Part shown: positions 1 through 56,322 of the stretch, one piece after another
How the letters are laid out: each line of letters starts with the position of its first letter
Position numbering within the stretch: the first letter of the stretch is position 1
Assembly: GCA_018065065.1 (NCBI GenBank)
Contig: JAGHTZ010000027.1
Span: 1-56,322, forward strand
Length of the DNA stretch: 56,322 nucleotides
Reading direction: 5' to 3'
DNA from: Candidatus Equadaptatus faecalis
GTDB taxonomy: Bacteria; Synergistota; Synergistia; Synergistales; Synergistaceae
Notes under the pieces: generated by a model
Databases searched by the model: none
What the model was told of the DNA's origin: nothing
What the model saw: only the letters and a program-made list of their open reading frames with translations
Translations under genes and position numbers: made by a program

Positions 1-115
1 TTGACGTAGTACCTACGTATACCGTTCCGTTTCTGCCGTTTGCAAGTATATAAACTGCCGGTTTCATTGTGCTTACTGCTTACTATTGACAACGCCGCTG
101 GTTCCTGCGCTGCTC

Positions 116-451
116 CTAACGGAGCCCGCAGGAAGACGGAGATTGATTGTATATGCCCTGCTCGGTAAAGGCGTAGGGCTTGTATTTTATATTGCTTCCG
201 CGTTTATCCATTTTCAAGGTCAAAAAATTTGACCTTGAAAATGTTTCAACCTCTTCCTTAGTGAGTTGGAACATAAAATCTTCTTCAAATTTCTCGATAT
301 TGTTTTTTACCTGCTGATTAAACGCCTTCGTCGTGTAACCGTAAATCGCTGCGAGGTCGCTGTCAAGCATTACACGCTGTCCGCGTATTGTGTAGATTTT
401 GTTCCTGATGTTTTCCTGCGTTACTAATGCGATTTCGTTTTTAACAGCCAT
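116..451 (-). pseudogene. ORF6N-domain protein, C-terminally truncated
   Basis: The 111-residue product carries an almost complete ORF6N domain (residues about 10-100), the DNA-binding N-terminal module of phage antirepressor-type proteins: the 'IRGQRVMLDSDLAAIYG' start, the 'FNQQVKNN' helix and the 'YAFTEQGIY' end are all visible. Family members normally continue past this point for another 60 to 200 residues; here the frame ends about ten unrelated residues after 'EQGIY', so the C-terminal part is lost. A plausible ribosome site (GGCGGTG) precedes the ATG. A 21-bp palindrome lies 68-88 bases upstream, the same arrangement as for the BRO gene next door. Whether the truncated protein is still made is unknown. 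Confidence 0.75.
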
Positions 452-496
452 GTCCGCACCGCCTTTGTATTCCGTTCCTGACCTTTTGCTGTCTAT

Positions 497-539
497 TTTA
501 CAGTAAATCTTCCTGAAAATGTCATTTTCAAAATGACAT
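497..539 (-). promoter_or_regulatory. Promoter with 21-bp palindromic operator of the ORF6N gene
   Basis: Positions 519-539 form a perfect inverted repeat, ATGTCATTTT-C-AAAATGACAT. Read leftwards, its ATGACA part can serve as a -35 box 17 bases from a weak TGTAAA -10 (a TAAAAT lies two bases further on). The same palindrome sits over the promoter of the BRO gene at 1534-1554, so one regulator probably binds both. The box assignment is inference; the palindrome is directly visible. Confidence 0.6.
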
Positions 540-584
540 CTTTTGAAAATTTGGTGCTATACCGCTCCGCCTCGGCATAAAACA

Positions 585-609
585 CGGGCTGAATTTGCCG
601 TTCAGCCCG
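585..609 (-). terminator. Terminator of the BRO-family gene
   Basis: A 9-bp stem CGGGCTGAA / TTCAGCCCG with a 7-base loop lies directly behind the BRO gene stop codon and is followed, on the minus strand, by a short T-rich stretch. Confidence 0.7.
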
Positions 610-610
610 T

Positions 611-1465
611 TTATTTTTCAGTTCTGCCAGCCGTTTCAATTACGTTTGTCAAAAGTTCTTTGAAGTTTACTGCGTTTTTGTCTGTCAGTACCGGTCTGCC
701 TGTTTCAGCTTCAAGAGCTTTTCTCGCAATTCCGGCAATTCTGCCTCCGCGTTTGGCGACTTTTGTGCTTTCTTCAAAATTTTCAGGCTTTTCCGCCGCC
801 GAGATGTCTTTTGTTGAGGTTTCAGCAAGCAGATTGAGTATCAGTTCTGTTGTTGTCATGTTGTCGCGCAAGTTTTCTTTTTTAAGTCCTTTGAAGTTCT
901 TGTACTGCCTCGTTGTCATTCCTGACCACGCTTTGCTGATTTCGTCCGTGAGTATTGCGTATTCCGCCCCTTGTTTTATGCCTCTTTCACGCCATTCCGC
1001 AGTAAGTTCGTTGCGAACGCGTATCGCAAGCACGCGCTGGTGTATCCAGTCTTCGCCGTACCCTTTTTTAAGGTATGTTTCAAGCGCTCTGTCTATTGCA
1101 ATTTCGGGGTCTATTGTTTCGTCTATTCTTTCTTTGCCTACTTGGGCAAGCCATAACTTAAACGGCTCTGCTTTTTTTGAGGGTATGGACTGAATAATAC
1201 GAAGTATACCTTCAACATTTGCAGCTTGGATTTCACGTTTCCTACCGTCCGCAGCTATCATTTTAACCGGGGTACAAATTGTACCCCACTTAAAATTTAG
1301 TTCTTCATCTCTGTTTCTCATTTTCTTTATATATTGTTTCGGATCTGCGCTTTCTGTCAGCGCACTGACTACGTCAACTACGGAGAGGTACCATTCTTCT
1401 TTGTTTTCGTCCCATGCTGTTCTGATTTTTTTGCTTTCAAAAAGCTGTACCGCGTTTTCCGCCAT
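611..1465 (-). CDS. BRO-N domain antirepressor-like protein
   Basis: A 284-residue protein whose N-terminal 110 residues match the BRO-N (phage antirepressor / virulence-associated) domain: an opening 'LFESKKIRTAWDENKEEWYLSVVDVV' type strand-helix, 'YIKKMRNRD' and a 'KMIAADGRKREIQAANVEGILRIIQSIPS' type stretch. The C-terminal part is charged and helical, with an 'RGGRIAGIARKALE' motif common in bacterial BRO proteins. The ATG has a clear AAAGGAG eight bases upstream. BRO-N proteins bind DNA and usually travel with phages; the function here is unknown. The gene shares an operator palindrome with the ORF6N gene and has its own terminator, so it is a monocistronic unit. Confidence 0.8.
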   Translation of the reverse strand: MAENAVQLFESKKIRTAWDENKEEWYLSVVDVVSALTESADPKQYIKKMRNRDEELNFKWGTICTPVKMIAADGRKREIQAANVEGILRIIQSIPSKKAEPFKLWLAQVGKERIDETIDPEIAIDRALETYLKKGYGEDWIHQRVLAIRVRNELTAEWRERGIKQGAEYAILTDEISKAWSGMTTRQYKNFKGLKKENLRDNMTTTELILNLLAETSTKDISAAEKPENFEESTKVAKRGGRIAGIARKALEAETGRPVLTDKNAVNFKELLTNVIETAGRTEK

Positions 1466-1511
1466 CGCCGTATCTCCTTTGCAGCCTTGCTGCTCCGTTT
1501 CTTTCGTTTAT

Positions 1512-1554
1512 ATTATCGCATTTCAAGCAAAAAATGTCATTTTGCAAATGACAT
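1512..1554 (-). promoter_or_regulatory. Promoter and palindromic operator of the BRO gene
   Basis: Positions 1534-1554 form ATGTCATTT-TGC-AAATGACAT, extendable to 27 bases with flanking A/T. Reading leftwards, ATGACA in the palindrome is spaced exactly 17 bases from GATAAT (1512-1517), giving a promoter whose -35 box is inside the operator. A bound repressor would block polymerase. The site matches the one at 519-539 nearly base for base. Confidence 0.65.
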
Positions 1555-1749
1555 TTTTTGAGAATTTTGTGTTTTGTACCGCGCAAATAACACACGCGGC
1601 GGCGTTTTGCCGCTGCGCGTGCGTGAGGGGGAGATGTTCAACACCATTTTTTCTCGTCTGTAAGGTTATTATACGGTCTGCCCGTTTTCGCGCCTCGGTA
1701 TTTTTGCTGATTGTTTTTTGCACATTTTGCGTATTGTTCGCAAAAAAAA

Positions 1750-1766
1750 GCCTCCCGATGGGAGGC
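1750..1766 (-). terminator. Terminator of the threonine/aspartate operon
   Basis: A perfect 7-bp stem GCCTCCC / GGGAGGC with a GAT loop is followed on the minus strand by eight T residues, 22 bases behind the asd stop codon: a textbook intrinsic terminator. Confidence 0.92.
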
Positions 1767-1788
1767 TGAAGTGTTTTGTTTTTCTTTG

Positions 1789-2787
1789 TCAGAGCAGTTC
1801 CGCGATTTGTACAGCGTTGAGCGCCGCGCCTTTGCGGAGGTTGTCGGCGACAACCCACATTGCAAGAGCGTTGTCAAGCCCAGTGTCTCTGCGGATGCGT
1901 CCGACGTAGACCGCGTCGTTTCCGGCTGCTTCGATCGGCAGCGGGTATATTGCGTTTTTGGGGTCGTCGCGGAGTATTACTCCGTCTGCGCTGCTGAGGA
2001 TTTCTTTCGCGCGGGCAGGGGTGAGTTCTTTTTCAAACTGCGCCGTTACCGCTTCGCCGTGTCCCCTGAATACGGGAACTCGTACCGTTATGCCGCTGAC
2101 GCGGAGGTTGGGCAGGTGCATGATTTTTCTTGATTCGTTTACCATTTTCCATTCTTCTTCGGATATTCCTTCGTCGTCGAAGGGTCCTATGTGCGGGAGA
2201 AGGTCAAAGGCTATCTGGTGCGCGTAGGGGCTTCCTTCGGTGCAGATTTCTTTGCCTTCCGCCCATGCTTTCGCTTCGTTTTCAAGGGCGCTGAGGCCTT
2301 TTATGCCTGTGCCTGCGACTGACTGGTAGGTGCTGACGTTGATGTATTTGAGTCCGGCTTCTTTGTGCAGCGGCCAAAGGGCAACAAGCGCCTGTATGGT
2401 TGCGCAGTTGGGGTTTGCTATAATTCCTTTTCTGCATTCTTTGATGTCTTCGGGGTTGATTTCAGGCACAACGAGAGGGCAGTCGGGGTCCATTCGCCAT
2501 GCAGAGCTGTTGTCAACGACGATTGCGCCCGATTTTGCCGCCACCGGCGCCCAGGTGCGCGAGGTTCCGCCGCCTGCTGAGAATATTGCGATGTCAACGC
2601 CTTTGAAGGAGTTTTCGCTGACGGCGTGTACGGTGATGTCTTCGCCGTTGTATTTGATTTTCGCGCCTTCCGAGCGCGGCGAAGCAAGGGGTATTATTTC
2701 GGATACAGGGAAGTTTCTCTGTTCGAGCGTTTTGAGCATTTCACGGCCGACAAGCCCTGTTGCCCCAAGTACTGCTACTTTTTTCAT
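1789..2787 (-). CDS. asd: Aspartate-semialdehyde dehydrogenase
   Basis: The 332-residue enzyme makes aspartate semialdehyde by NADPH-dependent reduction of aspartyl phosphate, the second step to threonine, methionine, lysine and diaminopimelate. The N-terminal Rossmann motif GATGLVGREM (residues 8-17), the catalytic cysteine in 'NPNCATIQ' (about 129) and 'RGHGEAV' (about 241-247) are all present, and length is normal for the family. Its ATG overlaps the lysC stop codon by one base (TAATG), so translation is probably coupled. It is the last gene of thrC-thrB-lysC-asd and is closed by a strong terminator. Confidence 0.97.
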   Translation of the reverse strand: MKKVAVLGATGLVGREMLKTLEQRNFPVSEIIPLASPRSEGAKIKYNGEDITVHAVSENSFKGVDIAIFSAGGGTSRTWAPVAAKSGAIVVDNSSAWRMDPDCPLVVPEINPEDIKECRKGIIANPNCATIQALVALWPLHKEAGLKYINVSTYQSVAGTGIKGLSALENEAKAWAEGKEICTEGSPYAHQIAFDLLPHIGPFDDEGISEEEWKMVNESRKIMHLPNLRVSGITVRVPVFRGHGEAVTAQFEKELTPARAKEILSSADGVILRDDPKNAIYPLPIEAAGNDAVYVGRIRRDTGLDNALAMWVVADNLRKGAALNAVQIAELL

Positions 2788-4019
2788 TATACTGACGCCT
2801 CCTCAATAAATGCTTTGTGCAGTGCAAGTACGGCTTCTTCCGCATGGTTGGAAGCCACTATAACGGTTATTGCCATTGATGACGACGCAATCATTTCTAT
2901 GTTGACGTTCGCTTCGGCAAGTATTTTGAACATTTTTGAAGGTACTTCGGGGTGGTTTGCAATTCCCGCGCCGATTATTGATACACGGGATATTTCGGTG
3001 TCGAAGGAAACTCCCTGCGCGTCTGTTTCGCGGCAGTATTTTCTGCAGACCTGTATTCCTTTTTCAAGGTCGGTTTTTTTGACGAGGAAGCCTATGTCAT
3101 TGACTCCTCCGCGCATGTTGTTCTGTATTATCATCATTACGCCGACGCCCTGTTCCGCAAGGCTGGTGAAGAGCCCCGCAGCCATACCCGGGGTGTCGGG
3201 AACACCGTATATAACTACTTTTGCAACTTTTGTATCGTGTACAACCGATTTTATTACAAGTCCTTCCGTTACGGGATTGTTCATTACCCATGTACCCTCC
3301 TCTTCGACAAAGCTTGATGCAACGTAGAGCGGAACTTTGTAGCGCGCCGCCATTTCAACGCTTCTCGCCTGAAGCACGCCTGCGCCTTTGACCGCAAGTT
3401 CCATGCATTCGTCAAAATCCATTTCTTTTATTTTTTTTGCCTGCGGCACTACTCTGGGGTCTGCCGTATATATGCCTTCAACGTCTTTGAGCAGCCGGCA
3501 GGAGTCCGCTTTCAGGGCTGCCGCCAGGGCAACTGCCGAGAGGTCGGAGCCTCCTCTGCCGAGGGTGATTACGTCGCCGTTGTCATTTATCGCCTGAAAT
3601 CCTGTGATGACCGCTACTGTTCCTTCGTTGAGCACTTTTTCAACAGCCAAAGGCTCTATGTCGTATATGCGTCCTTCCATGGGGAAACCTTTGGCTTTTA
3701 TTCCCGCTTGCCGCGCCGTGAAGGACTGCGCAGGTATTCCCGACTGCTGAAGCGCAAGGGAGAGGAGCGCAACGCTCTGCTGTTCGCCTGTGGCAAGCAG
3801 CTGGTCTATTTCCCTGCCGTCACGTGTCATGGAAACGTCTTCCGCAAGGGCGAGCAGGTCGTCGGTCATGCTGCCCATTGCCGAGACGACTACCGCCACA
3901 CGGTTGTTTTCATCGCGTATTTTCTTTACTATTTCCGCCACGTGTTTCATTCTTTCGGCGTCGGCAACAGAGGTGCCGCCGAATTTCAGTACGGTAAGCG
4001 GATATTTTTCCCAGCTCAT
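2787..4019 (-). CDS. lysC: Aspartate kinase
   Basis: A 410-residue aspartokinase that phosphorylates aspartate, the committed step of the aspartate family pathway. It opens with the kinase signature KFGGTS (about residues 12-17), carries 'GRGGSDLSAVA' in the amino-acid kinase fold, and ends with two ACT domains (about 265-405) of the class that binds lysine or threonine for feedback control. I start it at the ATG at 4019, which overlaps the thrB stop as ATGA; an in-frame GTG two codons upstream is less likely. It is translationally coupled to thrB and asd. Confidence 0.96.
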   Translation of the reverse strand: MSWEKYPLTVLKFGGTSVADAERMKHVAEIVKKIRDENNRVAVVVSAMGSMTDDLLALAEDVSMTRDGREIDQLLATGEQQSVALLSLALQQSGIPAQSFTARQAGIKAKGFPMEGRIYDIEPLAVEKVLNEGTVAVITGFQAINDNGDVITLGRGGSDLSAVALAAALKADSCRLLKDVEGIYTADPRVVPQAKKIKEMDFDECMELAVKGAGVLQARSVEMAARYKVPLYVASSFVEEEGTWVMNNPVTEGLVIKSVVHDTKVAKVVIYGVPDTPGMAAGLFTSLAEQGVGVMMIIQNNMRGGVNDIGFLVKKTDLEKGIQVCRKYCRETDAQGVSFDTEISRVSIIGAGIANHPEVPSKMFKILAEANVNIEMIASSSMAITVIVASNHAEEAVLALHKAFIEEASV

Positions 4020-4996
4020 TTGCACGCACCGCCTTCCTTCAATGCTTTTGCAAGCTCCGCTTCGTCAACGTGCATCGTTGCGCCCTGCGAGGTGCCGTCG
4101 AGCACGAAGAACTGCGACGCAACGCCGTATTCCATGAAGGTTTTGCACATTGTTTCCGCAACGCGCTGCGCGGCGCCGCGGACTATCGCTATGACGCTTG
4201 AGCCTGAGCCGCTTATTGCAACGCTTATGCACTCGGGAAGCGCTTTTACGCGGTCAAATATTACGTCGCCGCCGCTAAAGAGTTTTGTGCGGTAGGGCTG
4301 ATGGAGTCTGTCGTCCATTCCCCAGTGCAGATAATCCCATTTTCCGGTTGCCCACGCCGCCGTGAGGAATGCGGAGCGTCCGAGGTTGAATACCGCGTCT
4401 TCAAAGGAAACCTGTTTCGGGAGCGCCATACGCGCGTCGTGCGTGTTGACGCGTTCGTCCGGCACCGCAACGACGCACTGCACGTCTGAGGGCAGCGGCG
4501 GAAGTTTTACGTAGCGCAGCGTCTGTCCGTCCCAGCAGCTTACGACCATGCCGCCGAGATAGCAGGGCGCGGCGTTGTCAGGGTGTCCTTCGATGAGCGT
4601 CATTACGCGGAGCAGTTCGTCTTCGTCACATTCGTAGCCGGTGAGCGTTTTGGCAAAGAGTACGCCGCCGACAACCGCACCTGCGGAACTTCCAAGCCCT
4701 CTGCAAAGCGGGATTATGTTGTGGCACCACATTGTAAATCCAGGGCCTTCAACTCCCCATTCCTTGCAGGCGCGTTCGTACGCTTCTATTACAAGATTGT
4801 GCTCAGGTTCCTGAAGCTCGCGCGCGCTTTCGCCGTGCGCTTCAATGCGGTATTCGCCTTTCGGAAGAATGTCCGTAAGCCTGAATATGTTGTTCAGGGA
4901 GAGCGCCATGCCGAGGCAGTCAAAGCCTGAGCCCAGGTTTGCGCTCGTCGCAGGGGTGCGTATTACTATGAGGTCTCTGTCGCTTGCTTCGATCAA
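4016..4996 (-). CDS. thrB: Homoserine kinase
   Basis: A 326-residue GHMP-family kinase that converts homoserine to phosphohomoserine, the substrate of ThrC. The opening 'RTPATSANLGSGFDCLGMAL' is diagnostic for ThrB and the ATP loop 'RGLGSSAGAVVGG' is intact, as is the C-terminal 'SGSGSSV' glycine motif. The start is a TTG that overlaps the thrC stop as TTGA, with GGAGGTG at a good distance upstream. No homoserine dehydrogenase gene is visible in the operon, so hom must lie elsewhere. Confidence 0.95.
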   Translation of the reverse strand: MIEASDRDLIVIRTPATSANLGSGFDCLGMALSLNNIFRLTDILPKGEYRIEAHGESARELQEPEHNLVIEAYERACKEWGVEGPGFTMWCHNIIPLCRGLGSSAGAVVGGVLFAKTLTGYECDEDELLRVMTLIEGHPDNAAPCYLGGMVVSCWDGQTLRYVKLPPLPSDVQCVVAVPDERVNTHDARMALPKQVSFEDAVFNLGRSAFLTAAWATGKWDYLHWGMDDRLHQPYRTKLFSGGDVIFDRVKALPECISVAISGSGSSVIAIVRGAAQRVAETMCKTFMEYGVASQFFVLDGTSQGATMHVDEAELAKALKEGGACK

Positions 4997-6033
4997 CCTT
5001 TCATCACCTCCAGCAGTTCTTCCAGCGTGTCGCCTATTTCAACGGGGCTTCCCACCTGGGACATTGCGGTGTCAGGGTCTTTAAGCCCGTTGCCGGTGAG
5101 TACCATAACGACTTTTATGCCTTTCGGCAGTTTTCCGAGTTTTTTGAGTTTCACAAGTCCCGCGAGCGGAGCGCATGACGCAGGTTCCGCAAATATTCCG
5201 CCTTTTGAGGAAAGCAGTTTCTGCGCGGCAAGTATTTCTTCGTCCGTCACGGAATTAAATTCGCCGTCTGATTCTTCAACCGCCGCTTTTGCAAGGTGTG
5301 CGCTGACAGGGTTGCCTATGCGGATTGCGGTTGCGAGCGTTTCGGGGTTGGGACACGGTTTGCCCGTTACAAGAGGCGCCGCGCCTTCCGCCTGAAAGCC
5401 CATCATTCGCGGCAGTTTGTCTATTTTCCCGATTTCTTTGTACTGTTTGTAGCCTGCCCAGTACGCGCTGATGTTTCCTGCGTTGCCTACCGGCACCGCG
5501 TGCCAGTCGGGTGCCTGTCCGAGTACGTCACAGACTTCCCATGCGCCGCTTCTCTGTCCCCAGAGGCGGTAGGGGTTGACCGAGTTGACTATTGCAAAGC
5601 CTTCTTTTTCCGCCGCTTCGCGCGCGAGTTCAAGAGCCATGTCAAAGTTGCCTTTTACTGCTATAACTTTCGCGCCGTACATGAGTGCCTGCGCGAGCTT
5701 GCCAAGCGCAACCTTGCCTGCCGGAAGCAGTACGAAACACGGTTTGCCTACGGAAGCGGCATAGGCTGCCGCCGAGGCTGAGGTATTGCCCGTCGAAGCG
5801 CAGACAAACGCTTTTGCGCCGTCTTCAAGCGCTTTTGCAAACGCCATTACCATTCCCCTGTCTTTGAAAGAGCCTGACGGGTTGCAACCCTCGAGCTTTC
5901 CGTAAAGTTCTATTTCAAGCATTTTGCTTATGTTTTCAATATACACGAGAGGAGTGTTCCCCTCGCCGAGAGTTATACGCGGAGTTTTCTCCGTCACCGG
6001 CAAAAGTTTTCCGTAGTTTTGAATTACACCCAT
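4993..6033 (-). CDS. thrC: Threonine synthase
   Basis: A 346-residue PLP enzyme that turns phosphohomoserine into threonine. The PLP lysine lies in 'GSFKDRGM' (about residue 53), the phosphate-binding glycine loop is 'PVGNAGNISAYW' (about 177), and length fits the short form of ThrC found in Gram-positives and Synergistota. The frame is open further upstream, but the ATG at 6033 has a strong GGGAGGA seven bases before it and begins at the conserved 'YGKLLPV' segment; the longer reading runs through the T-box terminator and is not used. First gene of thrC-thrB-lysC-asd, under T-box control. Confidence 0.95.
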   Translation of the reverse strand: MGVIQNYGKLLPVTEKTPRITLGEGNTPLVYIENISKMLEIELYGKLEGCNPSGSFKDRGMVMAFAKALEDGAKAFVCASTGNTSASAAAYAASVGKPCFVLLPAGKVALGKLAQALMYGAKVIAVKGNFDMALELAREAAEKEGFAIVNSVNPYRLWGQRSGAWEVCDVLGQAPDWHAVPVGNAGNISAYWAGYKQYKEIGKIDKLPRMMGFQAEGAAPLVTGKPCPNPETLATAIRIGNPVSAHLAKAAVEESDGEFNSVTDEEILAAQKLLSSKGGIFAEPASCAPLAGLVKLKKLGKLPKGIKVVMVLTGNGLKDPDTAMSQVGSPVEIGDTLEELLEVMKG

Positions 6034-6054
6034 AATAATTCCTCCCGCTGTAAA

Positions 6055-6290
6055 ATAAAAGCCGCCTCCGCATAAAGGAGGCGGCAGAATTACCGCTGTT
6101 CCACTCCTGTTCGGCGGCTGTCCGCCCTCTTTGCGCTGTTCAGGGCGCACCCTGCCGCCTTATCCGCAAACGGCTTCGACGGCTGCTCCGAGGTGGTTTC
6201 CGCCCGTCCGGCAATCGCGCTCTTTCAGCACTTGGGGCGCGTCTCTGGAGAGCCTGCAGCGGGTTACTTTTCCTCTTCATCGCATTGCAG
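6055..6290 (-). ncRNA. T-box leader, probably threonine-specific
   Basis: Reading leftwards, the 240-base leader shows the T-box parts in order: a Stem I start with 'GATGAAGAGGAAAAGTA' (around 6283), a 'CCAGAGAC' loop, 'GCTGAAAGAGCGC', and 'GGAAACCACCTCGGAG' in which ACC (a threonine codon) sits in the specifier position. The T-box sequence AGGAGTGGAACAGCGG is at 6093-6108, followed by a terminator stem GCCGCCTCC / GGAGGCGGC (6061-6085) and a T-rich run. Uncharged tRNA-Thr would favour the antiterminator and switch on the operon. Two positions deviate from the usual AGGGTGGNACCGCG core. The specifier assignment is inference from alignment by eye. Confidence 0.85.
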
Positions 6291-6308
6291 TATTAAGTTC
6301 GTCCGTTA

Positions 6309-6336
6309 ATTTTAAACATTGGCGGGCGCTTGTCAA
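6309..6336 (-). promoter_or_regulatory. Promoter of the T-box / thr operon
   Basis: A consensus TTGACA (6331-6336 on the complementary strand) is separated by 16 bases from TAAAAT (6309-6314). Transcription would begin a few bases before the start of T-box Stem I. Confidence 0.8.
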
Positions 6337-6394
6337 GTAATTTCAGCATATTTTGCGTTTTTTTCGTTTTCCGGACAATTCTTTTCTTCCGTAT

Positions 6395-6423
6395 TTGATA
6401 TTTCAGCAGTTATCTGCTAAAAT
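6395..6423 (+). promoter_or_regulatory. Promoter of greA
   Basis: TTGATA (6395-6400) and TAAAAT (6418-6423) are separated by 17 bases, about 40 bases before the greA start. It stands back to back with the thr operon promoter. Confidence 0.7.
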
Positions 6424-6465
6424 TCTTCAGTCAGGAAGAAATTTATTTCACCGGTGGTGTTTGAC

Positions 6466-6948
6466 ATGGCAAAAGTAGAAGAACATATCAGACTGTCGCA
6501 GGAAGGCTACGACAAACTTAAAGCAGAGCTCGTCCAGCTTCGTTCCGAAGGCCGCGCACAGATAGCCGCAAAGCTTGAGGAAGCCCGCGGTTTCGGCGAC
6601 CTCAGCGAAAACGCCGAATATCATGCGGCAAAGGAAGAGCAGGAAAAAATCGAAGGAAGAATTCTGCAGCTCGAAACTCAGCTCGCAAAGGCAATCGTTA
6701 TCGACGAAAAAAACATCGACACGAGCGTAGTCAGCCTCGGAACAACGGTAACCTTTGAAGAGAAGAAGAAAAGCTTTACCTACCAGATAGTCGCTACGGA
6801 AGAGGCTGATATCCAGGCGGAACCTCCGAAGATTTCAAAAGACAGTCCGGTAGGTTTGGCGCTGCTCGGCAATGCGGTAAAAGCAGCCGTTACCGTCCGC
6901 ACCCCGAAAGGCATCAGAAAGCTTAAAATAACAAAAATAGAAAAATAA
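6466..6948 (+). CDS. greA: Transcription elongation factor GreA
   Basis: A 160-residue GreA: an N-terminal coiled-coil (residues about 8-75) with 'RSEGRAQIAAKLEEARGFGDLSENAEYHAAKEEQ' type signature, in which the acidic tip residues needed to stimulate RNA cleavage by polymerase are kept, and a C-terminal FKBP-like globular domain with 'DSPVGLALLGN'. It rescues backtracked RNA polymerase. I use the ATG at 6466; GTG codons at 6454 and 6457 are in frame but would add residues not found in the family, and the ribosome site is weak for all choices. Single gene, with its own promoter. Confidence 0.94.
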   Translation: MAKVEEHIRLSQEGYDKLKAELVQLRSEGRAQIAAKLEEARGFGDLSENAEYHAAKEEQEKIEGRILQLETQLAKAIVIDEKNIDTSVVSLGTTVTFEEKKKSFTYQIVATEEADIQAEPPKISKDSPVGLALLGNAVKAAVTVRTPKGIRKLKITKIEK

Positions 6949-7000
6949 AACGCCTCCGCGCTTTTATTTTTCGCAGCACAAATACGTTAATGTATAAAGT

Positions 7001-7028
7001 ACAAAGCAGCCAAATTTGGCTGCTTTGT
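7001..7028. terminator. Bidirectional terminator between greA and ddl
   Basis: The perfect palindrome ACAAAGCAGCCAAA / TTTGGCTGCTTTGT lies between the convergent greA and ddl genes and has T-rich tails on both strands. Confidence 0.85.
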
Positions 7029-7052
7029 GTTGTCCGACAGTACATTTCGTTG

Positions 7053-8006
7053 TTACTGATATTTTCTCTGTATTCCGAACGAAACTCTGACTATTTCGTC
7101 CAAAAATTCCGGGAAGCTTACGCCGTAGGCTTTGGCTGCTTTCGGAACAAGGCTCGTTGAGGTCATTCCGGGCGCCAGATTTGCTTCGAGCGCGTAGACC
7201 CCGCCGTCGTCCGTAATTCTGAAATCGGTGCGGCTGTACGCTCTCGCGCCGAGACTTTTGTGCGCAAGCAGCGCAGCCTGCTGAACCTTTGCCGTAAGCT
7301 CCGCGTCAAATTCCGCAGGACAGACGTACTCGGTGTTTCCGTGCGTGTATTTGTTTTTGTAATCGTAGAAGCCCTCTTTGGGCTTAATTTCTATAACCGG
7401 AAGCGCAATCAGACTACCGTCGGCTCTTTCCCAAACGGGGCAGGTCGCTTCTCTGCCCGGGATATACTGCTCAACAAGCGCTTTGTCTTCGTACACGTAG
7501 CTGTTCCATGCAAGCTCCATGCCGCGCTCAAAATCTTCACGGCTTTTCACCTGCGTCAGACCTACTGTGCTTCCGCCGCTGTTCGGTTTGATTATAAGGT
7601 GCCCGTATTTTTCAAGCATTGCAGTGTCGCGGTCGTCAAAAGCGCTGCCTTTAGGTTTCGCGTAGCCTTCGGCAATCTGTACTCCGGAAGCGTCAAAGAG
7701 GAATCTCGCAACGTCCTTGTACATACCAAACATGCAGGCTTCGGCGCCTGAACCCGTAAAAGGAATCCCGTGTGACGCAAGACACGCCTGAAGTGTCCCG
7801 TCTTCTCCCCAGTCTCCGTGAAGAGCAACAAACACTCCGTCTGCATCGTAATCCGCCCAGTTGAAAACTATTTCTTCCGGCGAACGGATATCCGCCTTTA
7901 TAACATCGTGACCAAATTCGGCAAGCGCAGATGCCACTGCCTCTCCGGAATTCAGCGATACTTCTCTTTCAGGACTGGTGCCGCCGCACGCAACTACTAT
8001 TTTCAT
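7053..8006 (-). CDS. ddl: D-alanine--D-alanine ligase
   Basis: A 317-residue ATP-grasp ligase that makes the D-Ala-D-Ala dipeptide for peptidoglycan. Visible are the N-terminal 'GGTSPEREVSLNSG' motif, the ATP-grasp lysine region 'IIKPNSGGSTVGLTQV', the arginine in 'YSRTDFRI', and the metal/product loop 'EANLAPGMTSTSL' near residue 275. A clear AAAGGGTG precedes the ATG at 8006. It follows lptD by 13 bases and closes the lptC-lptD-ddl transcription unit at a shared bidirectional terminator. Confidence 0.96.
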   Translation of the reverse strand: MKIVVACGGTSPEREVSLNSGEAVASALAEFGHDVIKADIRSPEEIVFNWADYDADGVFVALHGDWGEDGTLQACLASHGIPFTGSGAEACMFGMYKDVARFLFDASGVQIAEGYAKPKGSAFDDRDTAMLEKYGHLIIKPNSGGSTVGLTQVKSREDFERGMELAWNSYVYEDKALVEQYIPGREATCPVWERADGSLIALPVIEIKPKEGFYDYKNKYTHGNTEYVCPAEFDAELTAKVQQAALLAHKSLGARAYSRTDFRITDDGGVYALEANLAPGMTSTSLVPKAAKAYGVSFPEFLDEIVRVSFGIQRKYQ

Positions 8007-8019
8007 GTCAATTCACCCT

Positions 8020-9852
8020 TTATCTTTCAGAACCTATATTAAGTTTATTCTGAGGATACGCGTTAATGTAGAACGAAAGTCCAAGCTGATTTTCAGTACC
8101 GTAAAACTCGTGTCTTCCCCACAACTCCCACGTATAGCAGTGTTTGTTATAGGTCAGCGCATAGTTTATGGCAGGGAAACGGTCGTTCACAAAGTCGTAA
8201 TAGCCTGAGAGCGCGACTCTCCATTTTGAATAGGAAGGACCTATCGGCAATGGGAAAGACAGAGTCTGATTTACGTATATATCGTCGCTTAAACGGTCAA
8301 AATTCATAGGACTGTAATCGTACATCCAGCGCCGGTAGTAGCGGGTACTCAAATTGAATGCGCCGATGTTGTATCTGACGCCTATCCAAGCATCAAGAGC
8401 TCTCTGGGTGCTTCTATTTTCATCGCTGTATTTGCTGTACTGATACACAGTTCCATAATAAGGCGACAGGAAATTAAACAGTTTAACGTTAAAATTGCTC
8501 TGCGCACGGGCAAGCAGCTGGAAGCGGTTGGTTTCGCCTATTTTGCTTCTTTCGTCACCATACCTTCCGAATGTTGTTTCAAATGATATTTTGGCAGGTT
8601 TAAAGTGCTTAAAGAACCATGGCGAACCTATTGTAAGTTCAGGTCTGCGCGACAGATTGTAACGGCTCGTGGTACCTATCACGTGCTGTGTTGAGTAGAC
8701 TTCGTTTTCCGAATAGCGCAGACGCGCGTTCCAACCGTGCAGCCAGTAGCTTAAAGCAAGCGTTGGTCTCCACATCAAAGAATCGTCATCGCTGTTGTAC
8801 TGTCTGTTCGTCGCGGCATAAAAACTCAAATTTTTCGCGAGCTGTTTGCTGTAGCTGAAGGACGCTTCAAACATATTCTCCGTCCAGTAGGAGGCGGAGG
8901 CTTCAAGCGTTCCCCATTTGCCAAGATATTTTGCCGCATTCACGCCCAATCCGGCGCCTTTTTTTGAGGTATAGCCTATCATGGGCATAAATTTGTCTTT
9001 CTTTTTTGGTCTTATTATGTAATCAAACGGATAGCGCATGACACAATGATTGCTGAAATACAGTTTCGGCTTTTTAAGTATTGTAGCTTTGCCCGGAATT
9101 ATTATCGCCTTTTTTGTTTCAAGTTTGTAATGAGGTTTGCTAAAATCGCAGGTTGTGGCGGAAACGTCCTGCCAATGGGCTATAACGTCCTTGTTGTCTA
9201 TCTTTTTTTTGCCGACGTATTTACGCTTTGCCAATTTTTCGGCAACCGCTTCGTCTGCGGGAAGAAAATGCACGTCTCTGCCGTTCAGAAAAATTGCTTC
9301 CGCTTTTCCGCTGACTTCGGTAAACACTCCGCGTTTGGTCATCGTGTTGTATTCAAGCTCACTGCCTCTGTAAGTGCTTTTGTCGTTGACAACAATGACT
9401 TCATTGTCTGCGTCCGACAGGGCATGGACAATGTAAGTATTCGAGTCGTACTCAACGTATGGGGCACGAATCGTTGTCAGCTGGTTTCGGGCATAGACGT
9501 TGCCTCTGGCAACGGCGATTCCGCTTTTCTGGTCGTAGCTTACGTAATCGGCGTCAAGCAATACTTCCTGGGATTTTTTATACGGTTTTACCTCTATCCC
9601 TTCATATTCCGCATTATCACCCGTGTTTTGAACAACGACAGGATCCTTGTCGAGAGGTTTCTTTTCTTCCTGCTCTTCAAAAAGTTCCTTCTCTGCGTAC
9701 AGATTTTCTTCAACACCATTGCCAAAACCCGAGTTAATCATGTCCGAATTGCTGTTTATGTAGAAATCATCTCCGGCAGACACAACACGCACCAATGCAA
9801 ACAGCAGGATAAAAGCAGTCAGACAAATTATTTTTTTGCATTTCTTTACCAT
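8020..9852 (-). CDS. lptD: LPS-assembly outer membrane protein LptD (OstA)
   Basis: A 610-residue protein with a signal peptide (residues about 1-27), an N-terminal OstA/LptA-like beta-jellyroll (about 80-220; 'ADYVSYDQKSGIAVARGNV', a typical OstA repeat) and a long C-terminal region of alternating aromatic strands ending in a beta-barrel. In diderms LptD inserts lipopolysaccharide into the outer leaflet with LptE. It is shorter than E. coli LptD (about 780 residues) but normal for Synergistota-like forms. I start at the ATG at 9852, preceded by GGCGGGGG and overlapping lptC by seven bases; the frame extends ten codons further upstream. Its presence is the best evidence in the window for an LPS-bearing outer membrane. 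Confidence 0.88.
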   Translation of the reverse strand: MVKKCKKIICLTAFILLFALVRVVSAGDDFYINSNSDMINSGFGNGVEENLYAEKELFEEQEEKKPLDKDPVVVQNTGDNAEYEGIEVKPYKKSQEVLLDADYVSYDQKSGIAVARGNVYARNQLTTIRAPYVEYDSNTYIVHALSDADNEVIVVNDKSTYRGSELEYNTMTKRGVFTEVSGKAEAIFLNGRDVHFLPADEAVAEKLAKRKYVGKKKIDNKDVIAHWQDVSATTCDFSKPHYKLETKKAIIIPGKATILKKPKLYFSNHCVMRYPFDYIIRPKKKDKFMPMIGYTSKKGAGLGVNAAKYLGKWGTLEASASYWTENMFEASFSYSKQLAKNLSFYAATNRQYNSDDDSLMWRPTLALSYWLHGWNARLRYSENEVYSTQHVIGTTSRYNLSRRPELTIGSPWFFKHFKPAKISFETTFGRYGDERSKIGETNRFQLLARAQSNFNVKLFNFLSPYYGTVYQYSKYSDENRSTQRALDAWIGVRYNIGAFNLSTRYYRRWMYDYSPMNFDRLSDDIYVNQTLSFPLPIGPSYSKWRVALSGYYDFVNDRFPAINYALTYNKHCYTWELWGRHEFYGTENQLGLSFYINAYPQNKLNIGSER

Positions 9853-10403
9853 GATATTTTGCCCCCGCCTTTTACCTGACAATCTCCGCTTACTGAATTG
9901 AAGGAACCGCTTTCACCTGTCAGTATCGTCTCCTGATCGGTAAGAAAAAGTTTTCCGCTGAAAATCCATACGTCATTTTTTTCATTGTAATCAGCAATTC
10001 CGGTTGTCATATCATAAGTTTTGTCACCCGAAGTCATTGTTCCCTTTGCGTTTTCAAGCTTAAGATTGCCGTTATCCCTGCTGAAAATTCCTTTTTTGGC
10101 ATATACGCGGCTTTCAGTACCGTCATTTTCATTTATGATAACGTCCAAATTATCGCCGTACAGTACGTTGTCCTTTGTTTCCACCCTGGGAGATTTTAAT
10201 CTCCATCTGCGGTTGTTAATCACCCTGTCAAGTTTTACATCATGTATAACAACGTCAGGCAGTTTTTCAATTTTCGTCGTCAAGTCAAGGCGGAAATCAC
10301 GATACAGATAACCTCCGCAGACAACAGCAGCCAGGAGCAGAAATATTATTCTGCTCCGCCTGCTGAACAATACATTGAAAATTTTTCTGACGTCTGCGGT
10401 CAT
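9846..10403 (-). CDS. lptC: LptC-like LPS export protein
   Basis: A 185-residue protein with one N-terminal transmembrane anchor (residues about 17-33) followed by a periplasmic beta-jellyroll of the LptC/LptA type: 'RWRLKSPRVETKDNVLYGDNLDV' and 'ESRVYAKKGIFSRDNGNLKLENAKG' are typical repeat strands. It would form the periplasmic bridge between the LptBFG transporter and LptD. It overlaps lptD, the expected partner, by seven bases. Sequence similarity to E. coli LptC is low, so the name rests on the domain type and the neighbour. Confidence 0.8.
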   Translation of the reverse strand: MTADVRKIFNVLFSRRSRIIFLLLAAVVCGGYLYRDFRLDLTTKIEKLPDVVIHDVKLDRVINNRRWRLKSPRVETKDNVLYGDNLDVIINENDGTESRVYAKKGIFSRDNGNLKLENAKGTMTSGDKTYDMTTGIADYNEKNDVWIFSGKLFLTDQETILTGESGSFNSVSGDCQVKGGGKISW

Positions 10404-10412
10404 TGGGCGTTT

Positions 10413-11591
10413 TTACTGCTGTACAGGTTTTTCTGCGGGCTGTGTCGCGCCGCTGCCCTGCGGCGACGGCTGATTTTCGTTCATTGAAGCGTAGTTTGAG
10501 ATGGAGGAAGGTATTTTGTAGCCCTTTACCTCTGCCGCTTCCGCCGTTTCCACGTAGAATATTGTTCCCTCTTTCAGCTGTTTATCGTTCCCGCGGATAA
10601 AAGCGCCTGTTACCAAACCAACAGGACCAAGTATAACCGCCCCTGCAAAACTTGCGCCGACTGCCCCTATGGTTGTCCCTTCTACGCTTGCCGCTTTTTT
10701 GGCAAAATCGCCTATACCTACAGGTATCTGTTTCGGCTGGATTGTCTCAAGCAGATCAAATTTCATTTCTATTTCGGAACCGCGTCCGAAGCTGCGCGGC
10801 GCCTTTACCTTCGTAATGGTCGCAAGAAGTCTGCTGCCTGCCGGAGCTACAATTATGTCGTCCTGTTTTATTTCGTTCAGAAGACCAAGCACAACTTTAT
10901 CGCCCGGCTTGCACGTACGCACGGTAAGAGTTTTAAGCAGCTGCGCCTTTACGACGGTTCCTGCCGGAAGCGTTGCCTGCGTATAGCTTGTATTTTCAGG
11001 CAGTATTTTACCGAGTATTTTTTCAGCGCGGGAGGCGATAGGACCTTCCGTAGTGGCGCCGTCTATAACAATTTCCACTGTATCCAGACGGCGTGAAAGT
11101 CCTGCTTCAGGCATTATTTTTTTTGTTGTTCCCCATTCGGAAATGGCAACCTTGTAAAGCAGCGACGGGGAACTTTCGGATCCATCTTCAAGGAATCTGA
11201 GCAGGGCGGTCTGGCGCTCTGTAAGACTGCCCGGAAGCTCGCGCCCGAAAACGTCTTTTTCCAGACGGCACAGTCTGGGCAGCAAAGCGCCTGACTGCGC
11301 CTGCGCGTAGACTATTGTTTCGCAGCGCTCAAGAACCTGAAAGAGCGCAGCCCCGGGTTCGTTGACCTTCATCTTTTCGGCAAGCGCGGCAGCTTCTTTT
11401 GCCTCAGCTTCTGCTTTTGCTTTTTCAGCCGCTTCCTGCTCGGCAGGGTCATCTGAAGGAACGGGATTTGTTACTGTCTGTTCTGCAGTTTTCTCGGCGG
11501 GTTTCGCCGCCGCAGCCTGATCGGCAAATGCGGCTGACGTGCAGGAAAGGCAGAACAATGCGATTAAAAGAGCCGTGACAAACTTTTTCAT
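10413..11591 (-). CDS. Exported protein of unknown function, TrbI-like C-terminal region
   Basis: The 392-residue product has a clean signal peptide (residues 1-23, 'ALLIALFCLSCTSAAFA'), then an Ala/Glu/Lys-rich low-complexity linker to about residue 75. A middle part with conserved 'LPRLCRLEKDVFGRELPGSLTERQTALL' resembles envelope proteins found in Synergistota. The C-terminal half ('LPAGTVVKAQLLKTLTVRTCKPGDKV', 'DDIIVAPAGSRLLATI') looks like the beta-barrel of TrbI/VirB10-type or LapB-type proteins, plus a glycine-rich hydrophobic hairpin at about 320. I do not recognise a defined function. The ATG at 11591 has AGGGAGGA before it. It lies 28 bases behind pyrG and 9 bases before lptC, so it may belong to envelope biogenesis. 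Confidence 0.7.
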   Translation of the reverse strand: MKKFVTALLIALFCLSCTSAAFADQAAAAKPAEKTAEQTVTNPVPSDDPAEQEAAEKAKAEAEAKEAAALAEKMKVNEPGAALFQVLERCETIVYAQAQSGALLPRLCRLEKDVFGRELPGSLTERQTALLRFLEDGSESSPSLLYKVAISEWGTTKKIMPEAGLSRRLDTVEIVIDGATTEGPIASRAEKILGKILPENTSYTQATLPAGTVVKAQLLKTLTVRTCKPGDKVVLGLLNEIKQDDIIVAPAGSRLLATITKVKAPRSFGRGSEIEMKFDLLETIQPKQIPVGIGDFAKKAASVEGTTIGAVGASFAGAVILGPVGLVTGAFIRGNDKQLKEGTIFYVETAEAAEVKGYKIPSSISNYASMNENQPSPQGSGATQPAEKPVQQ

Positions 11592-11619
11592 TTTCAAATT
11601 CCTCCCTTGTGTCAGTAGT

Positions 11620-13218
11620 TTAGTTCTGTTTGTTTTCAGCAGCTTTTTTGAGCTGAACAGTTGTTCTGATAAAATCTTCAAAAAGCGGATGCGGTTTTAC
11701 AGGTCTTGACAAAAATTCAGGCTGGAACTGAACGCCTATCATCCAGGGGTGCTCCGGAATTTCCAAAATCTCCACCTGATTGGCTGACGGGCAGCGTCCT
11801 GCAATTTTCAGTCCCGCTTTCTCAAGCTGTTCCGCATATTCGTTGTTGAATTCATAGTGTCTGCTGTGACGCTCATCGACACTTTCAGCATTATAGACAG
11901 CGGCAGCTTTCGTTCCGGGAATCAGTTTGCATTTATAAGCTCCTATACGCGGTGCGCTGCCTTCCGCTACGCTGCATATTACAGGGGTATCCGTGTTTTT
12001 ATTAAATTCGGTGCTGTCTGCATTAACAAGACCAAGAACATCGCGTGCAAACTCAACTGCCATTGCCTGCATTCCAAGGCAGGTGCCAAAATACGGAATT
12101 CCTTTTTCGCGTGCGTATTTCGCGGTTTTTATTTCCCCATTAAGATTTTTATGTTCTGCGCCGCCGGGAACAAAAATTGCATCAGCCCCGCTGAGCATTT
12201 CTTCTGCCGAACAGGTTTCAAGTTTTTCGACCTCAACCGGCTTAATGTTGACCTTTACGTCATTTGCAACACCTGCGTGCAGCAGTGCTTCATTAACACT
12301 GAGGTACGCATCCTTGATGTCTGCATATTTTCCGACCAGCGCAACTGTTACCTCGTCTTTTCTGTTATCATAGCGGGTAAGGAATTTTTCCCAGTCGCGC
12401 AGATCAGGTTCGCTGTCTGCCGGAAGTCCGAGTTTTCTGAGAATCGCCACGTCAAAACCCTGTTTGTGAAGTGTCGGCGGAATTCTGTATATGGTGTCGG
12501 CATCCTTTGCCTCAAAAACAAGTTTGGGATCCACACTGCAGAACAGTCCTATCTTATCTTTCATACCCTGATCAACGTCCTGCTGACAGCGGAGAACTAT
12601 CACGTCCGGCTGAATGCCTATTCTTCTGAGCTCGTTGACGCTGTGCTGTGTCGGTTTTGTCTTAAGCTCTGCCGAAGCGGCGATATAAGGCACAAGCGTT
12701 ACGTGGCAGTACACTATGTTCTCCCTGCCCACTCTTGCCGGAAGCTGACGTATCGCTTCAAGATACGGGAGTCCTTCTATGTCGCCGACCGTGCCGCCTA
12801 TTTCAGCTATAACGATATCTTTTCCTTCTCCCGCGCGGACTATTCTGTCCTGAATTTCATTGGTGATGTGGGGAATAACCTGAACAGTACCTCCGCCATA
12901 GCCTCCGGCGCGCTCGCGCTGTATAACTGCGGAATAAACCTTGCCTGTCGTGCAGCTGTTAACGGCGGCAATAGGCTCTCCGATGAAGCGTTCGTAATGT
13001 CCGAGATCCAGGTCAGTTTCCGCCCCGTCCCACGTGACAAAAACCTCTCCGTGCTGAAACGGACTCATTGCGCCTGCATCGTAGTTGATGTACGGATCCA
13101 TTTTGATGCTGCTCACTTTAAAACCGCGGCTCTTCATAAGAGTCCCCAGCGACGCGGCAGTTATTCCCTTTCCAAGAGAGGAAACAACCCCGCCTGTTAC
13201 AAAAATGTACTTGGTCAT
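11620..13218 (-). CDS. pyrG: CTP synthase
   Basis: A 532-residue enzyme that aminates UTP to CTP with glutamine. The synthetase domain starts with 'KYIFVTGGVVSSLGKG' (residues 2-17) and carries 'KMDPYINYDAGAMSPFQHGEVFV'; the glutamine amidotransferase domain has its nucleophile cysteine in 'GTCLGMQ' (about 384) and the His-Glu pair in 'EHPWMIGVQFQPEF' (about 505). All catalytic parts are intact. The ATG at 13218 has AGGAG ten bases upstream; the frame runs eight codons further but lacks a ribosome site there. It sits in a minus-strand run with the M23 peptidase and lpt genes. Confidence 0.97.
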   Translation of the reverse strand: MTKYIFVTGGVVSSLGKGITAASLGTLMKSRGFKVSSIKMDPYINYDAGAMSPFQHGEVFVTWDGAETDLDLGHYERFIGEPIAAVNSCTTGKVYSAVIQRERAGGYGGGTVQVIPHITNEIQDRIVRAGEGKDIVIAEIGGTVGDIEGLPYLEAIRQLPARVGRENIVYCHVTLVPYIAASAELKTKPTQHSVNELRRIGIQPDVIVLRCQQDVDQGMKDKIGLFCSVDPKLVFEAKDADTIYRIPPTLHKQGFDVAILRKLGLPADSEPDLRDWEKFLTRYDNRKDEVTVALVGKYADIKDAYLSVNEALLHAGVANDVKVNIKPVEVEKLETCSAEEMLSGADAIFVPGGAEHKNLNGEIKTAKYAREKGIPYFGTCLGMQAMAVEFARDVLGLVNADSTEFNKNTDTPVICSVAEGSAPRIGAYKCKLIPGTKAAAVYNAESVDERHSRHYEFNNEYAEQLEKAGLKIAGRCPSANQVEILEIPEHPWMIGVQFQPEFLSRPVKPHPLFEDFIRTTVQLKKAAENKQN

Positions 13219-13293
13219 GCTAAACACTCCTTTATACTGCAAATATATTGCAAAAATTTATTGGCATTTTTTGCGCTGCGGCATCGCCGCTCT

Positions 13294-14664
13294 TTATCTC
13301 AATCCGCGCATCGGATTCGTAGGCCGTCCTCCGCGCCTGATTTCAAAATGGCAGTGATTGCCGGTAGATCTGCCCGTACTTCCAACTCTTGCTATTATCT
13401 GCCCTCTGCTCACGGTTCTTCCGACGCCTACAAGCAGCGAACTGTTGTGCCCGTAAAGCGTGGAAACGCCGCCTCCGTGCTGAATAATTACAGTTTTACC
13501 GTAACCGCTCATCCAGCCCGCATGGGAAACGACTCCGCTTGCCGAGGCGACAACCGGAGTGCCGCGGGGAGCGCCGATGTCTATGCCCGCATGGAAAACA
13601 GACCTGCGCCGTCTGAACGGGCTTCTTCTGTAGCCGTACGAACTTGTAACCCGTCCGTGGCACGGCCAGCTGAAATGCCCGATGCTGCCGCCGGTTTCCG
13701 GCAATATTCTGCCGGCGAAACGCGAGCTTGATCGTGAACCTGACGAAAGCATATAGGTTTCAGGCTGTCTGCCTCCCGGAACAAAAATCTTTATTCCGGC
13801 ACGCAGGCTGTTTCCTTTTATGCCGTTCGCGCGCATGATGGAAGCCGCGCTGCTTCCGTATCGCCTTGCAATGCTTGTAACCGTATCTTTTTTCTGCGCA
13901 CGGACGTAAATTCCGTTCATCGTAGGTATTGTCAGCGTGTTGCCTGCGGCAAATCTTTTTCCGGCATTTGCCGACATCAGGGTTTCGGCTTTTATGCCGA
14001 AACGTCTGGCAATTTTGGCTGCTGTATCCCCGCGCTGTATAACGTACGCCAAAGGGTGCATCTTGTTCTTTTCCATCACAATGCGCTCAGCTTCAGCACG
14101 AATTTTCTGCACGTAATTGCGCGTAATTTCAATGTCCCAGTCAGAATCGGGGATAAAAAGCAGCGTTCCTTCCTTGACTGTTTCCGTATTCTCGGAAAAA
14201 CAATTCGCCTTTCTCACGTCAGCAGGATTGGCGTTAAATTCCTTCGCTACGGAGGATATTGTATCATCTGGACCTGTAATGTATTCTCTCCAGTGAATAT
14301 CTTCCGTCAGATTGTCCTTTTCCGCCTCTGAAATGGGACCATCATTATTCTGCAAAACATTGTACATTTTTATCTCGCCGCTGTCTGTATCGGGCAGACT
14401 GGGTATTTTTCCTATACCGAGCGGTGTTATTACTTCTTCTTCTATTTTTTCCGCGCTGCTGCCGACAACGTCGCTGATGTCCACAAGCCTGAATCCGCTG
14501 TCGCTTTCCTGCAAATTTGCAGGAAGCATTTCAAATTCGGAAATATAGTCTGTTCTCTTGACAGTAGCGTAACTGCTGAAATAAGCTATTGCAAAAACCG
14601 CCGTGAATGCAATAACCGCCATATACGTTACTATGGTCTTTCTGTTGCTCCGATTAAACTTCAC
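13294..14664 (-). CDS. LysM/M23-family cell-wall endopeptidase
   Basis: A 456-residue envelope protein: one N-terminal membrane anchor (residues about 12-32), a linker, three LysM-like peptidoglycan-binding repeats (around 130-175, 200-243 and 246-292), and a C-terminal M23 (lysostaphin-type) peptidase domain (about 335-450). The zinc ligands are intact: 'FHAGIDIGAP' and 'NHCHFEI' (HxH). It probably cleaves peptide cross-links during growth or division. The start is a GTG with AGAGGA in front; no ATG fits better. The domain order resembles NlpD/DipM-type proteins, but those are lipoproteins or secreted while this one is membrane-anchored. Confidence 0.9.
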   Translation of the reverse strand: MKFNRSNRKTIVTYMAVIAFTAVFAIAYFSSYATVKRTDYISEFEMLPANLQESDSGFRLVDISDVVGSSAEKIEEEVITPLGIGKIPSLPDTDSGEIKMYNVLQNNDGPISEAEKDNLTEDIHWREYITGPDDTISSVAKEFNANPADVRKANCFSENTETVKEGTLLFIPDSDWDIEITRNYVQKIRAEAERIVMEKNKMHPLAYVIQRGDTAAKIARRFGIKAETLMSANAGKRFAAGNTLTIPTMNGIYVRAQKKDTVTSIARRYGSSAASIMRANGIKGNSLRAGIKIFVPGGRQPETYMLSSGSRSSSRFAGRILPETGGSIGHFSWPCHGRVTSSYGYRRSPFRRRRSVFHAGIDIGAPRGTPVVASASGVVSHAGWMSGYGKTVIIQHGGGVSTLYGHNSSLLVGVGRTVSRGQIIARVGSTGRSTGNHCHFEIRRGGRPTNPMRGLR

Positions 14665-14727
14665 TCTTTTTCCTCTAAAAGTTCTCCAGTCTGATTCGTT
14701 TTGCAGACACAGCAGAAATTATCCTGT

Positions 14728-16323
14728 CTATCTAATCCTTATCGTTGCCAAAAATTCCCTGTTGGTAACAGTTGCACGCAGACGCTCAAGTATAAGATTA
14801 AGCACCTCTGCTTCGTCCATGTTTGCGATTTTTCTTCTCAGCACGTTTATTCTCTGCAAATCTTCTTCCGAAACAAGAAGATCATCACGGCGCGTTGAAG
14901 ATTTTGTAATATCCAAAGCAGGGAAAATGCGCTGTTCGGCTATCTTTCTGGACAGCTGAACCTCCATGTTGCCCGTGCCCTTGAATTCCTCGTAAATTAC
15001 GTCGTCCATACGGCTGCCGGTTTCAACCAAAGTCGTACCTATAATCGTAAAACTTCCGCCGTTTTCAATATTTCTGGCTGCGCCGAAAAATTTCTTCGGG
15101 AAATACAGCGCGGCCGGATCCATACCTCCGGAAAGGGTGCGTCCCGACGGCTGGGCGACAAGGTTGGAAGCTCTTGCAAGCCTCGTAATTGAGTCAAGCA
15201 GAAGCACAATATCTTTGCCCGCTTCGGCAAGACGCTTGGCTTTTTCCAAAGCAAGCGAGGCAACCCTGATATGCTCCTCAGCCGGACGGTCAAAGGTTGA
15301 CGCAATGACCTCTCCGCACACAGAACGCGTCATATCCGTAACCTCTTCGGGACGCTCGTCAATGAGCAGAACCATAAGGATAATTTCCGGATGATTTTTC
15401 GTAATTGCATTTGCTATATGCTTCAGCAGAGTTGTTTTTCCCGCTTTCGGCGGAGAGACTATCAAAGCGCGCTGGCCTTTGCCTATTGGGGCAAAAAGAT
15501 CTACTATTCTTGTGTCTATCTTTCTGGATTCCGTTTCAAGTTTAAGCTTCTGATTGGGGAATACAGGCGTCAGTTTTTCAAAAACCGGGCGCTGCTTTGC
15601 CAAATCCGGATCCATACAGCTGACGTTTTCAACACGCAAAATAGCCGCAAACTGTTCACCCTCGCGCGGCGGTCTTACAACTCCCCACACCAAATCTCCG
15701 TTGCGAAGCCCCAAACGGCGTATCTGCGAAGCTGAAACGTATATATCGTCGCTGCCCGGAAGAAGCCCTGTCGAACGAAGGAAGCCAAAACCCGCACCGT
15801 TTTCCGAAGTTCTTATTTCAAGAGTACCTCCTCCGAAACCGTAGCCCATGGACAGCGCCTGCTTGCGCAGAATTTCCAAAATCAGATTGTCATAACGCAG
15901 ATTCTCGTATTCAGGCACCTTGAAACGTACTGCAAGCTTGTACAGCTCTGCAACAGACAGCTTCGCAAGGTCGCTGAAACTGAATTCAGGCTGCGAATGC
16001 TGCTGCGAAACATTATCCGGCTGTTTTGCTTCAACACGCTGCCCTGCGCCGCCGTTTTCATCAGCGGTTTCATTGACAGCCACGGAGGCTTTCGGTTTAA
16101 TTTCTGACACAGTTATGCCGCCTTCCGTTTTTTCAACTGTCTTCGGCGGACGCCCGCGCTTTCTGGGAGCCGTCTGTTCGGTCTCGGCAGCAGACTGAAC
16201 AGGCTTTTTCTGCTGGGTGTCTGCGGCATTTTCAAAATCAGCCTTGCGCGGACGCCCGCGCTTTTTCTTAACGCCTGCCGCCTCTTCGGTGTTTTCTGCT
16301 GTTATTTTTGTTCTTGGCAACAT
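14728..16323 (-). CDS. rho: Transcription termination factor Rho with AT-hook-like N-terminal extension
   Basis: A 531-residue Rho. The core is complete: Rho N-terminal and cold-shock-like RNA-binding domains (about 125-250; 'LEIRTSENGAGFGFLRS'), Walker A 'PPKAGKTTLLKHIA' (about 288), Walker B 'LMVLLIDERPEEVTDM', and the arginine-finger region near the end. Before the core lie about 110 extra residues, low in complexity, holding two 'KRGRPRK / KRGRPPK' blocks that look like AT-hooks. Such charged inserts occur in Rho of high-GC and some other bacteria; the paired RGRP motifs suggest extra nucleic-acid binding. The ATG at 16323 has GGAGGGG in front although it lies inside the end of the upstream gene. 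Confidence 0.96.
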   Translation of the reverse strand: MLPRTKITAENTEEAAGVKKKRGRPRKADFENAADTQQKKPVQSAAETEQTAPRKRGRPPKTVEKTEGGITVSEIKPKASVAVNETADENGGAGQRVEAKQPDNVSQQHSQPEFSFSDLAKLSVAELYKLAVRFKVPEYENLRYDNLILEILRKQALSMGYGFGGGTLEIRTSENGAGFGFLRSTGLLPGSDDIYVSASQIRRLGLRNGDLVWGVVRPPREGEQFAAILRVENVSCMDPDLAKQRPVFEKLTPVFPNQKLKLETESRKIDTRIVDLFAPIGKGQRALIVSPPKAGKTTLLKHIANAITKNHPEIILMVLLIDERPEEVTDMTRSVCGEVIASTFDRPAEEHIRVASLALEKAKRLAEAGKDIVLLLDSITRLARASNLVAQPSGRTLSGGMDPAALYFPKKFFGAARNIENGGSFTIIGTTLVETGSRMDDVIYEEFKGTGNMEVQLSRKIAEQRIFPALDITKSSTRRDDLLVSEEDLQRINVLRRKIANMDEAEVLNLILERLRATVTNREFLATIRIR

Positions 16324-16918
16324 GAACCCCTCCGGATTTGTGTTTGTTTTTTACAAATTTTGTTTTGTTTCCGGCATCTGCTTTACGCCCGGCATTGATT
16401 TTATTTTTGTTTTGCTCATTGATTTTGCGCTTCACCGCAGCCGCATTTTTCGTATCCGTTTCAGCTTCGTCCGCATCAATAATTTCAAAACTATCAGGAA
16501 CAGCCTTCCATGCTTTTGTCGCATTTGAAATAACCACTCTGTACTTCCCTGCCGGCAAAGGACTTCCATCGTCCTTTACGAGATAAAACGCTCGTACCCC
16601 CTGTTTCGGCGCGAGGGCAACCTGCTGCCTGATTATTTCTTCCTTATCTTTGTAACAGGTGATTTTTATCTTGTCGTCTTTTCCCGCATGGTCATACTCA
16701 AACCAAATACACAACTGGTTCTGTCCGTAATTTAATTTGCCGCTGACGGGAGCCGGTATACTTGAGGGCTCAATTTCGCTGCACACAAACACCTTGGAAA
16801 CATTAAGGGAGCCGACGTAACCGCCGACTTTGTTTAAGCTCCACAAAACGGAGACCAACAAAATCAAAATCACAACTATCAGGAAAAATGAAACTTTTTG
16901 CCGCGTACTCCAGCTCAT
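16268..16918 (-). CDS. Membrane-anchored protein of unknown function
   Basis: A 216-residue protein with one transmembrane segment near the N-terminus (residues about 9-30), a predicted beta-rich extracytoplasmic part (about 35-150) with 'GKYRVVISN', and a very basic Lys/Asn/Arg-rich tail of 60 residues. I do not recognise the family. I prefer the ATG at 16918 (GGTGG just before) to an upstream TTG at 16951. Its 3' end overlaps the rho start by 56 bases in another frame, which indicates joint transcription with rho. The basic tail could bind nucleic acid or anionic polymers, but this is a guess. Confidence 0.6.
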   Translation of the reverse strand: MSWSTRQKVSFFLIVVILILLVSVLWSLNKVGGYVGSLNVSKVFVCSEIEPSSIPAPVSGKLNYGQNQLCIWFEYDHAGKDDKIKITCYKDKEEIIRQQVALAPKQGVRAFYLVKDDGSPLPAGKYRVVISNATKAWKAVPDSFEIIDADEAETDTKNAAAVKRKINEQNKNKINAGRKADAGNKTKFVKNKHKSGGVHVAKNKNNSRKHRRGGRR

Positions 16919-16971
16919 AGGACCACCATTTGGTTGTGTTAAATCACTCAACGCCGATATTATAGCAGAAA

Positions 16972-17682
16972 TCAGCCGATTTCCAAAGACAAAGCGTCAA
17001 TTATATCGTCAAATTCATCAGAATTTTTCCTCCGCACTGACCTGCACCAGAAATATGCGGCGGCAACCTTTCCTCCCGCCTGCCGCACAGCTTCTCCGGC
17101 GCTTCGCACGGTGCTTCCGGTAGTGTACACGTCGTCAACCAGCAGCACTTTTTTGCCGAACAGGGGACGGCATTTGATCGCAGACTTAGGAAGAGCCTTG
17201 CGTTCTCCGGCTTTCTTTTCAACCTGCCTGCCGAAATCATCCGACCAGAAAAGCATGTCTGACACAGGAATATTCTGCACCTCGGAAATCCCCTGCGCAA
17301 GCAGTTCTGTCTGATTAAAAGCTCTGCTGCTGTTGATATGCAGAGGCACGGGAAGAATAATCTCCGCTCCCGTTTTCTCAAAAAGCCTGCCCATAAGTCT
17401 TCCCATGGGAATACCCAGCGAACGGCTGTTGCGGTATTTCAGATTAAGCAGAAATTCCTTTGCGTAACCGTCATAGGCAGACGCAAAATAGCAGGGAAAA
17501 GCATTTTTGCACAAAGATGCCGTCCACAAACCTCCGCAGACACTACAAAACGGAGAAAAACTGCCGACCGCCTGCTCAAGACACTCATCGCAAAACGCGG
17601 CGCCAAGTCTGCCGCATACAGGACAATGCTGCGGGAAAAGAAAGTGCTGCAAAAGAGACAGAATATTACCCGTGAACCGCAT
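16972..17682 (-). CDS. comF: ComF-family phosphoribosyltransferase-like protein
   Basis: A 236-residue ComF homologue. An N-terminal four-cysteine zinc ribbon ('CPVCGRLGAAFCDEC', and a second 'CSVCGGL' pair) is followed by a type I phosphoribosyltransferase domain ending in the PRPP loop 'LLVDDVYTTGSTV' (about residue 185). ComF proteins act in DNA uptake in Bacillus and Haemophilus, but homologues (GntX) are widespread in bacteria without competence. The start at 17682 fits the family length; the ribosome site is poor, and a TATAAT lies just upstream at 17688-17693, so a very short leader is possible. A longer frame to 17787 is open. Confidence 0.85.
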   Translation of the reverse strand: MRFTGNILSLLQHFLFPQHCPVCGRLGAAFCDECLEQAVGSFSPFCSVCGGLWTASLCKNAFPCYFASAYDGYAKEFLLNLKYRNSRSLGIPMGRLMGRLFEKTGAEIILPVPLHINSSRAFNQTELLAQGISEVQNIPVSDMLFWSDDFGRQVEKKAGERKALPKSAIKCRPLFGKKVLLVDDVYTTGSTVRSAGEAVRQAGGKVAAAYFWCRSVRRKNSDEFDDIIDALSLEIG

Positions 17683-17812
17683 ATAGCAATTATACAGGAA
17701 AAAACTTAAAAAATCATATTTTTTTAACAAACCAGGTAGAACATATAACGGTACACAGAAACTGCCCGAGGGAGCCTCCGGTAGCAAGATAAACTTTCTC
17801 TATATTTTACAG

Positions 17813-19921
17813 TTACACATCCGTATCTTTCTTGTCTTTAAAGTAAAACACAAGTTCCGATGGTTGTATTCCATATACAGAAAAAACATCGTTTAGCATT
17901 GTAACTTTTCTAGTGGTAGAAATATTCTTTTCGATAAAGATACCTGTCTCTATTTCTTCAGGTTCCCTAAATTTGCTTTTGTCAACGCTGATCCACGCAC
18001 CAAATTCCTGACTGTTTGCACTTGCAATTCTCGTTAATATTGAACTATCTAGAAAATAAAGTTCCTTAAGCACAGTTTTATACATGCTAATCCAGTTCAT
18101 GCCTGAACCCTCATGCATTTCATCCATAAAACTAAATTTTGACAATTCTCTTCCCGTCAAATTACTAGAAGTATCAAGTGCACAATGTTCAAGTTCAATT
18201 TCAGTTGGTTTAAACGATGTTACGGGCATAGGCCATATTTTTAATGCTTGCTGTTTTAATTCTATGTTTCTACTCTCTAATTCTTTCAATCCCCATACAT
18301 CATTTTTAGCAATTGAAACAATTTTTTGGTTCATTCTAAGCCCACTTTCAGCAAAACCATTCTCTACAGTCTTTTTGACTTTATATAACTTGTTGCTATA
18401 TTTGCTATTATAGGCAGTCAATGTTAGATTTGCAATTCTATGTAACCACGTATCATAGACCCTTTGCCACCCCTCACCCAATTCCTTCTGCCACTCAGGT
18501 GTAATTTTCTGAGGCATTATATGCTCTATGGTGTACTCGCCATCATCAAGTTTTTTGTATACGTCTTTTGTTTCCCTAGTACCAAAATTTTCTAGACGTT
18601 CCAACAAATAGTTCTTCGCTTTTTGTGCCCCAGTATATACTTGATTGGTTTCAAATGCTTCGAGGAATTCTATGTCATTTGGACAACGTCCACCTTCACG
18701 TTTTGACAACAAAACATACTTAACCTTATCCACATAATTATCAGTTGTGCCATTGCAACGCACCACATCTTTATGTAGTGTTAAGAAGATTTTGTTTAGA
18801 GCATTAGTTGGCACATGACACGCAGTTCTACGATAATAGTATGTTTCAATAACATTAAAAATCTCTTTGAGATTCTCCGTTGTCATTTCAACTTCATTTT
18901 GTTCATGCATACGTAGTATTTCCAAGAAAAATGGTCTAGCAACCGTCGTTTCCAAGCGATTAAGTCGATACAGGCACATATTAAGTAGTGAGTCCCCAAC
19001 TTCGCTAGTCAATAACTTTTGATACAATTTAGAGTAAAAGAGCATATCTGCAAGTTGTTCTTCAAGCGACATTGTATTATCAGCTGTAAAATTCTTAAAT
19101 TCTTTGTATATTGCACTAAATTTCGGAGTTGCACCTTGTTTTACACTAAGATAGTCACGCACAAACATATCTATTTCAGAGCCTGTATTTTGCTCTATCT
19201 TTCGCCAGTATTTGTTATAAAAAACTTCTTGTCTCTTTTTATCCAATCCCATAAGCACAAAATTGCGAATTTTGTCACTTTCACTTAACGCAACACCCGT
19301 CGAGTTAAGGCTCTCAAATATCAGTTGCGGATTGTCATCACCATTTAGGGTTATTTTTATAATCTCTAATTTTTTTATCGCATCAAACAAATCATCAACT
19401 GTACCCCCATCAATTGAATTCACAAAGTCGAGTATTCTACCACAAAAATATTTATAGTTAGCAATAACAGGTGAACTATAAACTTTATCACTATCGTTAT
19501 CAAAAAGCGATTTATATGCATCTTCGTCTCCCATTACGGGCTTTAATTTCATACGATAGTTGTCATTTTCAGCATATTCATCAATAAGATACGTTGTATA
19601 TATCATTTCTTTTAGATTATTTTTGGCTGATTTTATTTTGTTGTCGCTAAGTAAATGATACATAGCAAGAAAGAGTAACGACACGGTAGTTAAGCGTTGT
19701 TGCCCGTCAATGATTAAAAATTCTTCACCTGATTCATCACATACAGACACTATGCTACCAAAGAAATGCGAGACGCGATTATTTTTAATAACCTTTATTA
19801 AATCATCGAATAATTCTTTACAGTTTTCAATACTCCACTCATAGTTACGTTGGTATACAGGAATTACAAAACGACTTGAACCTTTCATATATTGCACAAG
19901 CTTGTTTGATGTACCATCCAT
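17813..19921 (-). CDS. DUF262 / DUF1524 (GmrSD-like) restriction-type protein
   Basis: A 702-residue protein with an N-terminal DUF262 domain (about 5-240; 'FVIPVYQRNYEWS' and the NTPase-linked 'IIDGQQRLTTVSLL') and a DUF1524 HNH-type nuclease domain (about 410-560; 'EYTIEHIMPQ' with the HxxP core and 'HRIANLTL'). The tail (about 600-702) looks like a small modified-DNA- or nucleotide-binding domain. GmrS and GmrD, in one or two chains, cut glycosylated phage DNA; related proteins occur in BREX and phosphorothioate defence. The ATG at 19921 is favoured because AAGGAG is nine bases upstream. Base composition is far more AT-rich than its neighbours, a sign of recent transfer. No methylase is next to it, as expected for a type IV enzyme. 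Confidence 0.85.
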   Translation of the reverse strand: MDGTSNKLVQYMKGSSRFVIPVYQRNYEWSIENCKELFDDLIKVIKNNRVSHFFGSIVSVCDESGEEFLIIDGQQRLTTVSLLFLAMYHLLSDNKIKSAKNNLKEMIYTTYLIDEYAENDNYRMKLKPVMGDEDAYKSLFDNDSDKVYSSPVIANYKYFCGRILDFVNSIDGGTVDDLFDAIKKLEIIKITLNGDDNPQLIFESLNSTGVALSESDKIRNFVLMGLDKKRQEVFYNKYWRKIEQNTGSEIDMFVRDYLSVKQGATPKFSAIYKEFKNFTADNTMSLEEQLADMLFYSKLYQKLLTSEVGDSLLNMCLYRLNRLETTVARPFFLEILRMHEQNEVEMTTENLKEIFNVIETYYYRRTACHVPTNALNKIFLTLHKDVVRCNGTTDNYVDKVKYVLLSKREGGRCPNDIEFLEAFETNQVYTGAQKAKNYLLERLENFGTRETKDVYKKLDDGEYTIEHIMPQKITPEWQKELGEGWQRVYDTWLHRIANLTLTAYNSKYSNKLYKVKKTVENGFAESGLRMNQKIVSIAKNDVWGLKELESRNIELKQQALKIWPMPVTSFKPTEIELEHCALDTSSNLTGRELSKFSFMDEMHEGSGMNWISMYKTVLKELYFLDSSILTRIASANSQEFGAWISVDKSKFREPEEIETGIFIEKNISTTRKVTMLNDVFSVYGIQPSELVFYFKDKKDTDV

Positions 19922-20096
19922 TGAGTCCATCTCCTTAATTCTCCACTACACCCTAATTAGTTATTTACTCATAAAGCAGTAACATTGTCAATAATATTCT
20001 TATATCTCTAACCTATTTACATTTTACAAATATTTCTAACTATGCTTGATATCATAATTTATTTAAGTGTGCCACCCAGTATGCTTCAATTATTCT

Positions 20097-20132
20097 ACAA
20101 TCAGACGGACACTTATGTGTCCGTCTGATTGT
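20097..20132 (-). terminator. Perfect 16-bp hairpin behind the small exported gene
   Basis: ACAATCAGACGGACAC and its exact complement surround a TTAT loop. It begins two bases after the stop codon of the 68-residue gene and separates it from the AT-rich DUF262 gene. The T-tract is weak on the minus strand but longer on the plus strand, so it may work both ways. Confidence 0.65.
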
Positions 20133-20133
20133 A

Positions 20134-20340
20134 CTAAAATATTTTTTTTAGGACAATTTCTTCCGGTCTGCCCTGCATTGCAATCTGTCCGCTTGCTATT
20201 GCGCTTGGGTTTCCGCTTCTGTAGTAGTCCGCTTCGTAGCGCGGGAAAAGCTCCGCATTGTTTCCGGCAAATGCCGCCGTGCAACAGAGCAAAGCCGCAC
20301 AAAACGCAATAGACGCCGCCCGCATAATTTTTCTTCTCAT
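20134..20340 (-). CDS. Small exported protein of unknown function
   Basis: A 68-residue protein with a clear signal peptide: two arginines and a lysine, then 'AASIAFCAALLCCTAAFA', with cleavage expected after the AFA at about residue 25. The mature part is only about 43 residues. AAGGGG stands eight bases before the ATG, and a strong hairpin follows the stop, which supports a real single-gene unit. I do not recognise the family. Confidence 0.6.
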   Translation of the reverse strand: MRRKIMRAASIAFCAALLCCTAAFAGNNAELFPRYEADYYRSGNPSAIASGQIAMQGRPEEIVLKKIF

Positions 20341-20475
20341 TTCAGATACCCCTTTCCGTTTCAGTCCTTCTGCCTTTTAAGCATAGCTCCTGTTTGTGGA
20401 GATTTTGTGTTAATTTGGAAAACATTTTTACATTACGCAAATTTTGTCCCGTTATTTTTTCCGTACGAACAAAAA

Positions 20476-20494
20476 ACGGGCTGAAACAGCCCGT
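20476..20494 (-). terminator. Terminator of the pdxY-macrodomain operon
   Basis: The stem ACGGGCTG / CAGCCCGT with a three-base loop is followed by six T residues on the minus strand, 26 bases after the macrodomain gene. Confidence 0.85.
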
Positions 20495-20520
20495 CCGTTG
20501 TATTTAATTTTCTGTCGCTT

Positions 20521-21039
20521 TTATTCCCCTGCGTTTATTCTTTCTGCAATGCTCACAGCTTCTTCGTCAAAGAGGCAGAGGCACACTTCGCACTCTTGTC
20601 CGTACGGCGTCAAAAGAAATGCTTTTATTTCAGAAGCCGCGATTCTGATTGCTTCTTCTTTCGGATAACCGTACACGCCGGCTGAAATCAGCGGAAAGGC
20701 GACAGATTTGCAGCCAAGTTTTTCCGCCGCCGCAAGCGAATTTTTGTAGCAGGCGGCAAGCAGCTGCGCTTCGCCGTGTTTTCCGTCGCGATATATGGGA
20801 CCTACCGTGTGTATTACGTATTTTGCAGGAAGGTCGTAGCCTTTTGTGGCTTTCGCTTCCCCTGTTTCGCAGCCGCCGAGCGTGCGGCATTCTTCAAGCA
20901 GTCCGCGCCCCGCCGCACGGTGTATTGCCCCGTCAACGCCCCCACCTCCGAGAAGCGTTTTGTTCGCGGCGTTGACGATTGCGTCAACTTTCAGCTTCGT
21001 TATATCCTGACGTTTTACGGTAAAAGACACCGGTTTCAC
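20521..21039 (-). CDS. Macrodomain ADP-ribose / O-acetyl-ADP-ribose hydrolase
   Basis: A 172-residue single macrodomain of the YmdB/MacroD type. The signature '[27 protein letters not shown]' (about residues 18-45) holds the Asn and Gly-rich loop that bind and deacylate ADP-ribose, and '[12 protein letters not shown]' (about 115-126) is the second phosphate loop. These enzymes remove ADP-ribose from acidic residues or hydrolyse O-acetyl-ADP-ribose. It follows pdxY by 18 bases and shares its terminator. Confidence 0.92.
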
Positions 21040-21057
21040 CCCGAATTGCAGAGTATT

Positions 21058-21891
21058 TTATTTTGAACCAAGCAGATGAAGCAGCGGTTCAAATTTCACG
21101 CCGTACCAGTGCTGCGGGTCGTCCTGGGTGTTTTCTATGCAGGCAACCGTAAAATCCGCGGCAAGCCTTGCCGCTTCACAGGCGTTTCTGCCGTTCATAA
21201 AAAGCCCCACAAAGGCTGACGCGTACACGTCTCCCGTTCCGTGGCAGCCTTTGGATATTTTCTTGTGCTCGTAATAGTCCGTTTTTCCGTTTTCAAGAAC
21301 AATAACTCCTGTTTTGTCAGGCGCATAGCCAACGCCTGTCAGTATCACGTTTTCGGCGCCGTTTTCTTTCATTGCTCCGAGCAGTTCCGATATATATTTT
21401 TCATCGTACTGTTCGCGGTATTCAATTCCTGTAAGGAAACACGCTTCTGTTATGTTCGGCAGGCAGTAGTCCGCGGCAAAGCACAGCTCTTTCATTGCTT
21501 CAACGTAGTTTTCGTCAAATGCGGGATAGAGTTTTCCGTTGTCAGCCATTGCAGGGTCAACAAAGCTTGCCCCGCCCTGCCTGAGCAGTCCGGCAATTAT
21601 TGCTTTTACGTAGTCAATCTGCTTTGTGCTGCCGAGATAGCCAGTATAGATTGCATCAAATGTAATTTTTTCTTTTTCCCAGTGTTTGGCAATCGCAGGA
21701 ATGTCGTCTGTCAAATCACGAAACGTATAGCCGCTGAAGCCTGCCGTGTGGGTGGAAAGCACCGCGGACGGCAGTATCGCCGTTTCAAGCCCGCAGGCTG
21801 AAAGTATCGGCAGCGCAACCGTGAGGGAGCACTGTCCCACGCAGGATATGTCCTGTATTGTGAGTATTCGTCTGTAAGTCATTTCCGTCAC
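21058..21891 (-). CDS. pdxY: Pyridoxal/pyridoxamine kinase
   Basis: A 277-residue ribokinase-fold enzyme that phosphorylates B6 vitamers. It begins 'RILTIQDISCVGQCSLTVALPILSACG', typical of PdxY/PdxK, has 'VDPAMADNGKLYP' with the substrate Asp, and the catalytic anion-hole motif 'KGCHGTGDVYASAF' (about 225-238). In clostridia and Synergistota, PdxY of this type is common beside transport genes; here it pairs with a macrodomain gene. GAGGTGA precedes the ATG. Confidence 0.93.
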   Translation of the reverse strand: MTEMTYRRILTIQDISCVGQCSLTVALPILSACGLETAILPSAVLSTHTAGFSGYTFRDLTDDIPAIAKHWEKEKITFDAIYTGYLGSTKQIDYVKAIIAGLLRQGGASFVDPAMADNGKLYPAFDENYVEAMKELCFAADYCLPNITEACFLTGIEYREQYDEKYISELLGAMKENGAENVILTGVGYAPDKTGVIVLENGKTDYYEHKKISKGCHGTGDVYASAFVGLFMNGRNACEAARLAADFTVACIENTQDDPQHWYGVKFEPLLHLLGSK

Positions 21892-21939
21892 CTCTTGCTC
21901 AGGTTATTTTACATCAAATTTGAAAAATCAACTAAAAAA

Positions 21940-21960
21940 AATCCCCCGCTGCGAGGGATT
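21940..21960 (-). terminator. Terminator of metK
   Basis: AATCCCT / GGGGATT form a GC-rich stem with a six-base loop followed by eight T residues on the minus strand, 16 bases after metK. Confidence 0.85.
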
Positions 21961-21975
21961 TTTTAAGCCTATTTT

Positions 21976-23169
21976 TTACGCAAGTTTTTCTGCGGCTTTG
22001 GCGAGCTGCTCCGCCTTGTCCGTTTCTTCCCATTTGGGCAGAGGCAACAGGTCTGTCCTTCCCATGTGCCCGTAGGCGGCAAGTCTTCTGTACTGCGGTT
22101 TTCTGAGTTCAAGATTGCTGATTATCGCGGCCGGTCTGAAATCAAAATATTCGCGTACAAGGTCGTTTATCTTTTCGTCTGAAACTTTGCCTGTCCCGAA
22201 CGTGTTGATATAGACTGAAACCGGACGTGCAACGCCTATTGCGTAGGCAACCTGCAGCTGGCATTTTGAAGCAATGCCCGACGCGACAACGTTTTTCGCG
22301 GCATAACGCGCCATGTACGCGCCCGAGCGGTCAACCTTTGTCGGGTCTTTGCCCGAGAATGCGCCGCCGCCGTGAGGGACTGCCCCGCCGTAGGTGTCAA
22401 CGATTATTTTTCTTCCTGTTAGTCCGCAGTCGCCCTGAGGCCCTCCGATTACGAATTTGCCTGTCGGATTAACAAAGATTTTGGGTTCTTTTTCAACGTA
22501 TTCCTCAGGTATTACAGGCTTAATAACGTGCTCAATTATGTCTGCGCGAATCTGTTCAAGCGGCGTCATTTCGTGATGCTGCGTGCTTATGACAACAGTG
22601 TCCACGCTGGCGGCTTTTCCGCCGATATATTCTATCGTAACCTGACTTTTTCCGTCCGGACGGAGATAGTTCAGCGTTTTGTTTTTCCTTACAAGCGCAA
22701 GACGCCTCGCAAGCCTGTGCGCAAGCGAAATCGGAAGCGGCATAAGTTCTTCTGTTTCATCGCAGGCATAGCCGACCATAAAGCCCTGATCACCCGCTCC
22801 AACCCTGTCAAATTCGTCTCCTGCAAATTCCTGTGCATTGTTGACCCCCTGCGCGATATCAGGCGACTGTTCGTCAATTGCCGTAAGTATGGCGCAGGTC
22901 TCGGCGTCAAACCCGTATTTTGCGCGGGTATAGCCGATTTCCCTTATCGTTTTCCTCGCTATTGCAGGTATGTCGACGTAGCATTTTGTAGTGATTTCTC
23001 CCGCCACCTGAACGAACCCCGTACTGACAAGAGTTTCGCATGCAACTCTTCCCATCGGATCGTCCGTTAAAATAGCGTCAAGAACTGCGTCGGATATCTG
23101 ATCTGCGAGTTTGTCCGGATGTCCTTCCGTCACTGATTCAGACGAAATGAGATACCTTTCTTTGCTCAT
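21976..23169 (-). CDS. metK: S-adenosylmethionine synthase
   Basis: A 397-residue enzyme that makes SAM from methionine and ATP. '[20 protein letters not shown]' (about 10-29), '[15 protein letters not shown]' (about 118-132) and the glycine loop '[23 protein letters not shown]' region are intact. I use the ATG at 23169: the upstream in-frame GTG overlaps the GGAGG ribosome site. No SAM riboswitch is visible; the leader before metK is only about 50 bases. Confidence 0.97.
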
Positions 23170-23223
23170 ATCAAACACCTCCGTTTGTATTTACAATGCG
23201 GACTGCGCCGCAAAGTTCCTAAT

Positions 23224-23478
23224 TTAATCGTCTATTGAGGGAAAACTCTTTTTAAGCGGCACCGGCATTTCGTTCCAATTGCTGCGCGACGCAAAGCCAA
23301 GCCCTGCAACTATGTCCCTCAGACTTCCGCAGCGCACGGTTCCGCTCTCAACTATCTCTACGGACTGCCCCGTACCGCAGACAGGGCAGCACCAGTATGC
23401 TCTGGTAACCCCGTTTTCGTTTGCAATACTGCTTATAACCTTTATTTCGCCGCATTTGTGGCAGGCAACAATGTACAT
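23224..23478 (-). CDS. Small zinc-ribbon protein of unknown function
   Basis: An 84-residue protein with two CxxC pairs spaced as in a zinc ribbon ('CHKCGE' at 6-11 and 'CCPVCG' at about 30-35). The rest is uncharacterised. It lies 28 bases behind the DUF3084 gene and 54 bases before metK, so it is probably co-transcribed with them. Confidence 0.6.
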   Translation of the reverse strand: MYIVACHKCGEIKVISSIANENGVTRAYWCCPVCGTGQSVEIVESGTVRCGSLRDIVAGLGFASRSNWNEMPVPLKKSFPSIDD

Positions 23479-23506
23479 TTAAAACACCCTGATTCAGAAA
23501 ATTTTC

Positions 23507-24709
23507 TTATTTTACGCTGAGCGTGAGGGTAACAGGCCCCTCCGTATAAATATCTCTCGTAGTTCTCATTTCAAGAGTGCACGGCGTCTGCTCATCTTTA
23601 ATTTTTTTCGAAGAATTGGAAAGCTCTGCCGATTCCACGCTTCCTACGTTTCCGGAAATAGGATCCCTCAATATTCCGTCGCGCACTGCTTTCTGGTTTA
23701 CGGAGCGCAGCGCGTTGTAAATTTTTGTGTCAATCTCGGCGCGCGTTTCCGTGCCGCTGAATTTAACCTTTGAAAGCAGTTCTCCCTTTTTGTATATCTG
23801 TTTTGTGCTGTAGACGCTGGCCTCGGTGGCTACAGGCTCGCCGTAGACAGCGTTTGAAACCGCCGCAAGCCGTACAAGATACCGGCCTTTTGAATTTTTA
23901 AGTTCTTTGCGCACGCGATCTTCAGATTCCCTGCTGATTTCCGGTTCAGGTATGGTTGAAACGTCCTGTTTAAACCGCTGCGCAAGCATTTCCCTGCACT
24001 GTGCCGCAAGCAGAAGCATAAGTTCGTCTATCTTGGCATCAGTAAGCTGCTTGGCGTCCTCTACAACGCCCTGCGCCAGAATTTCGCCCGAAAACGCCGC
24101 AATTCTGTCTTCGCGCAGACGCCGCACGTTGGATTTTAATTTGTCCGCTTCGCCGCGGAGCGATTTAACGTTTGTCTTCAGCTCTGCAAGCTCTGACGAA
24201 AGCAGTTTCTGTTCGGCTGCCGCTTTGTCCCTTGCTTTTTCAAGCTGCTCCCGAGTTTTTTCAAGCTCTTCAAGCTTTTTGTTGGCGTTATTAAGCTTTG
24301 CCGTTCCCTGAGCAAGCTCCATTTCAACCGCCGTCAGTTTGTCTCTTTTCTGCTGAAGCTCACCCTGATTCTGGAAAAGCTGATATTCCATTGCGGACAA
24401 ATCATCGCGGTTTGTTTTCAATTCCGCGGTAAGATTCAAAATCTGATTTTTAACGTATTGCATGTTAAAAATTGCCGTACGGACGGATTCGCTCGCGGTC
24501 GCGCTGACAAACAGCGTGGCGAAAGCAATCCCGACGCCGGTAAGCACAGAAATCAAACGCGTTGTGTATTTTGGCCGGAGATTGAATATTGTGATTCTCT
24601 TTTTCCCGACCTTCATGCCGATAATATCCCCAAACCAAGCAACAACCGCGCTGACTGTCAGCAGCGTCAAAATCAGGCTCCAGTTAAGCTCGCTTAAAAG
24701 TTCGGACAC
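23507..24709 (-). CDS. DUF3084 membrane protein with coiled coil
   Basis: A 400-residue protein with two N-terminal transmembrane helices (about 10-30 and 48-70) separated by 'DIIGMKVGKKRITIFNLRPKYT', then a long coiled coil (about 80-205) and a C-terminal mixed domain. This order defines DUF3084, known from cyanobacteria, Thermus, Negativicutes and Synergistota but without an assigned function; an envelope role is likely. The start is a GTG with GGAAGTG upstream. Confidence 0.8.
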   Translation of the reverse strand: MSELLSELNWSLILTLLTVSAVVAWFGDIIGMKVGKKRITIFNLRPKYTTRLISVLTGVGIAFATLFVSATASESVRTAIFNMQYVKNQILNLTAELKTNRDDLSAMEYQLFQNQGELQQKRDKLTAVEMELAQGTAKLNNANKKLEELEKTREQLEKARDKAAAEQKLLSSELAELKTNVKSLRGEADKLKSNVRRLREDRIAAFSGEILAQGVVEDAKQLTDAKIDELMLLLAAQCREMLAQRFKQDVSTIPEPEISRESEDRVRKELKNSKGRYLVRLAAVSNAVYGEPVATEASVYSTKQIYKKGELLSKVKFSGTETRAEIDTKIYNALRSVNQKAVRDGILRDPISGNVGSVESAELSNSSKKIKDEQTPCTLEMRTTRDIYTEGPVTLTLSVK

Positions 24710-24762
24710 CTTGGCACTTCCTTCAGATATTATGTGTATCTGTGCAGATTATATTACTACTT

Positions 24763-25707
24763 TTACAAGGTTACCGCAAGATACGCGATATATGCCGACA
24801 GCACAGCGATACCGTGTATTCTGCCTGATTTTTCCCTGCCGAGAAGCGGTATAAGCGCCAAAAGCAGAACCGCGAGACAGGCGGGAAAATCTATTTTCAA
24901 AATTATGTCCGATACAGGCAGTTTCCGTCCTGAAATTATTGAACATACGGGAAGTATCAGCGACAAATCAATTACGTTCGCGCCGACAATGTTACCCACC
25001 GAAAGCGCGGATTCCTTTTTGCGTATGGCGGTCAGGGTCGTGACAAGTTCGGGAAGAGACGTACCTATGGCTACAAAGGTAACGGCTATTATTCTCTCAG
25101 GCACGCCAAAGGCTTCCGCAAGCTTTGTGCCGCCGTTTATAAGCAGCTGCGAGCCTCCGACTATCATTATTATTCCGACAACAAACAGTATTATATTTTT
25201 TGCAATTTGATTTTGCGCCACTTGTTCTCCCGAATGCAGTGCTGCACTGCTTTGTTCCTTTGCCTGATGCAGATTAAGCAGCATAAAAACTGCAAACATA
25301 GCCGAGAGCATAATGCAAGACCAAACTGACAAATGACCTGACAGAGAACCGACAGGAAGAAGCGCCGCGCAGGCAATTAGGATAGCACATTGTGGCAGAT
25401 AATCTCTGCGCGTTATAACCACCTTCATAAAAATAAACGCCAGTGCCATTATCAATCCGGTATTGGCAGTTACGGAACCTACGGCGTTGCCTATCGCCAT
25501 GTCGATTTTTCCCTGCGCTGCCGCAAGACAGGAAACAATCATCTCGGGCATGGTCGTAGCCAGACTGACTATGGTGGCACCGATTATAAAAGTCGGGATT
25601 CCCGCCGCGTGCGCTATCCAGCTCGCCGCGTCAACAAAAACGTCCCCGCCTTTAATGACAAGAATAACGCCGAACGTGAAAATCAGTGCCGCAAACAAAA
25701 TACCCAT
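24763..25707 (-). CDS. CaCA-family cation antiporter (YrbG type)
   Basis: A 314-residue membrane protein of the Ca2+/cation antiporter superfamily with about ten helices in two inverted halves. Both alpha-repeats are clear: 'GATIVSLATTMPEMIVS' with 'GNAVGSVTANTG' in the first and 'VAIGTSLPELVTT' with 'GNIVGANVIDL' in the second, including the acidic residues that coordinate the cation. Family members exchange Ca2+ for Na+ or H+. The leader holds a probable yybP-ykoY (manganese) riboswitch, so Mn2+ export is a realistic role. Single gene. Confidence 0.9.
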   Translation of the reverse strand: MGILFAALIFTFGVILVIKGGDVFVDAASWIAHAAGIPTFIIGATIVSLATTMPEMIVSCLAAAQGKIDMAIGNAVGSVTANTGLIMALAFIFMKVVITRRDYLPQCAILIACAALLPVGSLSGHLSVWSCIMLSAMFAVFMLLNLHQAKEQSSAALHSGEQVAQNQIAKNIILFVVGIIMIVGGSQLLINGGTKLAEAFGVPERIIAVTFVAIGTSLPELVTTLTAIRKKESALSVGNIVGANVIDLSLILPVCSIISGRKLPVSDIILKIDFPACLAVLLLALIPLLGREKSGRIHGIAVLSAYIAYLAVTL

Positions 25708-25740
25708 AAAAGCTTCACACCTTCCATAAATATAAAAAAA

Positions 25741-25848
25741 GAGACTCCCTGCTTATGCAGACAAGTCTCGTCGTTTAAGGCACAACCATGTGTACTCACA
25801 GAGATTGTTGACTGTGCCGCGCCGTGCGCTGACTACTCCCTAATCTGC
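25741..25848 (-). ncRNA. yybP-ykoY-like (manganese) riboswitch with terminator
   Basis: Read leftwards, the leader has a 'TTAGGGAGTAGTC' 5' block (near 25843-25831), a long arm with GGCACA...TGTGCC and 'CAGTCAACAATCTCTG', and a 3' block 'GACGAGACTTGTCTGC'. The paired 'GGGGAGTAG' and 'GAGACNTTTG'-like segments are the conserved Mn2+-binding loops of yybP-ykoY RNAs. The 3' part can instead form GAGACT...AGTCTC (25741-25769) followed by seven U residues, an intrinsic terminator, so control is probably by transcription attenuation. Assignment is by eye; a covariance search would decide. Confidence 0.72.
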
Positions 25849-25852
25849 CGAG

Positions 25853-25881
25853 AGTATGACACAACGCCGCACAAAAGTCAA
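25853..25881 (-). promoter_or_regulatory. Promoter of the riboswitch / antiporter gene
   Basis: TTGACT (25876-25881, complement) and CATACT (25853-25858) are separated by 17 bases; the start of transcription falls just before the riboswitch. Confidence 0.7.
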
Positions 25882-25898
25882 CAGCAGATAATGCTGCG

Positions 25899-26048
25899 TT
25901 ATTTAACTATTTCTCCAGTGCTTTCGTCCACTATAAAAACTTTTTTGCATTTTGCGCAGCGATACCGCCAGCAGGTAGCGCTAACCTGCGACAATCTTCT
26001 GGCAAGTCTCAGACCGCAGAAAGGACAAACTTTCGCATCATCCATCAT
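25899..26048 (-). CDS. 49-residue zinc-ribbon protein
   Basis: A very small protein with 'CPFCG' near residue 8 and 'CAKCKK' near residue 33, a two-knuckle zinc ribbon. The frame is open for 34 more codons upstream but AGGAGG sits just before the tandem ATG codons at 26048/26045, which marks the true start. It begins nine bases after the YkgJ-family gene stop and is probably the last gene of mreB-ykgJ-zinc ribbon. Confidence 0.65.
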   Translation of the reverse strand: MMDDAKVCPFCGLRLARRLSQVSATCWRYRCAKCKKVFIVDESTGEIVK

Positions 26049-26056
26049 AATTCCTC

Positions 26057-26500
26057 CTAAGGTTCCAATCCGGCTGCTTTTTCGATTTCTTCTTTGGTGT
26101 AGAGCCTTCCGTTGTTCATTCCGGGACATCTCTTTGCATAAAAATCCCATTCTGCTTTGTTTTCAAGCATGGATTTCCAGAACGGAAACTGCGCACACTG
26201 TTTCGGGCGGACAGGATAAATTTTGCAGCGTCTTGTATTGGCGTCCTGAAATATGCAGTCGTAATTTCTTTCAGGCAGATCCTTAATGCTTTTATTGCCG
26301 CACATATCTTCCCTGAGGCAAAGCAGTGTCAGCTCCTCAACAGAAATTTTGAGATACTGTGCTATCTGCTGAATCTCTGCTTCGGAAACCCAAATATCAC
26401 CCGGGTCTTTGCTGCAGCACGCTCCGCACTCTTTACAGGAAAAACGGAGACCTCCGTCGTAAAAACGCGGACTGTTCTCCGTCTGCAGTGTATCCGGCAT
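26057..26500 (-). CDS. YkgJ-family cysteine cluster protein
   Basis: A 147-residue protein of the YkgJ (CxxCxxCC) family: 'FSCKECGACCSKDPG' near residue 22 and 'CIFQDANTRRCKIYPVRPKQCAQFPFW' near residue 80 supply the cysteines of a metal cluster. The biochemical role is not established; an oxidoreductase or flagellin-lysine-methylation link has been suggested for some members. The ATG at 26500 starts one base after the mreB stop. The longer frame that runs into mreB is not used. Confidence 0.82.
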   Translation of the reverse strand: MPDTLQTENSPRFYDGGLRFSCKECGACCSKDPGDIWVSEAEIQQIAQYLKISVEELTLLCLREDMCGNKSIKDLPERNYDCIFQDANTRRCKIYPVRPKQCAQFPFWKSMLENKAEWDFYAKRCPGMNNGRLYTKEEIEKAAGLEP

Positions 26501-26501
26501 A

Positions 26502-27545
26502 TTATTTTCTTCTGCTGCCGCGCCGTGTCGTTGAATATACGGCTCCGCACTCTTTAAGCTTGTCAAGGGCGTCAAGCGCTATGCCCGTGCCCATAACAAC
26601 ACATTCGGAAGCGTCTTCGGCAACAGAGCAGGAAATTTCCGTTTCCTTTGTAATAAGCTCGGGAAGTCCTCTCAGGCAGGCTCCGCCGCCGGTAAGTATG
26701 ATACCGTTCTCAATAACGTCCGAAGCAAGCTCCGGAGGTGTTTTTTCAAGTACCCGTTTAATTGCCGCTATAAGCTGGCCTATTGACTCCTCAATCGCGG
26801 CGGCAACGTCTGCGCTTGAAATTGTAAGCGGGCGGGGCAGACCGTGTATAAGGTCGCTGCCTCTGATCTCCATCGTCATATTTTCTTCGCCGGAACGCAC
26901 GAAACAGGAACCTATCTGTTTTTTGACGTCTTCCGCGGTCTGTTCGCCTATTGCAAGGTTGTACTGGCGGCGTACATAGCGCATTATGGCTTCGTCAAAC
27001 TTGTCGCCGCCGACTCGCAGCGACTCGCAGACGACAAGTCCGCCCAAAGAAGCAACAGCTATGTCCGAAGTTCCTCCGCCTATGTCAACCACCATGTTTC
27101 CGACAGGCTCGCCTATCGGAAGATGCGCGCCTATGGCAGCCGCCATGGGCTCTTCTATGAGGTACGCTTCCTTGGCGCCGACCTCAACCGCCGCCTCAAG
27201 AACGGCACGGCGCTCAACGTTCGTCGCGCCTGCGGGCACCCCCACCATTATGCGGTGGCGGACAACCCTCTCAAAGCCGGAGGTTACCTTGCGGACAAAT
27301 TCGCGCATCATGACCTCGGTCATAGTATAGTCTGCAATAACACCGTCGCGAAGCGGACGGATTGCAACCACGTTGCCCGGGGTTCTTCCTATCATAATCT
27401 TGGCGTCATTGCCGACAGCGAGAATTCTCCCTGTATTCTGATCAAGCGCGACAACCGACGGCTCGCGCAGTACAATGCCTTTTCCTTTTATATATACGAG
27501 TACGGTAGCCGTTCCAAGGTCAATTCCTATGTCTCTGCTCCACAA
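26502..27545 (-). CDS. mreB: Rod-shape-determining protein MreB
   Basis: A 347-residue actin homologue that guides lateral wall synthesis. 'RDIGIDLGTATVLVYIKGKGIVL' (phosphate 1), 'VVDIGGGTSDIAV' (phosphate 2) and 'GIILTGGGACLRGL' (adenosine loop) are complete. The start codon is TTG, since GGGAGG is nine bases upstream and the residues that follow match the usual 'xxSRDIGIDLGTA' start. mreC and mreD are not adjacent: a YkgJ gene follows instead. Confidence 0.96.
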   Translation of the reverse strand: MWSRDIGIDLGTATVLVYIKGKGIVLREPSVVALDQNTGRILAVGNDAKIMIGRTPGNVVAIRPLRDGVIADYTMTEVMMREFVRKVTSGFERVVRHRIMVGVPAGATNVERRAVLEAAVEVGAKEAYLIEEPMAAAIGAHLPIGEPVGNMVVDIGGGTSDIAVASLGGLVVCESLRVGGDKFDEAIMRYVRRQYNLAIGEQTAEDVKKQIGSCFVRSGEENMTMEIRGSDLIHGLPRPLTISSADVAAAIEESIGQLIAAIKRVLEKTPPELASDVIENGIILTGGGACLRGLPELITKETEISCSVAEDASECVVMGTGIALDALDKLKECGAVYSTTRRGSRRK

Positions 27546-27603
27546 AACGCTCAGCCTCCCTGCGTACTAGTCTGCTTATTGTACAACAAAAAACAGCTTT
27601 TGT

Positions 27604-28356
27604 TTAGCAAAATAGTTTTTTGCGGTAGTTCACTCTCCAAAAGAAAAGCCCGTTCGGAGGAAAAGTTCGTCCCCCGCTTTCCCTGTCCCCGTTTTCAAGC
27701 ATTTCCTCTATCCATTCCGGCGGACGCTTTTTCTGCGCCACCAGCTCAAGATTGCCGAGCATAATCCTGATCATGTTCATGAGAAAAGCATTGCCCTTAA
27801 CGTGCAGCCAGACAAGTCTGCCGCGTCGGCAAAGCTTTACCGAATGCAGCGTCCGGAGGGTATTTTCCGGCGTTTCGTTCTTTTTGCAGAAAGCACCGAA
27901 GTCATGTTCTCCTTCAAGATATCGGCACGCCTGCGCGGCAAGCTCCCAGTCGTAATTTCCCGCCTTAATATGGCTTACAAACGGCTCAAGGTGCGGATAA
28001 ACCGCCCTGCCGTGCCACATAAAATAGACGTACTCACGGGAAACGGCGTCAAAGCGCGCATTAAAATTATCCGGCGCTTCCGCAACGCGCATAAACTGCA
28101 CGCCCTGAGGCAGATTGGCATTAACGGCGAGCATGAGTTTGTCAGGTCTCCATGCCTCGTCAAGCTCAAAGCTGCACACCTGACCCTTTGCGTGCACTCC
28201 GGCGTCCGTTCTTCCTGCCCCCGTGATTTTTACGCCGCTGCCGTTCAGCAGGGACAATACTTTTTCTATTTTCTCCTGAACCGTTGAAAGCCCAGGCTGG
28301 CACTGCCAACCGCTGAACAATCCGCCGTTGTAGCTTACCTCCGCCGCAAAATTCAT
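27604..28356 (-). CDS. truA: tRNA pseudouridine(38-40) synthase
   Basis: A 250-residue TruA with the catalytic aspartate in 'GAGRTDAGVHAKGQV' (about residue 52), 'REYVYFMW' and the 'MIRIMLGNLELVAQ' C-terminal motif. It modifies the anticodon arm of many tRNAs. ATG at 28356 has GGGAGGTG in front. The frame continues 23 codons upstream without a ribosome site. Confidence 0.95.
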   Translation of the reverse strand: MNFAAEVSYNGGLFSGWQCQPGLSTVQEKIEKVLSLLNGSGVKITGAGRTDAGVHAKGQVCSFELDEAWRPDKLMLAVNANLPQGVQFMRVAEAPDNFNARFDAVSREYVYFMWHGRAVYPHLEPFVSHIKAGNYDWELAAQACRYLEGEHDFGAFCKKNETPENTLRTLHSVKLCRRGRLVWLHVKGNAFLMNMIRIMLGNLELVAQKKRPPEWIEEMLENGDRESGGRTFPPNGLFFWRVNYRKKLFC

Positions 28357-28485
28357 TGCGCACCTCCCGTGCAGTTCTTTAATCCCGCAATTATTATTGC
28401 AGACAACCGGCAAAAATTCCACCACCTAAAATCCGCTGCTTAGACAAATGCCGTAAACTGCGTGTGTTCAGCAGTCAAAATTAAA

Positions 28486-28508
28486 GGAGAGCAGATAATC
28501 TGCTCTCC
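28486..28508 (-). terminator. Terminator of the NCS2 permease gene
   Basis: GGAGAGCAGAT / ATCTGCTCTCC, nearly without loop, followed by TTTAATTTT on the minus strand, 26 bases behind the permease gene. Confidence 0.85.
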
Positions 28509-28534
28509 GTGCGTTGTAAATTTTCTGTTCCCGT

Positions 28535-29827
28535 TTAGAGCATGTGGTTAATGATAAACAGCGCGGTAAGAACGTACATTATCCAGCTTATTTCTTTTGC
28601 CTTGCCGGTAAAGAGCTTAAGGAAGACAAAACTGCAGATACCGAATTCAATACCTGTGCTTATGCTGTACGCAAACGGCATCATAACCATTGCGAGAATT
28701 GCCGGAACAAAATCTGTCCAGTCCGAGAAATCCATTCTCTCAAGCCCCATAACCATGAAGATACCGACCATGATCAGGGCGGGAGCCGTCGCGCAGCCCG
28801 GAACCATGCTTACTATCGGGTTAAGGAAGGTTGCAAGAAGGAAGAGAATGCCGACCGTGACAGCCGTGAGACCTGTGCGTCCGCCCTGCTCGACGCCCGC
28901 CGCGGATTCGACAAACGTTGTGACCGTCGAGGTCCCGAGCACGGCGCCGCAAACCGTACCCACCGCGTCTGCCATGAGCGCGGGACCTGCTTTGGGAAGA
29001 TGTCCCTTTTCGTCAAGCATGTCAACGCGGCTTGCGCAGCCGACAAGAGTTCCGACCGTATCAAAGAAATCTACGAAGAAGAAAGCAAATACTATTACCC
29101 AGAATTCCATCTTCTTAAGCATTGAGAAATCCATCTGCCAAAACGTCGGGGAAAGGCTCGGCGGCATTGCGACGATTTCCTTCGGAAGCTTTGTCACACC
29201 GAAAGGAATTCCGAGAAGCGTCACCGCAACGATTCCGATAAGAATGCTGCCCTTGACGCCCTTGTGCTGCAAAACAACCATAAGAATAAGTCCGGCAAGC
29301 GCAAGCATAAGAGGGATATTGCCCTTGAAAACTCCGAGACCGACAAGCGTTGCGGGGTTGTCTACGACAATTCCGGCGCCTCTGCACCCTATAAAGGCTA
29401 TAAAGAGACCTATACCGGCTGAAATACCTATTTTAAGCGTATTCGGCAGCGAGTTGACAACCATCTGGCGTATGTTGGAAAGCGTGAGGAGTATAAAGAT
29501 GATACCTTCAACAAAAACGGCCGTAAGGGCAATTTTCCATGATACACCCATCGTGAGACATACCGAATAGGTGAAATATGCGTTAAGCCCCATACTCGGA
29601 GCAAGCGCAAACGGATAGTTCGCAAGCGCAGCCATCAGGAAACAGCCGATAGCGGCGCCGAGACAGGTGGCAACAAGTACAGAGCCGAAAGGCATTCCGC
29701 TTTCGGAAAGTATTCCAGGGTTGACGACGATAATGTACGCCATCGCCATAAACGTTGTGAGACCGGCTATGATTTCGGTTTTCGCGTCAGTGCCGTTCTC
29801 TTTGAGCTTGAAAAGTTTCTCTAACAT
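28535..29827 (-). CDS. NCS2-family purine permease (AzgA-type)
   Basis: A 430-residue membrane protein of the nucleobase-cation symporter-2 AzgA subgroup (adenine, guanine, hypoxanthine uptake). It has the typical start 'LFKLKENGTDAKTEIIAGLTTFMAMAYIIVVNPGIL', 'ALAPSMGLNAYFTYSVC' and 'FFVDFFDTVGTLVG', and about 12 to 14 helices. It faces the divergent purine biosynthesis operon, so salvage and synthesis share one intergenic region. GGGGGAG precedes the ATG. No purine riboswitch is visible in its short leader; a 12-bp palindrome there may be an operator. Confidence 0.92.
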   Translation of the reverse strand: MLEKLFKLKENGTDAKTEIIAGLTTFMAMAYIIVVNPGILSESGMPFGSVLVATCLGAAIGCFLMAALANYPFALAPSMGLNAYFTYSVCLTMGVSWKIALTAVFVEGIIFILLTLSNIRQMVVNSLPNTLKIGISAGIGLFIAFIGCRGAGIVVDNPATLVGLGVFKGNIPLMLALAGLILMVVLQHKGVKGSILIGIVAVTLLGIPFGVTKLPKEIVAMPPSLSPTFWQMDFSMLKKMEFWVIVFAFFFVDFFDTVGTLVGCASRVDMLDEKGHLPKAGPALMADAVGTVCGAVLGTSTVTTFVESAAGVEQGGRTGLTAVTVGILFLLATFLNPIVSMVPGCATAPALIMVGIFMVMGLERMDFSDWTDFVPAILAMVMMPFAYSISTGIEFGICSFVFLKLFTGKAKEISWIMYVLTALFIINHML

Positions 29828-29849
29828 CAGTGCTTCTCCCCCTTAATTA

Positions 29850-29897
29850 TGGTGTACACCACGGGTTAAATTTTAATAGGTTTGTTTTGCAGGTCAA
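29850..29897 (-). promoter_or_regulatory. Promoter and palindrome before the purine permease
   Basis: TTGACC (29892-29897, complement) and TAAAAT (29870-29875) are 16 bases apart. Between promoter and ribosome site lies the perfect palindrome TGGTGTACACCA (29850-29861), a candidate repressor site. A small inverted repeat AGGT-CAAT-ACCT overlaps the -35 box. Confidence 0.6.
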
Positions 29898-30090
29898 TAC
29901 CTGACTTAAAACAGAAAATATACGCTATGTTAATTACATTTTTAGATGTTTTAAAAATATTTTCAGCCCCGTTTAAGCCGCCGCGGCGTAACCGCACGCC
30001 TCCGCAGTCCCGTATACAGACAAAGACAACAACGCTGCCATGCTCTGTCTGCCTAAATTTTCCTTACAAAAACTTCTTTAATTCAATATG

Positions 30091-30119
30091 TTGACGCCAA
30101 CGCCCTTTAGAATTAAACT
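30091..30119 (+). promoter_or_regulatory. Promoter of the purine operon
   Basis: TTGACG (30091-30096) and TAAACT (30114-30119), 17 bases apart, about 30 bases before the ZTP riboswitch. Confidence 0.7.
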
Positions 30120-30139
30120 AATAGACAGTAAAAGTTAAG

Positions 30140-30244
30140 CAAAAGCACCCGCGCAACCGACGGACAAGCGGAGCACCGCAGAGAAGCCCGGGTACTGTTG
30201 AAGCCGACCGTCTGGGCACATTTCTGCACTACAGAAGTGTGCCC
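30140..30244 (+). ncRNA. ZTP (pfl) riboswitch with overlapping terminator
   Basis: The leader has the two conserved halves of the pfl motif: 'CGCAACCGACGGA' (30152-30164) and 'CCGACCGTCTGGGCA' (30204-30218), where GACGG pairs with CCGTC and the CUGGGCA end is the ligand-binding tail. The same GGGCACA is also the left arm of a terminator, GGGCACA...TGTGCCC (30214-30244), followed by TTATTGTTT. When ZMP/ZTP binds, the tail is held in the aptamer and the terminator cannot form, so the operon is switched on when 10-formyl-THF is short. The mechanism is known for the family; ligand identity here is by motif. Confidence 0.85.
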
Positions 30245-30266
30245 TTATTGTTTAAGGAGGATTTCA

Positions 30267-30749
30267 ATGAAAAAAGTGGCAATCGTTATGGGTAGCGACA
30301 GCGACCTTCCCGTTCTTGAAAAAAGCGCCGCCGTTTTTAAAGAACTGGGAATACCTTACGAAGCACATATTTATTCCGCTCACAGAACACCTGACGAGGC
30401 GCATGATTTTGCCGCAAACGCGCGCAAAAACGGCTTCGGAGCAATCATCTGCGCCGCGGGAATGGCGGCTCATCTGGCGGGGGTCGTGGCGGCGAACACG
30501 ACGCTTCCCGTTATAGGCATTCCGTGCAAATCAGCGGTTTTCGACGGAATGGACGCGCTTCTTGCGACAGTCCAGATGCCCTCGGGCATACCGGTGGCAA
30601 CGGTCGCCGTGAACGGCGGGGCAAATGCCGCCCTGCTTGCGGCTGAAATTCTTGCCGTTGAGGACACTGAGCTTGCGGAAAAGCTTTCAGCTAAACGCGC
30701 CGCCGACAAGGCAAAGGTTCTCGCAAAAGACAGCAGTCTCAAACTGTAA
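30267..30749 (+). CDS. purE: N5-carboxyaminoimidazole ribonucleotide mutase
   Basis: A 160-residue PurE that moves the carboxyl group of N5-CAIR to C4 or, in class II enzymes, carboxylates AIR directly. '[14 protein letters not shown]' and the catalytic 'YSAHRTPD' (about residues 40-47) are intact. No purK is present in the operon, so it may be a class II enzyme using CO2, or N5-CAIR may be made elsewhere. AAGGAGG lies before the ATG at 30267. First gene of the operon, directly behind the ZTP riboswitch. Confidence 0.95.
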
Positions 30750-30788
30750 GCAATTATTTATTATTCCATATAAAAGGGGAAATTAAAA

Positions 30789-31469
30789 ATGAACAAAGTG
30801 TACTCCGGCAAAACAAAAGACGTATTCTCACTTGACAACGGGAACTATCTCCTCAAGTTCAAGGACGACTGCACGGGCAAAGACGGCGTTTTTGATCCGG
30901 GCGAAAATTCGGTTGGACTTAAAATCGACGGCGTCGGCGATGTCAATCTCCGCATGTCGATTTACTTCTTTGAAAAAATAAACGCGGCAGGCATTCGCAC
31001 TCATTACGTAAGTGCAAATCTCGCCGACACAACAATGGAAGTTCTTCCCGCAAAAGTTTTCGGACACGGGCTTGAAGTCATCTGCCGTTACAAAGCGGTA
31101 GGCAGCTTCTTCCGCCGTTACGGCGAATACATCGAAGAAGGCGCGGATCTCCCCGCCTACGTTGAAACAACTTTCAAGGACGACGCAAAGGGTGATCCTC
31201 TTGTTACGAAAGACGCTCTCGTTGCTCTTAGCGTAATGTCAGAACGTCAGTACGACGACATTAAGGAAATGACTCAGAAAATAACGAAAATCGTAGCGGA
31301 CGACCTTGCTGAAAAAGGTCTCGTACTCTACGATATCAAATTTGAATACGGCTACGACGCAGACGGAAACGTCATGCTTATTGACGAAATCGCATCAGGA
31401 AACATGCGCGTCTACAAAGACGGAAAATATATCGACCCTATGACGCTTTCAAAGCTTTTCTTCGCGTAG
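30789..31469 (+). CDS. purC: SAICAR synthase
   Basis: A 226-residue ATP-dependent ligase joining CAIR with aspartate. '[21 protein letters not shown]', '[15 protein letters not shown]' and '[13 protein letters not shown]' are the typical blocks of the shorter PurC form. A good AAGGGGA ribosome site precedes the ATG. Order purE-purC is common. Confidence 0.95.
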
Positions 31470-31473
31470 GCTG

Positions 31474-32898
31474 ATGGGAGGCTTTTTCGGAGCGGTATCA
31501 AACCGCGACATTGTGTATGACGTATTTTTCGGGACGGACTACCACAGTCATCTCGGCACGAACAATGCCGGAATGGCTGTATGGGGAAAAGAAAAAGGCT
31601 TTCAACGGCAGATACACTCCATTTCCGACACACCGTTCCGCGCCAAATTCGAGCCTGACCTTGCAGACTTTGAGGGCAGCTGCGCGTTCGGCTGCATAAG
31701 CGACTCCGAGCCCCAGCCCCTGCTTGTGCGTTCGCATCTCGGAATCTACGCCCTGACCACGGTCGGTTTGGTAAATAATGCCGATGAGCTGATTGAGCAG
31801 TATTTCAGCGATCACGGGCACCAGTTCATGGCTATGAGTTCGGGAAAAGTGAACACCACCGAACTTGTCGCCGCTCTTATCAACACGCGCGACAATCTTG
31901 TTGACGGCATACGCCACGTTCAGGAAGCGGTGGACGGAAGCATGACGCTGCTGATAATAACCGATAAAGGCGAACTTATTGCGGCGCGCGACAAATTGGG
32001 CAGACTGCCTGTAATAATCGGCAGAAACGAGGACGGATACTGCGTCACGTTTGAATCCTTCGCCGCGGAAAAGGTCGGCTACGGCATAGAGCGCGAGCTT
32101 GGCCCGGCTGAAATTGTCAAACTTACACCCGACGAATTAACGGTTTTGTCCCCCGCAGGCAGCGACATGAAAATATGTGCTTTTCTGTGGACGTATTTCG
32201 GCTATCCGAATTCCAATTACGAGGGGAAGAACGTTGAAGTAATGCGCTACAGAAACGGCGAAATAATGGCGCGCAACGAACAAGAGGCGGGACTGCTTCC
32301 GGACGTTGACATCGTTGCGGGGGTGCCTGACTCCGGAATACCTCACGCAATAGGTTACGCGTACAAAAGCGGAAAGATCTTCGCACGGCCGTTTATAAAA
32401 TACACGCCGTCCTGGCTGCGCTCCTTTATGCCCACAAAGCAGAAGACCCGTAATCAGGTAGCGAAAATGAAGCAGATACCCGTTCCGGAGCTTATTAAGG
32501 ACAAAAAACTTCTGTTCGTGGACGATTCCATAGTGCGCGGCACACAGCTCCGCGAAACGTTAAGATTTCTTTACGAGGCAGGCGCAAAAGAGGTTCATCT
32601 GCGTTCTGCCTGCCCTCCGCTGATGTACAGCTGCAAATACATAAATTTCTCTCGCGGAAATTCGGAAATGGATCTGCTGGCGCGGCGCATAGTTCAGGAG
32701 CTTGAAGGCGATGAAGGGCACAAACACCTTGACGAATATGCTGACGGAAGCTGCGAACGCGGACGCTGTCTGCTTAAAACGATCTGCGAAAAACTCGGCT
32801 TTACGTCGCTTGAATATCAGTCGCTTGACGGAATGCTCGAAGCCATCGGGCTTGACAAAGACAAAGTGTGCACCTATTGCTGGACAGGAAAGGAATAG
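31474..32898 (+). CDS. purF: Amidophosphoribosyltransferase-like protein without N-terminal Cys
   Basis: A 474-residue PurF-family protein. The C-terminal phosphoribosyltransferase domain is complete ('VAGVPDSGIPHAIGYA' and the PRPP loop 'LLFVDDSIVRGTQ', about 345-357). The N-terminal Ntn-hydrolase fold begins 'MGGFFGAVSN', where a classical PurF begins MCGIxG: the cysteine that splits glutamine is replaced by glycine. Other parts of the glutaminase fold ('HLGTNNAGMAVW', 'GRLPVIIG') remain. A cysteine-rich C-terminus (CxxC at the very end) may hold a cluster. Similar Cys-less paralogues occur in Bacteroidota and other anaerobes. It may use free ammonia or a partner. It starts four bases after purC without a strong ribosome site. 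Confidence 0.85.
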   Translation: MGGFFGAVSNRDIVYDVFFGTDYHSHLGTNNAGMAVWGKEKGFQRQIHSISDTPFRAKFEPDLADFEGSCAFGCISDSEPQPLLVRSHLGIYALTTVGLVNNADELIEQYFSDHGHQFMAMSSGKVNTTELVAALINTRDNLVDGIRHVQEAVDGSMTLLIITDKGELIAARDKLGRLPVIIGRNEDGYCVTFESFAAEKVGYGIERELGPAEIVKLTPDELTVLSPAGSDMKICAFLWTYFGYPNSNYEGKNVEVMRYRNGEIMARNEQEAGLLPDVDIVAGVPDSGIPHAIGYAYKSGKIFARPFIKYTPSWLRSFMPTKQKTRNQVAKMKQIPVPELIKDKKLLFVDDSIVRGTQLRETLRFLYEAGAKEVHLRSACPPLMYSCKYINFSRGNSEMDLLARRIVQELEGDEGHKHLDEYADGSCERGRCLLKTICEKLGFTSLEYQSLDGMLEAIGLDKDKVCTYCWTGKE

Positions 32899-32901
32899 AC
32901 C

Positions 32902-33939
32902 ATGAGCAAATCATTCTCAGCGGCATACGCCGCTGCCGGCGTTGACATCGAAGCAGGCTACGAAGGCGTAAAACTTATGAAGAAGCACGTCGAACGTACC
33001 TTCATTCCCGGCGTTGTTTCCGACATCGGAGGCTTCGGGGGGCTTTTCGCGCCTCAGCTTTCGGGAATGAAAGAGCCGGTTCTTGTTTCGGGAACCGACG
33101 GTGTGGGCACCAAACAGCGCATTGCGCAGCTGCTCGGAAAGCACGATACGGTAGGTATCGACTGCGTTGCCATGTGCGTGAACGACATAGTATGCTGCGG
33201 CGCAAAACCGATTTTCTTCCTTGATTACATCGCCATCGGCAAAAACGAACCCGAAAAGGTCGCAGAGCTCGTTTCCGGCGTTGCGGAAGGCTGCGTTCAG
33301 GCAGGCTGCGCATTGATCGGCGGCGAAACAGCGGAACACCCGGGCACAATGCAGCCTGACGATTACGACCTTGCGGGCTTCTCCGTCGGAATAGTCGACA
33401 AAGAAAAGGTTCTTGACAAGAATAAAATGTGCGCGGGAGACGTCGTTATAGCGCTTCCTTCAAGCGGTATCCACTCAAACGGCTATTCGCTGGTGCGCAA
33501 AATTTTTGACGTTGAAAAAGCAGATCTCGGACAGCACTGCGATGATCTGGGCACAACACTCGGCGAAGCGCTGCTCACGCCGACAAAAATTTATGTGCAG
33601 CAATTGCTCGCGGCAATCGAAGTTTCCGACGTCCACGGCGTAAGCCACATAACGGGCGGCGGTTTTTACGAAAACATACCTCGCTGCATACCAAACGGTC
33701 TCGGCGCAAAAATTGAGAAAGCGGCGATAAAGACACCCGCGATTTTCAAGCTTCTGCAGAGCAAAGGAAACGTTGACGAACGCGACATGTTCAACACCTA
33801 CAATATGGGCGTGGGAATGAGCCTCGTCGTGTCGCGGGATACGGCGGACAAAGCTCTCGACGCTTTGAGAGCGGCGGGAGAAAATGCGTACGTCATCGGC
33901 GAAATTGAAAAATCGGAGGAGAAGATAACAATATGTTAA
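32902..33939 (+). CDS. purM: AIR synthetase (phosphoribosylformylglycinamidine cyclo-ligase)
   Basis: A 345-residue PurM closing the imidazole ring of AIR. 'YAAAGVDIEAGYEGVKLMKKHV', 'VSGTDGVGTKQRIA', 'CVNDIVCCGAKPIFFLDYIA' and 'LIGGETAEHPG' are the standard ATP- and substrate-binding blocks; length is normal. It starts four bases behind purF and overlaps the formate-channel gene by seven bases. Confidence 0.96.
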   Translation: MSKSFSAAYAAAGVDIEAGYEGVKLMKKHVERTFIPGVVSDIGGFGGLFAPQLSGMKEPVLVSGTDGVGTKQRIAQLLGKHDTVGIDCVAMCVNDIVCCGAKPIFFLDYIAIGKNEPEKVAELVSGVAEGCVQAGCALIGGETAEHPGTMQPDDYDLAGFSVGIVDKEKVLDKNKMCAGDVVIALPSSGIHSNGYSLVRKIFDVEKADLGQHCDDLGTTLGEALLTPTKIYVQQLLAAIEVSDVHGVSHITGGGFYENIPRCIPNGLGAKIEKAAIKTPAIFKLLQSKGNVDERDMFNTYNMGVGMSLVVSRDTADKALDALRAAGENAYVIGEIEKSEEKITIC

Positions 33940-34535
33940 ACGACATAGTAAGCGGAATTATTTCCGGCATATTAATCTCCCTCGGAGGCGGTGTTTTTCT
34001 CGCGTGCGAAAACAAAATCGCCGGTTCAGTCTTCTTCGCCGTTGCCCTGCTCTGCATCTGCATGCTCGGCTATTATCTTTACACGGGCAAAATCTGCTTC
34101 ATGCTTGAAAAGCATGACAAAGCCGCATGGCAGCTCCTTATACTCTGCATAATAGGCAACGCGGCAGGCACCTTCGTCTGCGGCAGACTGCTTGCTTACG
34201 CGGTTCCGAACATGCAGGCAGCGGCCTCCGCTATCTGCGCGGCAAAGCTTAACCAGCTTCCGCTTCAGACCGTAATACGCGGGGCGTTCTGCGGAATACT
34301 CATATATCTTGCGGTAATAATTTTCAGACAGAACAGAAACATTTCCGGCATAGTCTACTGCATACCGGTATTTATTCTCAGCGGCTACGAACACTCGATA
34401 GCCGATATGTTCTATTTTGCGGCGGCAGGGAGTTTTGGCGCTCCGTCGCTGATTTTCATTCTGCTCGTGGTATTGGGCAACAGCATAGGCGGACTGCTTA
34501 TTCCGTTCCTCAACCTCGCGCTTAAGGAGAAATAG
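33933..34535 (+). CDS. Short formate/nitrite transporter (FNT) family channel
   Basis: A 200-residue membrane protein with about six helices. It has the FNT signatures 'IIGNAAGTFVCGRLL', 'SGYEHSIADMFYF' (the conserved EHS-A-M gate histidine region) and 'VLGNSIGGLLIP'. FNT channels pass formate, nitrite or hydrosulfide. At 200 residues it is shorter than FocA (285), with compact loops. It overlaps purM by seven bases and ends one base before purN, so it is translated with the purine enzymes. With fhs at the end of the same operon it most likely brings in formate for 10-formyl-THF synthesis. Confidence 0.82.
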   Translation: MLNDIVSGIISGILISLGGGVFLACENKIAGSVFFAVALLCICMLGYYLYTGKICFMLEKHDKAAWQLLILCIIGNAAGTFVCGRLLAYAVPNMQAAASAICAAKLNQLPLQTVIRGAFCGILIYLAVIIFRQNRNISGIVYCIPVFILSGYEHSIADMFYFAAAGSFGAPSLIFILLVVLGNSIGGLLIPFLNLALKEK

Positions 34536-34536
34536 A

Positions 34537-35145
34537 ATGAAAACAAAAATAGCGGTGCTCGTATCCGGCGGCGGAACAAATTTACAGGCTCTGCTTGACG
34601 CGGAAAAGGCGGGAAAAATCCCGAGCGGCGAAATTGCGCTCGTGGTCTCCAACAATTCCAAAGCCTTCGCTCTCGAACGCGCCGCAAAGGCGGGCGTCAG
34701 GGCGCTCTGCATAACGAAAAAGGACTGCGGCGGACAGGAACAATTTGAGGAAAAGCTTGCGGAAACGCTTGAAGAACACGGTATAGGTCTGATTATTCTC
34801 GCGGGCTTTATGTCCATACTCGGAGAAAAGTTCACGCGCCGCTTTGAAAACAGGATAATCAACGTGCACCCCGCGCTTATTCCCTCGTTCTGCGGAAAAG
34901 GCTATTACGGGCTTAAGGTTCACGAAGAGGCTCTGAAATACGGCGTAAAAGTAACCGGCGCAACGGTGCATTTCGTGAACGAAATTCCGGACGGCGGAAA
35001 AATAATTCTGCAGAAAGCGGTTGAAATCGAAGAAGGCGACACGCCGGAAATTCTGCAGAAACGCGTTATGGAGCAGGCTGAATGGATACTTCTGCCTCAG
35101 GCTGCCGAAATAGTTTCAAAACAGCTGGCGGGGAAAAACGCGTGA
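34537..35145 (+). CDS. purN: GAR formyltransferase
   Basis: A 202-residue PurN that formylates GAR with 10-formyl-THF. 'VSGGGTNLQALLDAE', the catalytic Asn-His-Asp set in 'INVHPALIPSF' (about 108) and 'HFVNEIPDGGKII' (about 146) are present. It starts one base after the FNT gene and its stop overlaps the next start (GTGA). Confidence 0.96.
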   Translation: MKTKIAVLVSGGGTNLQALLDAEKAGKIPSGEIALVVSNNSKAFALERAAKAGVRALCITKKDCGGQEQFEEKLAETLEEHGIGLIILAGFMSILGEKFTRRFENRIINVHPALIPSFCGKGYYGLKVHEEALKYGVKVTGATVHFVNEIPDGGKIILQKAVEIEEGDTPEILQKRVMEQAEWILLPQAAEIVSKQLAGKNA

Positions 35146-35606
35146 GACGCAGGGACAGGGAAGTAACCGACAGAGCGTGGATTGACGAAGTTGTCCGCGA
35201 AGCGGAATATATGACGCTTGCCCTGTCGGCGCCTGACGGTAGCCCCTACGCCGTGCCGGTGAATCACGTCTTTGACGGCGAAAATCTTTATTTTCACTGC
35301 GCGAAAGAGGGCTTGAAGCTCGACTGCATAAAAAACAGCCCGCGCGTCGCGTTCAACACGGTAGCTCAGGCTGAATACTATCAGAATCCGGAAAACAGAG
35401 TGTACACCACTCACTACAAATCGGTTTCAGGCTGGGGAACGGCGGAAATTCTGACGGACACGGCTGAAAAAATAAAAGCGCTTGAGCTTGTACGGAACAA
35501 ATTTATCAGGGGAGCTTACACCGTGAACGAAACGATTGCCGATTCTGTGTGCATAGTTAAAATTCACGTTGAAGAAATTTACGGCAAGAAAAACGACAAA
35601 ACGTAG
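35142..35606 (+). CDS. Pyridoxamine 5'-phosphate oxidase-like flavin-binding protein (NimA type)
   Basis: A 154-residue split-barrel protein of the nitroimidazole-resistance/PNPOx-like family. 'YMTLALSAPDGSPYAVPVNHVFDGENLYFHCAKEGLKLD' type strands and 'YKSVSGWGTAEIL' match it. Members bind FMN or heme and reduce varied substrates; no defined role in purine synthesis is known. The start is a GTG that overlaps the purN stop as GTGA, with GGGG upstream, so it is translated with purN. Confidence 0.82.
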   Translation: MRRRDREVTDRAWIDEVVREAEYMTLALSAPDGSPYAVPVNHVFDGENLYFHCAKEGLKLDCIKNSPRVAFNTVAQAEYYQNPENRVYTTHYKSVSGWGTAEILTDTAEKIKALELVRNKFIRGAYTVNETIADSVCIVKIHVEEIYGKKNDKT

Positions 35607-35669
35607 CAAAGCACGTTCCAGTCGGTTTTAATTTTCTAATTTTCAATACAGAAAGGCGAGGATGCACAA

Positions 35670-36299
35670 ATGAAAAATCTGCTTGAAATGCTCAGAAACA
35701 ATCCTTATCCGGGACGCGGGATAGTTGTAGGCAAAAACCGCGTTTATTATTTCATCATGGGCCGTTCCGTGAACAGCCGCAACAGAATTTTTTCGCTCAC
35801 CGAGGACGGAATCCGCACGGAAGCTTTTGACGCAGGCAAAATGCAGGATCCGAGCCTGATCATCTACCACCCCGTCCGCAAAACGGAAGAAGGCCTTATC
35901 GTAACAAACGGCAATCAGACCGACACAATCCGCGACCACGGCTTTATCGGCGGCTGTATGCAGCGCGAATACGAGCCTGACGAACCCAACTTTACGCCGA
36001 GAATTTCCGCAATGCTCTACGACGACGGAAGCTTTGACATTTCAATTCTGAAACATCTCGACGGACGCTGCCTGCGCGAATTTTTCAGCTACGAAGGCTG
36101 CGACGAGGGAAAAGGCTATTTCATCAGCACCTATCAGGGCGACGGAAGTCCGCTTCCGAGCTTCGCGGGAGAGCCGGTGGAAGTTGAAATGCCTGAGCCT
36201 GACGAGCTTTGGGCGGCGCTCAACGAAGACAACAAGGTTTCGCTTTACACGAGCGTCAGCGGCGAAGTAAAACTTTACAATAAAAATCTGGGGGACTAA
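35670..36299 (+). CDS. purO: IMP cyclohydrolase, PurO type
   Basis: A 209-residue protein of the archaeal-type IMP cyclohydrolase family. 'NPYPGRGIVVGKN', 'YFIMGRSVNSRNRIF', 'DPSLIIYHPVR' and 'VTNGNQTDTI' are its conserved blocks. It closes the FAICAR ring to IMP, the last step. In most bacteria this is done by the N-terminal domain of PurH, which is absent here. AAAGGCGAGG precedes the start. Confidence 0.88.
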   Translation: MKNLLEMLRNNPYPGRGIVVGKNRVYYFIMGRSVNSRNRIFSLTEDGIRTEAFDAGKMQDPSLIIYHPVRKTEEGLIVTNGNQTDTIRDHGFIGGCMQREYEPDEPNFTPRISAMLYDDGSFDISILKHLDGRCLREFFSYEGCDEGKGYFISTYQGDGSPLPSFAGEPVEVEMPEPDELWAALNEDNKVSLYTSVSGEVKLYNKNLGD

Positions 36300-36303
36300 G
36301 ACT

Positions 36304-37482
36304 ATGAAAGAATTTGAACTTAAATACGGCTGCAACCCTAATCAGAAACCCGCGAAAATTTTTATGAGAGACGGTTCGGAGCTGCCTGTCACGGTGCTCA
36401 ACGGACGCCCCGGCTTCATCAACCTTCTTGACGCCTTTAATTCATGGCAGCTTGTAAAGGAGCTTAAAGAGGCAACGGGACTTCCCTCTGCCGCGAGCTT
36501 CAAGCACGTTTCGCCGGCAGGCGCCGCCGTCGGTCTTCCGCTCAGCGATACAGACAAAAAAATCTACTTCGTGGAATCGGGAAAAGAACTCAGCCCCGTT
36601 GCCTGCGCATACATCAGGGCAAGAGGCGCTGACAGGCTCTGCTCATACGGCGACTGGGCGGCGCTCAGCGACACCTGCGACGCGGACACGGCAGAATATC
36701 TCAAGGCGGAAGTTTCAGACGGAATAATCGCGCCGGATTACACGCCGGAAGCGCTTGAAATTCTGAAAACGAAGAAAAAAGGCAACTACAACGTCGTTAA
36801 AATCGATTCCGCCTACGTTCCCGCGCTTCAGGAATACAAGGACGTATTCGGCGTCACCTTTGAACAGGGTCACAACAATTTCAAAATTGACGAAACTCTG
36901 CTCGAAAACATCGTAACAAAAAACAAAGAGCTTACGAAACAGGCAAAAATCGACCTCATCGTTTCACTCATCACGCTTAAATACACTCAGTCAAACTCTG
37001 TCTGCTACGTCAAGGACGGGCAGGCAATCGGCGTCGGCGCCGGACAGCAGAGCAGAATCCACTGCACAAGACTCGCCGGAAGCAAAGCCGACAACTGGTA
37101 TCTGCGCCAGAGCCCGAAGGTTCTTTCGCTTCAGTTTGTCGAGGGCATCAAACGCCCCGAACGCGACAACGCCATTGACGTCTATATCTCGGACGAATAC
37201 GAGGACGTGCTTGCCGAAGGCACTTGGCAGAAAATTTTCAAGGTAAAACCGGAAATCTTCACCGCGGAAGAAAAGAAAGCATGGATTGCAACGCAGAGCG
37301 GCGTAACGGTCGGCAGCGACGCGTTCTTCCCGTTCGGTGACAACATTGAGCGCGCAAGAAAATCGGGCGTTCAGTACGTTGCGGAACCGGGCGGCTCAAT
37401 CCGCGACGACAACGTAATCGAAACGGCGGACAAATACAACATGGTTCTTGCCTTCACGGGCATGCGCCTCTTCCACCACTAA
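36304..37482 (+). CDS. AICAR formyltransferase, stand-alone (PurH C-terminal domain type)
   Basis: A 392-residue protein corresponding only to the transformylase part of PurH. 'KYGCNPNQKPAKIF', 'SFKHVSPAGAAVG' (the Lys-His pair of the active site), 'YTQSNSVCYVKDGQAIGVGAGQQSRIHC' type motif and 'SDAFFPFGDNIERA' are present; no cyclohydrolase domain is fused. It converts AICAR to FAICAR with 10-formyl-THF. It starts four bases after purO, which supplies the missing activity. Confidence 0.92.
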   Translation: MKEFELKYGCNPNQKPAKIFMRDGSELPVTVLNGRPGFINLLDAFNSWQLVKELKEATGLPSAASFKHVSPAGAAVGLPLSDTDKKIYFVESGKELSPVACAYIRARGADRLCSYGDWAALSDTCDADTAEYLKAEVSDGIIAPDYTPEALEILKTKKKGNYNVVKIDSAYVPALQEYKDVFGVTFEQGHNNFKIDETLLENIVTKNKELTKQAKIDLIVSLITLKYTQSNSVCYVKDGQAIGVGAGQQSRIHCTRLAGSKADNWYLRQSPKVLSLQFVEGIKRPERDNAIDVYISDEYEDVLAEGTWQKIFKVKPEIFTAEEKKAWIATQSGVTVGSDAFFPFGDNIERARKSGVQYVAEPGGSIRDDNVIETADKYNMVLAFTGMRLFHH

Positions 37483-37494
37483 GGACAGCCTCTT

Positions 37495-38763
37495 ATGAAG
37501 CTCCTCGTTGTAGGCGGAGGCGGAAGGGAACACGCCATAATAAAAAAGCTGAAAGAAAATCCGGCGGTTGAAGAAATTTTTGCACTGCCTGGCAACGGCG
37601 GCATCGCAGACGATGCTGTCTGCGTTGATATCGGCGCGAAAGACATTGCCGGCATCGCAAAATTCGCGAAAGAAAACAGCATAGACTACGCCGTCGTGGC
37701 GCCTGACGACCCTCTTGTCCTCGGCTGCGTTGACAAGCTTGAAGAACAGGGCATTCCCTGCTTCGGGCCGCGTGCAGACGCCGCGATTATTGAAGGCAGC
37801 AAGGTTTTTTCCAAAAATCTTATGAAAAAATACAACATACCGACAGCTGCCTACGAAGTGTTTCGGGATATGAACGCCGCGCTTGCCTATATCGAAACGG
37901 CGCCGGTGCCGACGGTTATCAAGGCGGACGGGCTTGCTCTCGGCAAAGGCGTAATCATTGCGCAGACAAGAGACGAAGCCAAAGCGGCTGTGCTTGAAAT
38001 CATGCAGGACAAAAAATTCGGTGCAAGCGGCGATCAGATTGTTGTCGAAGAATTTCTTGAAGGGCCGGAGGTTTCCGTACTTTCTTTCACGGACGGCAAA
38101 ACCGTGGTGCCCATGATTTCCTCAATGGACCACAAACGCGCGGGGGACAACGACACCGGCTTAAACACCGGAGGCATGGGAACCGTAGCACCGAACCCGT
38201 ATTACACAAAGGAAATAGCGGACGTCTGCATGGAAAAAATTTTCCTGCCTACAATAAACGCGATGAACGCGGAAGGCCGCACCTTCAAGGGCTGTCTCTA
38301 TTTCGGGCTTATGCTTACGAAAGACGGCCCCAAGGTCATTGAGTACAACTGCCGTTTCGGCGACCCTGAAACGCAGGTTGTCCTTCCCCTGCTCGAAAGC
38401 GACCTGCTCACGGTAATGAAAGCCGTAACCGAAGAAAAGCTTTCGGAAACTGAGGTGCGCTTCAGCAAAAATCACGCCTGCTGCGTAATAATGGCGTCAA
38501 AGGGCTATCCGCAGAGCTACGAAAAGGGCTTTGAAATGAACATTCCGACAGAAATATCGGACAGGGTCTACGTCGCCGGAGCGGTCAGAAAAGACGGGAA
38601 ACTCCTGACAAACGGCGGACGCGTACTCGGCGCGACGGCTGTTGAGGAAACGCTTGAAAAAGCAATAAAATCAGCCTACGCGCTCGTCGGCAGGATAAGC
38701 TTTGAAAACGCGTATTTCCGCCACGACATAGGCGCGCGCGCAATGAAAGCCGGTAAAGAATAA
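37495..38763 (+). CDS. purD: Phosphoribosylamine--glycine ligase
   Basis: A 422-residue ATP-grasp ligase forming GAR. 'VVGGGGREHAIIKKL' at the start, the ATP-grasp core 'VIKADGLALGKGVIIA' and 'NTGGMGTVAPNPY' with 'EYNCRFGDPETQVVLPLL' are intact. It overlaps purL by one base. It acts on phosphoribosylamine made by the PurF step. Confidence 0.96.
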   Translation: MKLLVVGGGGREHAIIKKLKENPAVEEIFALPGNGGIADDAVCVDIGAKDIAGIAKFAKENSIDYAVVAPDDPLVLGCVDKLEEQGIPCFGPRADAAIIEGSKVFSKNLMKKYNIPTAAYEVFRDMNAALAYIETAPVPTVIKADGLALGKGVIIAQTRDEAKAAVLEIMQDKKFGASGDQIVVEEFLEGPEVSVLSFTDGKTVVPMISSMDHKRAGDNDTGLNTGGMGTVAPNPYYTKEIADVCMEKIFLPTINAMNAEGRTFKGCLYFGLMLTKDGPKVIEYNCRFGDPETQVVLPLLESDLLTVMKAVTEEKLSETEVRFSKNHACCVIMASKGYPQSYEKGFEMNIPTEISDRVYVAGAVRKDGKLLTNGGRVLGATAVEETLEKAIKSAYALVGRISFENAYFRHDIGARAMKAGKE

Positions 38764-41700
38764 TGGTCTACAGAGTTTTTGTTGAAAAAAAGGCGGAGCT
38801 TGCCAACGAAGCGAAAGCGCTGCTGAACGACCTTAAAACGCTGCTCGGCATAACGGGGCTGACAGGCTTGCGCATTCTGAACCGCTACGACGCGGAAGAC
38901 ATCGCCCCTGAGCTTTTTGAATACGCAAAAAAAGTCGTATTCTCTGAGCCGCAGCTTGACACGGCAGCGCGCGAGCCCGATTTCGGAGACGCAGTCGTTT
39001 TCGCCGTTGAATATCTGCCCGGCCAGTTCGACCAGAGAGCCGATTCAGCGGCGCAGTGCATACAGATAATATCCAAGGGCGAACGTTCTCTCATACGCTC
39101 GGCTAAGGTCTATGCGCTCTACGGAACGCTGACGGAAGCCGAAATAGCTGAAATAAAGAAATACGTAATCAACCCCGTTGAAGCGCGCGAAGCAGACCTC
39201 AATCTTCCCGCGACGCTTAAAACCGTGTACGACGTGCCGTCGGAAGTGGCGGTCATAGACGGTTTCAGGGATTTTACAAAAGACCGGCTGTCGGAATTTC
39301 TCACAGCCAACGGTCTCGCCATGGATCTTGACGACCTGCTCTTCTTCCAGTCCGCTTTCAAAAAAGAGGGGCGCGACCCGACGATAACGGAAATCAAACT
39401 GACGGATACCTACTGGTCGGATCACTGCAGACACACAACCTTCAACACGATAATTGACAGCGTAAGCTTTGAGGACAAATTCCTCCAAGGCTGCTGGGAC
39501 GAATATCTTGCCGCAAGAAAAGAGCTTGGCAGAACAAAACCCGTGTGTCTTATGGACATAGGAACGCTCGCGGCGAAATATCTCAAAGCACAGGGAAAGC
39601 TCAACAAGCTTGACGAATCCGAGGAAATAAACGCCTGCACGGTTAAAATTGAAATAGAGGCAGACGGCGTAAAAGAGCCGTGGCTTCTGCTTTTCAAAAA
39701 CGAAACGCACAACCACCCCACGGAAATAGAACCGTTCGGCGGAGCTGCTACCTGCGTCGGGGGCGCAATCAGAGACCCGCTTTCGGGGCGTTCCTACGTG
39801 TACGGAGCAATGCGCCTCACGGGCGCGGCAAACCCGCTTGCGCCGGTCAGCGAAACGATTCCGGGCAAGCTTCCGCAGCGCAAAATCGTCACCACCGCCG
39901 CGAACGGCTATTCTTCCTACGGAAACCAGATAGGACTTGCCACCGGCATAGTTGACGAAATTTACCACCCGGGCTACGCGGCGAAACGCATGGAGATAGG
40001 GGCGGTTATAGCGGCTGCCCCCGCCGAAAACGTGCGCAGGGAGCGCCCTGCCCCGGGAGACGTTGTAATCCTTCTCGGCGGAAGCACGGGACGCGACGGC
40101 ATAGGCGGCGCGACGGGCGCCTCCAAGGCGCACGACAGCCATTCCGTCGAGACCTGCGGAGCCGAAGTGCAGAAAGGCAACGCGCCTGAAGAAAGAAAAC
40201 TGCAGAGACTTTTCAGAAATCCGGAAGCGAGCAGGCTTATAAAACGCTGCAACGACTTTGGAGCCGGAGGCGTCTCAGTCGCCATAGGCGAGCTTGCCGA
40301 CGGTCTTGAAATAAATCTTGACGCCGTACCGAAAAAATACGAAGGACTTGACGGCACGGAGCTTGCTATAAGCGAATCGCAGGAACGCATGGCGGTAGTC
40401 GTCGAGGCGGCGGAACTTGAGCATTTCCTCGCGCTTGCCGAAAAGGAAAATCTCCAGGCGTGCAAGGTCGCCGAAGTAACCGAAACACCGCGGCTTGTAA
40501 TGCACTGGAACGGAAAGACCATCGTTGACATCAGCCGCGAATTTCTGGACTCAAACGGCGCAGAAAAACACATCACGATAGAAACTGCGAACTCTGAACT
40601 TAAAGCAAAAGAAATATCCGGAAGCTTTGCGGAAAATCTCCGCGCTGCCGCCTCCGACCTGAACTGCTGCTCAAAACGCGGACTTGCCGAACGCTTTGAC
40701 TCCACGATAGGCGCGGGCACGGTGCTTATGCCATTCGGCGGCAAAAACCAGCTCACGCCGGTACAGGCAATGGCACAAAAAATTTCGGTTGAAAAGAAAC
40801 ACACGGACGACTGCTCCTTAATGAGCTGGGGCTACAATCCGTTCCTCACGGAACAGAGCCCCTGCCGGGGCTCGTACCTCGCCGTTGTGGAATCCGTCTG
40901 CAAACTGATTGCAAGCGGCGCGGAATTTAAAGACGTCTATCTCACCTTCCAGGAATATTTTGAAAAACTCGGACGCGACCCGAAACGCTGGGGCAAGCCG
41001 TTCGCGGCTCTGCTCGGCGCGTTTAAGGCACAGAAAGAACTCGGTATAGCCGCGATAGGCGGCAAAGACTCGATGAGCGGAAGCTTTGAAAAGCTGGACG
41101 TTCCGCCAACGCTCGTGTCATTTGCCGTAACAACGCAGAAGACGTCAGACATCGTTTCGCCGGAATTCAAGGCGGCGGGACACCGCGTAATACGCCTTGC
41201 GCCCGAAAAAGACGAAGACGGACTGCCGAAAGCGGACAGCCTGCTCAAAATATTCTCCCGCGTCACGGAACTTCTCAGAAGCGGCTCTGCCGTTTCCTGC
41301 TACACGCCGTGCATAGGCGGCTGCGCGGAAGCTGTTATGAAAATGGGCTTCGGCAACGGCTTCGGCTTTGCCTTTGACGGCAGTCTCTCGCTCAAAGACG
41401 TATTCGATTACGATTACGGCTCATTCCTGCTTGAAGTTACGGGAAACGAAGAGCCTGACAAAACCTTCGGCACAGTCACGGACGACGGGCAATTCTCGTT
41501 CAAAGACGAAAAAGTTTCCTTCGGCGAAATACTCTCGCTTTACGAAAACAAGCTTGAACCGGTATTCAGCTGCAACATTCCCGACGCAAAAGGCGTTTTC
41601 GCCAACTTTGAATACGCCGCCGAAACGCGCCCCGCACCGCTGATGAAATGCGCGCGCCCGAAGGTGCTCATACCGGCGTTCCCAGGAACGAACTGCGAAT

Positions 41701-42461
41701 ACGACAGCGCAAAGGCAATGGAAGACGCCGGCGCAGAAACGGAAATAATCGTTGTTAAGAATCTGACCCCGCAGGCAATCGCCGAAAGCGTTGACTATTT
41801 CGCCAAACGGCTTGAAACAGCGCAGATGATATTCATTCCGGGCGGCTTCTCCGGCGCGGACGAGCCTGACGGAAGCGCGAAATTCATCACCGCCTTCTTC
41901 CGCAACGAAGCGGTAAAAGATAAGGTGACAGACCTGCTCGACAAACGCGGCGGACTTGTCTGCGGAATATGCAACGGTTTCCAGGCGCTTGTAAAGCTCG
42001 GACTCGTGCCCTACGGCAGAATAATCGACACCGATGAACACTGCCCCACGCTCACCTTCAACACGATAGCGCGCCACCAGTCCCGAATAGTCAGAACGCG
42101 CATAGCGTCAAACAAATCGCCGTGGCTCGCGCTCACAAAGCCCGGGGAAATATACAGCTGCCCCGTATCGCACGGAGAGGGACGCTTCCTTGTCTCTGAC
42201 AAGCTTCTGCGCAGCCTCGCGGCAAACGGACAAATTGCGACACAGTACGTTGACCTTGACGGAAACGCCTCGGCTGACGTGCATTTCAACCCCAACGGCT
42301 CAATCTGCGCCGTTGAGGGCATAACCTCGCCTGACGGACGCGTGTTCGGAAAAATGGGACACAGCGAACGCAGAGGCTCCGGACTTTACAAAAACGTGCC
42401 TGGGAACTACGATAACCGAATGTTTGAAGCAGCAGTACAATACTTTAAGGAGGAGATATAA
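38763..42461 (+). CDS. purL: FGAM synthase, large fused form
   Basis: A 1232-residue single-chain FGAM synthase: N-terminal PurS-like part, two PurL (AIRS-type) domains (about 170-950) with 'SDHCRHTTFNT', 'NETHNHPTEIEPFGGAATCVGGAIRD' type motif and 'AIGGKDSMSGSF', and a C-terminal class I glutaminase (about 975-1232) with nucleophile cysteine in 'VCGICNGFQALVKLG' and histidine in 'SHGEGRF'. This is the clostridial/proteobacterial-like fused architecture; no separate purS or purQ is present or needed. Unlike the PurF of this operon, its glutaminase is complete. Confidence 0.95.
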   Translation: MVYRVFVEKKAELANEAKALLNDLKTLLGITGLTGLRILNRYDAEDIAPELFEYAKKVVFSEPQLDTAAREPDFGDAVVFAVEYLPGQFDQRADSAAQCIQIISKGERSLIRSAKVYALYGTLTEAEIAEIKKYVINPVEAREADLNLPATLKTVYDVPSEVAVIDGFRDFTKDRLSEFLTANGLAMDLDDLLFFQSAFKKEGRDPTITEIKLTDTYWSDHCRHTTFNTIIDSVSFEDKFLQGCWDEYLAARKELGRTKPVCLMDIGTLAAKYLKAQGKLNKLDESEEINACTVKIEIEADGVKEPWLLLFKNETHNHPTEIEPFGGAATCVGGAIRDPLSGRSYVYGAMRLTGAANPLAPVSETIPGKLPQRKIVTTAANGYSSYGNQIGLATGIVDEIYHPGYAAKRMEIGAVIAAAPAENVRRERPAPGDVVILLGGSTGRDGIGGATGASKAHDSHSVETCGAEVQKGNAPEERKLQRLFRNPEASRLIKRCNDFGAGGVSVAIGELADGLEINLDAVPKKYEGLDGTELAISESQERMAVVVEAAELEHFLALAEKENLQACKVAEVTETPRLVMHWNGKTIVDISREFLDSNGAEKHITIETANSELKAKEISGSFAENLRAAASDLNCCSKRGLAERFDSTIGAGTVLMPFGGKNQLTPVQAMAQKISVEKKHTDDCSLMSWGYNPFLTEQSPCRGSYLAVVESVCKLIASGAEFKDVYLTFQEYFEKLGRDPKRWGKPFAALLGAFKAQKELGIAAIGGKDSMSGSFEKLDVPPTLVSFAVTTQKTSDIVSPEFKAAGHRVIRLAPEKDEDGLPKADSLLKIFSRVTELLRSGSAVSCYTPCIGGCAEAVMKMGFGNGFGFAFDGSLSLKDVFDYDYGSFLLEVTGNEEPDKTFGTVTDDGQFSFKDEKVSFGEILSLYENKLEPVFSCNIPDAKGVFANFEYAAETRPAPLMKCARPKVLIPAFPGTNCEYDSAKAMEDAGAETEIIVVKNLTPQAIAESVDYFAKRLETAQMIFIPGGFSGADEPDGSAKFITAFFRNEAVKDKVTDLLDKRGGLVCGICNGFQALVKLGLVPYGRIIDTDEHCPTLTFNTIARHQSRIVRTRIASNKSPWLALTKPGEIYSCPVSHGEGRFLVSDKLLRSLAANGQIATQYVDLDGNASADVHFNPNGSICAVEGITSPDGRVFGKMGHSERRGSGLYKNVPGNYDNRMFEAAVQYFKEEI

Positions 42462-44138
42462 ATGACCTGGAAATCTGACATTGAAATCGCACAGGAATGT
42501 GTACTCGAACCGATAGGCAAAATAGCCGAAAAAGCGCACGTTGACGAGAAGTACATTGAGCAGTACGGACGCTGGAAAGCGAAAGTTGATCCGGCGCTCA
42601 TCAAGGAAACGGACAGAAAAGACGGAAAACTCATCCTCGTAACGGCAATCACCCCGACACCTGCCGGCGAAGGCAAAACGACCACCACTATCGGACTTGC
42701 CGACGGACTGAAACTCATCGGCAAAGACGTCGTCGTCGCTCTCCGCGAACCCTCGCTCGGACCTGTCTTCGGCGTAAAAGGCGGCGCGGCCGGAGGCGGC
42801 TATGCTCAGGTTGTGCCTATGGAAGACATCAATCTCCACTTCACGGGAGACTTCCACGCAATCGGCGCTGCCAACAACCTGCTCGCCGCAATGCTCGACA
42901 ACCACATTCAGCAGGGCAATGCGCTCGGCATAGACGTCCGCCGCATAACGTGGAAACGCTGCGTTGACATGAACGACAGACAGCTCCGCTTCATCGCCGA
43001 CGGACTCGGCGGCAAAGCAAACGGCACGCCGCGCGAAGACGGCTTTGACATCACAGTCGCAAGCGAAATAATGGCTGTCTTCTGCCTTGCAAGCTCAATC
43101 ACCGACCTCAAGGCACGCCTTGCAAGAATAATCGTCGGCTACAGCTTCGACGGAAAACCGGTAACAGCCGGCGACCTCAAAGCCGTAGGCGCCATGACCG
43201 CCCTGCTTAAAGACGCGCTCAAACCGAACCTCGTACAGACCCTCGAAGGCACGCCCGCATTCGTACACGGCGGACCGTTCGCAAACATCGCGCACGGCTG
43301 CAACTCAGTCATGGCAACGCGCCTCGCTCTTAAAATGGGCGACTACACCGTCACGGAAGCCGGATTTGGCGCAGACCTCGGAGCGGAAAAATTCCTTGAC
43401 ATCAAATGCCGCATGGCGGGACTCACCCCCGACGCGGTCGTCGTCGTCGCCACCGTCCGCGCCCTTAAAATGCACGGCGGACTTGACAAAAAATCGCTCA
43501 ACACGGAAGACCTCGCGGCGCTCGAAAAAGGCATACCCAACCTTCTCCGCCACGTGTCAAACATCAAAAACGTGTATCAGCTTCCCTGCGTCGTCGCGGT
43601 CAACCGCTTCCCGACAGACACCGACGCTGAAATCGACTTCATCATCAAAAAATGCCGCGAACTCGGCGTCAACACCGTTCTCTCAACAGTATGGGCAGAA
43701 GGCGGCAAAGGCGGTGTAGAACTCGCGAAAGAAGTCGTGCGCCTCTGCGAAGAAGAAAAAGGCAATTTCACCTTCTCCTACGAACTTGACGGAAGCATTG
43801 AAGACAAAATCAACGCCGTTGTCACGAAAATCTACGGCGGCAAAGGCATCTCAATCCTTCCGAACGCGAAAAAACAGATACAGGAACTCACAGCCCTCGG
43901 CTATGACAAAATCCCTGTCTGCATAGCGAAAACACAGTACAGCTTCTCCGACGACGCCTCAAAACTCGGCGCGCCCGAAGACTTCACCGTAACGGTCAAA
44001 AACGTAAAAGTCTCCGCCGGAGCCGGCTTCGTCGTCGTCCTCACAGGAGACATAATGACCATGCCCGGACTTCCGAAAGTGCCCGCGGCGGAAAAAATTG
44101 ACGTGGACGAAAACGGACGTATTTCGGGTCTGTTCTAA
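42462..44138 (+). CDS. fhs: Formate--tetrahydrofolate ligase
   Basis: A 558-residue enzyme that joins formate to THF using ATP, giving 10-formyl-THF. The P-loop '[20 protein letters not shown]' (about 61-80) and '[23 protein letters not shown]' type segment are complete. It starts directly at the end of purL with GGAGGAGA in front, making one-carbon donor supply part of the purine operon. It ends the operon. A diverged copy of its last 79 bases follows at 44200-44278. Confidence 0.97.
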
Positions 44139-44157
44139 AAACAAACAGTCCGGCAGA

Positions 44158-44192
44158 GTACGAACCGGGCTCCTGCTTCTTCCGGTTCGTAC
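44158..44192 (+). terminator. Hairpin behind fhs, probable operon terminator
   Basis: A perfect 11-bp stem GTACGAACCGG / CCGGTTCGTAC with a 13-base loop, 19 bases after the fhs stop, then CTCTT. The T-run is short, so termination may be partial. It lies exactly between the true fhs tail and its copy. Confidence 0.6.
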
Positions 44193-44199
44193 CTCTTAA

Positions 44200-44278
44200 G
44201 ACTTCCAAGTGCCCGCAGCGGAAAAAATCGACGTTGACGAAAACGGCAGAATTTCAGGACTGTTCTAAAAACAAACAA
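44200..44278 (+). pseudogene. Diverged duplicate of the fhs 3' end
   Basis: These 79 bases repeat the final codons, stop codon and first 3'-flank of fhs (44068-44148): the frame for '[19 protein letters not shown]' with stop, then AAAACAAACA. The copy differs at about ten, mostly third-codon, positions and lacks two bases near its start. Synonymous differences show that it descends from a functional but different fhs allele rather than from a recent tandem copying. Confidence 0.85.
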
Positions 44279-44306
44279 TTTTAACTCCCTATTTGCAATA
44301 CAAAAG

Positions 44307-44334
44307 CAATCTCCCCGCCTGCGCGGGGAGATTG
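44307..44334. repeat. Hairpin repeat, copy 1
   Basis: CAATCTCCCCGC-CTGC-GCGGGGAGATTG, a perfect 12-bp stem. Related hairpins stand at 45921-45947 and 47374-47393. It may also end transcription from fhs, as ATTGTTTATTTT follows. Confidence 0.7.
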
Positions 44335-44378
44335 TTTATTTTCGTCAATTTAATAAATCCGGTCATAGCAACGCTTCG

Positions 44379-44476
44379 CAGCTTAAAGTGTCCCGTTTGG
44401 TACTTTTTTACAGCCTTAAATTGTACATTTTGGCACTTTTTTGGAGCCTTAAATTGTACATTTTTGCAAAAACGGG
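44379..44476 (+). repeat. Three tandem 33-bp repeats over the ATPase promoter
   Basis: Units start at 44379, 44411 and 44444 (spacing 32 and 33). Copies 2 and 3 share 'AGCCTTAAATTGTACATTTT'; copy 1 is a diverged version. Each holds the near-palindrome AAATTGTACATTTT. In copy 3 TTGTAC is the -35 box of the promoter for the next gene, so bound proteins spaced three helical turns apart could control it. Confidence 0.75.
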
Positions 44477-44482
44477 TATAAT
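44454..44482 (+). promoter_or_regulatory. Promoter of the AAA/DUF4143 gene
   Basis: TTGTAC (44454-44459) and TATAAT (44477-44482) with a 17-base spacer, 25 bases before the start codon. Confidence 0.75.
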
Positions 44483-44507
44483 TGGCAATGTCAGGAAGGT
44501 GAATGAG

Positions 44508-45890
44508 ATGGAAAGAACAGCTGCCCGTACGCTTGAAAAATGGCTCGCTTGCGGCAACCGGAAACCGATGATAGTCTGGGGGGCACGGCAGGTTGGCAAA
44601 ACATATCTTGTCAGAAACCTCTTTGCCGAAAAACATTTCAAAGACAGCTGCATATACGTTGATTTCAAAAAAGAAACGGACATAAGAAATTATATCCTTG
44701 AAGCTGATATAGTCGATGCGGCGAAAATAACAGAATTTCTTTCCTATCGCTTCAACAGAAAAATTGACAGAAACACGCTTCTGATATTCGATGAAATACA
44801 AGAGTGCCTGCCCGCAATTACAGCCCTGAAATATTTCCGGCAGGATATGCCCGAACAGCCCGTCATAGCAACGGGGTCAATGGTAAGAATAAAACTGAAA
44901 CGGGAACAGGCAGCCGCTAACAGGCGTCATGCGGAATCATATTTTTTCCCTGTCGGCGCAATCAGCCAGCTCACAATTCACCCGATGACCTTTGAAGAAT
45001 ATCTGTTAAATTCAAACGAAATGCTTCTTGACGCTCTCTCCGCCGCATGGAATGAACAGAGACCGCTTGAAGACTGGCAGCACGCTATGGCAATGGAAGC
45101 CCTCTATAAATATCTTTTAATCGGGGGAATGCCTGAAGCCTTAAATATATATCTAACCGCACATTCGGGGGCTGAGGCAAGAGAAACGCTTGTGACACTT
45201 TACGACAACTATCTGAACGACATGAATTTATATCAGGCAAGCAGAGATTCCGTCGTACGGGCAAAAGCAGTGTACAAAAACATATACACGCAGCTGAACA
45301 AAGAACAAAAAAATTTCAGAAGCTCACTCGTTGACAAATCGCTCAGAAGCCGCGACCTCAAAACACCCATCGACTGGCTCGAAGAAGCAAAACTTATATA
45401 TAAATCGCAGCAGCTGAACGAACATGTCACAATTCCGCTGACAGACAACGGACACCCTGATTTCAGACTGTATATGGCAGATACCGGAATGTTCGCGTAT
45501 CAAAGCGGAATCAACATGGCGACTTTTATTGACCCGAACGCAGTCAACACACTTTCAGGGATATTCTTTGAAAACTTCGCCGCGGCGGAACTGACCTCAG
45601 CCGGAATACCGCTGTTTTACTGGAAAGGCAAAAACAGCGCTGAATTTGAATTTGTCACGGTAAGCAGCAGCAATGTCATTCCGATAGACGTAAAGAAAAA
45701 ACACGGCACCCTGAAATCCCTTGAGAAATTCCGCGAACATAACAGCTGTAAACTTGCAGTCAAAATTTCTGCCAACAAATATGGGTACAGCCCCGAACAA
45801 AAACTGCTTACAGTACCGCTGTATCAAACCTTCCTGCTTGCAGACAGCATCAAAAACAACACCCTTGTCGAACATAGCAGAATTTCGTGA
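44508..45890 (+). CDS. AAA ATPase with DUF4143 domain
   Basis: A 460-residue ATPase of the COG1373 family: N-terminal AAA-like domain with Walker A 'WGARQVGKTYLVR' (about 24-36) and Walker B 'LLIFDEIQEC' (about 98-107), then a C-terminal DUF4143 domain (about 215-370) that resembles a restriction-endonuclease fold and a PD-(D/E)xK-like 'AEFEFVTVSSSNVIPIDVKKKHG' stretch. Such genes are numerous in anaerobes with frequent transfer; their role is unknown, with defence or mobile-element functions proposed. I start at the ATG at 44508, since the upstream frame is made only of the 33-bp repeats. Confidence 0.88.
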   Translation: MERTAARTLEKWLACGNRKPMIVWGARQVGKTYLVRNLFAEKHFKDSCIYVDFKKETDIRNYILEADIVDAAKITEFLSYRFNRKIDRNTLLIFDEIQECLPAITALKYFRQDMPEQPVIATGSMVRIKLKREQAAANRRHAESYFFPVGAISQLTIHPMTFEEYLLNSNEMLLDALSAAWNEQRPLEDWQHAMAMEALYKYLLIGGMPEALNIYLTAHSGAEARETLVTLYDNYLNDMNLYQASRDSVVRAKAVYKNIYTQLNKEQKNFRSSLVDKSLRSRDLKTPIDWLEEAKLIYKSQQLNEHVTIPLTDNGHPDFRLYMADTGMFAYQSGINMATFIDPNAVNTLSGIFFENFAAAELTSAGIPLFYWKGKNSAEFEFVTVSSSNVIPIDVKKKHGTLKSLEKFREHNSCKLAVKISANKYGYSPEQKLLTVPLYQTFLLADSIKNNTLVEHSRIS

Positions 45891-45920
45891 CTGATCTGAA
45901 AACAAGTAGCCCGTAAAATG

Positions 45921-45947
45921 AACAATCTCCCCGCAGGGGGAGGTTGT
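45921..45947. repeat. Hairpin repeat, copy 2
   Basis: AACAATCTCCCC-GCA-GGGGGAGGTTGTT forms a 12-bp stem with one G-T pair. It is followed by TTATTACGCTCAACGTCAGGC, which is shared with copy 3 at 47399-47420. Also a plausible terminator of the ATPase gene. Confidence 0.7.
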
Positions 45948-45971
45948 TTTATTACGCTCAACGTCAGGCGC

Positions 45972-46076
45972 GGGCAAAATTTACAAGTCGTGTACTTATT
46001 AGTCGCGCACGGACGCGAACAGAATTTACGAGCCGTGTACTTGTCAGTCGCGCACGGGCGCGAACAGAATTTACAG
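45972..46076. repeat. 45-bp tandem repeat, 2.3 copies
   Basis: Units begin at about 45976, 46021 and 46066 with consensus 'AGAATTTACRAGYCGTGTAC' followed by 'TTRTYAGTCGCGCACGG' and 'RCGCGAAC'. Each unit can form a stem CCGTG / CACGG. A further single copy lies at 49447-49495. No protein frame fits. Confidence 0.75.
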
Positions 46077-46201
46077 TATTATCGTAGCAAATATTTTCCA
46101 CGTGTCAACATTCGTGTCTGCCGCTGCTTATAACTGCGGAAAGACCGTTCATACATGTAATTTCAGCCATCGCGAATTTTTTCTTTCATTTACTCCTCAA
46201 A

Positions 46202-46546
46202 CTATAAATCCTCAGGTTCTGCTGCTCTGTGCTCAATGCGTTTTCCCTGCAACATCAAAAGAAACTTATCATAATAGGCGCAAATCTGCTCCTTACTGCA
46301 ATTCAAAACGTGTCTGTCCGCATAATCATTAAGCACCTCGCAGCAAATTTCAAGCTCAGGCACGACACGGGCATTTTTAGGGTCAGACATTGAAAGCCGC
46401 GTGTACTCCACCGCTTTATCAACAAAAGCCCTTTTCCTCTGCGCGTCATTATCAAATCGCACAGCGCGCCTCACCTCATTGCCGATATTCACCATCTGTT
46501 CAACAAGAGACAGACTAAACCAGCGTTCGGCTAAAACTGAATCCAT
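46202..46546 (-). CDS. Hypothetical helical protein, third gene of the RelB/DUF5674 cluster
   Basis: A 114-residue, charged, probably all-helical protein without a signal or membrane segment. I do not recognise the family. ATG at 46546 has GAGGTGA upstream and lies inside the end of the DUF5674 gene, so the two are translated together. Third gene of a small cluster led by a RelB-type antitoxin. Confidence 0.6.
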   Translation of the reverse strand: MDSVLAERWFSLSLVEQMVNIGNEVRRAVRFDNDAQRKRAFVDKAVEYTRLSMSDPKNARVVPELEICCEVLNDYADRHVLNCSKEQICAYYDKFLLMLQGKRIEHRAAEPEDL

Positions 46547-46887
46547 CTGCAAATCACCTCTGTTGCTCTCGCCTCAATTTCGGGATCCAAAACATTCAAC
46601 CCTCCGCGAAGAAAACCATGCAACTGATTGTTATGTATATTTATAAAAGAATCATACTCTAAAATATCTTCAAGCATACTCTTACCGAACCAAAGATTAA
46701 AACCCCATAAGTCAATTTCACGCGAGCCATTCTGTATTTTTAAGTAATCTGCCAACTGATAATGCATATCTGCGTCCAACGCAACAAGCCCCTTATCAAT
46801 ATCAACGACACCTTTGACAAATCCGTTAGGAAAATCGTTCAGCTGTTCTATCTCCTGCATAGTCATAACCTTAGTTAAAATAATCAT
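46531..46887 (-). CDS. DUF5674 family protein
   Basis: A 118-residue protein matching DUF5674: start 'MIILTKVMTMQEIEQL', then 'FVKGVVDIDKGLVALDADMHYQLADYL', 'GSREIDLWGFNLW' and 'SFINIHNNQ'. The function of this family is unknown. It begins 11 bases after the RelB-type antitoxin gene, at the place where a RelE/YafQ toxin is normally found, so a toxin role can be considered. GAGGTG lies before the ATG. Confidence 0.8.
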   Translation of the reverse strand: MIILTKVMTMQEIEQLNDFPNGFVKGVVDIDKGLVALDADMHYQLADYLKIQNGSREIDLWGFNLWFGKSMLEDILEYDSFINIHNNQLHGFLRGGLNVLDPEIEARATEVICRWIQF

Positions 46888-46898
46888 ATTTGCTCACC

Positions 46899-47252
46899 TC
46901 ATATATCGGCTTTGTCAATATCGTATTTTAACTCTGCACAGCGCCGCGCGGAGCCGCTGTTCCCCAGTTCCCTGAAAAATTCGCCGGCAGGGCGTACACG
47001 ACCGGACTGCATATCCGAATAACCCTTTTGCAGTTCCGCGTCAAGTTCTTCAACGTCCATACTGCTTATGTCAGGCACGTTTGACACCGGAAGTTTTACG
47101 TCAAAAGGCAGTCCCCTGCGCAAAACAATTTGCTTGTAGAACATATTCACGGCGCTTGACGCGGAAACGCCGAGAGAAGACAATATCGCCTCCGCCTGTT
47201 CCTTAACCTGAGGCTCTATTCTTGCATACAAATTCGCAGATTTGGCAGCCAT
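46899..47252 (-). CDS. RelB/DinJ-family antitoxin
   Basis: A 117-residue antitoxin. The N-terminal ribbon-helix-helix is typical: 'NLYARIEPQVKEQAEAILSSLGVSASSAVNMFYKQIVLRRGLPFDVKLP' layout over residues 6-55. The C-terminal part is an acidic toxin-binding tail. ATG at 47252 has GGAGG nine bases upstream. No RelE/YafQ/HigB-like toxin is encoded next to it; a DUF5674 gene follows. Confidence 0.88.
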   Translation of the reverse strand: MAAKSANLYARIEPQVKEQAEAILSSLGVSASSAVNMFYKQIVLRRGLPFDVKLPVSNVPDISSMDVEELDAELQKGYSDMQSGRVRPAGEFFRELGNSGSARRCAELKYDIDKADI

Positions 47253-47373
47253 ATTTTTACCTCCGTCCTTGTACAACACGCCAATATTTTACAACATAGT
47301 ACACACAAACGCAACACAAACACCCTACAATCGCAAAAAATCCGAACAGTATTGTACAACTAAACAAAAAATA

Positions 47374-47393
47374 TTCCCCGCGCAGGCGGGGAG
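47374..47393. repeat. Hairpin repeat, copy 3
   Basis: TCCCCGC-GCAG-GCGGGGA followed by GATTGCTTATTTACGCTCAACCTCAGGC; it touches the premature end of the hsdR remnant and shares flanking bases with copy 2. Confidence 0.7.
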
Positions 47394-47398
47394 ATTGC

Positions 47399-47503
47399 TT
47401 ATTTACGCTCAACCTCAGGCACGTACACGTGCCTGTAATCAAGATTTTCAAACAGCTCAATCAAAGAACTCTCATAAGCCGCCTCGTCAAAATACGAAAC
47501 CAT
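47399..47503 (-). pseudogene. hsdR: hsdR 5' remnant (type I restriction subunit), 34 codons
   Basis: With GGGGTGAGG in front of its ATG, this frame encodes 'MVSYFDEAAYESSLIELF' and then 'ENLDYRHVYVPEVER', which is how many type I restriction R subunits begin ('YFDE..YE..LIELF...GY.HVYGPDVER'). It stops after 34 codons, where the hairpin repeat begins; the other roughly 900 residues are missing. No hsdM or hsdS is in the window. It lies 40 bases downstream of the Fic-fusion gene in the same direction. Confidence 0.65.
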
Positions 47504-47543
47504 AACGCCTCACCCCAATTACCCATAACTATTATGCAATATA

Positions 47544-48908
47544 TTACAGCATTTTCAGTTCAACGTGAGACCGCAAAATTGCTTTGAAAATAACCTCGTA
47601 CAGCGGTTCATAATTCTGCGTTTTATCCGCCGCGGCAAGCGCCTCAATATACTCGTCTTTATCCTCAGTCCTGATATACAAGGGCGTAATGCTCGACCGT
47701 ACCAGCTGCATATTCATAAAAGCTCTTGCTGTTCTTCCGTTGCCGTCCGCAAAAGGATGAATAACGGTAAGGCGGTGATGTATGCGGCATATTTCCTGTA
47801 TATATTTGCTGAGCGGCTTGCTGAAACGCTGCTCAAAACTTCTTTTCACCTCTGTATCGAGTGCAGCAAGCTCATTCGCTATGTCGTTATGGTCTACTGT
47901 TTCAAATTTTGCTCCAATAACAAGAGTATTATTTTTCCTCGTTGAACCGCCAAACTCAGGATGCGGATAATACGCGAAAAGCTTTTGATTCAGCGACATT
48001 GTCTCAAAAACAGACAGTTTATCTTTATGTTCTTCGGTAAAAATATGTTGGTAAATATCATAATGGCCGGCGGCGGACATATACGCGTCGCTGCCGGTAT
48101 CAGAACAATAACAGCTGTTCTGTTTCTTAAGTCTCAAATCAGTAACTATCTCGCTTATCTGCTCTATATCAACGTCCAGACCTTCAATTCTGCTGTCGTT
48201 ATAAATATAATTATTTTGGAAAACAAACCTTGCGCGGTCATTGCCGTCTGTGGCAAGCTGCTTAAAATAACAGTCAAACAACCCTGCATACAGCTTAGCG
48301 TAAGACAAATGTTTTGCCCTGCGTTTTTTCTCCGGCGCATATTTGGCAATGCTTTTTCTAAGTTCAGAAGGTTCCGTATTTACGCTTATTGCGTGTATTA
48401 CATACGCAATTCTGAACAGGCAGGCTTGAAAACTTACACCAAAATAATCCGCTATTTCAAGAACGTCGTCAAAACTGATATAACCGCCGGCATTTTTGCG
48501 TTTATTAACCTGGTGCTTCAAATCTGCATACGGCATAAGCACAGCCGAAGCAAAGGACTCCGCAAACTTCTCGGTTGCAGACTGAGGAGACATAGGGCAT
48601 ACAACGCTCTTGCCTGTATCTCGAAAATGGTGGCACAATTCATGTACAGCAGTATAGCGCTGGCGCGTTATGGGACGATTGGCGTTAATCCCGACTACAG
48701 GCACATCATCACCGTCAGCAGCCGGTACATACACCCCTTCAAGTTTATGAAAATTTGAAATTGAAAAAATAATTCCCTCGTCCTTAAGCATTTGAAAAGG
48801 ATTAAGAGGGAAAACAATTTTGGAATTGCCAAAATATGCTTTTAAGAACGCCTGCGCCATCTTTTCGGCGCTCTCAAACTTACTCGCCTGCTCTCTGAAA
48901 CTATTCAT
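47544..48908 (-). CDS. ImmA/IrrE metallopeptidase - Fic domain fusion protein
   Basis: A 454-residue two-domain protein. Residues about 20-160 form an ImmA/IrrE (COG2856) zinc peptidase with the active site 'AVHELCHHF' (HExxH, about 88) and a downstream Glu in 'EKFAESFASAVLMP'. Residues about 210-450 hold a Fic domain: 'NDSRIEGLDVD' resembles the inhibitory helix with its Glu, and the catalytic loop 'IHPFADGNGRTARAFMNMQL' (HPFxxGNGRxxR, about 389) is complete. ImmA proteases cleave phage-type repressors; Fic proteins transfer AMP to protein side chains. The start overlaps the XRE gene by eight bases. This pairing suggests a sensor-effector toxin or an element-control switch. Confidence 0.9.
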   Translation of the reverse strand: MNSFREQASKFESAEKMAQAFLKAYFGNSKIVFPLNPFQMLKDEGIIFSISNFHKLEGVYVPAADGDDVPVVGINANRPITRQRYTAVHELCHHFRDTGKSVVCPMSPQSATEKFAESFASAVLMPYADLKHQVNKRKNAGGYISFDDVLEIADYFGVSFQACLFRIAYVIHAISVNTEPSELRKSIAKYAPEKKRRAKHLSYAKLYAGLFDCYFKQLATDGNDRARFVFQNNYIYNDSRIEGLDVDIEQISEIVTDLRLKKQNSCYCSDTGSDAYMSAAGHYDIYQHIFTEEHKDKLSVFETMSLNQKLFAYYPHPEFGGSTRKNNTLVIGAKFETVDHNDIANELAALDTEVKRSFEQRFSKPLSKYIQEICRIHHRLTVIHPFADGNGRTARAFMNMQLVRSSITPLYIRTEDKDEYIEALAAADKTQNYEPLYEVIFKAILRSHVELKML

Positions 48909-49224
48909 GCGCCGCTTTTGCTTTCATCTGCTCTTTGAAACGTATTAAATTCATAATTTCTGCTTGGTCATTCTCATCAAGCTTTTCAAAACTGCGGGCA
49001 AAAAATGCTACGGACTCGTCTGTTTTCACTCCCGAAAGCAGAAAATCCGACGACACGCCGAACAGCTCGCACAGTTTTGCAAGTTCATCGGCAGACAGCT
49101 TCCGGTTGCCGTTTTCCAGTTGTGAAAACGACGCCCTGTTAATGCCAAGAAAATTTGCGACGTACTCCTGAGACAAATGCAGCTGACTGCGAAATTGTTT
49201 AATTCTCTCGTTAATAGTGCTCAT
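48901..49224 (-). CDS. XRE-family HTH regulator, partner of the ImmA-Fic fusion
   Basis: A 107-residue protein with an HTH_3 domain at residues 5-60 ('FRSQLHLSQEYVANFLGINRASFSQLENGNRKLSADELAKLCELFG') and a helical tail rich in Asp/Glu/Lys. GGAGGAAG precedes the ATG at 49224. It overlaps the fusion gene by eight bases, the ImmR-ImmA arrangement: the protease would cut this repressor and release the promoter. Two operator-like sites cover the promoter upstream, consistent with autoregulation. Confidence 0.88.
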   Translation of the reverse strand: MSTINERIKQFRSQLHLSQEYVANFLGINRASFSQLENGNRKLSADELAKLCELFGVSSDFLLSGVKTDESVAFFARSFEKLDENDQAEIMNLIRFKEQMKAKAAHE

Positions 49225-49318
49225 TTCTCTTCCTCCCAACAAAAAATTGCAGCCTGAACACCTGCGGTAAAGGGTTGTACTGCACAAAGATTTAAGTCTG
49301 TTTTATTAAAGCGGAAAT

Positions 49319-49371
49319 ATTATACTCCTGTTTGTTAGAAAATACAACATATATTTTAGAAAATCTAACAA
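49319..49371 (-). promoter_or_regulatory. Promoter and operators of the XRE / ImmA-Fic operon
   Basis: Reading leftwards, TTGTAT (49342-49347) and TATAAT (49319-49324) are 17 bases apart. Over and upstream of the -35 box lie a perfect inverted repeat TTGTTAG (49332-49338) / CTAACAA (49365-49371) and two direct copies of TTAGAAAAT at 49335 and 49356, 21 bases or two helical turns apart. This is a typical repressor-site layout. Confidence 0.75.
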
Positions 49372-49446
49372 TTTCAACAGCGTCATCCGTCGCAAAATCT
49401 CAAAAATCAGCATTTGCAATACATAAATCGTATTTCAACTCTGCAA

Positions 49447-49500
49447 TTTACAAGCCGTGTACTTATCAGCCGCGCACAGGCACGGGCAGAATTTTTTACG
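49447..49500. repeat. Single dispersed copy of the 45-bp repeat
   Basis: 'AATTTACAAGCCGTGTACTT' with 'ATCAGCCGCGCACAGGCACGG' and GCAGAATTT matches the tandem units at 45972-46076, 3.4 kb away. It lies between the XRE operators and the exported-protein gene. Confidence 0.7.
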
Positions 49501-49511
49501 CGATAGAAGAA

Positions 49512-49538
49512 AACAGGAGAGCGTCTCGCTCTCCTGTT
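49512..49538 (-). terminator. Terminator of the exported-protein gene
   Basis: AACAGGAGAGCG / CGCTCTCCTGTT with a three-base loop, followed on the minus strand by TTCTTCTAT, six bases after the stop codon. Confidence 0.8.
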
Positions 49539-49544
49539 ACGGCT

Positions 49545-49970
49545 CTATTCTAAACCAAGAACTTGTCTGCCACAGTGCCACATGTCCTCACCAACAGAAT
49601 CGGGCGGAAACATTTTCCATTCGTAGTATTCACCAAAAGAATGTACAACTGTGCCGTCTTCTGCGTAGTATGTTGTAGATATACTTCTGGATGCAGGTTC
49701 ATCAATTTTGTACTCCGAATATTCTACATAATAAACAGGAGTTTTGGAAGATTCCAAAATTTTTTTCCACTCAGCTTGTGCTTGCGGAGTGCACAGAACA
49801 CATTTTTTCCACATCCTGAACGTGTCGTCTGTCCGCCTAACTGAAGATATATCTACGGAGAAAATAGAGTTGTCGTTTCTGCCTGTTTCCACCCAGTTCG
49901 CCGCAAGTGCTGTTGAAACGCAGGTTATTGCAATGAGTGCCGCGAGTATGAATACGGTCAGCTTTTTCAT
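49545..49970 (-). CDS. Small exported protein, surface-adhesin-E-like
   Basis: A 141-residue secreted protein with a signal peptide ('LTVFILAALIAITCVSTALA', residues 4-23) and a mature part with 'WVETGRNDNSIFSVDISSVRRTDDTFRMW' layout that resembles the surface-adhesin protein E domain seen in many small exported proteins. AGGTGG lies nine bases before the ATG at 49970. Two cysteine positions (about 58 and 61, CVLC) could form a disulfide. Precise function unknown. Own terminator. Confidence 0.7.
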   Translation of the reverse strand: MKKLTVFILAALIAITCVSTALAANWVETGRNDNSIFSVDISSVRRTDDTFRMWKKCVLCTPQAQAEWKKILESSKTPVYYVEYSEYKIDEPASRSISTTYYAEDGTVVHSFGEYYEWKMFPPDSVGEDMWHCGRQVLGLE

Positions 49971-50040
49971 TCTGTCCACCACCTATTGTATGATAACAGT
50001 ATTATACAACAAAACACAAAAAATTTTTAATTCACACAAG

Positions 50041-50062
50041 CGGGGGACTGTTCAGTCCCCCG
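50041..50062 (-). terminator. Hairpin behind the small RHH-like gene
   Basis: CGGGGGACTG / CAGTCCCCCG with a two-base loop, 14 bases behind the stop codon. The following T-run is interrupted. Confidence 0.6.
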
Positions 50063-50075
50063 CCTGCCGCTTACG

Positions 50076-50243
50076 TCAGATGTTTTCCGAATTTACGCTG
50101 CCTTTTTCCCGTTCAACGTATTCGGTGATGAGCTGTTTTATGGCGCTTTTTGCGGTCGTGCCTTTGCAGCCTATCACTTTCCTGAATGACCTGTAAAGCC
50201 TTTCGGGAATTTCACTTCCCACATGAATTATTCTTCCTGACAT
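50076..50243 (-). CDS. 55-residue DNA-binding-like (ribbon-helix-helix) protein
   Basis: A very small gene with AGGAGGG before its ATG. The product begins 'MSGRIIHVGSEIPERLYR' and continues with 'SFRKVIGCKGTTAKSAIKQL' and 'ITEYVEREKG': one short strand, then two basic helices with an 'x-TTAKSAIKQLI' turn, which fits a ribbon-helix-helix fold of Arc/ParG type. It is the last gene of the sigma-factor transcription direction. A role in control or partition of the element is inferred from the fold only. Confidence 0.65.
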   Translation of the reverse strand: MSGRIIHVGSEIPERLYRSFRKVIGCKGTTAKSAIKQLITEYVEREKGSVNSENI

Positions 50244-50295
50244 TGTTTTTTCCCTCCTTTCAACAAACTTAGCAAGTTCTCCTCAATTAGCAGTT

Positions 50296-50342
50296 GGTAA
50301 TTTGTCATTGATAATTGATTTTTATTGTCATTGTTTTTATCC
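50296..50342. repeat. Degenerate GTCATTG repeats behind the sigma gene
   Basis: Two GTCATTG blocks (50304 and 50327), each with an A/T-rich tail TTTTTAT, plus related 'GTAATTTGTCATTGATAATT'. They resemble the 16-bp units at 52865-52960 and 54422-54469 but are less regular. Confidence 0.5.
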
Positions 50343-50346
50343 CTTC

Positions 50347-50982
50347 TTACATTCTTTCTTCCGCCATACGGAGCAGCCAGCCTTTAAGCGGGTTCAGTTT
50401 TTCCTGTATTCTTTCAAGACGCCTGACTACCGTCATGTGCGACACTTGCAGCCCCGCGGCAATCTGCCGTCTGCTTTTTCCCTCGTAGAGCGCGAAGACT
50501 ATGCTCATTTCTTCCGGCGTGAGCAGAAGCTCAACTTTTTCAAACATATCCGTTTCGCGCTCCGCCCATTCCACGCCGCGGTCTTCGCCGGCAAGCAGTT
50601 CAATTTCTTCCGTTATCGGCACCGATTCGCCGTACAGATTTTTCTTCTGTTTCCGCAGAATTTCGGCGTTGAAATTTATAATGCGTCTCATCCGCCGCTG
50701 CAGCCTGTTAAGGAAATATTTGTCTTTCCGCATTTTCGGCACGATACGGATAAGCGCTATGCGCCCTATCTGCACCAAGTCCTGCGTTTCCGCGCCCTGC
50801 CCCTCGTATTTAAGCGCAAGGCTTTTTATCAGGGGGTCAAATCTTTCAACCGCTTCTTCTGCTTCCTCTGCCGTCATTTCGCAGCCGTCTTCTTCCGGCT
50901 CGTTTTCAGGCGCGTATTCCGCGCTTGCAAAGAGCATTGCTTCGTTTTCTTCCGTTTCAATTTTCGTGTACGCCAATTCCAT
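50347..50982 (-). CDS. Sigma-70-family-like RNA polymerase sigma factor
   Basis: A 211-residue protein with an acidic N-terminal 45 residues, a region-2-like part ('DPLIKSLALKYEGQGAETQDLVQIGRIALIRIV', about 48-80, and 'YFLNRLQRRMRRIINF') and a C-terminal region-4-type HTH ('LTPEEMSIVFALYEGKSRRQIAAGLQVSHMTVVRRLERIQ', about 150-192). Such small sigma factors occur in phages and integrative elements. The neighbouring DUF2922/DUF1659 genes and the twin promoters at 51895-52046 are natural targets. ATG at 50982 has GGGAGGTAAAT in front. Confidence 0.8.
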   Translation of the reverse strand: MELAYTKIETEENEAMLFASAEYAPENEPEEDGCEMTAEEAEEAVERFDPLIKSLALKYEGQGAETQDLVQIGRIALIRIVPKMRKDKYFLNRLQRRMRRIINFNAEILRKQKKNLYGESVPITEEIELLAGEDRGVEWAERETDMFEKVELLLTPEEMSIVFALYEGKSRRQIAAGLQVSHMTVVRRLERIQEKLNPLKGWLLRMAEERM

Positions 50983-51141
50983 TATTTACCTCCCGCCTGC
51001 AGGCGGCTTTATTCATTCATTGCCAAATTTCGCTGTAAGCGAAAAACGGCAATCCCGCGCAAAATAGTTGTTCTGTGTCAGTTTTTCTCCGGCCGGAGAG
51101 TTTAACTTAGTCTGCCGTCTCTGTCCGCGGCTTTGGACTTG

Positions 51142-51372
51142 CTACATTTCAACGTCGGTGGTTACGGTCTCAATGACTTCCGCGCCGTTTGCGGAAGCGA
51201 TGCTTCCGGCTATCGGCTGCTGTGCCACAACTTCGTCCATCGCGGTTTTTACAAGCTGTGCGCCTGAGCCTTCTTTAAGTCCGTCTTTGACGTAGTTCAG
51301 GATTATGTTGTGATCCGTTCCGTCGCCTTTGAGAAATTTCATTTTGAGTTTTCTCGTAGTCGTTATTGCCAT
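51142..51372 (-). CDS. DUF2922 small protein
   Basis: A 76-residue protein typical of DUF2922: 'LKMKFLKGDGTDHNIILNYVKDGL', 'VKTAMDEVVAQQ' and the ending 'GAEVIETVTTDVEM'. The family is widespread in Firmicutes and relatives, usually beside DUF1659 genes; its function is unknown. ATG at 51372 follows AAGGAGGTGAAAAAT, identical to the ribosome site of the DUF1659 gene. A heptad repeat array lies in its leader. Confidence 0.85.
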   Translation of the reverse strand: MAITTTRKLKMKFLKGDGTDHNIILNYVKDGLKEGSGAQLVKTAMDEVVAQQPIAGSIASANGAEVIETVTTDVEM

Positions 51373-51407
51373 ATTTTTCACCTCCTTTGTCTGCTCGTTT
51401 CACTCGC

Positions 51408-51568
51408 GCTGTAAGCTGTAAGCTTTAAGCATTAAGCATTAGAACCTTATTGGCGCTCCGCACCGCTGCACGCTATACGCTATTGGCTATAGGCTTTTAA
51501 AACCTTTAAGGCTTTTTTTAGCTTTTAGCTTAATGCTTACCGCTTGCCGCTTGCAGCTTACAGCTTTC
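51408..51568. repeat. Heptanucleotide repeat array A
   Basis: Between the two DUF genes run 7-base units: on the left (GTAAGCT)(GTAAGCT)(TTAAGCA)(TTAAGCA), in the middle (TATACGC)(TATTGGC)(TATAGGC), and on the right, in inverted sense, (TTAGCTT)(TTAGCTT)(AATGCTT)(ACCGCTT)(GCCGCTT)(GCAGCTT)(ACAGCTT). The two outer arms are complementary and could pair. No frame is kept. Confidence 0.75.
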
Positions 51569-51574
51569 TCCGCG

Positions 51575-51775
51575 CTAATCTTCTATCAGATCCACGCTGT
51601 TGCGTTTGACGGCGCTCGGCGTTGATACAAACAGCGGTTTGAAGCTGCCTGCAACAGTGTTGAGCGTGTTTGCCGGCGCACTCGGCGAAATTTTGCTTAC
51701 AGATACCGTTTTCTTGGCATCGTCCACGGTAAGCGAGAATTTCATTGCCATGCTTTCGTTTTCAAAACTTGCCAT
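51575..51775 (-). CDS. DUF1659-like small protein
   Basis: A 66-residue protein ('AMKFSLTVDDAKKTVSVSKISPSAPANTLNTVAGSF' layout, ending 'VKRNSVDLIED') of the DUF1659 type, which normally stands next to DUF2922, as it does here. Function unknown. It is the first gene behind the leftward promoter at 51897-51925. Ribosome site AAGGAGGTG. Confidence 0.78.
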   Translation of the reverse strand: MASFENESMAMKFSLTVDDAKKTVSVSKISPSAPANTLNTVAGSFKPLFVSTPSAVKRNSVDLIED

Positions 51776-51810
51776 ATTTTTCACCTCCTTTGTTTTGGCG
51801 CTGAGGCGCC

Positions 51811-51876
51811 GCTGTACGCTATTGGCTATACGCTATAGGCTTTGGCTTAATGCTTTTAGCTTTTGCTTATAGCTTT
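51811..51876. repeat. Heptanucleotide repeat array B
   Basis: Nine or so 7-base units: (ACGCTAT)(TGGCTAT)(ACGCTAT)(AGGCTTT)(GGCTTAA)(TGCTTTT)(AGCTTTT)(GCTTATA)(GCTTTCT). The block is a reshuffled version of the middle and right part of array A and occupies the leader of the DUF1659 gene. Confidence 0.75.
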
Positions 51877-51894
51877 CTCTCATCCGCCTCTATG

Positions 51895-51925
51895 CTATAA
51901 TGTTCACCGGATAAAGATTTTGTAA
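51895..51925 (-). promoter_or_regulatory. Leftward twin promoter (TTACAA-17-CATTAT)
   Basis: On the minus strand TTACAA (51920-51925) and CATTAT (51897-51902) are 17 bases apart, inside a longer element TGTTACAA...GTGAACATTATAG that has an inverted twin 110 bases to the right. It would drive DUF1659, DUF2922 and the sigma gene. Confidence 0.65.
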
Positions 51926-52015
51926 CACCCCTGTAAATTGAAAAAGAAATAAAAAAAATTATTTTTTTTCAAAAACTTTTCCGAAATTTTTTATTTTTTT
52001 CTCTTTTCCCCCATG

Positions 52016-52046
52016 TTACAAATTTCTTATTTAGTGAACATTATAG
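52016..52046 (+). promoter_or_regulatory. Rightward twin promoter (TTACAA-17-CATTAT)
   Basis: TTACAA (52016-52021), 17 bases, CATTAT (52039-52044); identical boxes and spacing to the leftward copy. The stretch between both (51926-52015) is almost pure A/T. It drives the RNA candidate and the 124-residue gene. Confidence 0.65.
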
Positions 52047-52050
52047 TGCA

Positions 52051-52380
52051 GAGGGTGACGGGGAACAGAATTGTTGTTTTTAATCCTGTTCCGGCTCGGT
52101 GGTTTTGAAACGTTGGGAGGGCTTAGCAGAGCCTGCTGCTCCTTTCGTTTCCTGCTAAAGCTTCCGTGTTTTGTCACTTTTACGCATTACGTGATGCGGT
52201 TTCCGGTTCTGATAAGCCCGCTGCTTCATAGGCTATGTCAAGGAAAACCTCGGTAACGGCTGCCGGAGGCAGCCGGTTTCCGGCGCAGATACGCGGTCCT
52301 CTTTCAGTATCCGGATTCTGTAATACGCCTGCGCAGGCGGACGAATAACAGTTTTTGTGTGTTATCCGTTTGTGTTTTCA
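52051..52380 (+). ncRNA. Possible structured RNA between twin promoter and the 124-residue gene
   Basis: About 330 bases without a gene hold several stable stems: GGAACAG/CTGTTCC (52062-52092), GCTTAGCAG/CTGCTAAAGC (about 52120-52163), CGCAT/ATGCG near 52183-52198, CGGCTGCC/GGCAGCCG (52257-52275), the palindrome CGCCTGCGCAGGCG (52327-52340), and a last stem CGGA..ATAACA/TGTTAT.CCG (52339-52371) followed by TTTGTGTTTT. It starts at a promoter and ends in a terminator-like hairpin. I do not recognise the RNA; it may only be a long leader. Confidence 0.4.
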
Positions 52381-52416
52381 TACCCAAAATTCAAAATAGA
52401 CATAAGGAGTTTTATT

Positions 52417-52791
52417 ATGCTCAGACATAAGGATAAAGAACTTAGAGCTAAGAAGAAGATACAGACTAAGAAGCGTTCAGGTACAAGAATTAAGAAGAAT
52501 ATAAAGCATAAGCGTCTTATAGAGTTTCAGGTAAAGGGCAGTGAGCCTTTGAAATTCTGCAGGACAATACAGCTTACAGAGGAGGTTCGGCAGCTTTTCG
52601 GGCAGTGCGTTAATGCCATAGTGCCAAAGGAAGCAAAGCAGGACGGCAGGGTGCCGTGGCTCTCTCTTTTCAGGCATACGAAGGGCAGGTTTCTTGTTTT
52701 GCGCTGCGATGTTGCAGAGCGCGAGGACACTCTGAAGCTTGACGAAAACGGCAATGCTTATTTAGAACCTGACGTTAATTTTACTAAATAG
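52417..52791 (+). CDS. Hypothetical basic 124-residue protein
   Basis: AAGGAG stands eight bases before the ATG at 52417. The first 35 residues are almost all Lys/Arg ('KDKELRAKKKIQTKKRSGTR'), the rest looks like a small folded domain ('IQLTEEVRQLFGQCVNAIV', 'WLSLFRHTKGRFLVLRCDV'). I do not recognise it; nucleic-acid binding is likely from the charge. It is the only rightward gene in the region apart from the repressor. Terminator follows directly. Confidence 0.7.
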   Translation: MLRHKDKELRAKKKIQTKKRSGTRIKKNIKHKRLIEFQVKGSEPLKFCRTIQLTEEVRQLFGQCVNAIVPKEAKQDGRVPWLSLFRHTKGRFLVLRCDVAEREDTLKLDENGNAYLEPDVNFTK

Positions 52792-52816
52792 AGGACGGAA
52801 ATTTTGTTCCGCCCTC
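52791..52816 (+). terminator. Terminator of the 124-residue gene
   Basis: GAGGACGGAA / TTCCGCCCTC with a six-base loop, followed by seven T residues; it begins at the stop codon. Confidence 0.9.
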
Positions 52817-52864
52817 TTTTTTTATGCAACACCGCCGCAAGATGTTTTTGCCCTTCAAGTTTTT

Positions 52865-52960
52865 GCCATTGGTTTTTATCGTCATTGTCCCTTATAGTCA
52901 TTGTCCCTTATGGTAATTGGTTCTTTTGGTCATTGGCTCTTTTGGTCATTGGTTTTTATA
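52865..52960. repeat. Six tandem 16-bp iterons
   Basis: Six back-to-back units of exactly 16 bases start at 52865, 52881, 52897, 52913, 52929 and 52945, with consensus GTCATTGGTTCTTATA. The dnaB-like gene ends inside the last unit: its final residues 'EYKNQ' and stop codon are written in repeat sequence. The same unit recurs at 54212-54291 (inverted) and 54422-54469. Confidence 0.85.
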
Positions 52961-54175
52961 TTCGTGCCAGCTCGCGTCGGCGTGTCCGAATAGCTTTTTG
53001 CGTTTCTTCACCCTGCTTACCCTGCTTGCCGTTGATTTGAAGCGCATCGGCTCTCCTGCGTAGTCCAGTCTGTAGCTTCCGCCAGTGCCGCCTTTTCTTG
53101 TCTTTTTGACGGTCGCTATTATTTCCGCGCCGTTGTCTCTGCCGTATTCGTCGTCTCCCGTGTCGCGGAACAGCTCTATTTCCGCGTCTGCCCGTTCGTT
53201 CACGTAGCCGCCGCCTCTCGCGCTACCTCCCGTGCCGCCCTGCGACTGGAGTCTCTGCGATTCCACGGACATTTGCGAAAGTATTACAAGCACGCAGCCG
53301 TAGGCTTTGGCGGAGGTCAGCAGTTCCGCGGTTGCCTGGTTTGCTATTTCAAAGTCGCTTTGGTCTGCGCCTTTAAGCAGCGTAAGATAGTCTATGCAGA
53401 CAAGTTTCGGTATGTTGCGCTCTACGTATTCCTTTATTCCTTCAACAGTCCAGCGGACGGAAAGCGTGTTTTCAAGCACATCAACCTTGCCGTCGTAAAA
53501 CCGCGCAAGTCTCCGCTTCGCTTCTTCGTAAAGCGGAGAGCCCGCTTCCGCAAGTTGTTTTACGCGCGACGGGGCGCAGTTAAGTTCTCTTGCCAAAAGG
53601 CGCTCCATAACGGGCACCCTGCCCATATCAAGCGAGAAAAATGCCGCGCCACTGCCGCCGTCTGCCACCCATTGCTGTATGCCGTTGAGCAGCAGGCTCG
53701 TTTTCATACTGCCCGGATTGCCGATTATGGAAAGCAGCTGCCCTTCGCTCACTCCCCCGCCTATTGCGCCGTCCAGTTCGTCTATGCCGAAGCGGAACAG
53801 CTGCCCCTGCTCGCGCCATGAGCTTTCGGTCTGCTTAAAGGCTTCGCTGAAGCTTTTCGGGCTGAAAATCATTCCGCGCCGTTCCGCTTCAAGCGTGCCG
53901 TGTTCCGACTGAAAAGCGTGCCATTCGTGCGCCACGATGCGGTTCACCGTGCTTTCAGCTATTTTGTCGCCGACGGGACAGGCTTTTACAAGCGGCAGCA
54001 TATAATTGCAAATTTTGGAAATCAGACAGCCGTTTGAGGCAAAATAGCGCGTCCATTCGGCTATGTTGTACTCCACCATTTCTATTTTGTCTGCTTCGGG
54101 AAGCTGCATTGTTTTGTCAAAACATTCAATCAGCTTCGCCGGCTCGACAGGTATTTCGGAAAAGTTAGTCAGCAT
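52946..54175 (-). CDS. DnaB-like replicative helicase
   Basis: A 409-residue RecA-fold ATPase. The N-terminal 120 residues resemble the DnaB primase-binding part; the C-terminal helicase domain has Walker A 'IIGNPGSMKTSLLL' (about 148), Walker B 'LVCIDYLTLL' (about 256) and 'LVILSQMSVESQRLQSQGG' with the sensor Gln, then 'ADAEIELFRD' and a basic tail. At 409 residues it is slightly shorter than DnaB. AAGGAGAG precedes the ATG. Together with the O-like gene upstream it forms a replication module of phage or plasmid type. Confidence 0.88.
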   Translation of the reverse strand: MLTNFSEIPVEPAKLIECFDKTMQLPEADKIEMVEYNIAEWTRYFASNGCLISKICNYMLPLVKACPVGDKIAESTVNRIVAHEWHAFQSEHGTLEAERRGMIFSPKSFSEAFKQTESSWREQGQLFRFGIDELDGAIGGGVSEGQLLSIIGNPGSMKTSLLLNGIQQWVADGGSGAAFFSLDMGRVPVMERLLARELNCAPSRVKQLAEAGSPLYEEAKRRLARFYDGKVDVLENTLSVRWTVEGIKEYVERNIPKLVCIDYLTLLKGADQSDFEIANQATAELLTSAKAYGCVLVILSQMSVESQRLQSQGGTGGSARGGGYVNERADAEIELFRDTGDDEYGRDNGAEIIATVKKTRKGGTGGSYRLDYAGEPMRFKSTASRVSRVKKRKKLFGHADASWHEYKNQ

Positions 54176-54211
54176 TGCACTCTCCTTAGTTGTTAATAAT
54201 TACCAAGTACC

Positions 54212-54291
54212 TATAAAAATCAATTACGATAAGAACCAATTACTATAAAATACAATTACTATAAGAAACAATCACAAAGAGAACCACTTGC
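54212..54291. repeat. Five tandem 16-bp iterons, inverted orientation
   Basis: Units begin at 54212, 54228, 54244, 54260 and 54276; on the opposite strand they read GTAATTGATTTTTATA, GTAATTGGTTCTTATC and similar. They lie just upstream of the dnaB-like gene start. Next to them is a hairpin GTTGCAG / CTGCAAC (near 54294-54311), and GGCTTGC / GCAAGCC (near 54367-54399). This 290-base gap is a candidate origin. Confidence 0.8.
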
Positions 54292-54421
54292 GGTGTTGCA
54301 GCAAGCTGCAACGTTTGAAATTAACGCCCTAATAATCTTTATGTTTTTTGCTTTTAACTTCAATGAAGGCTTGCCTGTGCCCAGCGGCTGCAGAGCAAGC
54401 CCTCCACAATTGCTTTTTTTC

Positions 54422-54469
54422 GTCATTGTTTCTTTTCGTCATTGGTTCTTATAGTCATTGGTTCTTATT
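54422..54469. repeat. Three tandem 16-bp iterons
   Basis: Units at 54422, 54438 and 54454: GTCATTGTTTCTTTTC, GTCATTGGTTCTTATA, GTCATTGGTTCTTATT. The stop codon of the O-like gene begins within the last unit, the same relation as for the dnaB-like gene. Confidence 0.85.
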
Positions 54470-55502
54470 ACTGTACAGCGTTCAGGAATTTTTCCACGTT
54501 GTCGTCATTCTTGAACAGCCAGTCAAAGGTTACTCGCCACGGCGTTCCGCAGTGCTTGAAACCGTCGTTGTTCCCCACGTAAAAACCGTCTTTGCTCTCC
54601 GCAACCGCTGAAAGCAGCTTAACCCAAAAACTCTCCTCGTACGCCCCGTCCTTAGCGAAATGCCGCTGGCGGACTTCAAACATTTTCCGCTTCCTGTCAG
54701 TCAGACGGTTAAACTTTTCAAGTCCGAAATGCTCCGCCCATTCGTTCCAGAGATTGCGAAACGAAGCGATAGAATAAAGCTCCCCGCTTTTCGCCTCCCG
54801 CTCCCTGCCTGACGCGCCGCAGACGGCAGCGTCTTCTTCCCTCGGCTCTGCCGCGCGCAGACCGCGAAATTCCCCGCAGTCTTCTTCAGCGCCGCGGACC
54901 GTAATTATTTTTTCTGCGCTTATTTGCGCAGAAATATTATTTAATTCTGTATCTGAATCTGTATGGGCACCCCGGGGGTTAACCCACAGGTTTTTATTTC
55001 CCGCAAAATCTTCCTCAATTTCGCAATCCTGCCCGCGCAATTCCCTTCGTCCGCCCTTTGTTCCGTTGCTTGCGGACGTCTCTTTAATGCCGATACTGTA
55101 CTCGACAAGCTCAAACACCCTGCTGTTAAAAAGTATCTTGTCATCGCGCGCAAAATAGCTTTCCCTCTTCATAAAGAATTTCCTGTACTGCTCCGGCACG
55201 TCCGAATAAGAAATTATCTCAAACTCGTCGAGCAAAAGCAGTCTGCCGAGCAGCTGTTTTGTCTGTTTCAGGCTTCTGCGCTTCGTCGCGGAACGTATCG
55301 TGTCAGCGTCGTAAGGCAGAAAACCGCCGGTCTTGAACATAAGATGAAACAGCCGCCAGTAAAAGCTGTACTCCGCGTCGTCCATACTCATTTCATGCTG
55401 TGAAAAAGCGTCGGGAAAATGAAGAAAGTAATTGATTTTTACTGCGGCTTTGTCATCCGACAGTCTCCGCCAGGAGAGGCTTCCTGTACTGTTGTGCGCC
55501 AT
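54468..55502 (-). CDS. Phage O-like / DUF1376-type replication protein
   Basis: A 344-residue protein. The N-terminal 120 residues have the DUF1376/replisome-organiser layout ('YFLHFPDAF', 'AEYSFYWRLFHLMFKTGGFLPYDADTIRSATK'), a winged-helix-type DNA-binding module; the middle is a variable charged linker; the last 60 residues ('TPWRVTFDWLFKNDDNVEKFLNAVQ' style) are the C-terminus seen in lambda-O-like and phage DnaD-like proteins that recruit helicase. GGAGAG lies about ten bases before the ATG. It stands directly before the dnaB-like gene, as in phage early regions. Confidence 0.75.
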   Translation of the reverse strand: MAHNSTGSLSWRRLSDDKAAVKINYFLHFPDAFSQHEMSMDDAEYSFYWRLFHLMFKTGGFLPYDADTIRSATKRRSLKQTKQLLGRLLLLDEFEIISYSDVPEQYRKFFMKRESYFARDDKILFNSRVFELVEYSIGIKETSASNGTKGGRRELRGQDCEIEEDFAGNKNLWVNPRGAHTDSDTELNNISAQISAEKIITVRGAEEDCGEFRGLRAAEPREEDAAVCGASGREREAKSGELYSIASFRNLWNEWAEHFGLEKFNRLTDRKRKMFEVRQRHFAKDGAYEESFWVKLLSAVAESKDGFYVGNNDGFKHCGTPWRVTFDWLFKNDDNVEKFLNAVQ

Positions 55503-55637
55503 TGTGCAACACTCTCCAATCTGATGATATTTTTTGCACGGAACCGCTTTCCGCCGTTTTCCGCCCTACGCGCGGACTGTGTCCGTCTGTTCTTTCGCGC
55601 TTTCGGTTTCGCGTTCGTTAATATTTTATACTCAAAA

Positions 55638-55671
55638 TTGCGTTTGCGCAATATATAAATATTTTATTGCG
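55638..55671. promoter_or_regulatory. TTGCG operator cluster between O-like gene and repressor
   Basis: A perfect palindrome TTGCG-TTTG-CGCAA (55638-55651) and a third half-site TTGCG at 55667-55671, the latter forming CGCAATA...TATTGCG with the second. They lie between divergent genes, as CI-type operators do. Confidence 0.6.
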
Positions 55672-55689
55672 TATTATTTATTTTTGTTC

Positions 55690-55717
55690 TTGCACTTTGA
55701 AAATTTTATGATAAAAT
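55690..55717 (+). promoter_or_regulatory. Promoter of the repressor gene
   Basis: TTGCAC (55690-55695) and TAAAAT (55712-55717), 16 bases apart, 36 bases before the repressor start. Confidence 0.65.
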
Positions 55718-55753
55718 TAACCGGCAGAAACTTATGAAAGGTTGTGGACAGGC

Positions 55754-56322
55754 ATGAACAACATAGAGACTGCGAGAAAAGAAATGGGAATGTCCAGAAA
55801 GCAGCTTGCGGACGCCATAGGGGTAACGCCCTCTACGGTTTTCCGCTACGAGGCAAAGAACGCAAAGCCGACGTCTGACATTTTGCAGAAGCTGTCAAAG
55901 GCGCTGGGCGTCACCGCGGATTATCTGTGCGGCAACGCAATGACCCTTGCCTCCGTTGTCTTCGTACCGGTTATAGACAAAACAATAGGCGCTTCCGCCG
56001 GAACGGGCAACGGCATTGACGGCGTTGAATGGAACACGATAGACGAATATCCGATAGCCTCGGCGGCTCTCATGGGCTACAGCTGGCAGGGTGCGGACTG
56101 CAAAATCATCTGCGCGGAAGGCAACAGTATGGAGCCTGTCATACACGACGGCGCAAAGGTGCTCTTTGCGGCAAACATTGAAGTTATGCAGGGCGACATA
56201 GCAATCGTCAGCGTTGACAACAGGCTGTTTGTCAAAGGGGTGCTGTACAACAAAAACGGCACGCTCACGCTCGTCAGCTTCAACAAGGCGGAATACCCCG
56301 ACAGAATAATCGACCCCGAAAA
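55754..56322 (+). CDS. XRE / S24-type phage repressor (partial, runs off the window)
   Basis: 189 codons are visible. Residues 1-60 are an HTH_3 domain ('MNNIETARKEMGMSRKQLADAIGVTPSTVFRYE'); residues about 100-189 are a LexA/CI-like S24 peptidase with the catalytic serine in 'CAEGNSMEPVIHDGAKVLF' and the lysine in 'RLFVKGVLY'. Such repressors cleave themselves upon RecA activation and release a prophage. It is divergent from the replication genes and has an operator cluster in front. The ribosome site is weak. The C-terminus lies beyond base 56322. Confidence 0.88.
   Translation, partial: MNNIETARKEMGMSRKQLADAIGVTPSTVFRYEAKNAKPTSDILQKLSKALGVTADYLCGNAMTLASVVFVPVIDKTIGASAGTGNGIDGVEWNTIDEYPIASAALMGYSWQGADCKIICAEGNSMEPVIHDGAKVLFAANIEVMQGDIAIVSVDNRLFVKGVLYNKNGTLTLVSFNKAEYPDRIIDPE

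Follow-up and report, generated by a model that had tools for sequence, protein, structure and literature searches.

A family of long structured RNAs that is, judged from sequence, previously undescribed occupies at least 24 loci of a 1.6-Mb Synergistaceae MAG (G000) and is associated there with several cassettes that encode sigma factors; the family itself, along with its link to these cassettes, constitutes the surprising part of the analysis. The window, i.e., the whole stretch of DNA analysed, is 56 kb long and lies on contig C27 of this genome. We demonstrate the promoter geometry, the covariation and copy number of the RNA, and the cassette-specific matching of the promoters. We propose that a leftward operon (DUF1659, DUF2922, a sigma-70-family factor, and a small ORF) and a rightward unit (the RNA and a basic protein) start from inverted copies of one unusual promoter, p1, both of which would be read by the cassette's own sigma factor, resulting in positive autoregulation. 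The same factor would also read the p1 that precedes roughly a dozen other RNA copies elsewhere on the chromosome. Sister cassettes, with diverged sigma factors, their own matched promoter pair, and their own RNA copies, would then form several parallel sigma–promoter–RNA circuits, in which the RNAs are presumed to be transcribed and are proposed to act in trans.

The divergent promoter pair and its two units

The features of the locus are as follows.

50076–50243, minus strand: small ORF of 55 aa after the sigma gene; a 55-aa ORF stands at the equivalent place in the C58 cassette
50347–50982, minus strand: sigma-70 family factor with region 2 and an HTH in the region 4 place (TIGR02937, NCBIfam sigma70-ECF, 56.6 bits, cut-off 42.9; PF04542, 35.8 bits, cut-off 24)
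51142–51381, minus strand: DUF2922 protein (PF11148, 48 bits, cut-off 25.5)
51575–51775, minus strand: DUF1659-like protein, first leftward gene (Pfam PF07872, E = 0.0013, 19 bits, under the cut-off of 24.1); likely start ATG at 51775 after AGGAGG
51887–51954, minus strand: leftward promoter arm, p1 type, towards DUF1659-DUF2922-sigma (exact p1 site 51895–51927)
51955–51986, no strand: A/T-rich core separating the arms
51987–52054, plus strand: rightward promoter arm, p1 type, also an exact p1 site
52050–52392, plus strand: structured RNA copy with a 5' pseudoknot domain and a 3' core with a covarying long helix (hairpin 52182–52197; covariance model match 52176–52300, 118.8 bits, this copy being among the 11 sequences used to build the model, R1)
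52417–52791, plus strand: basic ORF of 124 aa after the RNA
52796–52820, plus strand: terminator-like hairpin and T run that probably close the rightward unit, such hits being no commoner in the region than in shuffles

The boxes TTACAA and CATTAT, spaced by 17 nt, occur with zero mismatches at 52016–52044 (+) and 51897–51925 (−) and nowhere else in the 56 kb, even if one mismatch is tolerated (0.28 expected); two matches were reached in 4 of 100 shuffles. They are embedded in an inverted repeat (71% over 68 nt) whose ungapped score of 28 was equalled in none of 1000 shuffles (mean 9.8, maximum 16). The first-pass annotation, which described near-identical back-to-back promoters around an almost pure A/T core, is thus borne out on both points. 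The boxes TGTTACAA and GTGAACATTATAG are the same in both arms at 21 of 21 bases, versus 27 of 47 (57%) at the remaining arm positions (Fisher P = 1.4e-4, an optimistic value since the boxes were picked for matching). Since the boxes are identical and the rest of the arms has drifted, they look selected and not merely duplicated. Neither promoter reaches 9/12 in a sigma-70 consensus scan, in agreement with the earlier description of boxes that are poor for sigma-70 yet identical to one another. The −10 register of p1 is uncertain: 5 of the 13 p1 sites of G000 have CATTAC as the second box, which would cost the usually best-conserved last T, and TAYAGT (52042–52047) is therefore at least as likely a core as CATTAT. 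At four loci (L013, L015, L018, and L019, on C17, C60, C18, and C39), a second block starting TGTTACAAATTYCTTATTTAGTG is located about 120 nt upstream of p1 and is perhaps a tandem promoter.

The sigma-like gene that had been placed at the end of the leftward unit encodes a protein of 211 aa that passes the curated sigma-70 family cut-offs of both TIGR02937 and PF04542. When TIGR02937 was applied to four sigma genes of the genus, those of C27 and C46 scored above the cut-off, that of C58 one bit below, and that of C155 in the congener G001 five bits below. Nothing on the function of DUF1659 or DUF2922 was found in the literature; if the proposed reading is true, these widespread, uncharacterised genes gain a first context as sigma factor companions. 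Degenerate repeats resembling AAGCTTAATGC lie between the cassette genes (51400–51570 and 51810–51880), and low-complexity repeats of this type come after many RNA copies elsewhere in G000.

The 55-aa ORF, which matched no family in Pfam, PHROG, or NCBIfam, bears on an improbable alternative, in which a DNA-binding protein encoded by the cassette, for instance this one, would co-regulate both directions with the conserved blocks as its operators. An imperfect dyad in ATGTTAC...GTGAACAT and the presence of the ORF after sigma in both C27 and C58 are consistent with such operators; however, the blocks hold promoter-like spacing and stop just before a purine-rich start region in every promoter type, and the small ORF resembles no recognised DNA-binding family.

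On the rightward side, the basic protein belongs to a small family with a lysine/arginine-rich N-terminus that follows RNA copies (homologs lie just downstream of those at C28, C58, and C47) and was seen in this genus only, in the searches made. Nothing convincing was found for it in Pfam, PHROG, or NCBIfam, and IMG/VR contained zero relatives. Its AlphaFold model has a mean pLDDT of 58, too low for a structure search. Pentatricopeptide chain matches were set aside, as they span 15 residues and none of the stretches passes by itself.

A dispersed, modular, pseudoknotted RNA

The rightward promoter leads first to a structured RNA of about 340 nt and not directly to a protein gene. A 60-nt probe from this promoter has 15 matches in G000, and with a 551-nt query the similarity reaches about 340 nt downstream of it. 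The p1 promoter is thus not private to the window locus, because the right-hand promoter belongs to a many-copy RNA around the chromosome. The central hairpin of the RNA, ACGCATTACGTNNTGC, occurs 24 times in G000, an assembly in which 16S was not found, and 7 times in G001. It does not occur in any of 59 further genomes from the family and order, and the reversed-pattern control likewise gave 0. The covariance model found nothing beyond the genus among 151 genomes, under stricter filters that weak relatives could escape, and the RNA pattern has no match in IMG/VR, nor in phages or plasmids. At the RNA loci, no Rfam family scored above its gathering threshold, and permissive thresholds gave weak matches only, all sub-gathering.

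Alignment of divergent copies delineates the 3' core as a 10-bp helix, a conserved CUUCGGUAA bulge, and an inner hairpin, with 39 doubly changed cells versus 13.7 in shuffled alignments. In the 5' domain, a GAAAC...GUUUC helix surrounds a hairpin, the loop of which pairs with sequence 3' of the helix to form a pseudoknot; here, 34 doubly changed cells were counted versus 11.4 shuffled. The pseudoknot helix is 98.7% paired, and 4 of its 6 base pairs show compensatory changes. For both domains, none of 500 shuffles equalled the real alignment in pairing, double changes, or covariation score; slid controls were all far lower. Compensatory base changes above controls qualify the RNA as a structured non-coding RNA, and a protein-coding reading is rejected because the variation in the helices is compensatory.

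The copies mix different promoters, 5' modules, and 3' modules. Where the gene 3' of the RNA is readable, it is either convergent (C38, C60, and C1) or the basic 124-aa ORF; a leader role is ruled out at the three convergent loci. The RNA most likely acts in trans, since the copies with a readable downstream side mostly lack a same-direction gene.

Comparison of the two species points to the exchange of modules. Two pairs of orthologous loci agree at 96.5% upstream and 56% downstream (C119/C18) and at 91% and 60% (C96/C87), values to be read with the caveat that contigs end inside the RNA repeat and that mis-joins near contig ends are possible. In both, the promoter is kept and the RNA body differs, with the switch at the transcription start; at C149/C54 and C61/C28, the promoter type differs as well as the RNA body. 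Because the similarity of the flanks extends to the transcription start and the bodies differ, the RNA loci are old, and their contents seem to have been exchanged.

These breakpoints at the transcription start, where the RNA bodies of the two species diverge, might also be expected if the inverted repeat were a recombination or inversion site, i.e., an invertible promoter, instead of a regulatory pair, and inverted arms do surround a short core in C27, C28, C42, C46, C33, and C72. Such a site is nevertheless highly improbable, given that the window arms are only 71% alike, that no invertase was seen beside the pairs, and that the core has the same orientation in C28, C42, and C46.

Sister cassettes and their promoter types

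The three DUF2922 genes of G000, at C27 (the window), C46, and C58, share one layout, in which the sigma, DUF2922, and DUF1659 genes lie behind one promoter and the RNA behind the other, the two promoters pointing away from each other. In G001, contig C117 carries DUF1659-DUF2922 and, immediately short of where the contig stops, an inverted promoter pair, together with a short or broken sigma-like ORF; it is counted as the fourth cassette on the promoter pair and the DUF genes, an intact sigma and the RNA not being seen there. A further locus of G001 (C155) has the cassette genes, without the inverted pair, beside an integrase and an endolysin, showing that such cassettes can be situated in prophage-like islands.

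The sigma-ward and RNA-ward promoters score 28, 20, 12, and 41 within the four cassettes and at most 10 between cassettes, and of the 24 possible pairings of the four pairs compared, the true one scores best; the best-segment identities are 48/68, 32/44, 19/26, and 48/55. The sigma factors of different cassettes are 19–26% identical, and the C58 factor is 86% identical to its G001 ortholog. Upstream of the DUF2922 or sigma genes of other genera, such an inverted promoter pair was looked for and not found. Palindromes beside near-identical sigma copies in G015, which belongs to another genus, look like repeats of another kind and were discarded. These four sigma genes (L207–L210) lie in 90–97% identical stretches of one 3.6-Mb genome, with palindromic repeats adjacent and DUF1659/DUF2922 not found nearby.

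Cassette-specific matched pairs combined with different sigma factors are the trace expected of cassette-specific autoregulated sigma factors; dedicated, self-regulating factors thus appear to be the best explanation, one that we hold to be probable with some reserve. The first-pass annotation had proposed a dedicated, autoregulating sigma and had named the absence of the exact boxes from other DUF1659/DUF2922 loci as grounds for refutation, and at those loci the exact boxes are indeed absent. The proposal is partly supported: the three other DUF1659/DUF2922 cassettes have matched inverted pairs with boxes that differ per cassette, two of them with a different full-length sigma. Its simple form also has against it that the DUF cassettes of other genera showed no inverted pair of this kind, and that p1 is present in G001, where a close ortholog of the window sigma is lacking.

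Genome-wide, G000 contains 13 exact p1 sites, of which 12 are RNA-ward and 1 is sigma-ward, without any near-misses. The 11 sites outside the window all point into RNA-family transcripts; at C33, the site precedes the RNA hairpin by about 500 nt and a p3 promoter intervenes, and at C18, the contig stops within the RNA. The 6 p2 sites of G000 all fall in three inverted pairs (C28, C42, and C46), the first two without a sigma visible before the contig end; G001 has 0 p2 sites and also lacks a close C46-type sigma. For p5, 3 RNA-ward sites and 1 sigma-ward site were found in G000 and 2 RNA-ward sites in G001, the genome that encodes the close ortholog of the C58 sigma. Each of the three types examined thus occurs almost only before RNA copies and its own sigma operon. 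In G001 (an assembly 93% complete, in 170 contigs), p1 also fronts RNA copies, and the best match to the window sigma is 38% identical and stands behind a different promoter.

This last observation fits a reading that is possible, though unlikely, in which both promoters are ordinary housekeeping (sigma-A) promoters that arose by local inverted duplication and by the spread of the RNA repeat with its promoter. The p1 block is near-identical over its full length in most copies, as duplication predicts, and recent duplication does explain much of the identity of the p1 copies. Additionally, TATAGT is a 5/6 match to TATAAT, and the −10-like cores of p2, p3, and p5 are A/T-rich too. Ordinary promoters would, however, hardly be expected to fail the sigma-70 scan at both window sites, to keep their boxes unchanged while spacer and flanks drifted, or to recur as matched pairs in four cassettes, each pair with its own sequence. 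Counting against dedicated sigma factors, the p3 and p4 types have no assigned sigma.

Beyond the individual cassettes, we tentatively suggest, as a possibility somewhat short of even, that the genus holds several orthogonal sigma–RNA circuits, each with its own sigma, its own inverted promoter type, and a separate set of dispersed copies from one modular pseudoknotted RNA family, the bodies of which are swapped between loci at the transcription start. If so, this would be a regulatory or selfish system of a kind not described before, with at least 24 loci of a 1.6-Mb genome given over to a single undescribed folded RNA of 340 nt that is linked to several private sigma factors. Such a system would also offer natural matched sigma/promoter sets for studying sigma specificity and as orthogonal expression tools, in addition to a large RNA family with a testable function.

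Relation to known systems

The closest characterised parallel is SigO-RsoA of Bacillus subtilis, a non-classical sigma-70-like system that initiates its own operon, yvrI-yvrHa, along with oxdC-yvrL and yvrJ (PMC8103513). The window sigma would likewise serve its own operon and other units. However, SigO-RsoA consists of two separate proteins, with protein genes as reported targets, whereas the window sigma is one 211-aa protein with both sigma regions, and its main targets would be structured RNA copies.

Among the ECF (Group IV) sigma factors whose targets can be predicted, about 55% are considered to be autoregulated (PMC8103513). The window sigma resembles autoregulated ECF factors in being small, with region 2 and region 4, and in that p1 precedes both its own operon and RNA copies, with matched pairs in four cassettes. 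In contrast to the AAC −35 and CGT −10 motif of autoregulated ECF factors, the window boxes are TTACAA and CATTAT, and the proposed targets here are RNA copies. No anti-sigma was recognised; the operon partners are DUF1659, DUF2922, and the 55-aa ORF.

Trans-acting RNA genes under an alternative sigma, sometimes multicopy, are exemplified by Qrr (sigma-54) and by RybB and MicA (sigma-E). These RNAs are about 70–120 nt long, have few copies, and are part of host regulons, in contrast to the RNA of this genus, which is about 340 nt long, pseudoknotted, and modular, with at least 24 copies and several parallel sigma cassettes. The large bacterial non-coding RNAs OLE, ROOL, GOLLD, and HEARO have extensive conserved structure without a conserved ORF. 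The RNA described here is also long, structured, and without a conserved ORF; it differs from them in lacking an Rfam match and in being confined to one genus among the 151 genomes.

Two further observations concern the rest of the window. A ZTP riboswitch lies at 30143–30224 (+; 53 bits), with a formate–tetrahydrofolate ligase-like ORF further on (42462–44138). Additionally, a protein that fuses an IrrE-like peptidase domain with a Fic domain is encoded at 47544–48908 (−), directly after an HTH regulator gene (48901–49287).
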